Shown here one piece after another: positions 1-36,960 of a stretch of DNA of 36,960 nucleotides (position 1 is the stretch's first letter; every line of letters begins with the position of its first letter). The translations under genes were made by a program, and so were the position numbers. A model generated the notes under the pieces. It was not told the origin of the DNA. It was given only the letters and a program-made list of their open reading frames with translations, and made no database searches. This DNA is from Candidatus Dojkabacteria bacterium (GTDB lineage Bacteria; Patescibacteriota; Dojkabacteria; SC72), in NCBI GenBank assembly GCA_012513575.1, contig JAAZBX010000015.1:1-36960 (forward strand), given 5' to 3'.

Positions 1-132
1 CTCTTGTAATTTTTTTTTAATAGATTCTTTCTTTGATAAGTCAACTTTCTTATTTGCTAGAGAAACTGCTCCAAAAAGAAATAATATTAGCAGGATTATA
101 ACAATCGTCATAATTAAACTCATTTGGTCCAT
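1..132 (-). CDS. small membrane-anchored protein, C-terminus cut by window edge
   Basis: This reading frame is not in the ORF track because it runs off the left edge. Forty-four codons are visible. It opens with Met-Asp-Gln-Met, followed by one hydrophobic segment (about residues 6-26, LIMTIVIILLILFLFGAVSL) and then a Lys-rich stretch (KKVDLSKKES). It therefore looks like a single-pass membrane protein or a signal anchor. Two starts are possible. The ATG at 132 overlaps the transglutaminase-like gene by 13 nt. The ATG at 123 forms an ATGA overlap with that gene's TGA stop. Either implies translational coupling to the gene before it. Function unknown. Confidence 0.6.
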   Translation of the reverse strand, partial: MDQMSLIMTIVIILLILFLFGAVSLANKKVDLSKKESIKKKLQE

Positions 133-2015
133 ATTTTTTTCTTTATTGATTTAATAATTAAGGTTCCAATAATAATGAAAACAACAAAAAGTAGGAGAGA
201 CAATATTTTAGTTATTATATTTATATAAAATGGAGTATTTTCTGGAATGTCTTTCTCTACATAGAATTCCGATATTAATCCAGAGGCGTTATTTGCATTC
301 CCAGATAAAAATATTTTAGAGGAGTATATTTTCTCTATTGGTATATTTAGTTGTAAATTAATGTTTTGTTTTGGGAGAATTAGAAACGAATTAATATTTG
401 TAGTGCTGTCTAGATATTTTGATATATTCGAAATATTGGACTTAATTAATGCTATATTGCTAATTGCTACAGTCCCAGTGTTTGAGATGTCGATAAATGT
501 TTTAACAAAATTTTTTGTGACATTATAGTTTTCAAAAGAAAGAGTCGTGTTTAAATTAATTACTTTCTTTACTTCTAAATCTTCCGAAAGCGAAACCTGA
601 AAGTCGGAGGGAGAGTAAAAAGAAAGGGTAGGGCTCATCGGATTTTTACCCCTTTTAAGAATCTCTATATGGTCAGGAAAAGAACTTCCAAACAAACTTT
701 TTTTAGTAAACTTTTCTAGAAATGGATCACTAATAAACCATTTCTTTTCTTTCAAATCATAATATTCCACCCAGTAATGGTAATATCCATCAGTAGTTTT
801 ATTTGAGATATCTGAGATGTAACCCAAAACTAATCTGCTTGGAATAGAGAAATATCTTAATAGGGCGATATAGTAATCAGCGAAATCAATTGGGGTTGCA
901 TTGTTACTGTCTTTTGTTATCCCTGAAGCTCCTAACCTTTTAGTTTCGATATTTCCTAAAATTGTATTTGAATTAAAATTTAATCTGTAAATGACATATT
1001 GATAAATATACCTATAAAATAAAGACTTCTCTTTATCCCCCAATAGATTAATATCAGTAGCATTCTCATTTATTTCAAGCCCTTTATCCTTCATGAAAGA
1101 TAAAAGCCTTTTTATCTCAACTTTCTCTGAAATCTCCCAATATCCCACCTGTTTTGTTAAAAAGGCCTTATCCTCAAATTCCTTGGGGGAATAGTTGTTA
1201 TCTTGTATGTACCCCAAGATATTACAATTAATAGTTTCTTTTGGTTTAACAATATAATTAAAAATGTAATTTCCGTCTTCATCGATAGATGACCAGGAAG
1301 GTAGGGGAGAAATACTTTGCCATATAATTGTCTGTCTTTCTGAGTCCATTGGTAAAATAAGCTCAAAAGTTTGACTCTCTTCAGTAGAATTTGTAAATAC
1401 TCTATTAACAGAAAATTTAAATTGAATCCCTTCAGAAAAATAAAGTGTTGTTTCTGTATTAATGGGATTTTTAACTGTAAGAACAATATTTTTTCCTTCC
1501 TGAATTTTGGAGGATATTAATTCGGAAGACCAAGAGTAATCTCCTTTTTCCTTTGGATATTTGATGATTACTTCCTTCAAAGTGCTGTCGAGAATATTTG
1601 ATTTGAAATTGTACGAAATTGAGTTATTTATATTTGTTTGGTAAATAAAGGATATTTCGAAAAATTCATTGGCTGGGATAACGCGGTTCTTTAGGTCAAT
1701 TTGAATATCTGTAAGTTCCCCTCTGCTATAACTTTTACATTCTATGACCTCTGTTTTGTTTATATAACAAGTTGGTTTAACATTAGGGGCATCAATGGTT
1801 GTAGTATATATAGATAGAACTCTAGTGGTGTTCGCTGTTAATTGAACAGTAGCAGTTGTCTCAATAGCAGAATCTCTAACTAAGTGAGAGAAGTAAGAAT
1901 TAATTTGGAAAATAGGTTCTTGTGCAAAAAGTGATGAAGGAAAAAGGGAAAAAAGTAAAAGAAAGAAACTAGTATTTAACAGAATCTTCTTTAAATAGCC
2001 AATTAAACTTTTCAT
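120..2015 (-). CDS. membrane-anchored transglutaminase-like protein lacking the catalytic Cys
   Basis: The 631-aa protein has an N-terminal signal peptide (residues 1-31, ending SLFA before QEP), a long beta-rich extracytoplasmic part, and a C-terminal membrane helix (about 600-622) followed by KKK. Around residues 370-432 it carries a transglutaminase-like core: DFADYYIALLRYFSIPSR, then YHYWVEYY with the expected His, then SDPF with the expected Asp. In active members a Cys stands two residues before the DFA/DYA motif. Here that position is Pro (ATPIDFA), so the Cys-His-Asp triad is incomplete and the protein is probably not an active transglutaminase or protease. It may act as a binding or scaffold protein of the envelope. 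The gene overlaps the end of the upstream cupin gene by 47 nt, and there is no later Met before the signal peptide. The fold call is fairly confident; the function is inferred. Confidence 0.75.
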   Translation of the reverse strand: MKSLIGYLKKILLNTSFFLLLFSLFPSSLFAQEPIFQINSYFSHLVRDSAIETTATVQLTANTTRVLSIYTTTIDAPNVKPTCYINKTEVIECKSYSRGELTDIQIDLKNRVIPANEFFEISFIYQTNINNSISYNFKSNILDSTLKEVIIKYPKEKGDYSWSSELISSKIQEGKNIVLTVKNPINTETTLYFSEGIQFKFSVNRVFTNSTEESQTFELILPMDSERQTIIWQSISPLPSWSSIDEDGNYIFNYIVKPKETINCNILGYIQDNNYSPKEFEDKAFLTKQVGYWEISEKVEIKRLLSFMKDKGLEINENATDINLLGDKEKSLFYRYIYQYVIYRLNFNSNTILGNIETKRLGASGITKDSNNATPIDFADYYIALLRYFSIPSRLVLGYISDISNKTTDGYYHYWVEYYDLKEKKWFISDPFLEKFTKKSLFGSSFPDHIEILKRGKNPMSPTLSFYSPSDFQVSLSEDLEVKKVINLNTTLSFENYNVTKNFVKTFIDISNTGTVAISNIALIKSNISNISKYLDSTTNINSFLILPKQNINLQLNIPIEKIYSSKIFLSGNANNASGLISEFYVEKDIPENTPFYINIITKILSLLLFVVFIIIGTLIIKSIKKKIWTK

Positions 2016-2703
2016 ATTTTCTTATCAATTGTTTGATAACAGTAGTTTTAGGTGTAATTCCAAACTCTTTAATTATTTTATCCATTTCTACTTTTTCTAC
2101 CTCATTCACTATTTTGTAATTTGGATTTCTTACAATTTCCTGTTTTGCATTTTTTCTAATTACATAATAAGCCATTCCACTGTTGTCATCAAGGACTACT
2201 CGAGACACAGCATTGATATAAAGAATCTCTGCAAAAATTAAGGACGAATTTTGTCTAGGGTTCACAGCAACAAAATCGTAATTAGCTGGGATGATAATTT
2301 TTTGTCCTTTTTTGGCAAGAAATTTAATAACTCTATTTTCTTTTGGAGATTTGTATTGCTGAAGGAGAATAATAGCAGTTCCGCTAAGAATTTCAATTAA
2401 CCTAGGATATTTTTTACATCTAGTTACTTTGGTCTTAACAAATTCAATTCCAGCTAAGTTCGGACTTATTGTATAAATATGTAATTTGATTTTTTTTGAT
2501 GAGAAGAGAGAATCTGTGTCAACACTGTAGTATTTTTTGTAGAATATCTCAGGACAATCAAGCTCTTTGTTAAGTAATTGTTCTCTAATGTCATCTATAG
2601 TAAAGTCTTTCTTTTTCTGAAAAGATGAATTCTTAAAGATTAATGCATCGTTTTCATAAATAATTGAAAGTCCTGTTGCTGATTTCAAGTCAATTTTTGC
2701 CAT
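1969..2703 (-). CDS. cupin related to archaeal-type glucose-6-phosphate isomerase, metal ligands lost
   Basis: The 244-aa protein follows the recalled pattern of cupin-type phosphoglucose isomerase (PF06560) through its middle: DCPEIFYKKYYSV, an IEILSGTAIILLQ strand pair, KGQKIIIPANYDFVAVNP, and late IVRNPNYK. In active enzymes the first cupin motif gives two His and a Glu and the second gives a His that bind the metal. Here the first-motif region reads KVTRCKKYPRLIEILSG and the second reads PANYDFVAVN, so I see none of the four ligands. It may be a sugar-phosphate-binding regulator or an inactive paralogue rather than a working isomerase. It is the first gene of a unit with the transglutaminase-like gene, which it overlaps. 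Its start is supported by a TATAAT box 5 nt upstream. Family assignment is from recalled sequence similarity. Confidence 0.6.
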   Translation of the reverse strand: MAKIDLKSATGLSIIYENDALIFKNSSFQKKKDFTIDDIREQLLNKELDCPEIFYKKYYSVDTDSLFSSKKIKLHIYTISPNLAGIEFVKTKVTRCKKYPRLIEILSGTAIILLQQYKSPKENRVIKFLAKKGQKIIIPANYDFVAVNPRQNSSLIFAEILYINAVSRVVLDDNSGMAYYVIRKNAKQEIVRNPNYKIVNEVEKVEMDKIIKEFGITPKTTVIKQLIRKYEKFNWLFKEDSVKY

Positions 2704-2708
2704 GAGGT

Positions 2709-2717
2709 ATTATACCA
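2709..2717 (-). promoter_or_regulatory. extended -10 promoter (TGGTATAAT) of the cupin gene
   Basis: On the minus strand TGGTATAAT lies with 5 nt (ACCTC) between it and the ATG at 2703. A transcript starting about 7 nt after the -10 would begin at or next to the A of the ATG, so the mRNA would be leaderless. The core is also an 11-bp palindrome, GGTATAATACC. No good -35 hexamer is visible. Confidence 0.6.
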
Positions 2718-2755
2718 TATGAATATGAAAACATAATAAATCTCTATATAAAGGG

Positions 2756-3046
2756 TTAATCGTTGTTTCTGTAAGATTTGAGTAATTCAGAGCATACAAT
2801 CCCCGCAACTATGTAGAAAAAAAGCGAAACAATTAAAACTGAGGGGATTTCAAACTTCCAAAAATTTATTGTACTGTCTACAATCCCCTGAAACGGGGTA
2901 ATCAAAATATTACTTATGGTATTAACCCATTGGACTATTTGGTTCTCTGAATTTGCGTTAATAAAATAAAGAATTATTCTTAAACCAATAACTCCTTCAA
3001 TAAGGACACACAAAAAATAAGCAATTCTTATTATTAGTTTAATCAT
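2756..3046 (-). CDS. YggT family small membrane protein
   Basis: The 96-aa protein has two hydrophobic segments (about residues 3-27 and 66-90) flanking the YggT signature region RIILYFINANSENQIVQWV ... ITPFQGIV. YggT proteins are inner-membrane proteins of poorly defined role, linked in various bacteria to cell shape, division or osmotic stress. The gene starts 2 nt after the stop of the transglycosylase-like gene, so the two are almost certainly co-transcribed. No Shine-Dalgarno sequence is visible, which fits coupled translation. Confidence 0.7.
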   Translation of the reverse strand: MIKLIIRIAYFLCVLIEGVIGLRIILYFINANSENQIVQWVNTISNILITPFQGIVDSTINFWKFEIPSVLIVSLFFYIVAGIVCSELLKSYRNND

Positions 3047-3048
3047 AA

Positions 3049-3774
3049 TTAAATTTTTTCTAAATTATCCAAGTAATACTGTAATTCTAGCATAAATCTA
3101 GTTACTCCGTTTGCCCAAGCATGTGCGGGGCTTGCCCCACATGGGGGGCAATAAATTGGTTCGATTTGGAAAGGGTTCATATCAGTACCGTAACCCTTTG
3201 AGAATCTTTCGGTTATATGGATAATAGCGTCATCCCATGTAGTAAACATACTCCAACCATCTTCATTCCCATTGACTCCTCTCCAACCCCAAGCATTATT
3301 AGAGCCCTTTGGTGTAATATTCCCAAAAGCTGATTCCACCCCAGAAATAGAGGCAAGAAGTCTCCAGTCCAGTCCATACTTGTCCGCTTCAATTACGAAT
3401 GTTTCTGCACTTGCTGCCATGGGAGAGTGGTATGATTGAAGAAATTTGTTCATAGCAAGAACTCTAGGATCAATGGTAAAAAATTTAGTATTTGAGATAC
3501 TTTTGGATTTTAAATTCCCATCATATGTCGCCAAGTTATACTCTTTTGAGTTGGCATAAACATCAAAAACAGGAGAGAGTACATTTAGAGTTTGTTTTTG
3601 GCCTGAGCGAAGCACCAATATTATCTGTTTTGAAATGAAAGATTCTACTAGGGGCGATAGTAAAAAATAGTAAAGTACAAACAAAATAAGTAAAGCAACT
3701 ACTCTAAAAATATTAGAGCTATGGTTTGTCAATGTGGAAATGAATTTCCCTTGTTCTTCCGATTCATTTGTCAT
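3049..3774 (-). CDS. membrane-anchored lytic-transglycosylase/lysozyme-like protein
   Basis: The protein has an N-terminal membrane anchor (RVVALLILFVLYYFLLSPLV) and a C-terminal lysozyme-like domain: ETFVIEADKYGLDWRLLASI, then SGVESAFG with a likely catalytic Glu, then AWGWRGVNG and a closing helical region. Such domains cut peptidoglycan. The track starts at a TTG (3801). I prefer the ATG at 3774 (MTNESEEQGK, 241 aa) because a TATACT box lies 7 nt upstream of it and would sit inside the coding region if TTG were used. The gene is divergent from dnaE and heads a two-gene unit with the YggT gene. Confidence 0.75.
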   Translation of the reverse strand: MTNESEEQGKFISTLTNHSSNIFRVVALLILFVLYYFLLSPLVESFISKQIILVLRSGQKQTLNVLSPVFDVYANSKEYNLATYDGNLKSKSISNTKFFTIDPRVLAMNKFLQSYHSPMAASAETFVIEADKYGLDWRLLASISGVESAFGNITPKGSNNAWGWRGVNGNEDGWSMFTTWDDAIIHITERFSKGYGTDMNPFQIEPIYCPPCGASPAHAWANGVTRFMLELQYYLDNLEKI

Positions 3775-3781
3775 AATATCT

Positions 3782-3787
3782 AGTATA
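3782..3787 (-). promoter_or_regulatory. -10 box (TATACT) of the transglycosylase-like gene
   Basis: TATACT on the minus strand is separated from the ATG at 3774 by 7 nt. Transcription would start at about the start codon. No convincing -35 is seen. This site decides the start-codon choice for that gene. Confidence 0.5.
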
Positions 3788-3809
3788 TCAAATTGGGGCA
3801 ATTTATGTT

Positions 3810-6800
3810 ATGTTCACTCATTTACACTTACATACAGAGTATTCCTTGTTGGATGCCACAATCCGTATTTCGGATCTTATAGAGAAATTAAAGGAAAGTG
3901 GTATGAAATCTTGTGCCATTACAGACCATGGAAGCATGTATGGTGCTTTTAAATTCCAAAATGCGATGAAAGCTGAAGGTTTAAAACCAATTATTGGATG
4001 CGAGATTTATGTTGCTCCAAGGACAATGGCTGACAAGGAGCATGGAATCGACAACAATTATTTCCATTTAGTTCTTTTAGCAAAAAATCTTAAAGGATAT
4101 AAAAACCTTATAAAAATAGTCTCTGTTGCTCATATGGAGGGCTTCTATTACAAGCCTAGAATCGATTTTGAAACTTTAGCAAAGTTCTCGGATAATTTAA
4201 TAGCTACTTCTGCATGTCTTGCTGGACCAATATCTCAACCTTTACTTTCTAATGATTATGCGAAAGCTCTTGAAATGGCACAGAAGTACTCCGAAATTTT
4301 TAAAGACAATTTCTATATTGAAATTCAAAGAAATGGGATGGAGGAGCAAAATATTGTCAATGAAGGATTAATTAAAATTTCCAAGGAACTAAATCTTCCT
4401 CTGGTTGCAACGTGTGATTCTCATTATTTGAATAAGGAAGATGCAGAAATTCAAGAAATTCTTTGGTGTATTTCTGATGGACTTACGATGGATGATCCTA
4501 ATAGACGAAGAATGCCAACAAACGAGTTCTATGTTAAGACACCAGGAGAGATGGAGAAACTGTTTAGTGACTTACCGGAAGCAATTGAGAATACTCAAAA
4601 AATTGAGAATGCCATTGAAGAATACGATATTTCATTTGAAAGGGTTGAAACTAAATATTTAGATTTACCCAAAGGTGAAACTGCAAAATCATATCTCCGT
4701 AAGCTTGCTTTTGAAGGTGTTGAAAGAAAATATGGTGAATTGACAGATGATTTGAAAAATAGACTTGAGTACGAGCTTTCTATAATTCATGATAAAGGAT
4801 ATGACGACTATTTCTTGGTAGTTAGAGATTTTGTTCAGTTTTGCCATGAAAAGGATATAGTGGTGGGTATGAGAGGTTCTGGTTGTGGTTCGGTTGTCGC
4901 TTATGCTACTGATATTACGAGCATAGAACCACTTTCTTGGGAATTGTATTTTGAAAGATTCCTTAATCCTGAGAGACCCAGTCCTCCTGATTTCGACATA
5001 GATATCGCTGATAAAAGAAGAGATGAAGTGATCCAATACACTATTGAGAAATATGGAATAGAGAATGTAAAACAGATTGGAACTTTTAGTAAGCTTCAAA
5101 CAAGGCAAGCCATTAGAGATGTTGCAAGAGTTATAGGGATTGACCTTAAAATTGCCGATACACTTTCAAAGATGGTTGAGATTGTTTTTGGTAAATCTAA
5201 GGGAATTGATTACATGATAGAGAAAAACCCAGAATTCGCGGAAATAATAAATTCTAGTGAAGAAACGAAACATTTAGCTGAAATTGTAAGAAAGATTTCA
5301 GGATTATGTAGGGGGGTGTCAACGCATGCTTGTGGAATAATAATTACGCCACAACCTGTTGTTGAATACTGTCCAATACAAAGAGATGCACACAATGAAG
5401 GGATTGGGATGACTCAATATGAGATGTTTGATATTGAACCACTAGGATTAATGAAATATGATTTCTTGGGTCTAAGGAATCTTCATATAATTGGTGCAGC
5501 TCTACAAAAGATTCATAGAACTACGGGAGAGAAAATTGACCTAAGAAAAATCGATTTTAATGATAAGCAGGTATTTGATTTAATTAAATCTGGTAATACT
5601 GTTGGAATTTTTCAATTAGAGAGCGAAGGGATGAAAAGGACAATAAGAACACTCGAGCCAGAGAATTTGGAGGATATTTGCTACATTCTTGCAGCATATA
5701 GACCAGGGCCAATGCAATATATTACTGAGTATCAAGCTGTAAAAAAGGGTAAACAAAAACCCGACTATATTTTCGATGAATTGGAGCCAGTTCTCTCTGT
5801 TACAAAGGGGGTAATTACTTACCAAGAGCAAGTAATGAAAATAGCTCAAGTAGTAGCTGGTTACTCTTTGGGAAAGGCAGATGTGTTAAGAAGAGCTATG
5901 GGTAAAAAGAAGCCAGAGGTAATGCAGAAGGAAAAGCCCGCATTTATTCAAGGAGCTAAAGATAATGGATTTGACGAAGATAAGGTTGAAAAACTTTGGG
6001 ACAAGTTATTGCAATTTGCAAACTACGGATTTAACAAAGCACATAGTGCATCTTATGCAACAATTTCATACTGGACAGCTTATCTTAAGCAGCATTACCC
6101 ACTTCAATATATGGCTGCACTTCTTGAAGGAGATCTAGAAAAGTTTGACAGGGTAATTCTAGATTTAAAAGAATGTAAACGAATGGGAATAAATGTGCTT
6201 CCCCCCAATATTAACAAGAGCGGTTACTATTTTACGGTAGATGATAAAAATAATATCTGGTTTGGTTTGGGAGGGATAAAAAATATTGGTGATGATCTTG
6301 TAAAATCAATTATTTCTGAAAGGGATAATCATGGGAATTTCCAAAATTTAGATGATTTTGTTCATAGAGTTTTTGATAAAGTAAATAGAAAAGCTATTGA
6401 ATACCTAATAATGGCTGGTGCGATGGATGGATTTGGGAACAGATTGGACCTACTGAAAACACTCCCCATAATTTATGAAAAGGAAAAAGACATCCAAAAG
6501 TCATCAAAAGTAGGTCAATTTGATTTTTTCTCACTAAATAATAGTAATAATCAAAATAAATCCTTTGTTGCAAGTCCTTTAATTCATGATACTGAAACTG
6601 ACCCAAATGTAATACTTCAGTGGGAAAAAGACCTCTTAGGATTATATTTCTCAAGTCATCCACTTGATTCTTTGCAAGAGTTGTTTATCTCAAAAAATGT
6701 CATTACTATGGAAGATGCTTTAAATAATAAGAAGAATAATCAATTCCTTATTTTGGGAATAATGATTACAAAAATAAGAAGGATAACAACTAAAAAAGGT

Positions 6801-7208
6801 GACAACATGGCTTTTTTAAGCATTGAGGATCAAACAGGAAAAAACGATGCCCTTGTTTTCCCAAGAGTATATGAAGAGATCAAATCTAGCCTTAAAGAAA
6901 ATGTTCCAGCACTTTTAGTCGGGAAAATGAATGTCAGAAATGGCGAAAAGAGTATTGTGGTAGAGAAAATTAAAATAATTGACCCGACTAAGCATAATGC
7001 GGTATTTGAAGGAATAACTTTCAGGATTACTCCGGAACATTCTGTTGAGCAAGTTACACAGCTTAAAAAATATATAGCATCCTCAAAAGGAGAGAGCTTC
7101 GTTAGGATAATAGTAAATGATGGCACAAAAAATTCTGTTGTCAAATTAAAAAAAACCATAAATAATGATAGCGATACTAAACATTGGATGGATATCTTCC
7201 CAGCTTAA
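3810..7208 (+). CDS. dnaE: DNA polymerase III alpha subunit
   Basis: The 1132-aa replicative polymerase is of normal DnaE size. The PHP domain is at the N-terminus (HLHLHTEYSLLDA, then ITDHGSMYGAF, residues 1 to about 270). The palm carries PDFDIDIADKRRDEV near residue 393 (the first two catalytic Asp) and KYDFLGLRNLHIIG near 550 (the third). GIFQLESEGMK and the fingers motif AAYRPGPM follow. A helix-hairpin-helix and an OB fold (ILGIMITKIRRITTKKGDNM, about 975-1060) complete the DnaE order. Start chosen at ATG 3810 because the PHP motif begins immediately; the overlapping ATG at 3805 is out of frame. No Shine-Dalgarno sequence is visible. uvrC follows 19 nt later but has its own -10 box. Confidence 0.96.
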   Translation: MFTHLHLHTEYSLLDATIRISDLIEKLKESGMKSCAITDHGSMYGAFKFQNAMKAEGLKPIIGCEIYVAPRTMADKEHGIDNNYFHLVLLAKNLKGYKNLIKIVSVAHMEGFYYKPRIDFETLAKFSDNLIATSACLAGPISQPLLSNDYAKALEMAQKYSEIFKDNFYIEIQRNGMEEQNIVNEGLIKISKELNLPLVATCDSHYLNKEDAEIQEILWCISDGLTMDDPNRRRMPTNEFYVKTPGEMEKLFSDLPEAIENTQKIENAIEEYDISFERVETKYLDLPKGETAKSYLRKLAFEGVERKYGELTDDLKNRLEYELSIIHDKGYDDYFLVVRDFVQFCHEKDIVVGMRGSGCGSVVAYATDITSIEPLSWELYFERFLNPERPSPPDFDIDIADKRRDEVIQYTIEKYGIENVKQIGTFSKLQTRQAIRDVARVIGIDLKIADTLSKMVEIVFGKSKGIDYMIEKNPEFAEIINSSEETKHLAEIVRKISGLCRGVSTHACGIIITPQPVVEYCPIQRDAHNEGIGMTQYEMFDIEPLGLMKYDFLGLRNLHIIGAALQKIHRTTGEKIDLRKIDFNDKQVFDLIKSGNTVGIFQLESEGMKRTIRTLEPENLEDICYILAAYRPGPMQYITEYQAVKKGKQKPDYIFDELEPVLSVTKGVITYQEQVMKIAQVVAGYSLGKADVLRRAMGKKKPEVMQKEKPAFIQGAKDNGFDEDKVEKLWDKLLQFANYGFNKAHSASYATISYWTAYLKQHYPLQYMAALLEGDLEKFDRVILDLKECKRMGINVLPPNINKSGYYFTVDDKNNIWFGLGGIKNIGDDLVKSIISERDNHGNFQNLDDFVHRVFDKVNRKAIEYLIMAGAMDGFGNRLDLLKTLPIIYEKEKDIQKSSKVGQFDFFSLNNSNNQNKSFVASPLIHDTETDPNVILQWEKDLLGLYFSSHPLDSLQELFISKNVITMEDALNNKKNNQFLILGIMITKIRRITTKKGDNMAFLSIEDQTGKNDALVFPRVYEEIKSSLKENVPALLVGKMNVRNGEKSIVVEKIKIIDPTKHNAVFEGITFRITPEHSVEQVTQLKKYIASSKGESFVRIIVNDGTKNSVVKLKKTINNDSDTKHWMDIFPA

Positions 7209-7213
7209 TTAAT

Positions 7214-7222
7214 TGGTATAAT
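7214..7222 (+). promoter_or_regulatory. extended -10 promoter (TGGTATAAT) of uvrC
   Basis: TGGTATAAT lies directly downstream of the dnaE stop, with 5 nt (CAGGA) before the uvrC ATG. Transcription would begin at about the A of the ATG. The AGGA in the gap is too close to the ATG to act as a Shine-Dalgarno sequence. Confidence 0.6.
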
Positions 7223-7227
7223 CAGGA

Positions 7228-8709
7228 ATGAATATATCGAAACTTGAATATCTTCCTCAAAAAACTGGAGTTTACAAATTCTATAATAAAGATGGAGTCA
7301 TAATATATATAGGGAAAGCTTTAAATCTTAGAAATAGAGTTTTATCCTATTTTAATTCCTCTTTAAATGATCGTCCCTATGTAAAGAAAATGATTCCCCT
7401 TATTACTGATGTGAAAGTAATTGAAACGAATAATGAGATAGAATCCTTGGTTCTCGAATCAACGTTAATAAAAAAGTATAAGCCCAAATTTAATAGTGAT
7501 TTAAAAGACGACAAATCTTATGTATGGATTTACATTTCTACAAAGGACACCTTCCCAACAGTAAAGATAGTAAGAAATATTAACACGGAAGATATGAGGA
7601 AAGGAAAACTCTTTGGTCCTTACCCAAATTCATCTTCAGCCAAAAGGGTTTTTACATATTTACGAAAACTTTATCCTTTCTGTACCTGCTCTAAAACAAA
7701 ATTAGGAAAAGAGAAAAAATGTCTTTATTTACATTTGGGTTTATGTCCGGGACCGTATCAAGGTTTAATATCAAAGGAAGAGTATAAAGAGAATATTAAT
7801 GAAATTATTGCATTTTTAAAGGGAAAGAAAAGAGGACATATCCTTGAACTTCAAAAACAGATGAGAGAATATTCTATTAATGAGGAATTTGAGAAAGCTG
7901 CGAAATTAAGAGATAAAATAGAGGATTTGAACTACTTGGGAGAAAATATCGATTTTGCGATAAATGATACAGAAGAAAGCTATACTGAGAGAAGGAAAAA
8001 ACTTTTATTAAAAAACTTCACCCAGCTCAAAGAGGAATTAAAAATTCCGAAATTAAGTAGAATAGAGTGCTATGACATTTCGAATATACAGGGGAAAGAA
8101 GCATATGGCTCTTTAGTTGTGGCAGAAAATGGAGAAATCGTTCGAAATAAGTATAGAATTTTCAAAATCAAATCACTCGATACGCCAAATGATATGCACA
8201 TGCTAAAAGAGGTAATTGCACGCAGATTTGATAATAGAAATGCATCAAAATATGAGAAGAATCCAGAAGTTGTCTTAATTGATGGAGGTTTAGCACAGCT
8301 CTCAGTTTTAGAACCTTTTGTACCAAAAGGGATAAAGCTTTTAGGTATTACCAAAGGAAGAAAATACAAAAGGAAAGGAGGCAGGCTCTTAGATGAGTTT
8401 TGGGAGATTAGCAGAGCTACAGGGGAAGTAAATAAGATAAAGTTATCGAACAAAGAAATACTAATTGATTTAAGGGATGAAGCACACCGTTTTGCAATTA
8501 TTCATCACAGGAAAGCAAGAATAAAAAGTGGGTTGCAATCAGAAATTCTTCACATTAATGGGGTAGGGCAAAAGAGTAAAAAGAAGTTATTGTTGAAATT
8601 TAAATCTATCAATAATTTGAGAAAGGCCAGTTTTGAAGATTTAAATAAGGTTTTAAATAATAGAAAAATTAGTTCAGAAGTGTTTAACCATTTTAGAAAT
8701 AATAACTAG
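7228..8709 (+). CDS. uvrC: excinuclease ABC subunit C
   Basis: UvrC makes the dual incisions in nucleotide excision repair. The order is complete: GIY-YIG nuclease (GVYKFYNKDGVIIYIGKA, residues 14-31), a Cys cluster (FCTCSKTKLGKEKKC...GLCPG), a UVR motif for UvrB contact (FEKAAKLRDKIEDL, about 217-230), an RNase H-like nuclease (ECYDISNIQG; VVLIDGG; DEAHRFAI, giving the Asp, Asp and His expected), and a C-terminal HhH (LHINGVGQKSKKKLLLKF). At 493 aa it is about 100 residues shorter than typical UvrC, with no domain obviously lost. Its stop overlaps that of the convergent gene by 4 nt. Confidence 0.95.
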   Translation: MNISKLEYLPQKTGVYKFYNKDGVIIYIGKALNLRNRVLSYFNSSLNDRPYVKKMIPLITDVKVIETNNEIESLVLESTLIKKYKPKFNSDLKDDKSYVWIYISTKDTFPTVKIVRNINTEDMRKGKLFGPYPNSSSAKRVFTYLRKLYPFCTCSKTKLGKEKKCLYLHLGLCPGPYQGLISKEEYKENINEIIAFLKGKKRGHILELQKQMREYSINEEFEKAAKLRDKIEDLNYLGENIDFAINDTEESYTERRKKLLLKNFTQLKEELKIPKLSRIECYDISNIQGKEAYGSLVVAENGEIVRNKYRIFKIKSLDTPNDMHMLKEVIARRFDNRNASKYEKNPEVVLIDGGLAQLSVLEPFVPKGIKLLGITKGRKYKRKGGRLLDEFWEISRATGEVNKIKLSNKEILIDLRDEAHRFAIIHHRKARIKSGLQSEILHINGVGQKSKKKLLLKFKSINNLRKASFEDLNKVLNNRKISSEVFNHFRNNN

Positions 8710-9812
8710 CTTCTTTTGTTATCTAAGGGTTTGATATTTGTAAATACTGTCTCAAAATATGTTCCTGTAGTTGGAACACCATCAAGAATGTAAACTACTC
8801 CTCTGTAGGGATCTACAATTACCGCAATTTGATGTGTACTTTCAGCACAAGAGATCTTGCCTTTTAGTGCTCTCGCATACTCAGTATAAGCAAGCTCAGT
8901 TCGAGAAATTGCACAATTATTACTCTCTGATTGTTTGTTTAGTAATTCTATGTACAAGTCAAGAAAATAGTCTAGGCCTTTATCAGAATAATTTCCAATA
9001 GGAGTTAAAGAAATTTTTTCCTCTCCACCTATCTCTTTTAAATCCATTTTTCTTAGGTTGTTAAATTCAGAAACGGAGTAGGAAATAATATACTCCTTTG
9101 GTACTTGTAATACCCAAGGAAAATCAGGAAGTAAGTCTTGAACACCTTCTGTAGCTAGAAGTAAATCCCGTTCAGTTTCATTTTTTACTCTTTCTGCTAA
9201 ACCTTCATTTGCGTCTTTCACAGTGATGCTTTCGTACCAAATATCATTGTATTTTGAGAATATTCTTAAGCCCTTATCATCTTTAACCCAATACTGACCA
9301 TTTTTCATGGTTTCAGAACCTTCAGGGACAGTATTTACAAGGTTCCAACCAAGTAGCGGTAATTTAGTATTATAATAATCAAAAACTTCGGTTAAATTGC
9401 TTTTAGGTAATAATCTGTATGCGGAATTTCCGTTACTTAAAAAATTCCTTACCATCTCATTGTCTATATCCCCTTCGAAAATAAAGTGGGAGTTTGGGAA
9501 AATAGGAACATCTTTCATTCCGACAACTTCACCTGTCTCTATATCTAGGAGAGAGGTGTTTTTTCTAAGATTAGATACAAAAAGAATAGAAAAATAAATA
9601 AGACCTATTAATGAACCTGCAACCAAGATAAGCAGAAATAATTTAATTAAGAATTTTGAAGGTTTTTTACCTCCTTTGCTATTTTTTACATAGCTCACTA
9701 ATTTACTCTTAGTTCTTTTTTTCTTAAGGAGTTTAGTATCAAAAGATTTCCTTTTGGGCAAATAGATGTTCTTTGAGAGTTTCTTTTTAGTAAGGTATTT
9801 ATCTTTTGGCAT
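8706..9812 (-). CDS. single-pass membrane protein with large extracytoplasmic part, function unknown
   Basis: I choose ATG 9812 (MPKDKYLTKKK, 368 aa) rather than the track start at 9884, because the longer version would run into the tRNA-Gln gene and a TATTAT box lies 7 nt before 9812. The N-terminus is a strongly basic cytoplasmic tail of about 60 residues rich in Lys, then one membrane helix (FLIKLFLLILVAGSLIGLIY), then an acidic outside domain of about 270 residues. That domain includes FDYYNTKLPLLGWNLVNTVP, which resembles a pattern seen in small secreted proteins of unknown function. No enzyme motif recognised. It converges on uvrC. Confidence 0.7.
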   Translation of the reverse strand: MPKDKYLTKKKLSKNIYLPKRKSFDTKLLKKKRTKSKLVSYVKNSKGGKKPSKFLIKLFLLILVAGSLIGLIYFSILFVSNLRKNTSLLDIETGEVVGMKDVPIFPNSHFIFEGDIDNEMVRNFLSNGNSAYRLLPKSNLTEVFDYYNTKLPLLGWNLVNTVPEGSETMKNGQYWVKDDKGLRIFSKYNDIWYESITVKDANEGLAERVKNETERDLLLATEGVQDLLPDFPWVLQVPKEYIISYSVSEFNNLRKMDLKEIGGEEKISLTPIGNYSDKGLDYFLDLYIELLNKQSESNNCAISRTELAYTEYARALKGKISCAESTHQIAVIVDPYRGVVYILDGVPTTGTYFETVFTNIKPLDNKRS

Positions 9813-9856
9813 ATAGATAATAATAGCATATGATACAATTATATATATAGATAATG

Positions 9857-9862
9857 TATAAT
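9857..9862 (+). promoter_or_regulatory. -10 box of tRNA-Gln
   Basis: A TATAAT lies 11 nt before the first base of the tRNA, which puts transcription start about 4 nt upstream of the mature 5' end. No convincing -35 is visible. Confidence 0.5.
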
Positions 9863-9873
9863 ACGTAGTCTTT

Positions 9874-9944
9874 TGCGGGATCATCTAATGGTAGGATACC
9901 GGCCTTTGAAGCCGAGAATCATGGTTCGAATCCATGTCCCGCAA
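9874..9944 (+). tRNA. tRNA-Gln (anticodon TTG)
   Basis: A full cloverleaf can be drawn. The acceptor is TGCGGGA/TCCCGCA, the D stem ATCT/GGAT, the anticodon loop CTTTGAA with anticodon TTG, a 4-nt variable loop, and the T arm CATGG-TTCGAAT-CCATG. The first anticodon-stem pair is a C-A mismatch. The discriminator base is A and no CCA is encoded, so CCA must be added after transcription. Confidence 0.93.
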
Positions 9945-9947
9945 TTT

Positions 9948-9967
9948 CTATTTTAAGAAATAGTTTT
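9948..9967 (+). terminator. weak hairpin with T4 tail between tRNA-Gln and the exchanger gene
   Basis: CTATTT-TAAG-AAATAG is followed by TTTT and then directly by the ATG of the exchanger gene. It may release or trim the tRNA 3' end while letting some transcripts continue into the gene. The stem is all but one pair A-T, so it is weak. Confidence 0.35.
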
Positions 9968-10966
9968 ATGAAACAACTAATAGAAATAATAATAGTTGCT
10001 TTTTTCATTTTCATGTTAATTAAAGGTTCGGATCTCTTAATGACGTCTGCTGTTGAGATTGCAGAGAAATTTAAGTTAAGTAAAATGGCAATTGCTTCTA
10101 CTTTGGTGGCAATTGGAACAGGGTTGCCTTCAATTGCCGTAAACATGACCTATGTTCTAATGGGGCCAGATTACCATGATGCTATTGTGGGGAGTGCAAT
10201 GGGAACAAATTTTTTAAATATTGGAATCGGGTTAGGAATTCCAGCAATAATTCTACCACTTAAGATTAAATATGAAGTTTTTGAAAAAGAAATTCCTCTC
10301 TTTTTAGCTATTTGTATGTTACTTGGAGTTTTTCTAATTGATGGGAATATTTCAAGATTGGAAGGTATGATCCTCCTGGTTGTTTATGCACTGACACTCT
10401 ACATAATTTATCAGTATTCTCAGAGGGAGAAGCTGTTAAGGATTGACCTAAAAGAAGTTGAGTTAAATACAAGTACGATTTCTAATACCCCAATAAATTA
10501 TGAAAGCAATTTTAAAATTCTCTCAAGGTTACTTCTAGGTTTTTTACTTTTAATCACTTCAGCTGTTGCTGTTGTATATATGACTCCTATTCTCTCAAGA
10601 GATTTCGGCATATCACAGTATTTATTAGGCTCAACAATTGTAGCTATCGGACCATCGATCCCAATGGTTTTTACTTCGATACGATCAGCTACACAGGGGT
10701 ATACAGATATAATTGTTGGGAACGTATTTGGAGGCACAATTGCCAATATTGCCCTAGGGATAGGATTGGTTACTGTCGTTAAACCACTTTCCGTAAGTAA
10801 CGAAGCTATTTCAGATGTATATTTTTTTGCAATAATGGTTGCTGTAATGTTGTTAATTCTTCTTCCTGAGCTTAAACCCTTAGGGAAAAGTAAGATTCTG
10901 AACAGGGTCTCTGGGGTGATTATTGTTATTTTTTATATTGTTTATTTGGTGGAGAAATTCATTTAA
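9968..10966 (+). CDS. Na+/Ca2+ exchanger (CaCA) superfamily membrane protein with altered ion site
   Basis: The 332-aa protein has about ten hydrophobic helices and the two inverted alpha repeats of cation/Ca2+ exchangers (YrbG-like). Repeat 1 reads STLVAIGTGLPSIAVN ... VGSAMGTNFLNIGIGLG; repeat 2 reads STIVAIGPSIPMVFTS ... VGNVFGGTIANIALGIG. In known exchangers each repeat has a Glu in the G-T-S-L-P-E motif that binds the cation. Here the two positions are Ser and Met, and the second GSN motif is GGT. The fold call is strong, but the usual Ca2+ site appears absent, so substrate and activity are uncertain. The gene begins 23 nt after tRNA-Gln and has no visible ribosome site. Confidence 0.8.
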   Translation: MKQLIEIIIVAFFIFMLIKGSDLLMTSAVEIAEKFKLSKMAIASTLVAIGTGLPSIAVNMTYVLMGPDYHDAIVGSAMGTNFLNIGIGLGIPAIILPLKIKYEVFEKEIPLFLAICMLLGVFLIDGNISRLEGMILLVVYALTLYIIYQYSQREKLLRIDLKEVELNTSTISNTPINYESNFKILSRLLLGFLLLITSAVAVVYMTPILSRDFGISQYLLGSTIVAIGPSIPMVFTSIRSATQGYTDIIVGNVFGGTIANIALGIGLVTVVKPLSVSNEAISDVYFFAIMVAVMLLILLPELKPLGKSKILNRVSGVIIVIFYIVYLVEKFI

Positions 10967-10983
10967 TTTTCAGTCTGATTCTT

Positions 10984-11247
10984 CTAATTCCTAATATTTC
11001 TTAATTGTTCACTTATTTTCTCGAAAACCATTTTTAATAACTGATTATTTGGATCAATTGGTAAAATACTATCTAAAATAAATTCTAGATCTTCTTCAGA
11101 AACGGATATCGTCTTAATTTCATCAGTATTTTCATTAGCATCCTGTAGCTTAGAATATAGTAAACCCTCTTTAGGAATAGCTGTTACTAACATTTTAAAT
11201 AATTCGTCAAACTCATCTTTCTTTAATTCTAATATCCCCCTGTACAT
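10984..11247 (-). CDS. small acidic protein of unknown function
   Basis: The 87-aa protein is mostly helical and acidic (KKDEFDELFKMLVTAIP; VSEEDLEFILDSILP), with no membrane segment or recognised motif. It is likely a real gene because a good promoter, TGATAAGAT, lies 6 nt before its ATG. It is downstream of NAD kinase on the same strand, separated by 57 nt. Confidence 0.55.
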   Translation of the reverse strand: MYRGILELKKDEFDELFKMLVTAIPKEGLLYSKLQDANENTDEIKTISVSEEDLEFILDSILPIDPNNQLLKMVFEKISEQLRNIRN

Positions 11248-11253
11248 AATTAA

Positions 11254-11262
11254 ATCTTATCA
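11254..11262 (-). promoter_or_regulatory. extended -10 promoter (TGATAAGAT) of the 87-aa gene
   Basis: TGATAAGAT on the minus strand, then 6 nt, then the ATG at 11247. This predicts a leaderless transcript. Confidence 0.45.
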
Positions 11263-11304
11263 TTTTAAAGTAAAAAGAGAAATGAAGGACATTTAAGAAA
11301 GTTA

Positions 11305-12057
11305 TTATTTTCTAAACCTATGCCCAATTTCAATTCTTTTTCTCAAAAAATCTTTTTTATCAAGAAAGCAAATCTCAATTTCTGTACCTTTTCTTAGAAC
11401 TAACTCATTACCATCGTCTAAATCTCCTCCATATATATTTGTAAGAAAAATCTGACTTCCATCACTTCTAATGGAAACCTCCTCAAAAGGAATAATGTCG
11501 TTAATATATCGATTAGTAACAACGCCTGTAATGGAGAGGAAATCGGAATTTAAAGGCAATATTCTACCATTATTGTTGTAATTAAATGCTGTAGAACCAA
11601 TTGGAGTACTTATGCATAAACCTGAACCTTTTAATTTAAAATCTGAGAAATCTCCAGACTTTGTAGAAATTGAAAAGGAATGATAATCCATTATCTTGTT
11701 GCCAAGTATTACATCATTCACAGATTCTCCAATCTTTTTCTCGTTAAGATAGGCAACAATAGCATTTGATTTAAATGTCTCAAATTTGATTTCATCATTG
11801 ATTAATCTGTTTAGAAAACTTTCGTCATCATCTATCTTATTCATAAGGAAGTTGAAAGTTCCCATAGCTTTGCCAATATAAGGAATTTTATGATCTATCG
11901 TCTCTTGAATGGCATGCAACATGGCACCATCTCCTCCTGCCACTAGGTATAATTCAGGGTCTTTTTCATCGAATAATTGGGGGAATTTCTCAACGATTAA
12001 ATTCCTAAATGAATCGACCCTTTTATCATTAATATTTGAGAGAAACTTAATTTTCAT
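11305..12057 (-). CDS. nadK: NAD kinase
   Basis: The 250-aa cytoplasmic enzyme phosphorylates NAD to NADP using ATP or polyphosphate. The GGDG motif is at residues 41-44 (YLVAGGDGAMLHAI). NDVILG and the glycine-rich GSTAFNYNNNGRILP that binds NAD follow, with IRSDGSQ near the C-terminus. Length is normal for a short bacterial NadK. Its ATG immediately follows the uvrB stop (TAGATG), so it is the second gene of a uvrB-nadK unit and is probably translated by coupling. Confidence 0.9.
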   Translation of the reverse strand: MKIKFLSNINDKRVDSFRNLIVEKFPQLFDEKDPELYLVAGGDGAMLHAIQETIDHKIPYIGKAMGTFNFLMNKIDDDESFLNRLINDEIKFETFKSNAIVAYLNEKKIGESVNDVILGNKIMDYHSFSISTKSGDFSDFKLKGSGLCISTPIGSTAFNYNNNGRILPLNSDFLSITGVVTNRYINDIIPFEEVSIRSDGSQIFLTNIYGGDLDDGNELVLRKGTEIEICFLDKKDFLRKRIEIGHRFRK

Positions 12058-14022
12058 CTAATTAATACTCATTTTAATTTCTTTTATTTGATCTCTAATT
12101 GCAGCTGCTTTCTCAAAATCAAGTTTATCTGCAAGAATAAGCATCTCTTTTTGCAAATCTTTTATTAATAATTTTTTCTGTTTAATATCCATCTTCTCAA
12201 TATCCATTTCGATATCTTCTTGATCTTTTTCTGTCTCTACTAATTTCCCCCTTATCTCCTTGCTAACGCTTCGTGGTGTTATGTTGAATTTTAAGTTGTA
12301 TTCCTCTTGGTAACTTCTTCTTCTCTTAGTCTCTTCAAGCGCAAATTTCATACTTTCAGTTATTACGTCAGCATACATAATTACGCGCCCTTCTACATGT
12401 CTTGCAGCTCTTCCGATGGTTTGAATTAAGCTTGTTCTGGATCTGAGGAAACCTTCTTTGTCTGCATCAAGGATAATGACTAAAGACACTTCGGGTAAAT
12501 CAATTCCTTCTCTAAGAAGATTAATACCAACAACAACATCATACTCTCCTAGTCTCAAATCTCTTAAAATATCAACCCTTTCGATTGTATCAATATCTGA
12601 ATGAAGGTACTGAACCTTGATATCAATATCCTTGAGGTAATCAGTTAAATCTTCTGCAAATCTTTTTGTTAATGTTGTGATAAGTACTCTTTGTCCTTTT
12701 TGAATGTTGTTTCTTACTTCGTTAATTACATCATCAATTTGGTTTTTTGTTGGCCTAACTTCAACAGATGGATCCAAAAGTCCAGTGGGTCGAGTTAATA
12801 GCTCTGTAATGCAGTTATTACTATCCTCTATCTCCCAATTTGAGGGTGTGGCAGAAATGTAGAGAGTATCTCCTTGCTTCTTTCTAAATTCTTCAAAATT
12901 AAGAGGTCTATTATCTCGTGCAGTTGGAAGTCTAAAACCGTATTCAATCAAATTATCCTTTCTGACCTTATCTCCATTGTACATTCCTCCAATTTGAGGA
13001 ATAGTAATATGTGATTCATCGATAAAAAGTAAATAGTCAGATGGAAAGTAGTCCATTAATGTATATGGAGGTTGACCGGGTTTTCTTCCATCAAAATAAA
13101 TACTGTAATTTTCCATACTCTTGCAGTAACCAACTTCAGTAAGCATTTCTAAATCATAATAGGTTTTCTGTTCAAGCCTTCTAGCTTCAAGCTCCTTCCC
13201 AATATTTTTTAGAAATGAAACACGTGTCTCTAAATCCTCTTTAATATTTTTTACGGCATTCAAAATTGTTTCTTTTGAATATACCAATGAGGTAGCTGGA
13301 TATATTAAAATCTCATTGAGACCCTTAATTTTTCTTTTTGAGATAGGCTCAACCAAACTAATTCCCTCAACTATATTACCAAAAAGTTCAATTCTAATTG
13401 AGGATTCTTCGTAAGGAGGGTAAATTTCAATAATATCACCGTTAATTCTGAATACACCGTTTGTAAAATCAAAAGAATCTCTCTCGTATCTCATACTAAT
13501 TAATTCCAATGAAATATCAGAAAGATTGATTTTTTGACCTAAATAAAAGGAAATAGCTTTGTTTTCATAGTTTTCAGGTTGTCCAATATTGTAAATACAA
13601 GATACAGACGCAACTACAATGGTATCCCTTCTTGTTAAAGCAGAATTCATTGCCCCAAACCTTAAATTCTCAATCTCTTTGTTTACTTCTGACTCCTTTT
13701 CAATATATAAATCTCTTGCTGGGATATACGCTTCGGGTTGGTAGTAATCATAGTAAGATACAAAGTATTTAACGGAATTTTCAGGAAAAAACTCTTTAAA
13801 TTCTTCATACAATTGAGCTGCTAAAGTTTTGTTGTGGGAAATAATTAATGAAGGGCGGTTTAATCTTTCTATGAGATTTGCCATGACAAAAGTTTTTCCA
13901 GATCCAGTTACTCCAAGGAGTGTTTGTTTTTGATTGGAAGACATTTTATTAATAATATTTTTCACTGCTTCTTCCTGATCTGGAGAATTCTTGTATTTTG
14001 AAACTAACTTAAAATAGTCCAT
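12058..14022 (-). CDS. uvrB: excinuclease ABC subunit B
   Basis: UvrB is the damage-verifying helicase of nucleotide excision repair. Visible parts are Walker A GVTGSGKTFVMAN, the beta-hairpin region YYDYYQPEAYIP, DESH (Walker B/motif II), SATPSNWE, GINLLREGIDLPEVSLV, QTIGRAARH, and a C-terminal UVR motif (DFEKAAAIRDQIKEIK). The track start gives MGMDYFKL. I choose the second Met (14022, 654 aa) because a TAGAAT box sits 6 nt before it and only 0 nt before the first, so the first ATG would lie upstream of the transcript. It is divergent from mutL with a 42-bp gap and is followed directly by nadK. Confidence 0.95.
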   Translation of the reverse strand: MDYFKLVSKYKNSPDQEEAVKNIINKMSSNQKQTLLGVTGSGKTFVMANLIERLNRPSLIISHNKTLAAQLYEEFKEFFPENSVKYFVSYYDYYQPEAYIPARDLYIEKESEVNKEIENLRFGAMNSALTRRDTIVVASVSCIYNIGQPENYENKAISFYLGQKINLSDISLELISMRYERDSFDFTNGVFRINGDIIEIYPPYEESSIRIELFGNIVEGISLVEPISKRKIKGLNEILIYPATSLVYSKETILNAVKNIKEDLETRVSFLKNIGKELEARRLEQKTYYDLEMLTEVGYCKSMENYSIYFDGRKPGQPPYTLMDYFPSDYLLFIDESHITIPQIGGMYNGDKVRKDNLIEYGFRLPTARDNRPLNFEEFRKKQGDTLYISATPSNWEIEDSNNCITELLTRPTGLLDPSVEVRPTKNQIDDVINEVRNNIQKGQRVLITTLTKRFAEDLTDYLKDIDIKVQYLHSDIDTIERVDILRDLRLGEYDVVVGINLLREGIDLPEVSLVIILDADKEGFLRSRTSLIQTIGRAARHVEGRVIMYADVITESMKFALEETKRRRSYQEEYNLKFNITPRSVSKEIRGKLVETEKDQEDIEMDIEKMDIKQKKLLIKDLQKEMLILADKLDFEKAAAIRDQIKEIKMSIN

Positions 14023-14028
14023 CCCCAT

Positions 14029-14058
14029 ATTCTAGCAGATATGATAATGTGTTAGAAT
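14029..14058. promoter_or_regulatory. compact divergent promoters of uvrB and mutL
   Basis: Two TAGAAT boxes face opposite ways within 30 bp. The minus-strand copy at 14029-14034 is 6 nt before the uvrB ATG; the plus-strand copy at 14053-14058 is 6 nt before the mutL ATG. Both would give leaderless mRNAs. The region is too short for two independent full promoters without overlap, so the two genes may compete for or share RNA polymerase. Confidence 0.55.
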
Positions 14059-14064
14059 GTCCTA

Positions 14065-15909
14065 ATGAATAGAGTTAAACTTAACAGATTATCAGAAGAG
14101 GTAGTTCGCCAAATAGCTGCAGGTGAAGTTGTAGAGAGACCTGCATCAGTGGTTAAGGAGTTAATAGATAATTCAATTGATGCTAAAGCTTCCAAAATTT
14201 CATTAAAAATTGATAATGGAGGAATAGATATGATTGAAGTTTCTGACAATGGTATTGGAATACCAAAAGAGAATTTCAAGGGCATTTTTGAGGCTCATAC
14301 GACCTCAAAATTACAAAGCATTGAGGATTTGAATAACCTTTTAAGTATGGGATTCCGAGGGGAAGCTCTTTCAACCATTTCGTCCATTTCTAAGGTATCA
14401 GCAGAATCAAGATATGAAGATGATGAAATTGGGAGTAAAATATTTTTTGATGAAGAGGGGAAAATTCAAATAGCTGCATTTCCAAAAGAAGAGGGTACTT
14501 CAATTAGAATTAAAGATATTTTTTTTAATGTCCCAGCAAGGAGAAAGTATCTTAAGACACCTAATACTGAATACAGAAAAATATTTGAACTTCTCACGAG
14601 ATATTTCTTGATTTATCCAAACATATCTTTTGAAGTCATTAAAGATGGGAAAAGAATTGCTTCCCTTCCAAGCCTAACAAACACAAAAGCAGGAGAAATT
14701 GTTGATGAGAGGCTAAATAAGGTTTTGGGAGGAGATATTAAAGATTCTATGCTTGAAATCAAATATGAAGGAAATGGACTTTCAATCTCTGGCTATATTT
14801 CTCATCCTAACAAGCATTCGAAGGCAACAAAAAATCAATATATTTTTGTAAATAACAGGGGAATTACTGACAGGGGAATTACAAGAGCCGTTATGGAGGG
14901 ATTTTCACGATATATCCCATTTAATCAGAAAATTGATTTTATCTTAAATCTCATAATTAATCCTGACCTAGTCGATGTAAATGTTCATCCAAGAAAAGAG
15001 GAAGTTAGATTCGAGAATCCATATCGGGTCTACTCTGCAATCGAAGAAGCAGTAAAGCATTCACTTGAAAAAAATTTGTCATATAGGAATACTGATTTCC
15101 ATAATGCTAACCAAAATAGTCAAATCGATTTCGTATCAGCACGAGAAAGATATAATCAAGGGAATCCCTCTGGTGGTAAAATATCTTCCGAAGATAGTGA
15201 TTACAAAATTAGAAACAATTATGTTTCAAACAAAGCATCGGCAGTAAGAGACAGTATAGTATTTTCTAAAGAGTTGTTTTCAGAGCTACCATCTGTAGAA
15301 GATTTTAAACAAAAAGAATTTACTTCGACAAGAGAATTTCGAAATATTTTTCAGGTCTTCAATAAATATATAGTGATTGAATATCAAGATCCTATCTTAT
15401 GGATTGTAGATCAACATGCAGCGGCTGAGAGAATAAACTTTGAAAAGCTTAAATTTAGAGAATTAAATAGTAAAAACATTCAAAAATTACTTATCCCAGA
15501 AACAGTCAATTTCTCTCCTGCTCAAACGCTTCTTCTAAAAGAGAATAAAGATTTTTTTAAGGAACTCGGCTTTAGTTATAACATTGAAAAAGATGGAATT
15601 ATACTTGAGTCGATTCCAACTGAATATTCTGTAGCTAATTTCAGAGATATCTTTATGGAGATTTTTGAACTTGAAGAGGATATTAATAACCTGAAAAAGA
15701 ACTTTGAGAAAAAGAAAGATGATATATTAGCAACAATATCTTGTCATGGAAGTGTAAGGTCTGGCCAGAAACTTCATCAGGAGGAAATGATTGAAATAAT
15801 AAATGAATTAAAACAATGTAAAAACCCATATAGTTGTCCTCACGGAAGACCAATTGTATGGGAGCTTAAATTATCTGAGATTGATTCTCATTTCGAAAGG
15901 ACATATTGA
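14065..15909 (+). CDS. mutL: DNA mismatch repair protein MutL (endonuclease type)
   Basis: The 614-aa protein has the GHKL ATPase motifs: QIAAGEVVERPASVVKELIDN, DNGIGIP, GFRGEALSTISSI. The C-terminal dimerisation and nuclease domain carries DQHAAAERINFE, which fits the DQHA(X)2E(X)4E endonuclease motif exactly. ISCHGSVRSG and NPYSCPHGRP supply further metal-binding positions. It is therefore a nicking MutL, as in bacteria without MutH. Its stop shares one base with the next start (TGATG), so translation of the DegT gene is likely coupled. mutS is not in this window. Confidence 0.94.
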   Translation: MNRVKLNRLSEEVVRQIAAGEVVERPASVVKELIDNSIDAKASKISLKIDNGGIDMIEVSDNGIGIPKENFKGIFEAHTTSKLQSIEDLNNLLSMGFRGEALSTISSISKVSAESRYEDDEIGSKIFFDEEGKIQIAAFPKEEGTSIRIKDIFFNVPARRKYLKTPNTEYRKIFELLTRYFLIYPNISFEVIKDGKRIASLPSLTNTKAGEIVDERLNKVLGGDIKDSMLEIKYEGNGLSISGYISHPNKHSKATKNQYIFVNNRGITDRGITRAVMEGFSRYIPFNQKIDFILNLIINPDLVDVNVHPRKEEVRFENPYRVYSAIEEAVKHSLEKNLSYRNTDFHNANQNSQIDFVSARERYNQGNPSGGKISSEDSDYKIRNNYVSNKASAVRDSIVFSKELFSELPSVEDFKQKEFTSTREFRNIFQVFNKYIVIEYQDPILWIVDQHAAAERINFEKLKFRELNSKNIQKLLIPETVNFSPAQTLLLKENKDFFKELGFSYNIEKDGIILESIPTEYSVANFRDIFMEIFELEEDINNLKKNFEKKKDDILATISCHGSVRSGQKLHQEEMIEIINELKQCKNPYSCPHGRPIVWELKLSEIDSHFERTY

Positions 15910-17162
15910 TGAGTATTTTTATTGGTTCATTACCTAATAATAATGAAGATGATAGACTCCTTGCAAAAGAAATTGTTAAGGATGAGAACTTCTCAAAAGG
16001 TAGTTTGAAAAAATTAGGTAGCTATTTTCAGAATGAGTATTCTAGGCATGAGATTTTTCTTTTTAATAAAGGTAGAGAAGGACTATTTACTATCTTAAAA
16101 TCGATTAATATTGAAAGTGGTGATGAGGTTATAGTACAACCATTTACCTGTATCGCTGTAGTTGCCCCAATTCTTTGGGTGAAGGCAAAGCCTGTATATG
16201 TAGATATAGAATTAGGAACCTTCAACATAGATTTGGAGAAATTAAAGGAATCTATTACTGACAGTACAAGGGCTATTATTTTACAGCACACTTTTGGAAA
16301 TCTTGTAGATGTCTCAAAAGCAAGAGAAATTGTTAAAGAAATTAATAGCAAAAGGAATAAAGATAGGAAGATTGTAATAATTGAAGACTGTGCTCATTTT
16401 TACACGACCCAATTTAAAGTTGGTCAGTATTCTGATTTTCTTCTTTTTAGTTTCGCTCAGGACAAAGCTTTAAGCTGTACACAAGGAGCAATGATTGCAA
16501 TTCCTAAAAATTCAATATATCTATCAAAATTTAAAACTCTATATAAGGAAGTAAGGGAATTATCAATCACAGAAGCGAAATACAACGCTCGATATATTCT
16601 TCTCTGGTCACTCATTAAAAAATATTATTACTCAATAAATATTCCCTTTTTGCACTTCAGCTTAGGGAAACTTTTACTAATGATTTTTAGAATTTCAAAC
16701 TTGATAAAAAAACAAGCATCCTTAATTTCTCTTCATCCCGAAGATGCATTCAAAATGTCTGATATTCAGGCCACTCTCCTTCTTGCTCAAATTGATAGAA
16801 TTGAATCTCTAAACGAACACAGAGAGCATATTACAGAGCTGTACTTACAAGGGTTAAAAGAGGAATTCCGTTTTCAAACAAACAATCATTCGCTATTAAG
16901 ATACCCTTTATTAATTGGGAATAAAGATCAAATTAAGAAAGAGCTTAAAAAGGAAAAGATAATAATTGGAAGCTGGTACACAACCCCTGTTTTCCCACTC
17001 TTGGAAAGTCAGCTTCAATTAGCTGGATATGTAAAAGGTTCATGTCCTATTGCTGAACATTGTTGCGAAAATATTATTAATTTACCAACAAATATTGAAG
17101 TTACAGATGAAATGGCCCGTAAAATTATATGGATTATTAACTCCAAAGCTATTAAAATATAA
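15909..17162 (+). CDS. DegT/DnrJ/EryC1/StrS family PLP aminotransferase
   Basis: The 417-aa enzyme is of the fold-type I family that aminates nucleotide-linked keto-sugars. Motifs: IFLFNKGREGLFTILKS, GDEVIVQPFTCIAVVAPI, LQHTFGN, the PLP-contacting VIIEDCAH, and FAQDKALSCTQGA, where the Lys is the likely Schiff-base residue. The track start is a TTG (15906). I use the adjacent ATG (15909), which overlaps the mutL stop by one base and has an AAAGGA seven bases upstream, one of few Shine-Dalgarno-like sites here. The next gene is FemAB-like, suggesting an envelope or surface-glycan role. Exact sugar substrate unknown. Confidence 0.85.
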   Translation: MSIFIGSLPNNNEDDRLLAKEIVKDENFSKGSLKKLGSYFQNEYSRHEIFLFNKGREGLFTILKSINIESGDEVIVQPFTCIAVVAPILWVKAKPVYVDIELGTFNIDLEKLKESITDSTRAIILQHTFGNLVDVSKAREIVKEINSKRNKDRKIVIIEDCAHFYTTQFKVGQYSDFLLFSFAQDKALSCTQGAMIAIPKNSIYLSKFKTLYKEVRELSITEAKYNARYILLWSLIKKYYYSINIPFLHFSLGKLLLMIFRISNLIKKQASLISLHPEDAFKMSDIQATLLLAQIDRIESLNEHREHITELYLQGLKEEFRFQTNNHSLLRYPLLIGNKDQIKKELKKEKIIIGSWYTTPVFPLLESQLQLAGYVKGSCPIAEHCCENIINLPTNIEVTDEMARKIIWIINSKAIKI

Positions 17163-17167
17163 ACTTA

Positions 17168-17173
17168 TATAAA
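17168..17173 (+). promoter_or_regulatory. possible -10 box (TATAAA) of the FemAB-like gene
   Basis: TATAAA, 5 nt (CAAAT), then ATG at 17179. The spacing matches the other leaderless starts in this window. The sequence is AT-rich, so chance is possible. Confidence 0.35.
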
Positions 17174-17178
17174 CAAAT

Positions 17179-18237
17179 ATGGAATTAGAATTTAAAGAAA
17201 TAGAAGACAATCAAGTTTGGGATAACTATGTTTTTCAAATGCCTGAATATTCCTTTTTAAATAGTAGTGCAAGATATGAATATAATAAAAAGATTGGTAT
17301 AGAGACATTTAGATATGCAATATTTAATGGAGATATATTTAGAGGAGTTCTTACAGGAAATATTGGGTCATCAAAACTTTTTGGAAGATTTCTTGAATTT
17401 AAACATTCCCCACTTTTGATTGGGTTTGAGGAAGAAGAATGGAAACAGGTAATTAAGTTTGCGATGCAATATACTATTGATAGAAAATGTTTTATGTTTA
17501 GATTCTCTCCTTTGGTTGTAGAAGATCCTAGGATTGAGGAAATATATAAAAAATATCATTTTATTAAAGCACCTATTCACAATGTTGACGCTCTTATCTC
17601 CCAGCAGATAGATTTAACAAAAAATATTGAGGATCTAAAAAAAGATATGAGTAAAACGAGGAGAAATCTTCTCAACAGATTGTTAGAGAATAATGATGTT
17701 TCAGTAAAAATTCATAAAGACAAGAGTGCTTTTGTCCCTTTTGAGAAATTTCATGATGAAACGGTTAATTTTAAGGGTTATGTAGATAAACCTACAAAAC
17801 TACTCATGCAGGAGCTAGAAATACAGCAAGAGAAAAATATGTGCTATATGGTTACAGCCTATTATAAAGGGGAGCCTTTCTCTATTTGGCAAAATACTGT
17901 TTACGGAGAGAATATGCATCTATATCAAGCAGGAGCTTCAACTGATTTTAGGTTAAAGAATCTTATTGTTACTACTTTGCTTTATTGGAAAAGCTTAGAA
18001 TTAGGTCAGAGTCTTGGATTAAAGAAATACGATTTGTTTGGTGGGGTAGTTCCTGATATGTACGAGAACAAGAGACATCCCTGGAGAGGTGTAAGTGAGT
18101 TTAAGAGAAGTTTAGGCGGTAGAAAGGTCACATATATGCACAGTAGAGATTACCCTATTAACAAAGTAAAATATTTCGCTTATTACATATATTCTACACT
18201 TAGAACTCGTCTCAAAGGACATACCACAAATTGGTAA
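17179..18237 (+). CDS. FemAB-like (GNAT fold) aminoacyltransferase
   Basis: The 352-aa protein matches the FemAB family: MSKTRRNLLNRLLENNDVSV resembles the basic helix region before the second GNAT domain, and the C-terminal domain has HLYQAGASTDFRLKNLIVTT and KKYDLFGGVVPD ... GVSEFKRSLGG. FemAB/FmhB-type enzymes add amino acids from aminoacyl-tRNA to lipid II for peptidoglycan cross-bridges; related proteins act on other envelope substrates. It sits 16 nt after the DegT aminotransferase and ends 1 nt from the convergent RecJ-like gene. Family strong, substrate unknown. Confidence 0.85.
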   Translation: MELEFKEIEDNQVWDNYVFQMPEYSFLNSSARYEYNKKIGIETFRYAIFNGDIFRGVLTGNIGSSKLFGRFLEFKHSPLLIGFEEEEWKQVIKFAMQYTIDRKCFMFRFSPLVVEDPRIEEIYKKYHFIKAPIHNVDALISQQIDLTKNIEDLKKDMSKTRRNLLNRLLENNDVSVKIHKDKSAFVPFEKFHDETVNFKGYVDKPTKLLMQELEIQQEKNMCYMVTAYYKGEPFSIWQNTVYGENMHLYQAGASTDFRLKNLIVTTLLYWKSLELGQSLGLKKYDLFGGVVPDMYENKRHPWRGVSEFKRSLGGRKVTYMHSRDYPINKVKYFAYYIYSTLRTRLKGHTTNW

Positions 18238-18238
18238 T

Positions 18239-21200
18239 TTACTTCAATTGAGTACGTTTGATTGAAATAATTTTTTCAATATCTAATGTGGGCCTTGATT
18301 TCTGTCCATCAATACTTGTAACGTCTCCCTCGTTTATGAAAGGCCCTCTATATATTAACTTTGCAGGTGGCATAGGTGTTAAGCGCATAATAGGTTGTAC
18401 CCTTAAGGATACTGTGTCTCCAATTCTAACTTTATCAAAAGAAATTAATTTCTTAAATAATCTCATTACTCTTCTATTTCCTCTTCTATCTTCAACAGTG
18501 ATAGTTTGGTAAGACTCTCCATCAACTTTTTTGCCTCTTGATTTTCCAACGACCTTAAGTTCTTCAAACTCTAAGAGAAGTTTTGGAAAATCTGTACCAT
18601 ATGGATTAGTTTGTTGAGAGATGTGGGTGGAAATAATGTCAGCTACTGCAAACGGATTTAGATAATTGAAGGATTTGATAAGTTCAGGAGAAGATTTTTT
18701 TAATTCATTTTTTAACTCTTTTATTGTAGTTTCAATTTTTACAACCCCTGCATCAGGGTTAATTGGTTTATACTTCTCAAATAATGGGTCCAAAACATTA
18801 TGTAATTGTTCAATACCACCCTGAACTTGCCAAGTTCCCCCCGAGGCTAGTGGATGACCACCATGTGCAATTATTTTTATTCCAGGTTGAGGATTCTTTT
18901 CTAAGTACAATTGAATCATGTCTGTAGATACATTCCCTCTAGCAGGAAGCCTAAATGATACACTGTAAGTCTTTGAGTCATTCTCCTTACTCTCTCCCTC
19001 TGCAACTATAACCATTGTAGGCTTCTCATATCTTTCCGATATATTTCCAGCAATTAGTCCCCTTTGTCCCTGTAGTGCATCAATATACTCTAGACCTTTT
19101 TGCTCTATGATTATTAAAGGCCTTTCTCTTTCATCTTCGTGTGTATCTAGGTATTTATAGTGTTCTGCAAGAAGTTCCTCTCTTCTTTGTATAGCCTTGT
19201 CTTGCGCATAAGGAAGAGTGTGGCGGTGTCTTCTAATTTTGTTTGTCTCAGATTTTTTAATAAATACATCACTAATTTCGGGTAATACGCTGTCAGCTCT
19301 TAGAGCTTCTTCTGGTTTTGCTCTTCTGTAGATAGCGTTAGTTGAAGCCGCCATAATATGAGAAAAGAATCTAGAATTATAATAGTTTACGGCTGTGAAA
19401 TTTGTTTCTCGAAGTGCAATTCGGATGAACCTTAGACTTTCAGGTAATATCCTTTTAAATTGTCTCTCTCTCCATGTATTTGAAGGCTCTTTTTGGTATT
19501 GTTTTGATAGATCTGTGAGTTCCCTCATGGCGTCCTTTACAATATATCTATTTTCCATACCAATCCCAATTCCAATGGAACCACCATCACCTATTGTTGC
19601 TGTAGCCTCCAAAAGTTTTAATTGCTGAAGTCCGAATGGTCCATGTTTCAAGTACGATTTTAGAGCAAAGCTTTCATTTACAGTTAATTCTTTGCTGTCT
19701 TCCATTGATGAATAGCATAAATTCCAAATTTCGTTCCCAAGTTTTCTTGCTTTCTCTCTTCTTTTCTTGTTGTATTTTTTTGAATTTGGAATAAGCCTGT
19801 CATCTTCAAACAAAGGGGGTTGAAATGCTCCTTGGTTTATACTTGAAGGAGTAGAGAGATGAGCTTCTATAATATTAAAAAGTTCTTTTTTTACATCTCT
19901 AACATGTTTACCAAGTGTAATCCAAGAGTGAATCGCATCAGAGAGAGGTGTTTCTCCTTTATTTGCAATTCTCGAAGAAACCAAATCCTCGTCAATATAT
20001 TCAGCCAATTTGATAATTTTTTCTCTTGCCCATATCTCTTTTGATTTGGTGTCCATCTCAAAAAAAGATTTTGGCATATTTCCACTTTGTTCCAAAACAA
20101 ATCTTTGTTCCTCTAAACTTAATGAATCAAAATCCTTGTCAAGGTATTTTTTTAGCAATTTCTCTCGTTTTTCTTTTGATTGGAGAAGATACTCCTTGCT
20201 TCTGGCTTTAACTATTGGTTCATCACTAAAAAGGTTCATCACCCTTCTAATTACCTTTCCTGTGGTTACAGTACCTACTAAGTCTGATTCAGGGTAGCAT
20301 CTATATTTTCTTTGAGTCCTATCAATTTTTTCGTGATCCACAACACCGTTTTCATCAGGTGTTAAGGCTTCCTGCATCTCGTTGATAAAGTCAATTTCTT
20401 TCCACCATTTCATTACCCATTGTGGATTTACCATTATATCTTGAGAATGTTCAAGAAAATATTCAATCGATTTAATTGAAGGTGTGTGATGGTCACAAAC
20501 GATTAACCTTACATCATTTTTAAAACCATTTACAAACATCCTTAGTGGTTCGTAGGAGCCTAATGTAGATGTACTTTCGATATTGTTAACAGGATTTACA
20601 AATGTGAATTTTCTAGAAAATAAGCCTTCCTTATTGAAAGTATCCCAAGGATTATTTGTAATAAAAAGTTGTAATCTCCTTTTAATCGATTTTTTTTGTT
20701 CTTCGGGAAATTTTGCAAACCCATTTATTCTTTCAATATTATCTAAGAAATATTGAAGATCCGAAATCTTGTTTGTACCAGAATGGAATGTTTGAAAAGC
20801 TTTGCAATCTTCATCGCTTGAACCTGTATCACAAATTATTATTAATTTATTACCTGCAACACCAAGATTAATTAAATCCGTTAACTGTACAGAATGGCCT
20901 TCAATTCTAGTATTAAATTTTTGGTCAACTTTCGGGACACCTATTTTTTCTAGAGCCCACCTCATGTTGTTAGTAGCATTAAATCCATCTTGGTCACAAT
21001 CTGCGATAGTGGCGATTTTTTCACCCTTAATAATTGCACCATAAATTATTTCAGCGGCTTCTTCTACATTTTGAAGTGCACTCGGAGGTTGAAGATTCTT
21101 TTCAGTTGGAAACATTAACTCATTAAAATGCTCTTTTGACGAGATACCTAGGGATTCATAATATTTGGAGAGAATTAAATTTGCAGAATATCCTTCAATT

Positions 21201-22906
21201 ACATTTAAATCCCTTGTAGGACCGTATATTTCGTATGACAATTTCAAATCCGGGTCTTTAAGTTTATCAAAATCAAGAGCTTCCCTTTTGGGAACTTGGG
21301 GTCTTTGAAGAATTCCGTTAAAACAAGGAGTTTCTAGAACATCTGCAAGCTTTCTTATTTCTGTACCTTTTTCGTTATAAGGACTAATGGTTACATCCTT
21401 CAATGTATCCAAATCGAGTCTAAACTTCCATTCGGGTCTAACACACCCAAGTTTACGTGGAGTGACAATATTAATTAATATTGACTCGTCTAATTGTTCT
21501 TGCAAGGCCAATATCGCATTGTATTCATCTTCAGAGAGATTATCTAGGTAGAGTGGACTTGTATTATTTTCTAACCTAGTGATTAAGCCGTTAATTAAAT
21601 TAACATACGAAAGGTTAAGACCTTTTTTGTGAGTTCTTTGTAGATCGGAAAGGTATTTATTAAGTTTATTTATCGAAGTATCTCTTTCAATTAAGTCGGC
21701 GATAAAGGACAAATTACTTATTGATTCTTTTTCTTCTTTGGTTAGTTCGTCTTGTGGGGTACTTCCTCTTCCTGTTACAATTCTTTCAGAAATATTCTTT
21801 ATATTCTGTAAATCTTCCTCGGAAAGAAGTGAAATCCAAGAAACATCTATAGCTTTTGCTTTATCAATAATAGACAATGCTTCTTTGGATACTTCTCTTC
21901 GATATTCTAAGATATATTTGTTGGAGAGATTAGAGTAGAGTGCTGGTGCATGTCTTATTAATTCTGCAGAGGGAGTGTTTGCCTGATAAGAAAAATATGC
22001 AAGTCTAATAAGTTCATTTAATTCTTCTTGCGAGACAACATTTTGATCTTCGCTAAGATTATCATTTTCTATTCTCTTCTTTTTTTCTTCAATTAGTATT
22101 TGGAGAACATCCGCAGCATCAACAGCTACCTGTGTGTGCTCAAACCAGTGACTAGCAATGGACATGGGTATTTGAGACAAGCCACCTTGGGAAGCGGGTA
22201 TTTTATGTTGATCATTCTCATTTAGGTATGTAGCTTCACTATCATTTAAAGCAACAATTCTTTCACCTTGAATAATTGCTTCCTCAGGTTCAATTCCAAG
22301 TTTTTTTGCCATTATCTCAGCAGTAATTCTTTCAATATCACCATCATCTAATCGTCTTCCCCCAACCCATTTGCTTTCATCAATCCATCTCTCACCCGTA
22401 ACAAATTGTAAAACCTTTCCTAGGTTCGCAAGTTGATTCATTGTTGGGATTCCAGAAGTAAATAGCAATTTATGAACAGCAAATTCCAATGCTTTATCAT
22501 ATGAACTCCTATTTAATCCTTCTGTTCTACTTTCTCTTTGGTTGTATGGAACAATTTTTCCTAATACTACAGGAGGATCAAAGAGTAAATCTTTTTTTAA
22601 TGTTCGTTCTCTTTCTTTTATTTTCTTCTCAGACCAATATTTGCTTACATCCTTTTGAGTAAATAGATATCGATTCTCTGTAACTAGCTCTTGTGTTGTT
22701 TTTAGTACATCACGGTAATTTCTTCCTGTAGGAGAAACAAAACCATCAAAGATCTCATTTTTTAAAGAAATTATATTTGAGATTTCTTCTTTCTCTTCAT
22801 CAGTAGTATCTCGGACAAAAAAATTACTATACCTTGGTGACAAACTTTCTTTAATATCTAGTGCTGGATCTATTGTGTAATTCTCTACATCTGAAGTTTT
22901 ATTCAT
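18239..22906 (-). CDS. giant DHH/RecJ-like single-strand exonuclease with ~600-aa N-terminal extension
   Basis: The 1555-aa protein contains RecJ-type DHH motifs in order: ATIADCDQDGFNAT near residue 634, IIICDTGSSDED near 694, VCDHHTPS near 804, and a DHHA1-type GGHPLASGGTW near 1350. A beta-rich, OB-like tail follows (about 1430-1555). RecJ degrades 5'-ended single-stranded DNA in recombination and mismatch repair. Ordinary RecJ is roughly 550-800 aa. This one has about 600 residues ahead of the DHH domain, mostly predicted helical and matching nothing I recognise, and about 500 residues between the DHH and DHHA1 motifs. The conserved Asp and His residues argue for a working nuclease. The upstream region holds a terminator hairpin and a TATAGT box 8 nt before the ATG. 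Confidence 0.75.
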   Translation of the reverse strand: MNKTSDVENYTIDPALDIKESLSPRYSNFFVRDTTDEEKEEISNIISLKNEIFDGFVSPTGRNYRDVLKTTQELVTENRYLFTQKDVSKYWSEKKIKERERTLKKDLLFDPPVVLGKIVPYNQRESRTEGLNRSSYDKALEFAVHKLLFTSGIPTMNQLANLGKVLQFVTGERWIDESKWVGGRRLDDGDIERITAEIMAKKLGIEPEEAIIQGERIVALNDSEATYLNENDQHKIPASQGGLSQIPMSIASHWFEHTQVAVDAADVLQILIEEKKKRIENDNLSEDQNVVSQEELNELIRLAYFSYQANTPSAELIRHAPALYSNLSNKYILEYRREVSKEALSIIDKAKAIDVSWISLLSEEDLQNIKNISERIVTGRGSTPQDELTKEEKESISNLSFIADLIERDTSINKLNKYLSDLQRTHKKGLNLSYVNLINGLITRLENNTSPLYLDNLSEDEYNAILALQEQLDESILINIVTPRKLGCVRPEWKFRLDLDTLKDVTISPYNEKGTEIRKLADVLETPCFNGILQRPQVPKREALDFDKLKDPDLKLSYEIYGPTRDLNVIEGYSANLILSKYYESLGISSKEHFNELMFPTEKNLQPPSALQNVEEAAEIIYGAIIKGEKIATIADCDQDGFNATNNMRWALEKIGVPKVDQKFNTRIEGHSVQLTDLINLGVAGNKLIIICDTGSSDEDCKAFQTFHSGTNKISDLQYFLDNIERINGFAKFPEEQKKSIKRRLQLFITNNPWDTFNKEGLFSRKFTFVNPVNNIESTSTLGSYEPLRMFVNGFKNDVRLIVCDHHTPSIKSIEYFLEHSQDIMVNPQWVMKWWKEIDFINEMQEALTPDENGVVDHEKIDRTQRKYRCYPESDLVGTVTTGKVIRRVMNLFSDEPIVKARSKEYLLQSKEKREKLLKKYLDKDFDSLSLEEQRFVLEQSGNMPKSFFEMDTKSKEIWAREKIIKLAEYIDEDLVSSRIANKGETPLSDAIHSWITLGKHVRDVKKELFNIIEAHLSTPSSINQGAFQPPLFEDDRLIPNSKKYNKKRREKARKLGNEIWNLCYSSMEDSKELTVNESFALKSYLKHGPFGLQQLKLLEATATIGDGGSIGIGIGMENRYIVKDAMRELTDLSKQYQKEPSNTWRERQFKRILPESLRFIRIALRETNFTAVNYYNSRFFSHIMAASTNAIYRRAKPEEALRADSVLPEISDVFIKKSETNKIRRHRHTLPYAQDKAIQRREELLAEHYKYLDTHEDERERPLIIIEQKGLEYIDALQGQRGLIAGNISERYEKPTMVIVAEGESKENDSKTYSVSFRLPARGNVSTDMIQLYLEKNPQPGIKIIAHGGHPLASGGTWQVQGGIEQLHNVLDPLFEKYKPINPDAGVVKIETTIKELKNELKKSSPELIKSFNYLNPFAVADIISTHISQQTNPYGTDFPKLLLEFEELKVVGKSRGKKVDGESYQTITVEDRRGNRRVMRLFKKLISFDKVRIGDTVSLRVQPIMRLTPMPPAKLIYRGPFINEGDVTSIDGQKSRPTLDIEKIISIKRTQLK

Positions 22907-22914
22907 TACTTTGT

Positions 22915-22920
22915 ACTATA
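22915..22920 (-). promoter_or_regulatory. possible -10 box (TATAGT) of the RecJ-like gene
   Basis: TATAGT lies 8 nt before the ATG at 22906 and just downstream of the minus-strand terminator. If active, the gene has its own leaderless promoter and the terminator belongs to a separate upstream RNA. Confidence 0.4.
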
Positions 22921-22922
22921 AA

Positions 22923-22950
22923 ATAAAAAAAGGGACTTGATAAAAGCCCT
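22923..22950 (-). terminator. factor-independent terminator
   Basis: On the minus strand AGGGCTT-TTATC-AAGTCCCT forms a 7-bp stem with one bulged T, followed by TTTTTTTATTTT. There is no open reading frame between it and the promoter at 23067-23095. Confidence 0.75.
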
Positions 22951-23060
22951 ATAAGATTTAATAAGTTGAAATTTTTTAATCTTGTTCAATTCCTGCACTT
23001 TGTGTATAAAGGTTGTTAAATCAAGACTTTTGAGATTTGTGATCTATATAAACCCCAACT
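22923..23060 (-). ncRNA. candidate ~140-nt small RNA or attenuated leader
   Basis: The segment is bounded by a near-consensus promoter and a terminator, and contains no plausible ORF. The transcript could be a free small RNA or a leader that controls the RecJ-like gene. Possible alternative pairings are visible: GATTTAA with TTAAATC further on, AGTCTTG with CAAGATT, and CTTGAT with ATCAAG of the terminator 3' arm. The last would break the terminator. I do not recognise a known RNA family. Confidence 0.5.
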
Positions 23061-23066
23061 AGTTTT

Positions 23067-23095
23067 AGTGTACCCTTTTGGATATATAGTGTCAA
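23067..23095 (-). promoter_or_regulatory. sigma70-type promoter TTGACA-N17-TACACT
   Basis: Minus strand: a perfect -35 TTGACA (23090-23095), exactly 17 nt, then TACACT (23067-23072). Predicted start is near 23060. It is one of the two best promoters in the window and no gene begins immediately downstream of it. Confidence 0.8.
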
Positions 23096-23113
23096 GAAAA
23101 TTGTAAATTTTTT

Positions 23114-24004
23114 TTATTGAGTATAAATAACATCAATACAAGGCGGAATTCCGAGCCTAAATGGCAACCCAGTATTGCCGATTCCTGACGAAACATATAC
23201 TTTCCCTCTCGGCGTATTGTAAAGACCCTGATTAAAACCGTATTTACTTGGAATGAACCATTTATATATTAAAGGGATTCTAATTTGACCTCCATGTGTA
23301 TGTCCAGAGAGTGTTAATTGGGGGATTGATTTGTCATATTTGTAAACCGTATCTGGTGAATGTGCAATTACAACGAGATTATCATCTTTAGAAAATTGGC
23401 TGATTTTAGAAACATCTGCATCCCCAGCCCAGAGGTCTCCAAGTCCAACTATGTACAGATTGAGTTCTTCAATATATTCCGAATTGTTTTTAAGAAAATA
23501 AAAATTAAAGTCAGAGACAATTGCTTTTATCTCTTCTTCATAATTGTTTCTATTTCTTTCACTGTCATGGTTCCCTAGAACAAGATAGACAGGATATTTT
23601 AGATTTTTAAGTGGAGAGAGAAGTGTTCGCAAATCTCCCTTGGGGTGATAGACAATATCTCCAGCAATGACTACAAAATCAACATTATCAATGCTATTTA
23701 TTTCTTCTATAACCTTTACAAGCATTTTAGTAGAAGAAAAGGCTCCAACATGAAGGTCTGATATTAATACAATTTTTGATTTAAAACCTGTTTCAATATT
23801 CGTTTCTTTTTGAATGACAGTATTAGGCTCAAGGAATCGAGAGTAAATTAATAAAAGAGAAAAAAGGATAAGAAATATTTGGAATAAAACGGATTTCCAT
23901 TTGTTAACAAAAAGCACGCTTTTAATTTTTAGATAAATAGCAAGGAGAAGAGGTAAGAAGGGGATTAAAATACTAATGTAGTTAAGCAGATAATATAAAT
24001 TCAT
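23114..24004 (-). CDS. membrane-anchored metallophosphoesterase (YaeI/YkuE-like)
   Basis: The 296-aa protein has two N-terminal membrane helices (about residues 8-28 and 38-56) and then a calcineurin-type phosphoesterase domain with all metal motifs: ISDLHVGAF, VVIAGDIVYHP, LVLGNHDSE, VIAHSPD, and LSGHTHGGQIRIP. Relatives include YkuE and YaeI, which are membrane-associated phosphodiesterases; the substrate here is not evident. The gene starts 48 nt downstream of tRNA-Pro on the same strand, so it may be read from the tRNA promoter. Confidence 0.88.
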   Translation of the reverse strand: MNLYYLLNYISILIPFLPLLLAIYLKIKSVLFVNKWKSVLFQIFLILFSLLLIYSRFLEPNTVIQKETNIETGFKSKIVLISDLHVGAFSSTKMLVKVIEEINSIDNVDFVVIAGDIVYHPKGDLRTLLSPLKNLKYPVYLVLGNHDSERNRNNYEEEIKAIVSDFNFYFLKNNSEYIEELNLYIVGLGDLWAGDADVSKISQFSKDDNLVVIAHSPDTVYKYDKSIPQLTLSGHTHGGQIRIPLIYKWFIPSKYGFNQGLYNTPRGKVYVSSGIGNTGLPFRLGIPPCIDVIYTQ

Positions 24005-24051
24005 GGGTCAGTTAATAAAATATGAACAAATTATAACATTCAAGAGGAAAG

Positions 24052-24125
24052 TCGGGGAGACAGGACTTGAACCTGCGACCTCTGCGTCCCAAACGCAGCG
24101 TTCTAGCCATCTGAACTACTCCCCG
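24052..24125 (-). tRNA. tRNA-Pro (anticodon TGG)
   Basis: The minus strand gives acceptor CGGGGAG/CTCCCCG with discriminator A, anticodon stem CTGCG/CGCAG enclosing TTTGGGA (anticodon TGG), and T arm GCAGG-TTCAAGT-CCTGT (last pair G-T). No CCA is encoded. Confidence 0.93.
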
Positions 24126-24135
24126 AATCAGAGTA

Positions 24136-24144
24136 ATTCTATCA
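24136..24144 (-). promoter_or_regulatory. extended -10 promoter (TGATAGAAT) of tRNA-Pro
   Basis: TGATAGAAT lies 10 nt upstream of the tRNA 5' end on the minus strand, just downstream of the terminator at 24151-24178. No clear -35 is visible. Confidence 0.5.
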
Positions 24145-24150
24145 TATCAG

Positions 24151-24178
24151 AAAGAAAAAGGGGAGTAAGTACTCCCCT
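24151..24178 (-). terminator. terminator of the DUF4870-like gene
   Basis: AGGGGAGT-loop-ACTCCCCT, an 8-bp perfect stem with a 4-nt loop, followed on the minus strand by TTTTCTTT. It lies 24 nt after the stop of the 112-aa gene and isolates it from tRNA-Pro. Confidence 0.8.
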
Positions 24179-24201
24179 TAAACATAACCAAAGGTTAAAA
24201 A

Positions 24202-24540
24202 CTAGTTAAACCAACCCATAACCTTTAATGCCAAATCAGAGATCAATGGAATATCAAATCTTTCTCCTTGGGAAGATTTAACTATTCCTACAATGATAAG
24301 AATCAATGTTACTGGGGCAATTAGCCAACCAATCAATGGAACCCAGGCGATCATTTCGAGTAATCCTAAAATAGAAGACTGTGCACCATTGTATTTAACA
24401 AAATTGTCATCTTTCTCTACTAGAAGAAGAATAAATCCAACAATAGGAATCCAGGCGAGAATTGCAGTAGCCTTGTTTACCTCATTGTACTTAATCTCGT
24501 TCAAGGAATAGACCTTTTTTGCAGCCTTAGTTTCTGCCAT
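24202..24540 (-). CDS. DUF4870/Tic20-like small membrane protein
   Basis: The 112-aa protein has three hydrophobic segments: residues 27-41 (ILAWIPIVGFILLLV), 57-70 and 72-90. The signature NFVKYNGAQSSILGLL and the closing GERFDIPLISDLALK are typical of DUF4870 membrane proteins, whose function is unknown. It has its own terminator and a TATACT box at 24570-24575 that would give a leader of about 22 nt without any Shine-Dalgarno sequence. Confidence 0.7.
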   Translation of the reverse strand: MAETKAAKKVYSLNEIKYNEVNKATAILAWIPIVGFILLLVEKDDNFVKYNGAQSSILGLLEMIAWVPLIGWLIAPVTLILIIVGIVKSSQGERFDIPLISDLALKVMGWFN

Positions 24541-24569
24541 TTTAAAAGAAAATTTAATTTAACAACATA

Positions 24570-24575
24570 AGTATA
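24570..24575 (-). promoter_or_regulatory. possible -10 box (TATACT) of the DUF4870-like gene
   Basis: TATACT on the minus strand, 29 nt before the ATG, in the intergenic space shared with the divergent lexA gene. Confidence 0.35.
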
Positions 24576-24616
24576 TTATTTAAAAATTTGGAACGCAATA
24601 GCAACACTATAAGAAC

Positions 24617-24651
24617 TTGAAGGTATACAATGGGGTGGTATACTGGTATAT
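24617..24651 (+). promoter_or_regulatory. lexA promoter with repeated GGTATAC motif, candidate operator
   Basis: TTGAAG (24617-24622), 16 nt, then TGG-TATACT (24636-24644) forms an extended -10 promoter. GGTATAC occurs at 24622-24628 and 24637-24643, with a near copy GGTATAT at 24645-24651. TATAC-TG-GTATA is an inverted repeat overlapping the -10. Placement over the promoter of a repressor gene suggests a LexA autoregulatory operator, but the motif is not a standard SOS box I know. Confidence 0.45.
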
Positions 24652-24672
24652 ATAATTTAATTTCATATATAA

Positions 24673-25323
24673 ATGGATATTAGATTAACAGCTAAACAGG
24701 AAGAGGTATTAAGGATTATAAGGAACTTTTATTTAGAAAAAGGTTTTGCCCCATCTCTTAATGAGTTAAAGGATGTTCTTGGAATTTCTACTAAAAGAGG
24801 TGTAGTAATACATCTGATTGCCCTTGAGAAGAAAGGTTATATTTTTAGAACTGGACAGGCTAGAGGTATCCATTTGGTTGGAAATGATGAAGAAATAGCT
24901 TACGATTATCTTGTTGGAGTTCCGATATTAGGATATGCAAATGCAGGAACTCCTTTAGTTGCAGCGCAGGAGGAAAATATTGGGATATTAAAGATAGATA
25001 AAAATATTCTGAGGCAAAAAACAAATATTTTTAGTCTAATTATTAAAGGAGATTCTATGAATCAAGCAGTAATTGGGGGAGAAAAACTTCAAGATGGAAA
25101 ATATATTATAGTTCAAAAGGATTCAGAGATAGAAGATGGGGATATTGTTGTTGCAATTATTGATAATTGTGCCACTGTAAAAAGATTTAAAAAGGGTAAA
25201 AATATGGTTATTCTTTATCCCGATTCCGACAATCCACTTTTTCAACCTATTTATTTGGATAGTAACAGTGATTCTTTGATTAATGGGAAGGTAATTCAAA
25301 TATTGGAAAACCCAACTATCTAA
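24673..25323 (+). CDS. lexA: LexA repressor
   Basis: The 216-aa SOS repressor has an N-terminal winged helix-turn-helix (GFAPSLNELKDVLGISTKRG, then LEKKGYIFR). The C-terminal S24 latent protease contains the self-cleavage pair Ala91-Gly92 (GYANAGTP), the nucleophile Ser128 (KGDSMNQ) and the general-base Lys170 (ATVKRF). All key residues for RecA-stimulated self-cleavage are present. Length is slightly above the usual ~200 because of a longer stretch between Ser and Lys. The start follows a promoter with repeated GGTATAC motifs. Its stop overlaps the convergent nrdG stop by 8 nt. Confidence 0.93.
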   Translation: MDIRLTAKQEEVLRIIRNFYLEKGFAPSLNELKDVLGISTKRGVVIHLIALEKKGYIFRTGQARGIHLVGNDEEIAYDYLVGVPILGYANAGTPLVAAQEENIGILKIDKNILRQKTNIFSLIIKGDSMNQAVIGGEKLQDGKYIIVQKDSEIEDGDIVVAIIDNCATVKRFKKGKNMVILYPDSDNPLFQPIYLDSNSDSLINGKVIQILENPTI

Positions 25324-26011
25324 CTTGTGAATTTTTAACAAATTTTCTAGCACCCAGAAGAATTTTATTTAACTCATTATCATTGAAAGAGTTAGAAACT
25401 GATAGAGTTGGATTGAGTGTTTTACCAGGGCGAAAATTTTGTATGTAATATTTTTTACTACCTCTAATTAGTTTTGCAATACTTTCCGAGTCTTTAATTT
25501 TATGGATTCCTTTAACATAGGTTGTTCTGAATTCATAATCAACTCCTGAATTCATTATTATTTCAATAGACTTAATTACCTTATCTAAGCTATTTTTATC
25601 TGCAGTTCTTTTGGGGTATTCCTTCTCGGGATATTTTATATCCATAGCTATATAATCTAGTAGATGTAAATCTATTAATCTTTGTAGTTTTTCTGGGAAA
25701 AAACCGTTTGTATCTAGTTTGACAAGAAGGTCTAATTCTCTAATCTTACTAATCAAAACAGCAATATCATCATATATTAAGGGCTCTCCCCCTGTAATAA
25801 CAACAGCATCAATCTTTCCCTTTCTTTGCTTTAAATAGCTTAGGATATCATCAATATTTATCTGGAGTTCTTTATTCAATTCTTTTACTACCAATTCTGG
25901 ATTGTGGCAATACTCACATCTTAAATTACAGCCGTAAGTAAAAATAATTGTTGATATTTTCCCAGGATAATCAAGAAGAGAAACCTTTTCTAACCCTCCA
26001 ATCTGTATCAT
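25316..26011 (-). CDS. nrdG: anaerobic ribonucleotide reductase activating enzyme (radical SAM)
   Basis: The 231-aa protein has the radical SAM motif CNLRCEYC with Cys28, Cys32 and Cys35, GGEPL, and IAMDIKYP. It opens with IGGLEKVSLLDYPGKIS, as in NrdG-type activases. It would use a 4Fe-4S cluster and SAM to install the glycyl radical on NrdD. Its ATG shares one base with the stop of the separate glycyl-radical ORF (TAATG), so activase and radical-bearing peptide would be made together. Some members are annotated as pyruvate formate-lyase activating enzyme; the nrd context favours NrdG. Confidence 0.88.
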   Translation of the reverse strand: MIQIGGLEKVSLLDYPGKISTIIFTYGCNLRCEYCHNPELVVKELNKELQINIDDILSYLKQRKGKIDAVVITGGEPLIYDDIAVLISKIRELDLLVKLDTNGFFPEKLQRLIDLHLLDYIAMDIKYPEKEYPKRTADKNSLDKVIKSIEIIMNSGVDYEFRTTYVKGIHKIKDSESIAKLIRGSKKYYIQNFRPGKTLNPTLSVSNSFNDNELNKILLGARKFVKNSQVR

Positions 26012-26145
26012 TAAAGAGTCTTCATTTTAAACATTTTTCTATCAGACCATTCGGCTTGTTTCCCAATATTCCATTGAGAAATTGGACGAATATATCCAAC
26101 CACTCTTGAATAAACCTCACATCTTTGCCTTGTTACTTTTTTCAT
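26011..26145 (-). CDS. separate glycyl-radical domain of NrdD (44 aa)
   Basis: This ORF is missing from the track because of its length. It reads MKKVTRQRCEVYSRVVGYIR then PISQWNIGKQAEWSDRKMF. That is the C-terminal glycyl-radical segment of class III ribonucleotide reductases (pattern RVxGYxxPVxxWNxGKxxEFxxR), with the Gly of RVVGY as the radical site. It lies between nrdD and nrdG, in the same frame as nrdD. It is separated by one TAA and six codons, then begins with its own ATG. It overlaps the nrdG ATG by one base. I infer a two-polypeptide reductase in which this small subunit docks onto NrdD. Readthrough of TAA is possible but less likely. No Shine-Dalgarno sequence is visible. Confidence 0.8.
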   Translation of the reverse strand: MKKVTRQRCEVYSRVVGYIRPISQWNIGKQAEWSDRKMFKMKTL

Positions 26146-26163
26146 TTTTGTTTTGTTATTAAA

Positions 26164-28251
26164 TTAACTAATTTCATTAAAGGACATTCCTTCTTTATAT
26201 CCCACCTCACAGTCACACTTAGGACAGTAAAAGTGTTCACCTGGGATATATCCGTGCTTTGGACATATACTAAATGTTGGAGTGATTGAGAAGTAGGGCA
26301 ATTTATAATTCTCTGCAATTTTTCTCACTAGATTTTTTACTGCCTCAGGAGATGTAATTTGTTCTCCAATGTAAACGTGTTGAACAGTACCGCCTGTGTA
26401 AAGACACTGAAATTCATCTTGTAAATCTAATGCTTCAAAGATGTCATCAGTCAGTCCAACAGGAATCTGTGAACTGTTTGTATAGTATGGCACTATATCC
26501 CGGCCTTTATGTTCGCCTATGTCAGACGCTGCTATAATTGAATCTCCAAAGCGCTTCTTATCTGCCTTTGCAAACTTATAAGTTGCTCCTTCTCCAGGTG
26601 TTGCTTCCAAATTAAAAAGTTCATTGGTTTTTAATTGATAAGTCATCAATCGTTCTCTCATGTGATTCATTATCTCAATACCAAATTCTCGGCCTTCTTC
26701 TGAAGTAATCCCCTTATTTGAATCTTTGTAGAAGTTTATAAGTGCCTCATTGAGTCCTAATATTCCAATTGTGTTAAAATGATTTTTGTAGTACTCTCCG
26801 AACCTCTTTTTAATATCAGATAAGTAGAATTTGGAATATGGATAAAGACCTTTATCCATATATTTCTCAAGGAATCTCCTTTTAATTTGCAAGCTCTTCT
26901 TTGCTAAATCCATCTGAATATTTAACCTTTTAAAAAAGTCTCTTTTGTTTGCTGCTTCGAAACCAATTCTGGGAAGATTAATTGTTACTACACCAATACT
27001 ACCAGTTAATGGGTTGGCGCCAAACAAACCGCCACCTCTTTTTCTAAGCTCCCTGTTATCAAGTCTCAATCTGCAGCACATACTTCTTGCATCGTCAGGA
27101 CTCATGTCAGAATTTATAAAGTTTGAAAAATAAGGGATACCATATTTGGCTGTCATCTCCCAGATAGGTTTGTACTCAGGATTGTCCCAATCAAAGTCCT
27201 TTGTGAGATTGTAGGTAGGAATAGGGTAGGAAAACAGTCGTCCCTGTGCATCTCCTTCCATCATAATTTCACAAAAGGCCTTATTAATCATATTCATTTC
27301 ATTCTGAAATTCACAGTATTTCTCTTTTTGTATTTGACCCCCAATAATCACCCCCTGCTGTGCAAGTTGTCCCGAAGGAATTAAATCCATAGTAATATTA
27401 GTGAAAGGTGTTTGACAACCAACCCTAGTTGGAACATTCATATTGTAAAGAAACTCTTGCATTTTCTGTTTAACCTGTTTGTAGGATAGTTTGTCAAACT
27501 TAACAAAAGGAGCAAGAAATGTATCGAAGCTTGAAAAAGCTTGAGCTCCTGCCGCTTCATGTTGAAGTGTGTAAAGGTAATTTACGACTTGCCCTAATGC
27601 TGCACTAAAATGCTTTGCTGGGGAAGAAGAGATCTTTCCTTCAACGCCTGTAAAACCCTTAAGAAGCAAATCTTCTAAACTCCAACCGCAACAGTATGTT
27701 GCCAACATCCCTAAGTCATGAATATGATAATCTTTATTAATATTTCCGGTAGAAATTTCTTTTGGATATATGCTGTGAAGCCAGTAATTTGATTGGACAG
27801 TAGTTGAAATATAGTTATTTAAACCTTGCCAAGAATAAGCCATATTACTGTTCTCATTAACTTGCCAATCAAGTTTGTCGATATAGTCTTTAACAAGCGT
27901 GTTCGCATCGATTAACGATTTAATATTCTTAACCTGGTGTTTGAGATCAATAAAGAGTTTGTACGCAATTGAGGTTTTAGTATGTCCCATGTCAATTAGT
28001 GTCTGAGCAACAATATCCGCAATTTCGCTACTCTTAATTACTTCCTTATTAGAATATTTACTCTTAATAATCTTTATTACTTCTTCAGCTATCTCTTCTG
28101 CTCTTTTCTTATTTTTACCACCAACACTATCAGCGGCCTTAAAAATACCTCGAACAATACTATCTTTACGAAAAGCAACTAAACTTCCATCTCTCTTTTT
28201 AACCTTTAATTTTTTACTAATAGGTATTTGAATTTTATTTGGGGCAGACAT
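26164..28251 (-). CDS. nrdD: anaerobic (class III) ribonucleoside-triphosphate reductase, large part
   Basis: This is the catalytic part of the oxygen-independent enzyme that makes dNTPs. An ATP-cone is N-terminal (KVKKRDGSLVAFRKDSIVRG, residues about 15-105 of the chosen start). The finger-loop barrel includes RVGCQTPFTNITMD and LFGANPLTGSIGVVTINLPR. The C-terminus is the zinc ribbon CPKHGYIPGEHFYCPKC. The chain then stops at GMSFNEIS, before the glycyl-radical segment, which is supplied by the next ORF. The track start is a TTG at 28278 inside nrdR; I prefer ATG 28251 (MSAPNKIQ, 695 aa), 16 nt after the nrdR stop. The operon is nrdR-nrdD-radical ORF-nrdG. Confidence 0.92.
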   Translation of the reverse strand: MSAPNKIQIPISKKLKVKKRDGSLVAFRKDSIVRGIFKAADSVGGKNKKRAEEIAEEVIKIIKSKYSNKEVIKSSEIADIVAQTLIDMGHTKTSIAYKLFIDLKHQVKNIKSLIDANTLVKDYIDKLDWQVNENSNMAYSWQGLNNYISTTVQSNYWLHSIYPKEISTGNINKDYHIHDLGMLATYCCGWSLEDLLLKGFTGVEGKISSSPAKHFSAALGQVVNYLYTLQHEAAGAQAFSSFDTFLAPFVKFDKLSYKQVKQKMQEFLYNMNVPTRVGCQTPFTNITMDLIPSGQLAQQGVIIGGQIQKEKYCEFQNEMNMINKAFCEIMMEGDAQGRLFSYPIPTYNLTKDFDWDNPEYKPIWEMTAKYGIPYFSNFINSDMSPDDARSMCCRLRLDNRELRKRGGGLFGANPLTGSIGVVTINLPRIGFEAANKRDFFKRLNIQMDLAKKSLQIKRRFLEKYMDKGLYPYSKFYLSDIKKRFGEYYKNHFNTIGILGLNEALINFYKDSNKGITSEEGREFGIEIMNHMRERLMTYQLKTNELFNLEATPGEGATYKFAKADKKRFGDSIIAASDIGEHKGRDIVPYYTNSSQIPVGLTDDIFEALDLQDEFQCLYTGGTVQHVYIGEQITSPEAVKNLVRKIAENYKLPYFSITPTFSICPKHGYIPGEHFYCPKCDCEVGYKEGMSFNEIS

Positions 28252-28267
28252 ATTTGTAAAATTTAAA

Positions 28268-28714
28268 TTAATTCTCAATACTATCTATTTCCTTTCTTAC
28301 ATCTTCTAAAGTCTCAAATTTCTTATAGACCGAAGCGAACCGAATATACGCCAATTTATCCTTTCCTTTAAGCCAATCTAAAGTTTTTAAGCCAATTTCA
28401 TTTGTTGAGAGAGGCTCTTCACTATTTAGAGCGATTCTCTCAATTTCTTCAGCAAAATCCCTAATCTCTTCCTCCTTTACATGCTCATGATTTAAAGCTT
28501 TTTTTATCCCTTTCACAATTTTCTCTGAATCAAATTTCTCTAAAGAGCCATCTTTTTTTATTACATTCACTTCTAGGCTTTCCAATCTCTCGTAGGTAGT
28601 AAAACGTTTCCCACATCTTAGACATTGTCTTCTTCTTCGTGTTGACCTGTCTTCATTATTGTCCCTTTTATCTACTACCTTTGTAATCTCACATTCACAA
28701 AAAGGGCATTTCAT
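28268..28714 (-). CDS. nrdR: transcriptional repressor NrdR
   Basis: The 148-aa protein has an N-terminal zinc ribbon (CPFC at residues 3-6 and CLRC, with the basic RSTRRRRQ stretch between) and an ATP-cone (VNVIKKDGSLEKFDSEKIVKG). Both are standard for NrdR, which senses adenine nucleotides and represses ribonucleotide reductase genes. It heads the nrd operon it should control. A palindrome resembling the NrdR box lies 11 bp before its ATG, so autoregulation is likely. Confidence 0.93.
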   Translation of the reverse strand: MKCPFCECEITKVVDKRDNNEDRSTRRRRQCLRCGKRFTTYERLESLEVNVIKKDGSLEKFDSEKIVKGIKKALNHEHVKEEEIRDFAEEIERIALNSEEPLSTNEIGLKTLDWLKGKDKLAYIRFASVYKKFETLEDVRKEIDSIEN

Positions 28715-28725
28715 AACTTTAAAAG

Positions 28726-28739
28726 TACAATATATTGTA
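28726..28739. promoter_or_regulatory. candidate NrdR box TACAATATATTGTA
   Basis: A perfect 14-bp palindrome 11 bp before nrdR. It matches the recalled NrdR box core (ACAxwATATwTTGT type). The palindrome contains TATATT in both directions, so it may cover a -10 for nrdR and another for transcription toward the structured element at 28741. Known boxes usually come in pairs; I see only one. Confidence 0.6.
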
Positions 28740-28740
28740 T

Positions 28741-28829
28741 TATGGGATCTACCTTACCCCAACAGGTTGTGGTGGTCAAGGACCCATAGTTGGGGAAATA
28801 GTATTTTTTAAAATATTTCCCTTTATTTC
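28741..28829 (+). ncRNA. GC-rich pseudoknot plus terminator-like hairpin, strand uncertain
   Basis: The 220-bp gap between nrdR and the nucleotidyltransferase gene holds an unusually GC-rich block. TATGGG(A)TC at 28741-28749 can pair with GACCCATA at 28781-28788. CCCCAAC at 28757-28763 can pair with GTTGGGG at 28789-28795. The two stems cross, giving an H-type pseudoknot with the stems directly adjacent. GGGAAATA...TATTTCCC (28793-28821) followed by TTTATTT forms a plus-strand terminator-like hairpin that competes for the same GGG. No clear -35 is seen and no ORF is present. On the minus strand the pseudoknot could also form upstream of nrdR. Family not recognised. Confidence 0.45.
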
Positions 28830-28877
28830 AAAACAATTTAAGAAATAGAAAATTACTACAAGGCCAATTACAGATTT

Positions 28878-28907
28878 TTGACAACTTAGTAACTACACAT
28901 GTATCAT
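28878..28907 (+). promoter_or_regulatory. sigma70-type promoter TTGACA-N18-TATCAT
   Basis: A perfect -35 (28878-28883), 18 nt, then TATCAT (28902-28907). It gives a leader of about 20 nt for the gene at 28935. It lies downstream of the structured element, so that element is not part of this transcript. Confidence 0.7.
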
Positions 28908-28934
28908 TCTTAATTAAGTTTTTAATTATTCGTC

Positions 28935-29426
28935 ATGGTTATTTCCCTAGAAGAGTTTGCCAAGTTAAGAGACAATGAATTAAAAGACAAAAAGATTGTT
29001 TGTACATCAGGTTTTTTTGACCCACTTCATCCTGGTCATGCATCATGTATTTTTGAATCAAAGAAATTTGGAGATATTTTGGTAGTTATAGTCGATGGAG
29101 ATCAACGTGCAGTAACAAAGAAAGGCAAATCATTTATGCCCGAAATGGACAGAGCAAGGATAGTTGATTACATTAAAGGTGTTGATTATGTAGTTATATA
29201 TAACAGTACTATTAGAAATGATTGTGTTGAAGCTGTAGAGGCAATTAGACCAGATGTTTTCACAAAGGGAGGAGATAGAGATGGGAGTAAAAATGTTCCA
29301 GAATTTGAGGTTGTAGAGAAGTATGGGGGCAGGGTAGAGTTTAATGTAGGAGATCCTAAAATGTGGTCAAGTTCAAACTACCTTAAAGAATGGGTTGATT
29401 TTGTAAATAGAAACAAAAGTGATTAG
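28935..29426 (+). CDS. RfaE/HldE-type nucleotidyltransferase (cytidylyltransferase-like)
   Basis: The 163-aa protein is a single HxGH nucleotidyltransferase domain: TSGFFDPLHPGHASCIFESK, GDILVVIVDGDQRA, MDRARIVDYIKGVDYVVIY, and RPDVFTKGGDRDG. The last motif is typical of the adenylyltransferase half of HldE/RfaE (ADP-heptose synthesis) and related enzymes. The nucleotide and substrate cannot be told from sequence alone. It has its own promoter and its stop overlaps that of the convergent trxB-like gene by 4 nt. Confidence 0.82.
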   Translation: MVISLEEFAKLRDNELKDKKIVCTSGFFDPLHPGHASCIFESKKFGDILVVIVDGDQRAVTKKGKSFMPEMDRARIVDYIKGVDYVVIYNSTIRNDCVEAVEAIRPDVFTKGGDRDGSKNVPEFEVVEKYGGRVEFNVGDPKMWSSSNYLKEWVDFVNRNKSD

Positions 29427-30364
29427 ATACTATTTGTTTTTTTATTGCTTAAGTACAAATATATTGAATTAGCAGCCACAGCTCCTTCTCCAACAGCAGT
29501 AACAACTTGCTTAAAAAAGTTAGAATTTGTTGTACAATCACCGGCCGCCCATATACCCTCAATACTGGTTCTTTGTTCTTTATCCACAACAATATAGTTG
29601 TGTTCATCCACTTGAATATCTAGCTTAATGGGTAGGGTAATATTAGGTTCGCTTCCAATTTCAATAAATACTCCATCTACATCTAGATACTTTGAATCAT
29701 TGTATGGTTTCGAAAGCTTAATTTTCTCAAGTCTTAATTCCCCGATTAAATCTATTATTAAGGTTTGGTAAATAATATGGATATTGCTTCTATTAAGCGC
29801 TTGTTCTGCCCATGTGGGATCTCCCCTAAGTTCTGAGCCACGATAAATTACATATACTTCCTTGGCAACATCTGAGAGCATTGTAGCTGCCATTGTGGCT
29901 GCACTCGAGCCACCGACTACTGCAACTATTTTGTTTTTGTAAAACATAGAATCACATGTGGCACAATAGGAAAGGCCCTTTCCCAGAAAAGAATCTTCTT
30001 TAGGTATAGCTAATTTGTTTCGGTCTGTTCCTGTTGCAAAAAGAACAACCTTTGATAAGTATTCTCCGTTATCATCCGTAAATATTTTGAAAAAATCACC
30101 ATCCCTTTTAATATTTACAACGCTTTTAGGCAGATATTCTGTCCCAACATTTTTTGAATGAGTTAGCATTCTTTGTCCTAATTCAAGCCCTGACACATCT
30201 TCAAGTCCTGGGTAGTTACATACCATATGTGCTTCTGTAATTGTTCCTCCTGGAAGTTTTCCAAATACAATTGTTTTAAGTTTGTATCTACTGGAGTATA
30301 TACTTGCACTTAAACCAGCAGGACCACTTCCAACTATTGCTACATCATAGATTTCTTTATTCAT
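29423..30364 (-). CDS. trxB: thioredoxin reductase-like flavoprotein
   Basis: The 313-aa protein has the FAD motif VAIVGSGPAGLSASIYSSR, the redox pair Cys134 and Cys137 (SYCATCDSMF), and the C-terminal GIWAAGDCT ... VTAVGEGAVAA. This is the TrxB layout and length. The NADPH site is atypical: the usual GGGxxA is VVGGSSAAT, and the HRRxxxR motif that binds the 2'-phosphate reads YRGSELR. It may therefore prefer NADH or another electron donor. No thioredoxin gene is in the window. Confidence 0.88.
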   Translation of the reverse strand: MNKEIYDVAIVGSGPAGLSASIYSSRYKLKTIVFGKLPGGTITEAHMVCNYPGLEDVSGLELGQRMLTHSKNVGTEYLPKSVVNIKRDGDFFKIFTDDNGEYLSKVVLFATGTDRNKLAIPKEDSFLGKGLSYCATCDSMFYKNKIVAVVGGSSAATMAATMLSDVAKEVYVIYRGSELRGDPTWAEQALNRSNIHIIYQTLIIDLIGELRLEKIKLSKPYNDSKYLDVDGVFIEIGSEPNITLPIKLDIQVDEHNYIVVDKEQRTSIEGIWAAGDCTTNSNFFKQVVTAVGEGAVAANSIYLYLSNKKTNSI

Positions 30365-30430
30365 ATCATTGATAGAAGACAGATTAATATCTGTATTTTA
30401 TCATAGATTTGAAATTGAGTATGAAAGGGT

Positions 30431-30485
30431 TAGAAAGGTACCATATGTTTGTAAATGAGCAAAGTGCTCCATATGGTACCTTCTA
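30431..30485. repeat. long imperfect hairpin, 16 + 5 bp
   Basis: TAGAA(A)GGTACCATATG at 30431-30447 pairs with CATATGGTACCTTCTA at 30470-30485. An inner GAGCA-AAG-TGCTC extends the stem after a 9-nt one-sided bulge (TTTGTAAAT). It lies directly after the lipoprotein stop. It has no T tail on either strand, so it is not a standard terminator. It may protect an mRNA end or be a cruciform protein site. Confidence 0.7.
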
Positions 30486-30490
30486 AAGGT

Positions 30491-30832
30491 CTAATTTGAT
30501 TTCTTTTCAAGATGGAAACAATTTCCTTCCTGAATCCATTCGTAATCCGAACGAGCTCGGAGTGTTGCTGGCTTGTTTCCTAAACAAATTTCTTTGTTAG
30601 GATCCAAAGCTAACTCCAAAGCGGAGCCCCATTCTCCCCATTCTGCCCAACAGGTTGAGCGATTGTTTAAATCGCACCTTTGGGTGGAGTAAGATCCGAT
30701 GAAATCGGGATTGGGTTCAACCACGAAATCAACGTCTAAGGAGTATTGGGGAGCTTGATTGCCTCCGCAAGCAGTAAGGCAAAATACAGACAGAACCATT
30801 ACTGCAATACCAAGTAGAAAAGACTTTTTCAT
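30491..30832 (-). CDS. small lipoprotein of unknown function
   Basis: The 113-aa protein has a classical lipoprotein signal: MKKSFLLGIAVMVLSVFC then LTACGG, with the lipobox Cys at residue 22. The mature part is about 90 residues with four Cys (RCDLNNRSTCW; EICLG; GNCFHLEK), likely two disulfides, and no known domain. It stands out by visibly higher G+C than its neighbours and by a clear Shine-Dalgarno (GGAG, 6 nt before ATG), rare in this window. A hairpin follows the stop, and 13-bp inverted repeats flank the gene. These point to possible acquisition by transfer. Confidence 0.75.
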   Translation of the reverse strand: MKKSFLLGIAVMVLSVFCLTACGGNQAPQYSLDVDFVVEPNPDFIGSYSTQRCDLNNRSTCWAEWGEWGSALELALDPNKEICLGNKPATLRARSDYEWIQEGNCFHLEKKSN

Positions 30833-30877
30833 TTTTTCTCCATTTTCTTTCCCAAAAGGGAACTAGTTTTATGTTTA

Positions 30878-30925
30878 ATAACAGCAAACAAGCATCTAAA
30901 CATATAAATACCTATGTGCTGTTAT
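30878..30925. repeat. 9-bp inverted repeat in the lipoprotein leader region
   Basis: ATAACAGCA (30878-30886) and TGCTGTTAT (30917-30925), 30 nt apart, lie upstream of the lipoprotein gene. A second small hairpin, TTCCC-AAAA-GGGAA, is at 30849-30862 just before the Shine-Dalgarno. Either could be an operator or a leader structure. Confidence 0.4.
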
Positions 30926-31016
30926 CAAACCAAGGAGACAAAATTAGACCTTTTTAATGAGCAGTTAGACTACTATTAATAGCCTATAATATTATACCAT
31001 AAAAACAGGGGATTTA

Positions 31017-31793
31017 TCAATCTAGACAAGCCTCAACACCCCAGTTAAGAGTGTTTGTAAGTATAGTTGGAGAGCCTTTCCTAACTATAACCATATATTC
31101 AAACATAACTGAATTCCCACCATGTACAGTCCTAGCTGACCATCCATCACTCTTATCAATAACAACATTATCTTCGTCATCAACTACCTGACATTCAATA
31201 CAGATAACCATACCATCTTCAAGCAAATCTCCCTTACCTTTCTTTCCAAAAGCTGGTATGTCTGGATACTCGTGTAGTCCCTTTCCTATTCCATGACCTA
31301 CGAAAACACTTAAAACATTATAGCCGTTCTCAAGTGCAACCTTTTCCATTTCATATCCCAAATCTCCAGTCCTATTACCCACAACAGCTTTGGGGAGTGC
31401 ACTCTCTACAGCTTTCCTTCCAGCTAAAAGTAATTTCGTTTTTTGCTCATCTGCCTTACCTACACACCAAGTCCAACAGTGGTCTGTGTACATTTTTTTA
31501 TGTACTATTCCGAAATCTATAGAAACTAAATCACCTTTTTGTAGGGGAATATTCTTTGGAATACCATGTACAGCCACATCATTTACTGAAATACATGTGT
31601 TATACATATACCCATCAACTCGTTTAAAAGATGGATGTACTCTGTACTGTAAGCAAAGCTCCCCAGCATAGTTATCAATTTGCAATGGAGTTACACCTTC
31701 TTTAATCTTTTGACCTAACTTTTGAAGAATATCTACAGAGATATTACATGCCTCTTTAAGCAATTCTTCTTCTTGTGAGTTTCTAATAATCAT
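31017..31793 (-). CDS. map: methionine aminopeptidase, type I
   Basis: The enzyme removes the initiator Met from new proteins. Metal ligands are all present: Asp in VSIDFGI, Asp in MYTDHCW, His in GHGIGKGLHEYP, Glu in VICIECQ, and Glu in MFEYMVIV. The substrate His in VAVHGIP is also present. The surroundings of the second Asp (DHCWTW) and the first Glu (ECQ) deviate from the usual GDxxRT and IEP. The track uses a GTG at 31817; I prefer ATG 31793 (MIIRNSQEEELLKEAC, 258 aa), which begins where MAP proteins normally begin. It follows the helicase gene by 16 nt in one unit. Confidence 0.9.
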   Translation of the reverse strand: MIIRNSQEEELLKEACNISVDILQKLGQKIKEGVTPLQIDNYAGELCLQYRVHPSFKRVDGYMYNTCISVNDVAVHGIPKNIPLQKGDLVSIDFGIVHKKMYTDHCWTWCVGKADEQKTKLLLAGRKAVESALPKAVVGNRTGDLGYEMEKVALENGYNVLSVFVGHGIGKGLHEYPDIPAFGKKGKGDLLEDGMVICIECQVVDDEDNVVIDKSDGWSARTVHGGNSVMFEYMVIVRKGSPTILTNTLNWGVEACLD

Positions 31794-31809
31794 ATTGCTA
31801 ATTATATTC

Positions 31810-32979
31810 TCAATCACCGATAATATAAAGCTCCTTTGTAGCCCTAGTTACACCAGTATAAAGCCATCTTCTCCAACTATCATCATCCATTCGAGAGAAT
31901 CTTTCTTCAAACAGAATTACTTTCTCTGCTTGACTTCCCTGTGCCTTGTGAACCGTTAATGCATAACCAAAATCAAACAAATTGATTTCTCTAGTAATAC
32001 CCTTTAATGTTTCTTTTTGCCCAAATTGTTCAATTGAAATTGGTAAATGGTATACATCATTTTCTCCATCAAAAAGAATATCTGCTTGATAGTAATCGGA
32101 TATGCCTCTTTGTTTGACTTTTTCAATTGATTCAATACTACCCAACATACCATTAAATATCCCTAGTTGAGTATTATTTCTTAAGCAAATTACTCGATCA
32201 TTGATAGAGGGTTGAAGAGATTCAAATTCTAGAAGTTGCCTAATGCCAGCATTTAATTTAACTCTTGTATTATTATATCCAACCAAAACCAAACAATTTT
32301 GATCGTAACCAGTTAATTTATCGGTTAGAAATTCCATTACTTCATCGTCTTGTCTTGAGAATTTCCTTACTGTTTTACTAAACTCCATTACGGGTATCTC
32401 TCCGTATTTTCTTGCTAATTCTGAAACTACAATAATAGGATTATCCTTCTCTTGTCTATATATTTCCTCAAGTCTTAAAATTGGATTGGTCATGAGATTG
32501 AATTTCCCATCAACTGGAGGAAGTTGACCATGATCACCAACAGCTAAAATGGGTATGTTGAAAGATTGAAGATCTCTCCAAATATCATAAGAGACCATAG
32601 AGGCCTCATCAACAACAATTAAATCATACTTAAAATCATCTAACTCTATCTTCTCCCATCCAATTATTACATCTCTTTCATCTACAATTGCTTTGTATAT
32701 TAATCTATGTATAGTTCCAACGAAATCCGTTGATTTTAATGAAGTAGTTTCCTGAAGTTTCTTCTTTAAGATAAGGGAAGCCTTACCAGTAAAAGAGCAG
32801 TAGGCAATTTTAATTCCTTTGTATTCATTATGAAGATATAAATTTAAGTGACCAAGTAGGGTAGTCTTGCCTGTTCCAGCATAACCACCCAGAGTTAGAT
32901 ATTTAGTTTTTTTATCCTTATACCAGGCCAATATGGCATCTAGAATTTGTTTTTGCTTACTTGAAAGTTCATACTCCAT
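31810..32979 (-). CDS. RecD-like superfamily 1 DNA helicase (short form)
   Basis: The 389-aa ATPase has Walker A GGYAGTGKTTLLGHL (residues about 32-46), Walker B LIVVDEASMV, GDHGQLPPVDG (motif III), and a C-terminal UvrD_C_2-type region YALTVHKAQGSQAEKVILF followed by YTGVTRATKELYIIGD. These are the RecD/Pif1-group motifs. It is much shorter than RecD2 (about 700 aa) and lacks the N-terminal HhH region. It probably unwinds DNA in repair or recombination. A TATACT box lies 7 nt before the ATG. It is divergent from the DnaQ-like exonuclease gene. Confidence 0.87.
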   Translation of the reverse strand: MEYELSSKQKQILDAILAWYKDKKTKYLTLGGYAGTGKTTLLGHLNLYLHNEYKGIKIAYCSFTGKASLILKKKLQETTSLKSTDFVGTIHRLIYKAIVDERDVIIGWEKIELDDFKYDLIVVDEASMVSYDIWRDLQSFNIPILAVGDHGQLPPVDGKFNLMTNPILRLEEIYRQEKDNPIIVVSELARKYGEIPVMEFSKTVRKFSRQDDEVMEFLTDKLTGYDQNCLVLVGYNNTRVKLNAGIRQLLEFESLQPSINDRVICLRNNTQLGIFNGMLGSIESIEKVKQRGISDYYQADILFDGENDVYHLPISIEQFGQKETLKGITREINLFDFGYALTVHKAQGSQAEKVILFEERFSRMDDDSWRRWLYTGVTRATKELYIIGD

Positions 32980-32986
32980 ATATAGA

Positions 32987-32992
32987 AGTATA
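32987..32992 (-). promoter_or_regulatory. -10 box (TATACT) of the RecD-like helicase
   Basis: TATACT, 7 nt, ATG at 32979. It lies within TGTATACT, which shares GTATAC with the lexA promoter repeats. Confidence 0.5.
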
Positions 32993-33038
32993 CATTAACT
33001 ATTGTTTTCTAACTACTGTATTGATATCCTCAATAGTT

Positions 33039-33791
33039 ATGAACAACAAATTTCTTTTTTTTGATACTGAAACAACTGATGTACAAAGTAAGGATATTAT
33101 CCAATTAGCTTTTGTTACAAGTGACGGGAAACAGTTTAATGAATACTTTAAACCTGAACAAGAGATTACGTTCGGTGCAATGGCTGTACATCATATCACA
33201 CCAGAATTCCTCGAGAACAAGACAACATTTAAAGGTGCAACTGTTAAAGATGAAAATTCATTAACACTTTTTTCTGAACTTTCCCTATCAAAATATTTAG
33301 AAAAATTAGCACAGGAATATATTTGGGTAGCACATAATGCTGAATTTGATCTGGAAGTTCTTAAAAAGAAAGGTGTTGAAGTTCCAAAATATATTTGTAC
33401 CCTTAAAGTCGCAAGAAATATGTTGGGCGAAGATGATGGGAAGAAAGATTTAGAAAGCTATTCATTACAATATCTAAGATATTACCTTGGGTTGTATAAG
33501 AGTGAAACAGAGAATGATGCTGTTATGGCACACGATGCTATGGGTGATGTCTTTGTATTAAAGAATTTGTTTGATTATTTAGTAAAGAATTCGTCCTTAT
33601 CACCTGAGAATATGATGCTTATTTCCAAAGAGCCTCAATTTATGAGAAACGTTCCATTTGGGAAGTATGCAGGTTATACTCTTGAGGAGTTAGTGAAAAT
33701 TGATAGAGAATATTTAGAATGGCTCAAAGAGAATGCAAGTGACAAGAAAGATTTGGTGTGGAATATTGAAAGAGTTCTTACAAATAATTAA
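33039..33791 (+). CDS. DnaQ-like 3'-5' exonuclease with C-terminal DUF3820 domain
   Basis: I choose ATG 33039 (MNNKFLFFDTETTD, 250 aa), because the extra 26 residues of the track ORF lie over the divergent promoter and match nothing. The DEDDh exonuclease motifs are FFDTETTD (Exo I), WVAHNAEFDLEVL (Exo II), and MAHDAMGDVFVL (Exo III, with His and Asp). The C-terminus, VPFGKYAGYTLEELVKIDREY then LEWL, is a DUF3820-type module. This may be a proofreading or nucleic-acid-trimming enzyme; DnaE here has no built-in exonuclease other than its PHP domain. It diverges from the helicase gene. Confidence 0.85.
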   Translation: MNNKFLFFDTETTDVQSKDIIQLAFVTSDGKQFNEYFKPEQEITFGAMAVHHITPEFLENKTTFKGATVKDENSLTLFSELSLSKYLEKLAQEYIWVAHNAEFDLEVLKKKGVEVPKYICTLKVARNMLGEDDGKKDLESYSLQYLRYYLGLYKSETENDAVMAHDAMGDVFVLKNLFDYLVKNSSLSPENMMLISKEPQFMRNVPFGKYAGYTLEELVKIDREYLEWLKENASDKKDLVWNIERVLTNN

Positions 33792-33794
33792 TAA

Positions 33795-33823
33795 TTGACA
33801 CCCTATCAGTTTTAATTTACGAT
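33795..33823 (+). promoter_or_regulatory. promoter TTGACA-N17-TACGAT of the 359-aa gene
   Basis: Perfect -35 at 33795-33800, exactly 17 nt, -10 TACGAT at 33818-33823, then 5 nt (GTATT) and the ATG at 33829. This is the most complete case of a promoter whose start point falls on the start codon. Confidence 0.75.
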
Positions 33824-33828
33824 GTATT

Positions 33829-34908
33829 ATGAAAAATTTGCGTAGGAGGAAAGGCATAGTAATTATTTCTTTGTTTTTTTTCATATTGCTAATCTCGATA
33901 ACGCTTTTCTTCTTTAAAGATTCAATTTCCAATGGTATTAAATATGGAAGATGGTTTACATTGGACACCTATGAAGATTTGTTGGGAGATTGTGATTGGG
34001 AAAGACATGGGAAAGAATTGAAAGTTAAGTGTAATGCACTAATCCCAGCAGCAACTGATACAGAGAAGGATATAGAGAATAAGCGGTATAATTTTCGCAT
34101 TATTTCGAAAATTGACAACGAGAAGCAACTAAGGATTTTCTCTCTTTCTGAAAAAGGTTCTAATGTAAAATGGGACGGAGTTAATGAATGGTTCGAAGCA
34201 AGAGGGAAGATGTTCCCTATAAAATTCAGCCTTGCATACAGTAGCACTGATTACTTAAATTTCAAATATTCTGGGTTGGAGATTAGAAATGCAACCCCTA
34301 CGGAACTGTATGAGGAATTTTACAAAAATATAAATCTTAAAAAAAGTTTGATTTCCTTAACCTCAAAATATTTTTCTATAGAGGAGTACAATAACTATGT
34401 ATTTGCGGAAGAGAATACATTCGGAATTAAACAGATAGGACATATATATTTCATGGATGGGACGTTGATTGATAAATATGCAGAAGAAAATACGCTCTAT
34501 CTAACTTTCGACACCAGAATTAATGATAAAAATATTAAGATTAAAACTCACACCAAATCATTAATGCTATTCGATAGCAACGATTTTGAATCAATTCCCA
34601 AAAGGATCTCACCAAATGATATTGACTCACTTATAATAGGTGATCATTATCAATTTAGGTTCTTCTATATTAATGAAAAATTGGAGAATCTACTTGAAGA
34701 AATTAGGATGTACTGTATAAGCAGGAATATTCACATTACATCACAGGCCCTTTGTGACAACAAGAGTGAGATTTTAGATTCCAAATTTAATGCAACAAAT
34801 AAAGACATAATAATTGAGGAGATATTGAGAGATCCTTTAGAAAATTTTGTTGAATTGAATGATACTATTTTATTTATCTTAAATCATATCCATGAGTTTT
34901 CGAAGTGA
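33829..34908 (+). CDS. membrane-anchored protein of unknown function
   Basis: The 359-aa protein has a basic N-terminus (MKNLRRRKG), one membrane helix (IVIISLFFFILLISITLFFF) and about 325 outside residues with mixed alpha/beta character and four Cys. No motif recognised. It has its own strong promoter. The next gene, a Cys-rich secreted protein, begins 17 nt before its stop, so the two are co-expressed and may work together at the cell surface. Confidence 0.75.
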   Translation: MKNLRRRKGIVIISLFFFILLISITLFFFKDSISNGIKYGRWFTLDTYEDLLGDCDWERHGKELKVKCNALIPAATDTEKDIENKRYNFRIISKIDNEKQLRIFSLSEKGSNVKWDGVNEWFEARGKMFPIKFSLAYSSTDYLNFKYSGLEIRNATPTELYEEFYKNINLKKSLISLTSKYFSIEEYNNYVFAEENTFGIKQIGHIYFMDGTLIDKYAEENTLYLTFDTRINDKNIKIKTHTKSLMLFDSNDFESIPKRISPNDIDSLIIGDHYQFRFFYINEKLENLLEEIRMYCISRNIHITSQALCDNKSEILDSKFNATNKDIIIEEILRDPLENFVELNDTILFILNHIHEFSK

Positions 34909-36960
34909 ATCATACTTAAAAACTGTCCTCGGGGTATTCTCATTTGCATTCCTTTTTGCATTTATATTTGGGGGGATGGATGAAGGAGCTCTCTCTTATT
35001 ACTGTCAATCAGGGCAATTGTGCTATGATACTGGATCACCGATAGAGTTCTCTGTCCCCGTGTATACATGTAGTAGTGGAGTATGTAGTGTTACGAGAAC
35101 AGAGTATTTCAATTGTATGTTCTCCCCACCTAGTACATGTACTCAAAGCCCAACCTCAACTCCTGGATATGAGAGTTACAATGCTTGCATGGGTGATCGA
35201 GACTTTCATGAATCAGTGTGCCAAGCAAGATATCCTTGTCTTTCAGGAAGATGCAGAGGAGGAACTTCTCGTACATGCGGAGACGAGTTTGATTGTGATT
35301 GTTCATCCTCCACAACACCGTACTATACCTGCGGAGCAGGTTCCGCATATAGTGGGATATGCTGTGTTGATGGTAGCGATCCTGGTTATTGCCTACCAGG
35401 ATCATGTGTAGACTGTACTAAAACATGCAATACGGGTGAAAGGCTAGAAGCTACAATATGTACTCCAAGAAGTGCATCATGCAACAAAATAAATGACTGC
35501 ACGGGAGCAGTTTGTGGGACAGTAACATTCAGTTGCTATCCTATTGGAACGTGCCAAGATTGTACTCCTACAGCTCCCACAAATTACCATGACCCACTTC
35601 CAGGAGAAAACCCAATATACAATACAAGTACCTGTATTACTTCAAGCACTTGCAATAAATCAACAACATGTGGGGTAACTCCTTGCGGATCCCCTTCAAC
35701 GGTTACAAAAACCTTTTATCTAAATGAACCAAACACAAAACCCTCCCCTCCAGAAAACCTAATTATTGATGTAGATGGGTGGAAAAGTCCTGCACTCTCA
35801 ACAGTGGCTTCTTCCCCAACCTTAATCAAGTATCCATACCCATCATCAAGTACAAGCACATCAATAAAGGAGGTTACTTCTGCACCTTCTGGGTCGGGAG
35901 CATATGGGTGGGAATTGTATATAGGTTCAACATTAATCACTCCAAGAAAGGTGTTCAATACTACTCCTCCATTCAATGTGTACGGCTCATTTCCCTCCAT
36001 CTCTTGGCTTACTCAAGGATACAGTGGGACATATAGAGCTCAATACTATACTAGAGATTTTTGTGACGGAGACGAATTAAGATCCGATCCTCTAATGGGC
36101 TATTTCAAAGTAAATACGCTTCCTGTCTCAATGGCAACGATTACTGGAAGTGGTGGAGAACCCCAAGGATGCTCTCCCGAAGCGAAATTTACAGGTAGAG
36201 AAGCAAACAGGACTCTTTCAATTACAGTTTCCGGTACGGATATTGATAATATAAATAGCATAAATGGTGTAATACTATGGCTTGTGAAGGATGGGAATAA
36301 TATTTCGAGTGAAATTCTAGCACGCACATATGTAGGACCCTCAGATGCATTTGTTAATCCAAATAAATTTGGTCTTTTTATCAACACAGGGGGTACTGTG
36401 TATATGACTATGAATTCAGGAGCTACCTTTATTGGATGGGGTAGAAACGGTCTTGATGGAGGAAATATAGTTCACCCAGTTCTGGATGGAGATAGGAATG
36501 TCATAATCAGTAATGTTCAACTTGTAAGTCATGGATTCAATTTAGCTACTGGAAAATATGAATTTATTATAACATTGGAATTCCCTGACAATTCTCCTTT
36601 ATCTGGTCATTACACCCTATACACAGCGCTAACCGATACACTTAGTTATGTTTCAATCCCAGCAGGCATGTCATTAGATCAAAGAAACGTAACTTCATCT
36701 GGAAGAGATTGGAATTTTGATTTCGTAAATCCTACTATTGGAGCAATCAACACTAATGTAGAAAATGCTCAACAGCGTCTAATAGATGTTAATTTTACAA
36801 GTAATGATAATCAGGGAGTTATAAAAGATACTGTCCTAAATATATACGTTTCTTCTTCTCCAAAAGAAGTACTGTTAATAAATCCCATCCCAACAAACGG
36901 AGGTCTCTCGCAAGAACCCTCTTCCTCTCCGATATCTCCGCAGCCAGGCTTAATTTCACC
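34892..36960 (+). CDS. Cys-rich secreted or surface protein, C-terminus beyond window
   Basis: The frame from ATG 34892 is open to the window edge (at least 689 codons, no stop). The track misses it and lists only shadows. It starts MSFRSESYLKTVLGVFSFAF then LFAFIFGG, a signal or membrane anchor. Residues about 35-275 hold more than 30 Cys in short spacings (CSSGVCS; CDCSSS; GICCVDG; CVDCTKTC), implying many disulfides. A Ser/Thr/Pro-rich linker follows (SSSTSTS), then beta-rich regions resembling Ig-like repeats (TLSITVSGTDIDNIN; YEFIITLEFP), then another Pro/Ser-rich stretch near the edge. It is likely a large surface or adhesion protein. It overlaps the previous gene by 17 nt. Confidence 0.85.
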   Translation, partial: MSFRSESYLKTVLGVFSFAFLFAFIFGGMDEGALSYYCQSGQLCYDTGSPIEFSVPVYTCSSGVCSVTRTEYFNCMFSPPSTCTQSPTSTPGYESYNACMGDRDFHESVCQARYPCLSGRCRGGTSRTCGDEFDCDCSSSTTPYYTCGAGSAYSGICCVDGSDPGYCLPGSCVDCTKTCNTGERLEATICTPRSASCNKINDCTGAVCGTVTFSCYPIGTCQDCTPTAPTNYHDPLPGENPIYNTSTCITSSTCNKSTTCGVTPCGSPSTVTKTFYLNEPNTKPSPPENLIIDVDGWKSPALSTVASSPTLIKYPYPSSSTSTSIKEVTSAPSGSGAYGWELYIGSTLITPRKVFNTTPPFNVYGSFPSISWLTQGYSGTYRAQYYTRDFCDGDELRSDPLMGYFKVNTLPVSMATITGSGGEPQGCSPEAKFTGREANRTLSITVSGTDIDNINSINGVILWLVKDGNNISSEILARTYVGPSDAFVNPNKFGLFINTGGTVYMTMNSGATFIGWGRNGLDGGNIVHPVLDGDRNVIISNVQLVSHGFNLATGKYEFIITLEFPDNSPLSGHYTLYTALTDTLSYVSIPAGMSLDQRNVTSSGRDWNFDFVNPTIGAINTNVENAQQRLIDVNFTSNDNQGVIKDTVLNIYVSSSPKEVLLINPIPTNGGLSQEPSSSPISPQPGLIS

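Follow-up and report, generated by a model that had tools for sequence, protein, structure and literature searches.

What is the predicted RNA whose promoter and terminator lie immediately before a giant RecJ-like gene of the Dojkabacteria: a small-RNA gene of its own, a leader that controls the gene behind it, or a chance product of its neighbours? The window, by which we mean the whole 36,960-nt stretch of DNA analysed here, is contig C22 of a genome that totals 716 kb in 24 contigs. On its minus strand, a promoter, a predicted untranslated RNA and an intrinsic terminator follow one another and lead up to the start codon of the giant gene (Table 1). Direct reading of the leader stretch revealed no ATG-started open reading frame.

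Table 1. Features of the promoter–leader–terminator unit and of the adjoining gene in the window.
Feature	Position	Strand	Remarks
-35 element TTGACA	23095-23090	minus	6/6 to consensus, read from sequence; CTTGACA in 5/5 homologues
-10 element TACACT	23072-23067	minus	4/6 to consensus; spacer to TTGACA = 17 nt
Predicted untranslated RNA, ~135 nt	22925..23060	minus	start inferred ~7 nt past the -10 element
Conserved RNA core (AAATCTCAAAAGTCTTGATTTAACA...ACAAAGTGCAG.AATTGAACAAGATT)	22970..23037	minus	59/68 identical to L121
Hairpin P1 (predicted)	23031..23057	minus	arms 23057-23050 with 23038-23031; window/L121 lineage only
Hairpin P2 (predicted)	22978..23028	minus	arms 23028-23016 with 22989-22978, one bulged A; window/L121 lineage only
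Intrinsic terminator	22925..22949	minus	hairpin GGGCTT-TTATC-AAGTCC at 22949-22933, then T7 at 22931-22925
Possible separate leaderless-promoter -10, TATAGT	22920-22915	minus	8 nt 5' of the giant-gene ATG
Giant-gene ATG	22906-22904	minus	18 nt past the T tract
Giant RecJ/DHH-related gene, 1555 aa	18239..22906	minus	full-length homologues 42-83% identical

A promoter, predicted RNA and terminator conserved before the giant gene

Taken singly, the unit in the window is barely above chance and constitutes weak evidence; it is the comparison with homologues that makes the case. Scanning 7 kb with a plain consensus returned 28 promoter-like sites, against 28.6 expected from shuffles, and 5 terminator-like sites, against 3.5 expected. 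For the stricter TTGACA-N17-TAnnnT, the whole genome has 27 sites, compared with 9 for the reversed control. Most of these 27 strict promoters lie 5–115 nt 5' of an ORF; the one before the giant gene lies at 160 nt. The chance of a promoter of the kind shared by the giant genes in a given 90-nt stretch of shuffled upstream sequence is about 0.2%, and among 153 ORFs scanned in the family only seven have a terminator-like hairpin within 90 nt upstream, three of them giant-gene homologues. Searching the leader against Rfam at gathering and permissive thresholds gave no match, and a DNA search of 145 related genomes gave short (16–50 nt), chance-level matches only.

Five giant-gene loci were compared: the window's own, L121, G008, G025 (and G030) and G031. 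The homologous contigs of Candidatus Dojkabacteria UBA4813, UBA2222, UBA3081 and UBA2177 belong to the same family as the window. A further one, L121 (JAMNZA010000075.1), is filed under a 'Euryarchaeota' MAG; a 9-kb stretch of it runs collinear with the window, at 78% identity, so it was probably misbinned. All five loci contain the exact heptamer CTTGACA, a TAnnnT -10 element (TATTCT, TATTCT, TATGCT and TACACT in the four homologues), a leader of 110–120 nt, and a GGG..CCC hairpin with a T-run, followed by an ATG about 17–50 nt further on. Counted from the -10 element, the leader measures 110–117 nt in the four homologues. The hairpin begins with AGGG and is followed by a T-rich tract in every case. 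Its bases have changed between loci with pairing kept, from C-G to U-A in the fourth pair and from G-U to G-C in the third. The promoter–terminator unit that the sequence-only reading had placed before the RecJ-like gene is thus present in 5/5 homologues, and the layout, its conservation and its tie to the RecJ-like gene are shown by this comparison.

The genes upstream of the unit differ. A divergently oriented LemA gene precedes it in G025 and G031, an SLT-domain-like gene in G008, and a metallophosphoesterase gene in both the window and L121. Since the unit is kept beside differing neighbours, it belongs to the giant gene. The neighbours also bear on the highly improbable explanation that the terminator is the 3' end of the metallophosphoesterase gene and the promoter a chance match. 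That gene is co-directional in the window, its stop codon lies 18 nt before the -35 element, and no other terminator follows it. However, the unit stands beside divergent LemA in G025 and G031, so there the terminator is not the 3' end of another gene and serves the leader promoter only, and in G008 it stands beside an unrelated gene. Metallophosphoesterase genes of the same genus without the giant gene have no such tail: in G001, G005 and G006, only about 17–25 bp separate the ends of the FemAB and metallophosphoesterase genes, with no RNA. We therefore rejected this explanation on the strength of the loci with divergent neighbours.

A covariance model built from the window and L121 and run on the family returned convincing hits in these two only. 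The RNA and the giant gene always co-occur, and the RNA was never found without the gene. The unit was accordingly misnamed an orphan at the outset, whereas the initial choice between an attenuated leader and a small RNA was well posed for a conserved unit tied to a RecJ-like gene.

Several further features were seen at this and related loci and elsewhere in the genome. The stretch from FemAB to tRNA-Pro/DUF4870/lexA (window 17179–25323, and L101–L106, L113, L116, L039 and L040) is a variable region, occupied by LemA plus DUF2207, by a metallophosphoesterase gene, by the giant gene in one orientation or the other, or by different content. Upstream of lexA, an inverted repeat of the type GTATACC...GGTATAC (L039, L040 and window ~24613–24672) is a candidate LexA operator of the family. 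In L039 (95–3940), a LAGLIDADG intein interrupts the anaerobic ribonucleotide reductase gene, whereas the homologous gene of the window (26164–28278) is shorter and has no such insert. Finally, at L150 ~1530–1790 (C24:12881–13140 of the window's genome, plus strand), a TTGACA-N17-TATACT promoter is followed by two long stem-loops, each with a T run after it; a further strict promoter then stands in front of a 422-aa ORF. This stretch, which has no match in Rfam, is a candidate for one or more unannotated non-coding RNAs.

The giant protein and its distribution

The giant protein contains DHH motifs (ADCDQDG, CDTGSS and VCDHH) and a DHHA1 motif (GGHPLASGG), which it shares with the RecJ single-strand exonuclease. 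Unlike RecJ, it is about three times longer, and its match to TIGR00644 (recJ; 9.7e-23, 80.2 bits) falls far below the equivalog cut-off of 396.9. A PHROG RecJ-like profile matches at 3.6e-20, and the DHH and DHHA1 profiles match below threshold. RecJ similarity lies at residues ~578–700 and in a second matched stretch; for the N-terminal ~570 residues no match was found, and AlphaFold modelling of residues 1–578 gave a confidence (mean pLDDT 52.6) too low for use. A PDB sequence search returned nothing significant, and no defence family matched the protein. A second RecJ-like ORF in the window's genome (C15, 565 aa) has the normal length.

Full-length homologues range from L121, at 83% protein identity, to more distant ones at 42–44%. 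In the scan of genome contigs, a single-sequence query found no relatives and an alignment query found five. The giant gene is accessory and patchy: it is present in 5 of the 32 family genomes (the window's, G008, G025, G030 and G031), outside the family it was found neither in the class (86 genomes) nor in a 380-genome sample of the phylum, and no relatives were found among IMG/VR viral contigs or phage and plasmid records. The contigs that carry it in G025 (C6) and G030 (C24) look identical over the compared region, and the two genomes are assigned to different genera, which suggests cross-binning of one contig.

Constraint and predicted folding of the RNA

Between the window and L121, the promoter is 93% identical, the core (23037–22970) 87% and the whole RNA 78%, compared with 56% at third codon positions of the giant gene; the binomial P for the core against third codon positions is 4e-8. 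Judged by these substitutions, the leader is under constraint, with purifying selection on its core in this lineage. The constraint is not exceptional: elsewhere in the locus, intergenic stretches reach about 80% identity as well. Downstream of the -10 element, homology to the G008 leader was detected for the window (0/500 shuffles) and for L121 (4/500). The similarity between the G008 and G031 leaders is weak (12/500), and none was detected by the shuffle test between the leaders of the window and G031.

The predicted fold shared by the window and L121 has a consensus energy of -15.8, compared with -7.7 ± 2.8 for controls with an equal number of random substitutions. As good a value was reached by 1/500 controls for the whole RNA and 3/500 for the core; without the terminator the result is weaker (17/500). 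In P1, changes that keep pairing are one-sided only, and P2 is invariant between the two sequences and hence offers no covariation. In the comparison with relatives that the sequence-only reading had called for, conservation was found, and a double compensatory change was found at no pair between the window and L121. The G031/G025 leader pair showed no fold conservation relative to random-substitution controls. In a consensus fold over the five leaders, the terminator hairpin alone is common to all, the P1/P2 fold being confined to the window and L121.

Conservation also bears on whether the leader encodes a short peptide that controls the giant gene by translational coupling, for which we see next to no likelihood. 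A GTG-started frame of 30 codons crosses the terminator and runs to a TAA overlapping the giant ATG. Frames end on that ATG both in the window (TAATG) and in L121 (ATGA), with a 3-nt in-frame deletion between the two. Against this, the differences between the two in the GTG frame alter the amino acid, the frame closes before the gene in G025, G031 and G008, and it has no SD. Lacking both synonymous-type substitutions and conservation, the leader peptide was rejected; the GTG frame is probably there by chance.

The switch proposed initially, in which CTTGAT pairs with ATCAAG and opens the terminator, fared poorly. L121, the closest homologue (83% protein identity), retains CTTGAT, but its terminator loop reads TTTTCTAGT and the partner is lost. 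More generally, none of the five leaders has an anti-terminator better than those of 300 shuffles, and when the terminator 5' arm was made to pair with upstream sequence, no leader reached a better energy than its shuffles. The leaders of G025 and G031 have less structure than their shuffles. Their UAG/CTAG repeats, which raised the idea of a TRAP-like mechanism, are not shared by the window and L121, and the idea was dropped. Within each close pair, the terminator 5' arm and its upstream flank are unchanged (16/16 nt between the window and L121) and the loop and 3' arm drift; this hints at a second partner for the 5' arm, two pairs being too few to claim one.

Possible control of the giant gene and comparison with known systems

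We favour, with a probability of roughly 0.55, the interpretation that the unit is a 5' leader of the premature-termination (attenuator) type that travels with the giant RecJ-like gene. RNA polymerase would start at the consensus promoter, transcribe some 135 untranslated nucleotides and in most cases be released by the intrinsic terminator immediately ahead of the start codon. Read-through transcripts would then be the main source of giant-gene mRNA and the only ones from which the protein is expressed. Control could be a constant throttle, or could be exerted by a protein or an antisense RNA acting on the nascent RNA. Attenuators that work as RNA switches need an alternative anti-terminator fold, whereas protein- or antisense-mediated antitermination would not show one. 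The lack of a detectable, mutually exclusive anti-terminator therefore favours a throttle or protein/antisense control over a classical two-state RNA switch. Should the leader indeed act as a throttle, producing the giant protein is probably costly or dangerous, which would be a hint as to the role of this accessory protein.

Apart from the lack of an anti-terminator better than shuffles, the low structure of the G025 and G031 leaders and the similar identity of neighbouring intergenic stretches, two further observations count against an attenuator. One is the leader fold, which appears to be confined to the window and L121. The other is the transcription context of the family: SD-like sites precede only 7/103 ORFs, and -10-like hexamers peak 5–9, 12–16 and 26–31 nt before the ATG. 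This combination suggests that leaderless or short-leader mRNAs are common in this Dojkabacteria family, among which an untranslated leader of 150 nt would be unusual; the same statistics offer a yardstick for recognizing unusually long leaders in Dojkabacteria. Longer leaders do exist in the window's genome, for example one in which 115 nt lie between a strict promoter and an ORF assigned by eye as rpoB-like. That leader (L129, on contig C1) contains a terminator-like hairpin, AGGTC-TTTTGC-GACCT, followed by T, and its ORF is possibly another leader-controlled gene.

The same context lends some weight to the unlikely but serious alternative of a separate small-RNA gene, in which a free RNA of ~135 nt acts in trans or regulates the giant gene by base pairing, and the giant gene is transcribed independently, without a leader, from TATAGT. 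The RNA has a strong promoter and terminator of its own, the promoter is farther from the ORF than most strict promoters are from theirs, and the fold is conserved between the window and L121. The TATAGT hexamer, 8 nt before the ATG, fits the 5–9-nt peak. The possible -10 element that the sequence-only reading ascribed to the giant gene is not kept in L121, which reads AACAGT at that position, and by direct reading the gene-proximal -10 is not clear-cut in G025, G031 and G008. The giant gene may, in addition, be served by a leaderless promoter of its own. That the RNA was never found apart from the giant gene counts against a small-RNA gene.

We also considered that the short RNA is a partner of the DHH protein, binding it as an antitoxin (inhibitor), cofactor or guide, with the terminator keeping RNA in excess over protein, so that RNA and giant nuclease would form a two-part system confined to Dojkabacteria. 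We regard this as doubtful. In type III toxin–antitoxin loci (ToxIN, CptIN and TenpIN), a promoter, a non-coding RNA, a Rho-independent terminator and a protein gene follow one another (PMC5086642), and the giant-gene locus shares this order, with a nuclease-like protein in last place. The constant company of RNA and gene and the patchy distribution, with two of the five carriers having apparently the same contig, agree with such a partnership. In contrast to type III loci, the leaders contain no tandem repeats, and the protein is a 1555-aa DHH member rather than of the ToxN, CptN or TenpN type, with DHH/DHHA1/RecJ similarity alone and no defence-family match. In addition, no conserved RNA fold was found across homologues, although their proteins are 42–44% identical.

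The closest parallel to the premature-termination leader that we favour is found among bacterial leaders of that class. Terminators conserved 5' of orthologous genes are a footprint by which attenuators can be found (Naville and Gautheret 2010, PMC2965389), and the giant gene has an intrinsic terminator on the same strand between promoter and start codon, conserved before its orthologues in 5/5 loci. With these leaders it shares the promoter, the untranslated leader, the terminator directly before the ORF, and conservation before orthologues while the leader sequence evolves fast. It differs in having neither a detectable alternative anti-terminator fold nor a known sensor class, in belonging to a clade where SD sites are few and leaders mostly short, and in preceding a giant DHH protein; neither Rfam nor the literature searched contained a regulatory leader for this kind of gene. 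A second parallel is with the 'mobile attenuators' of insertion sequences (PMC2965389). Although the giant-gene unit includes a strong promoter of its own ahead of the terminator and the gene is not a transposase, here too an accessory gene comes with a terminator that could prevent read-through once the gene has inserted.
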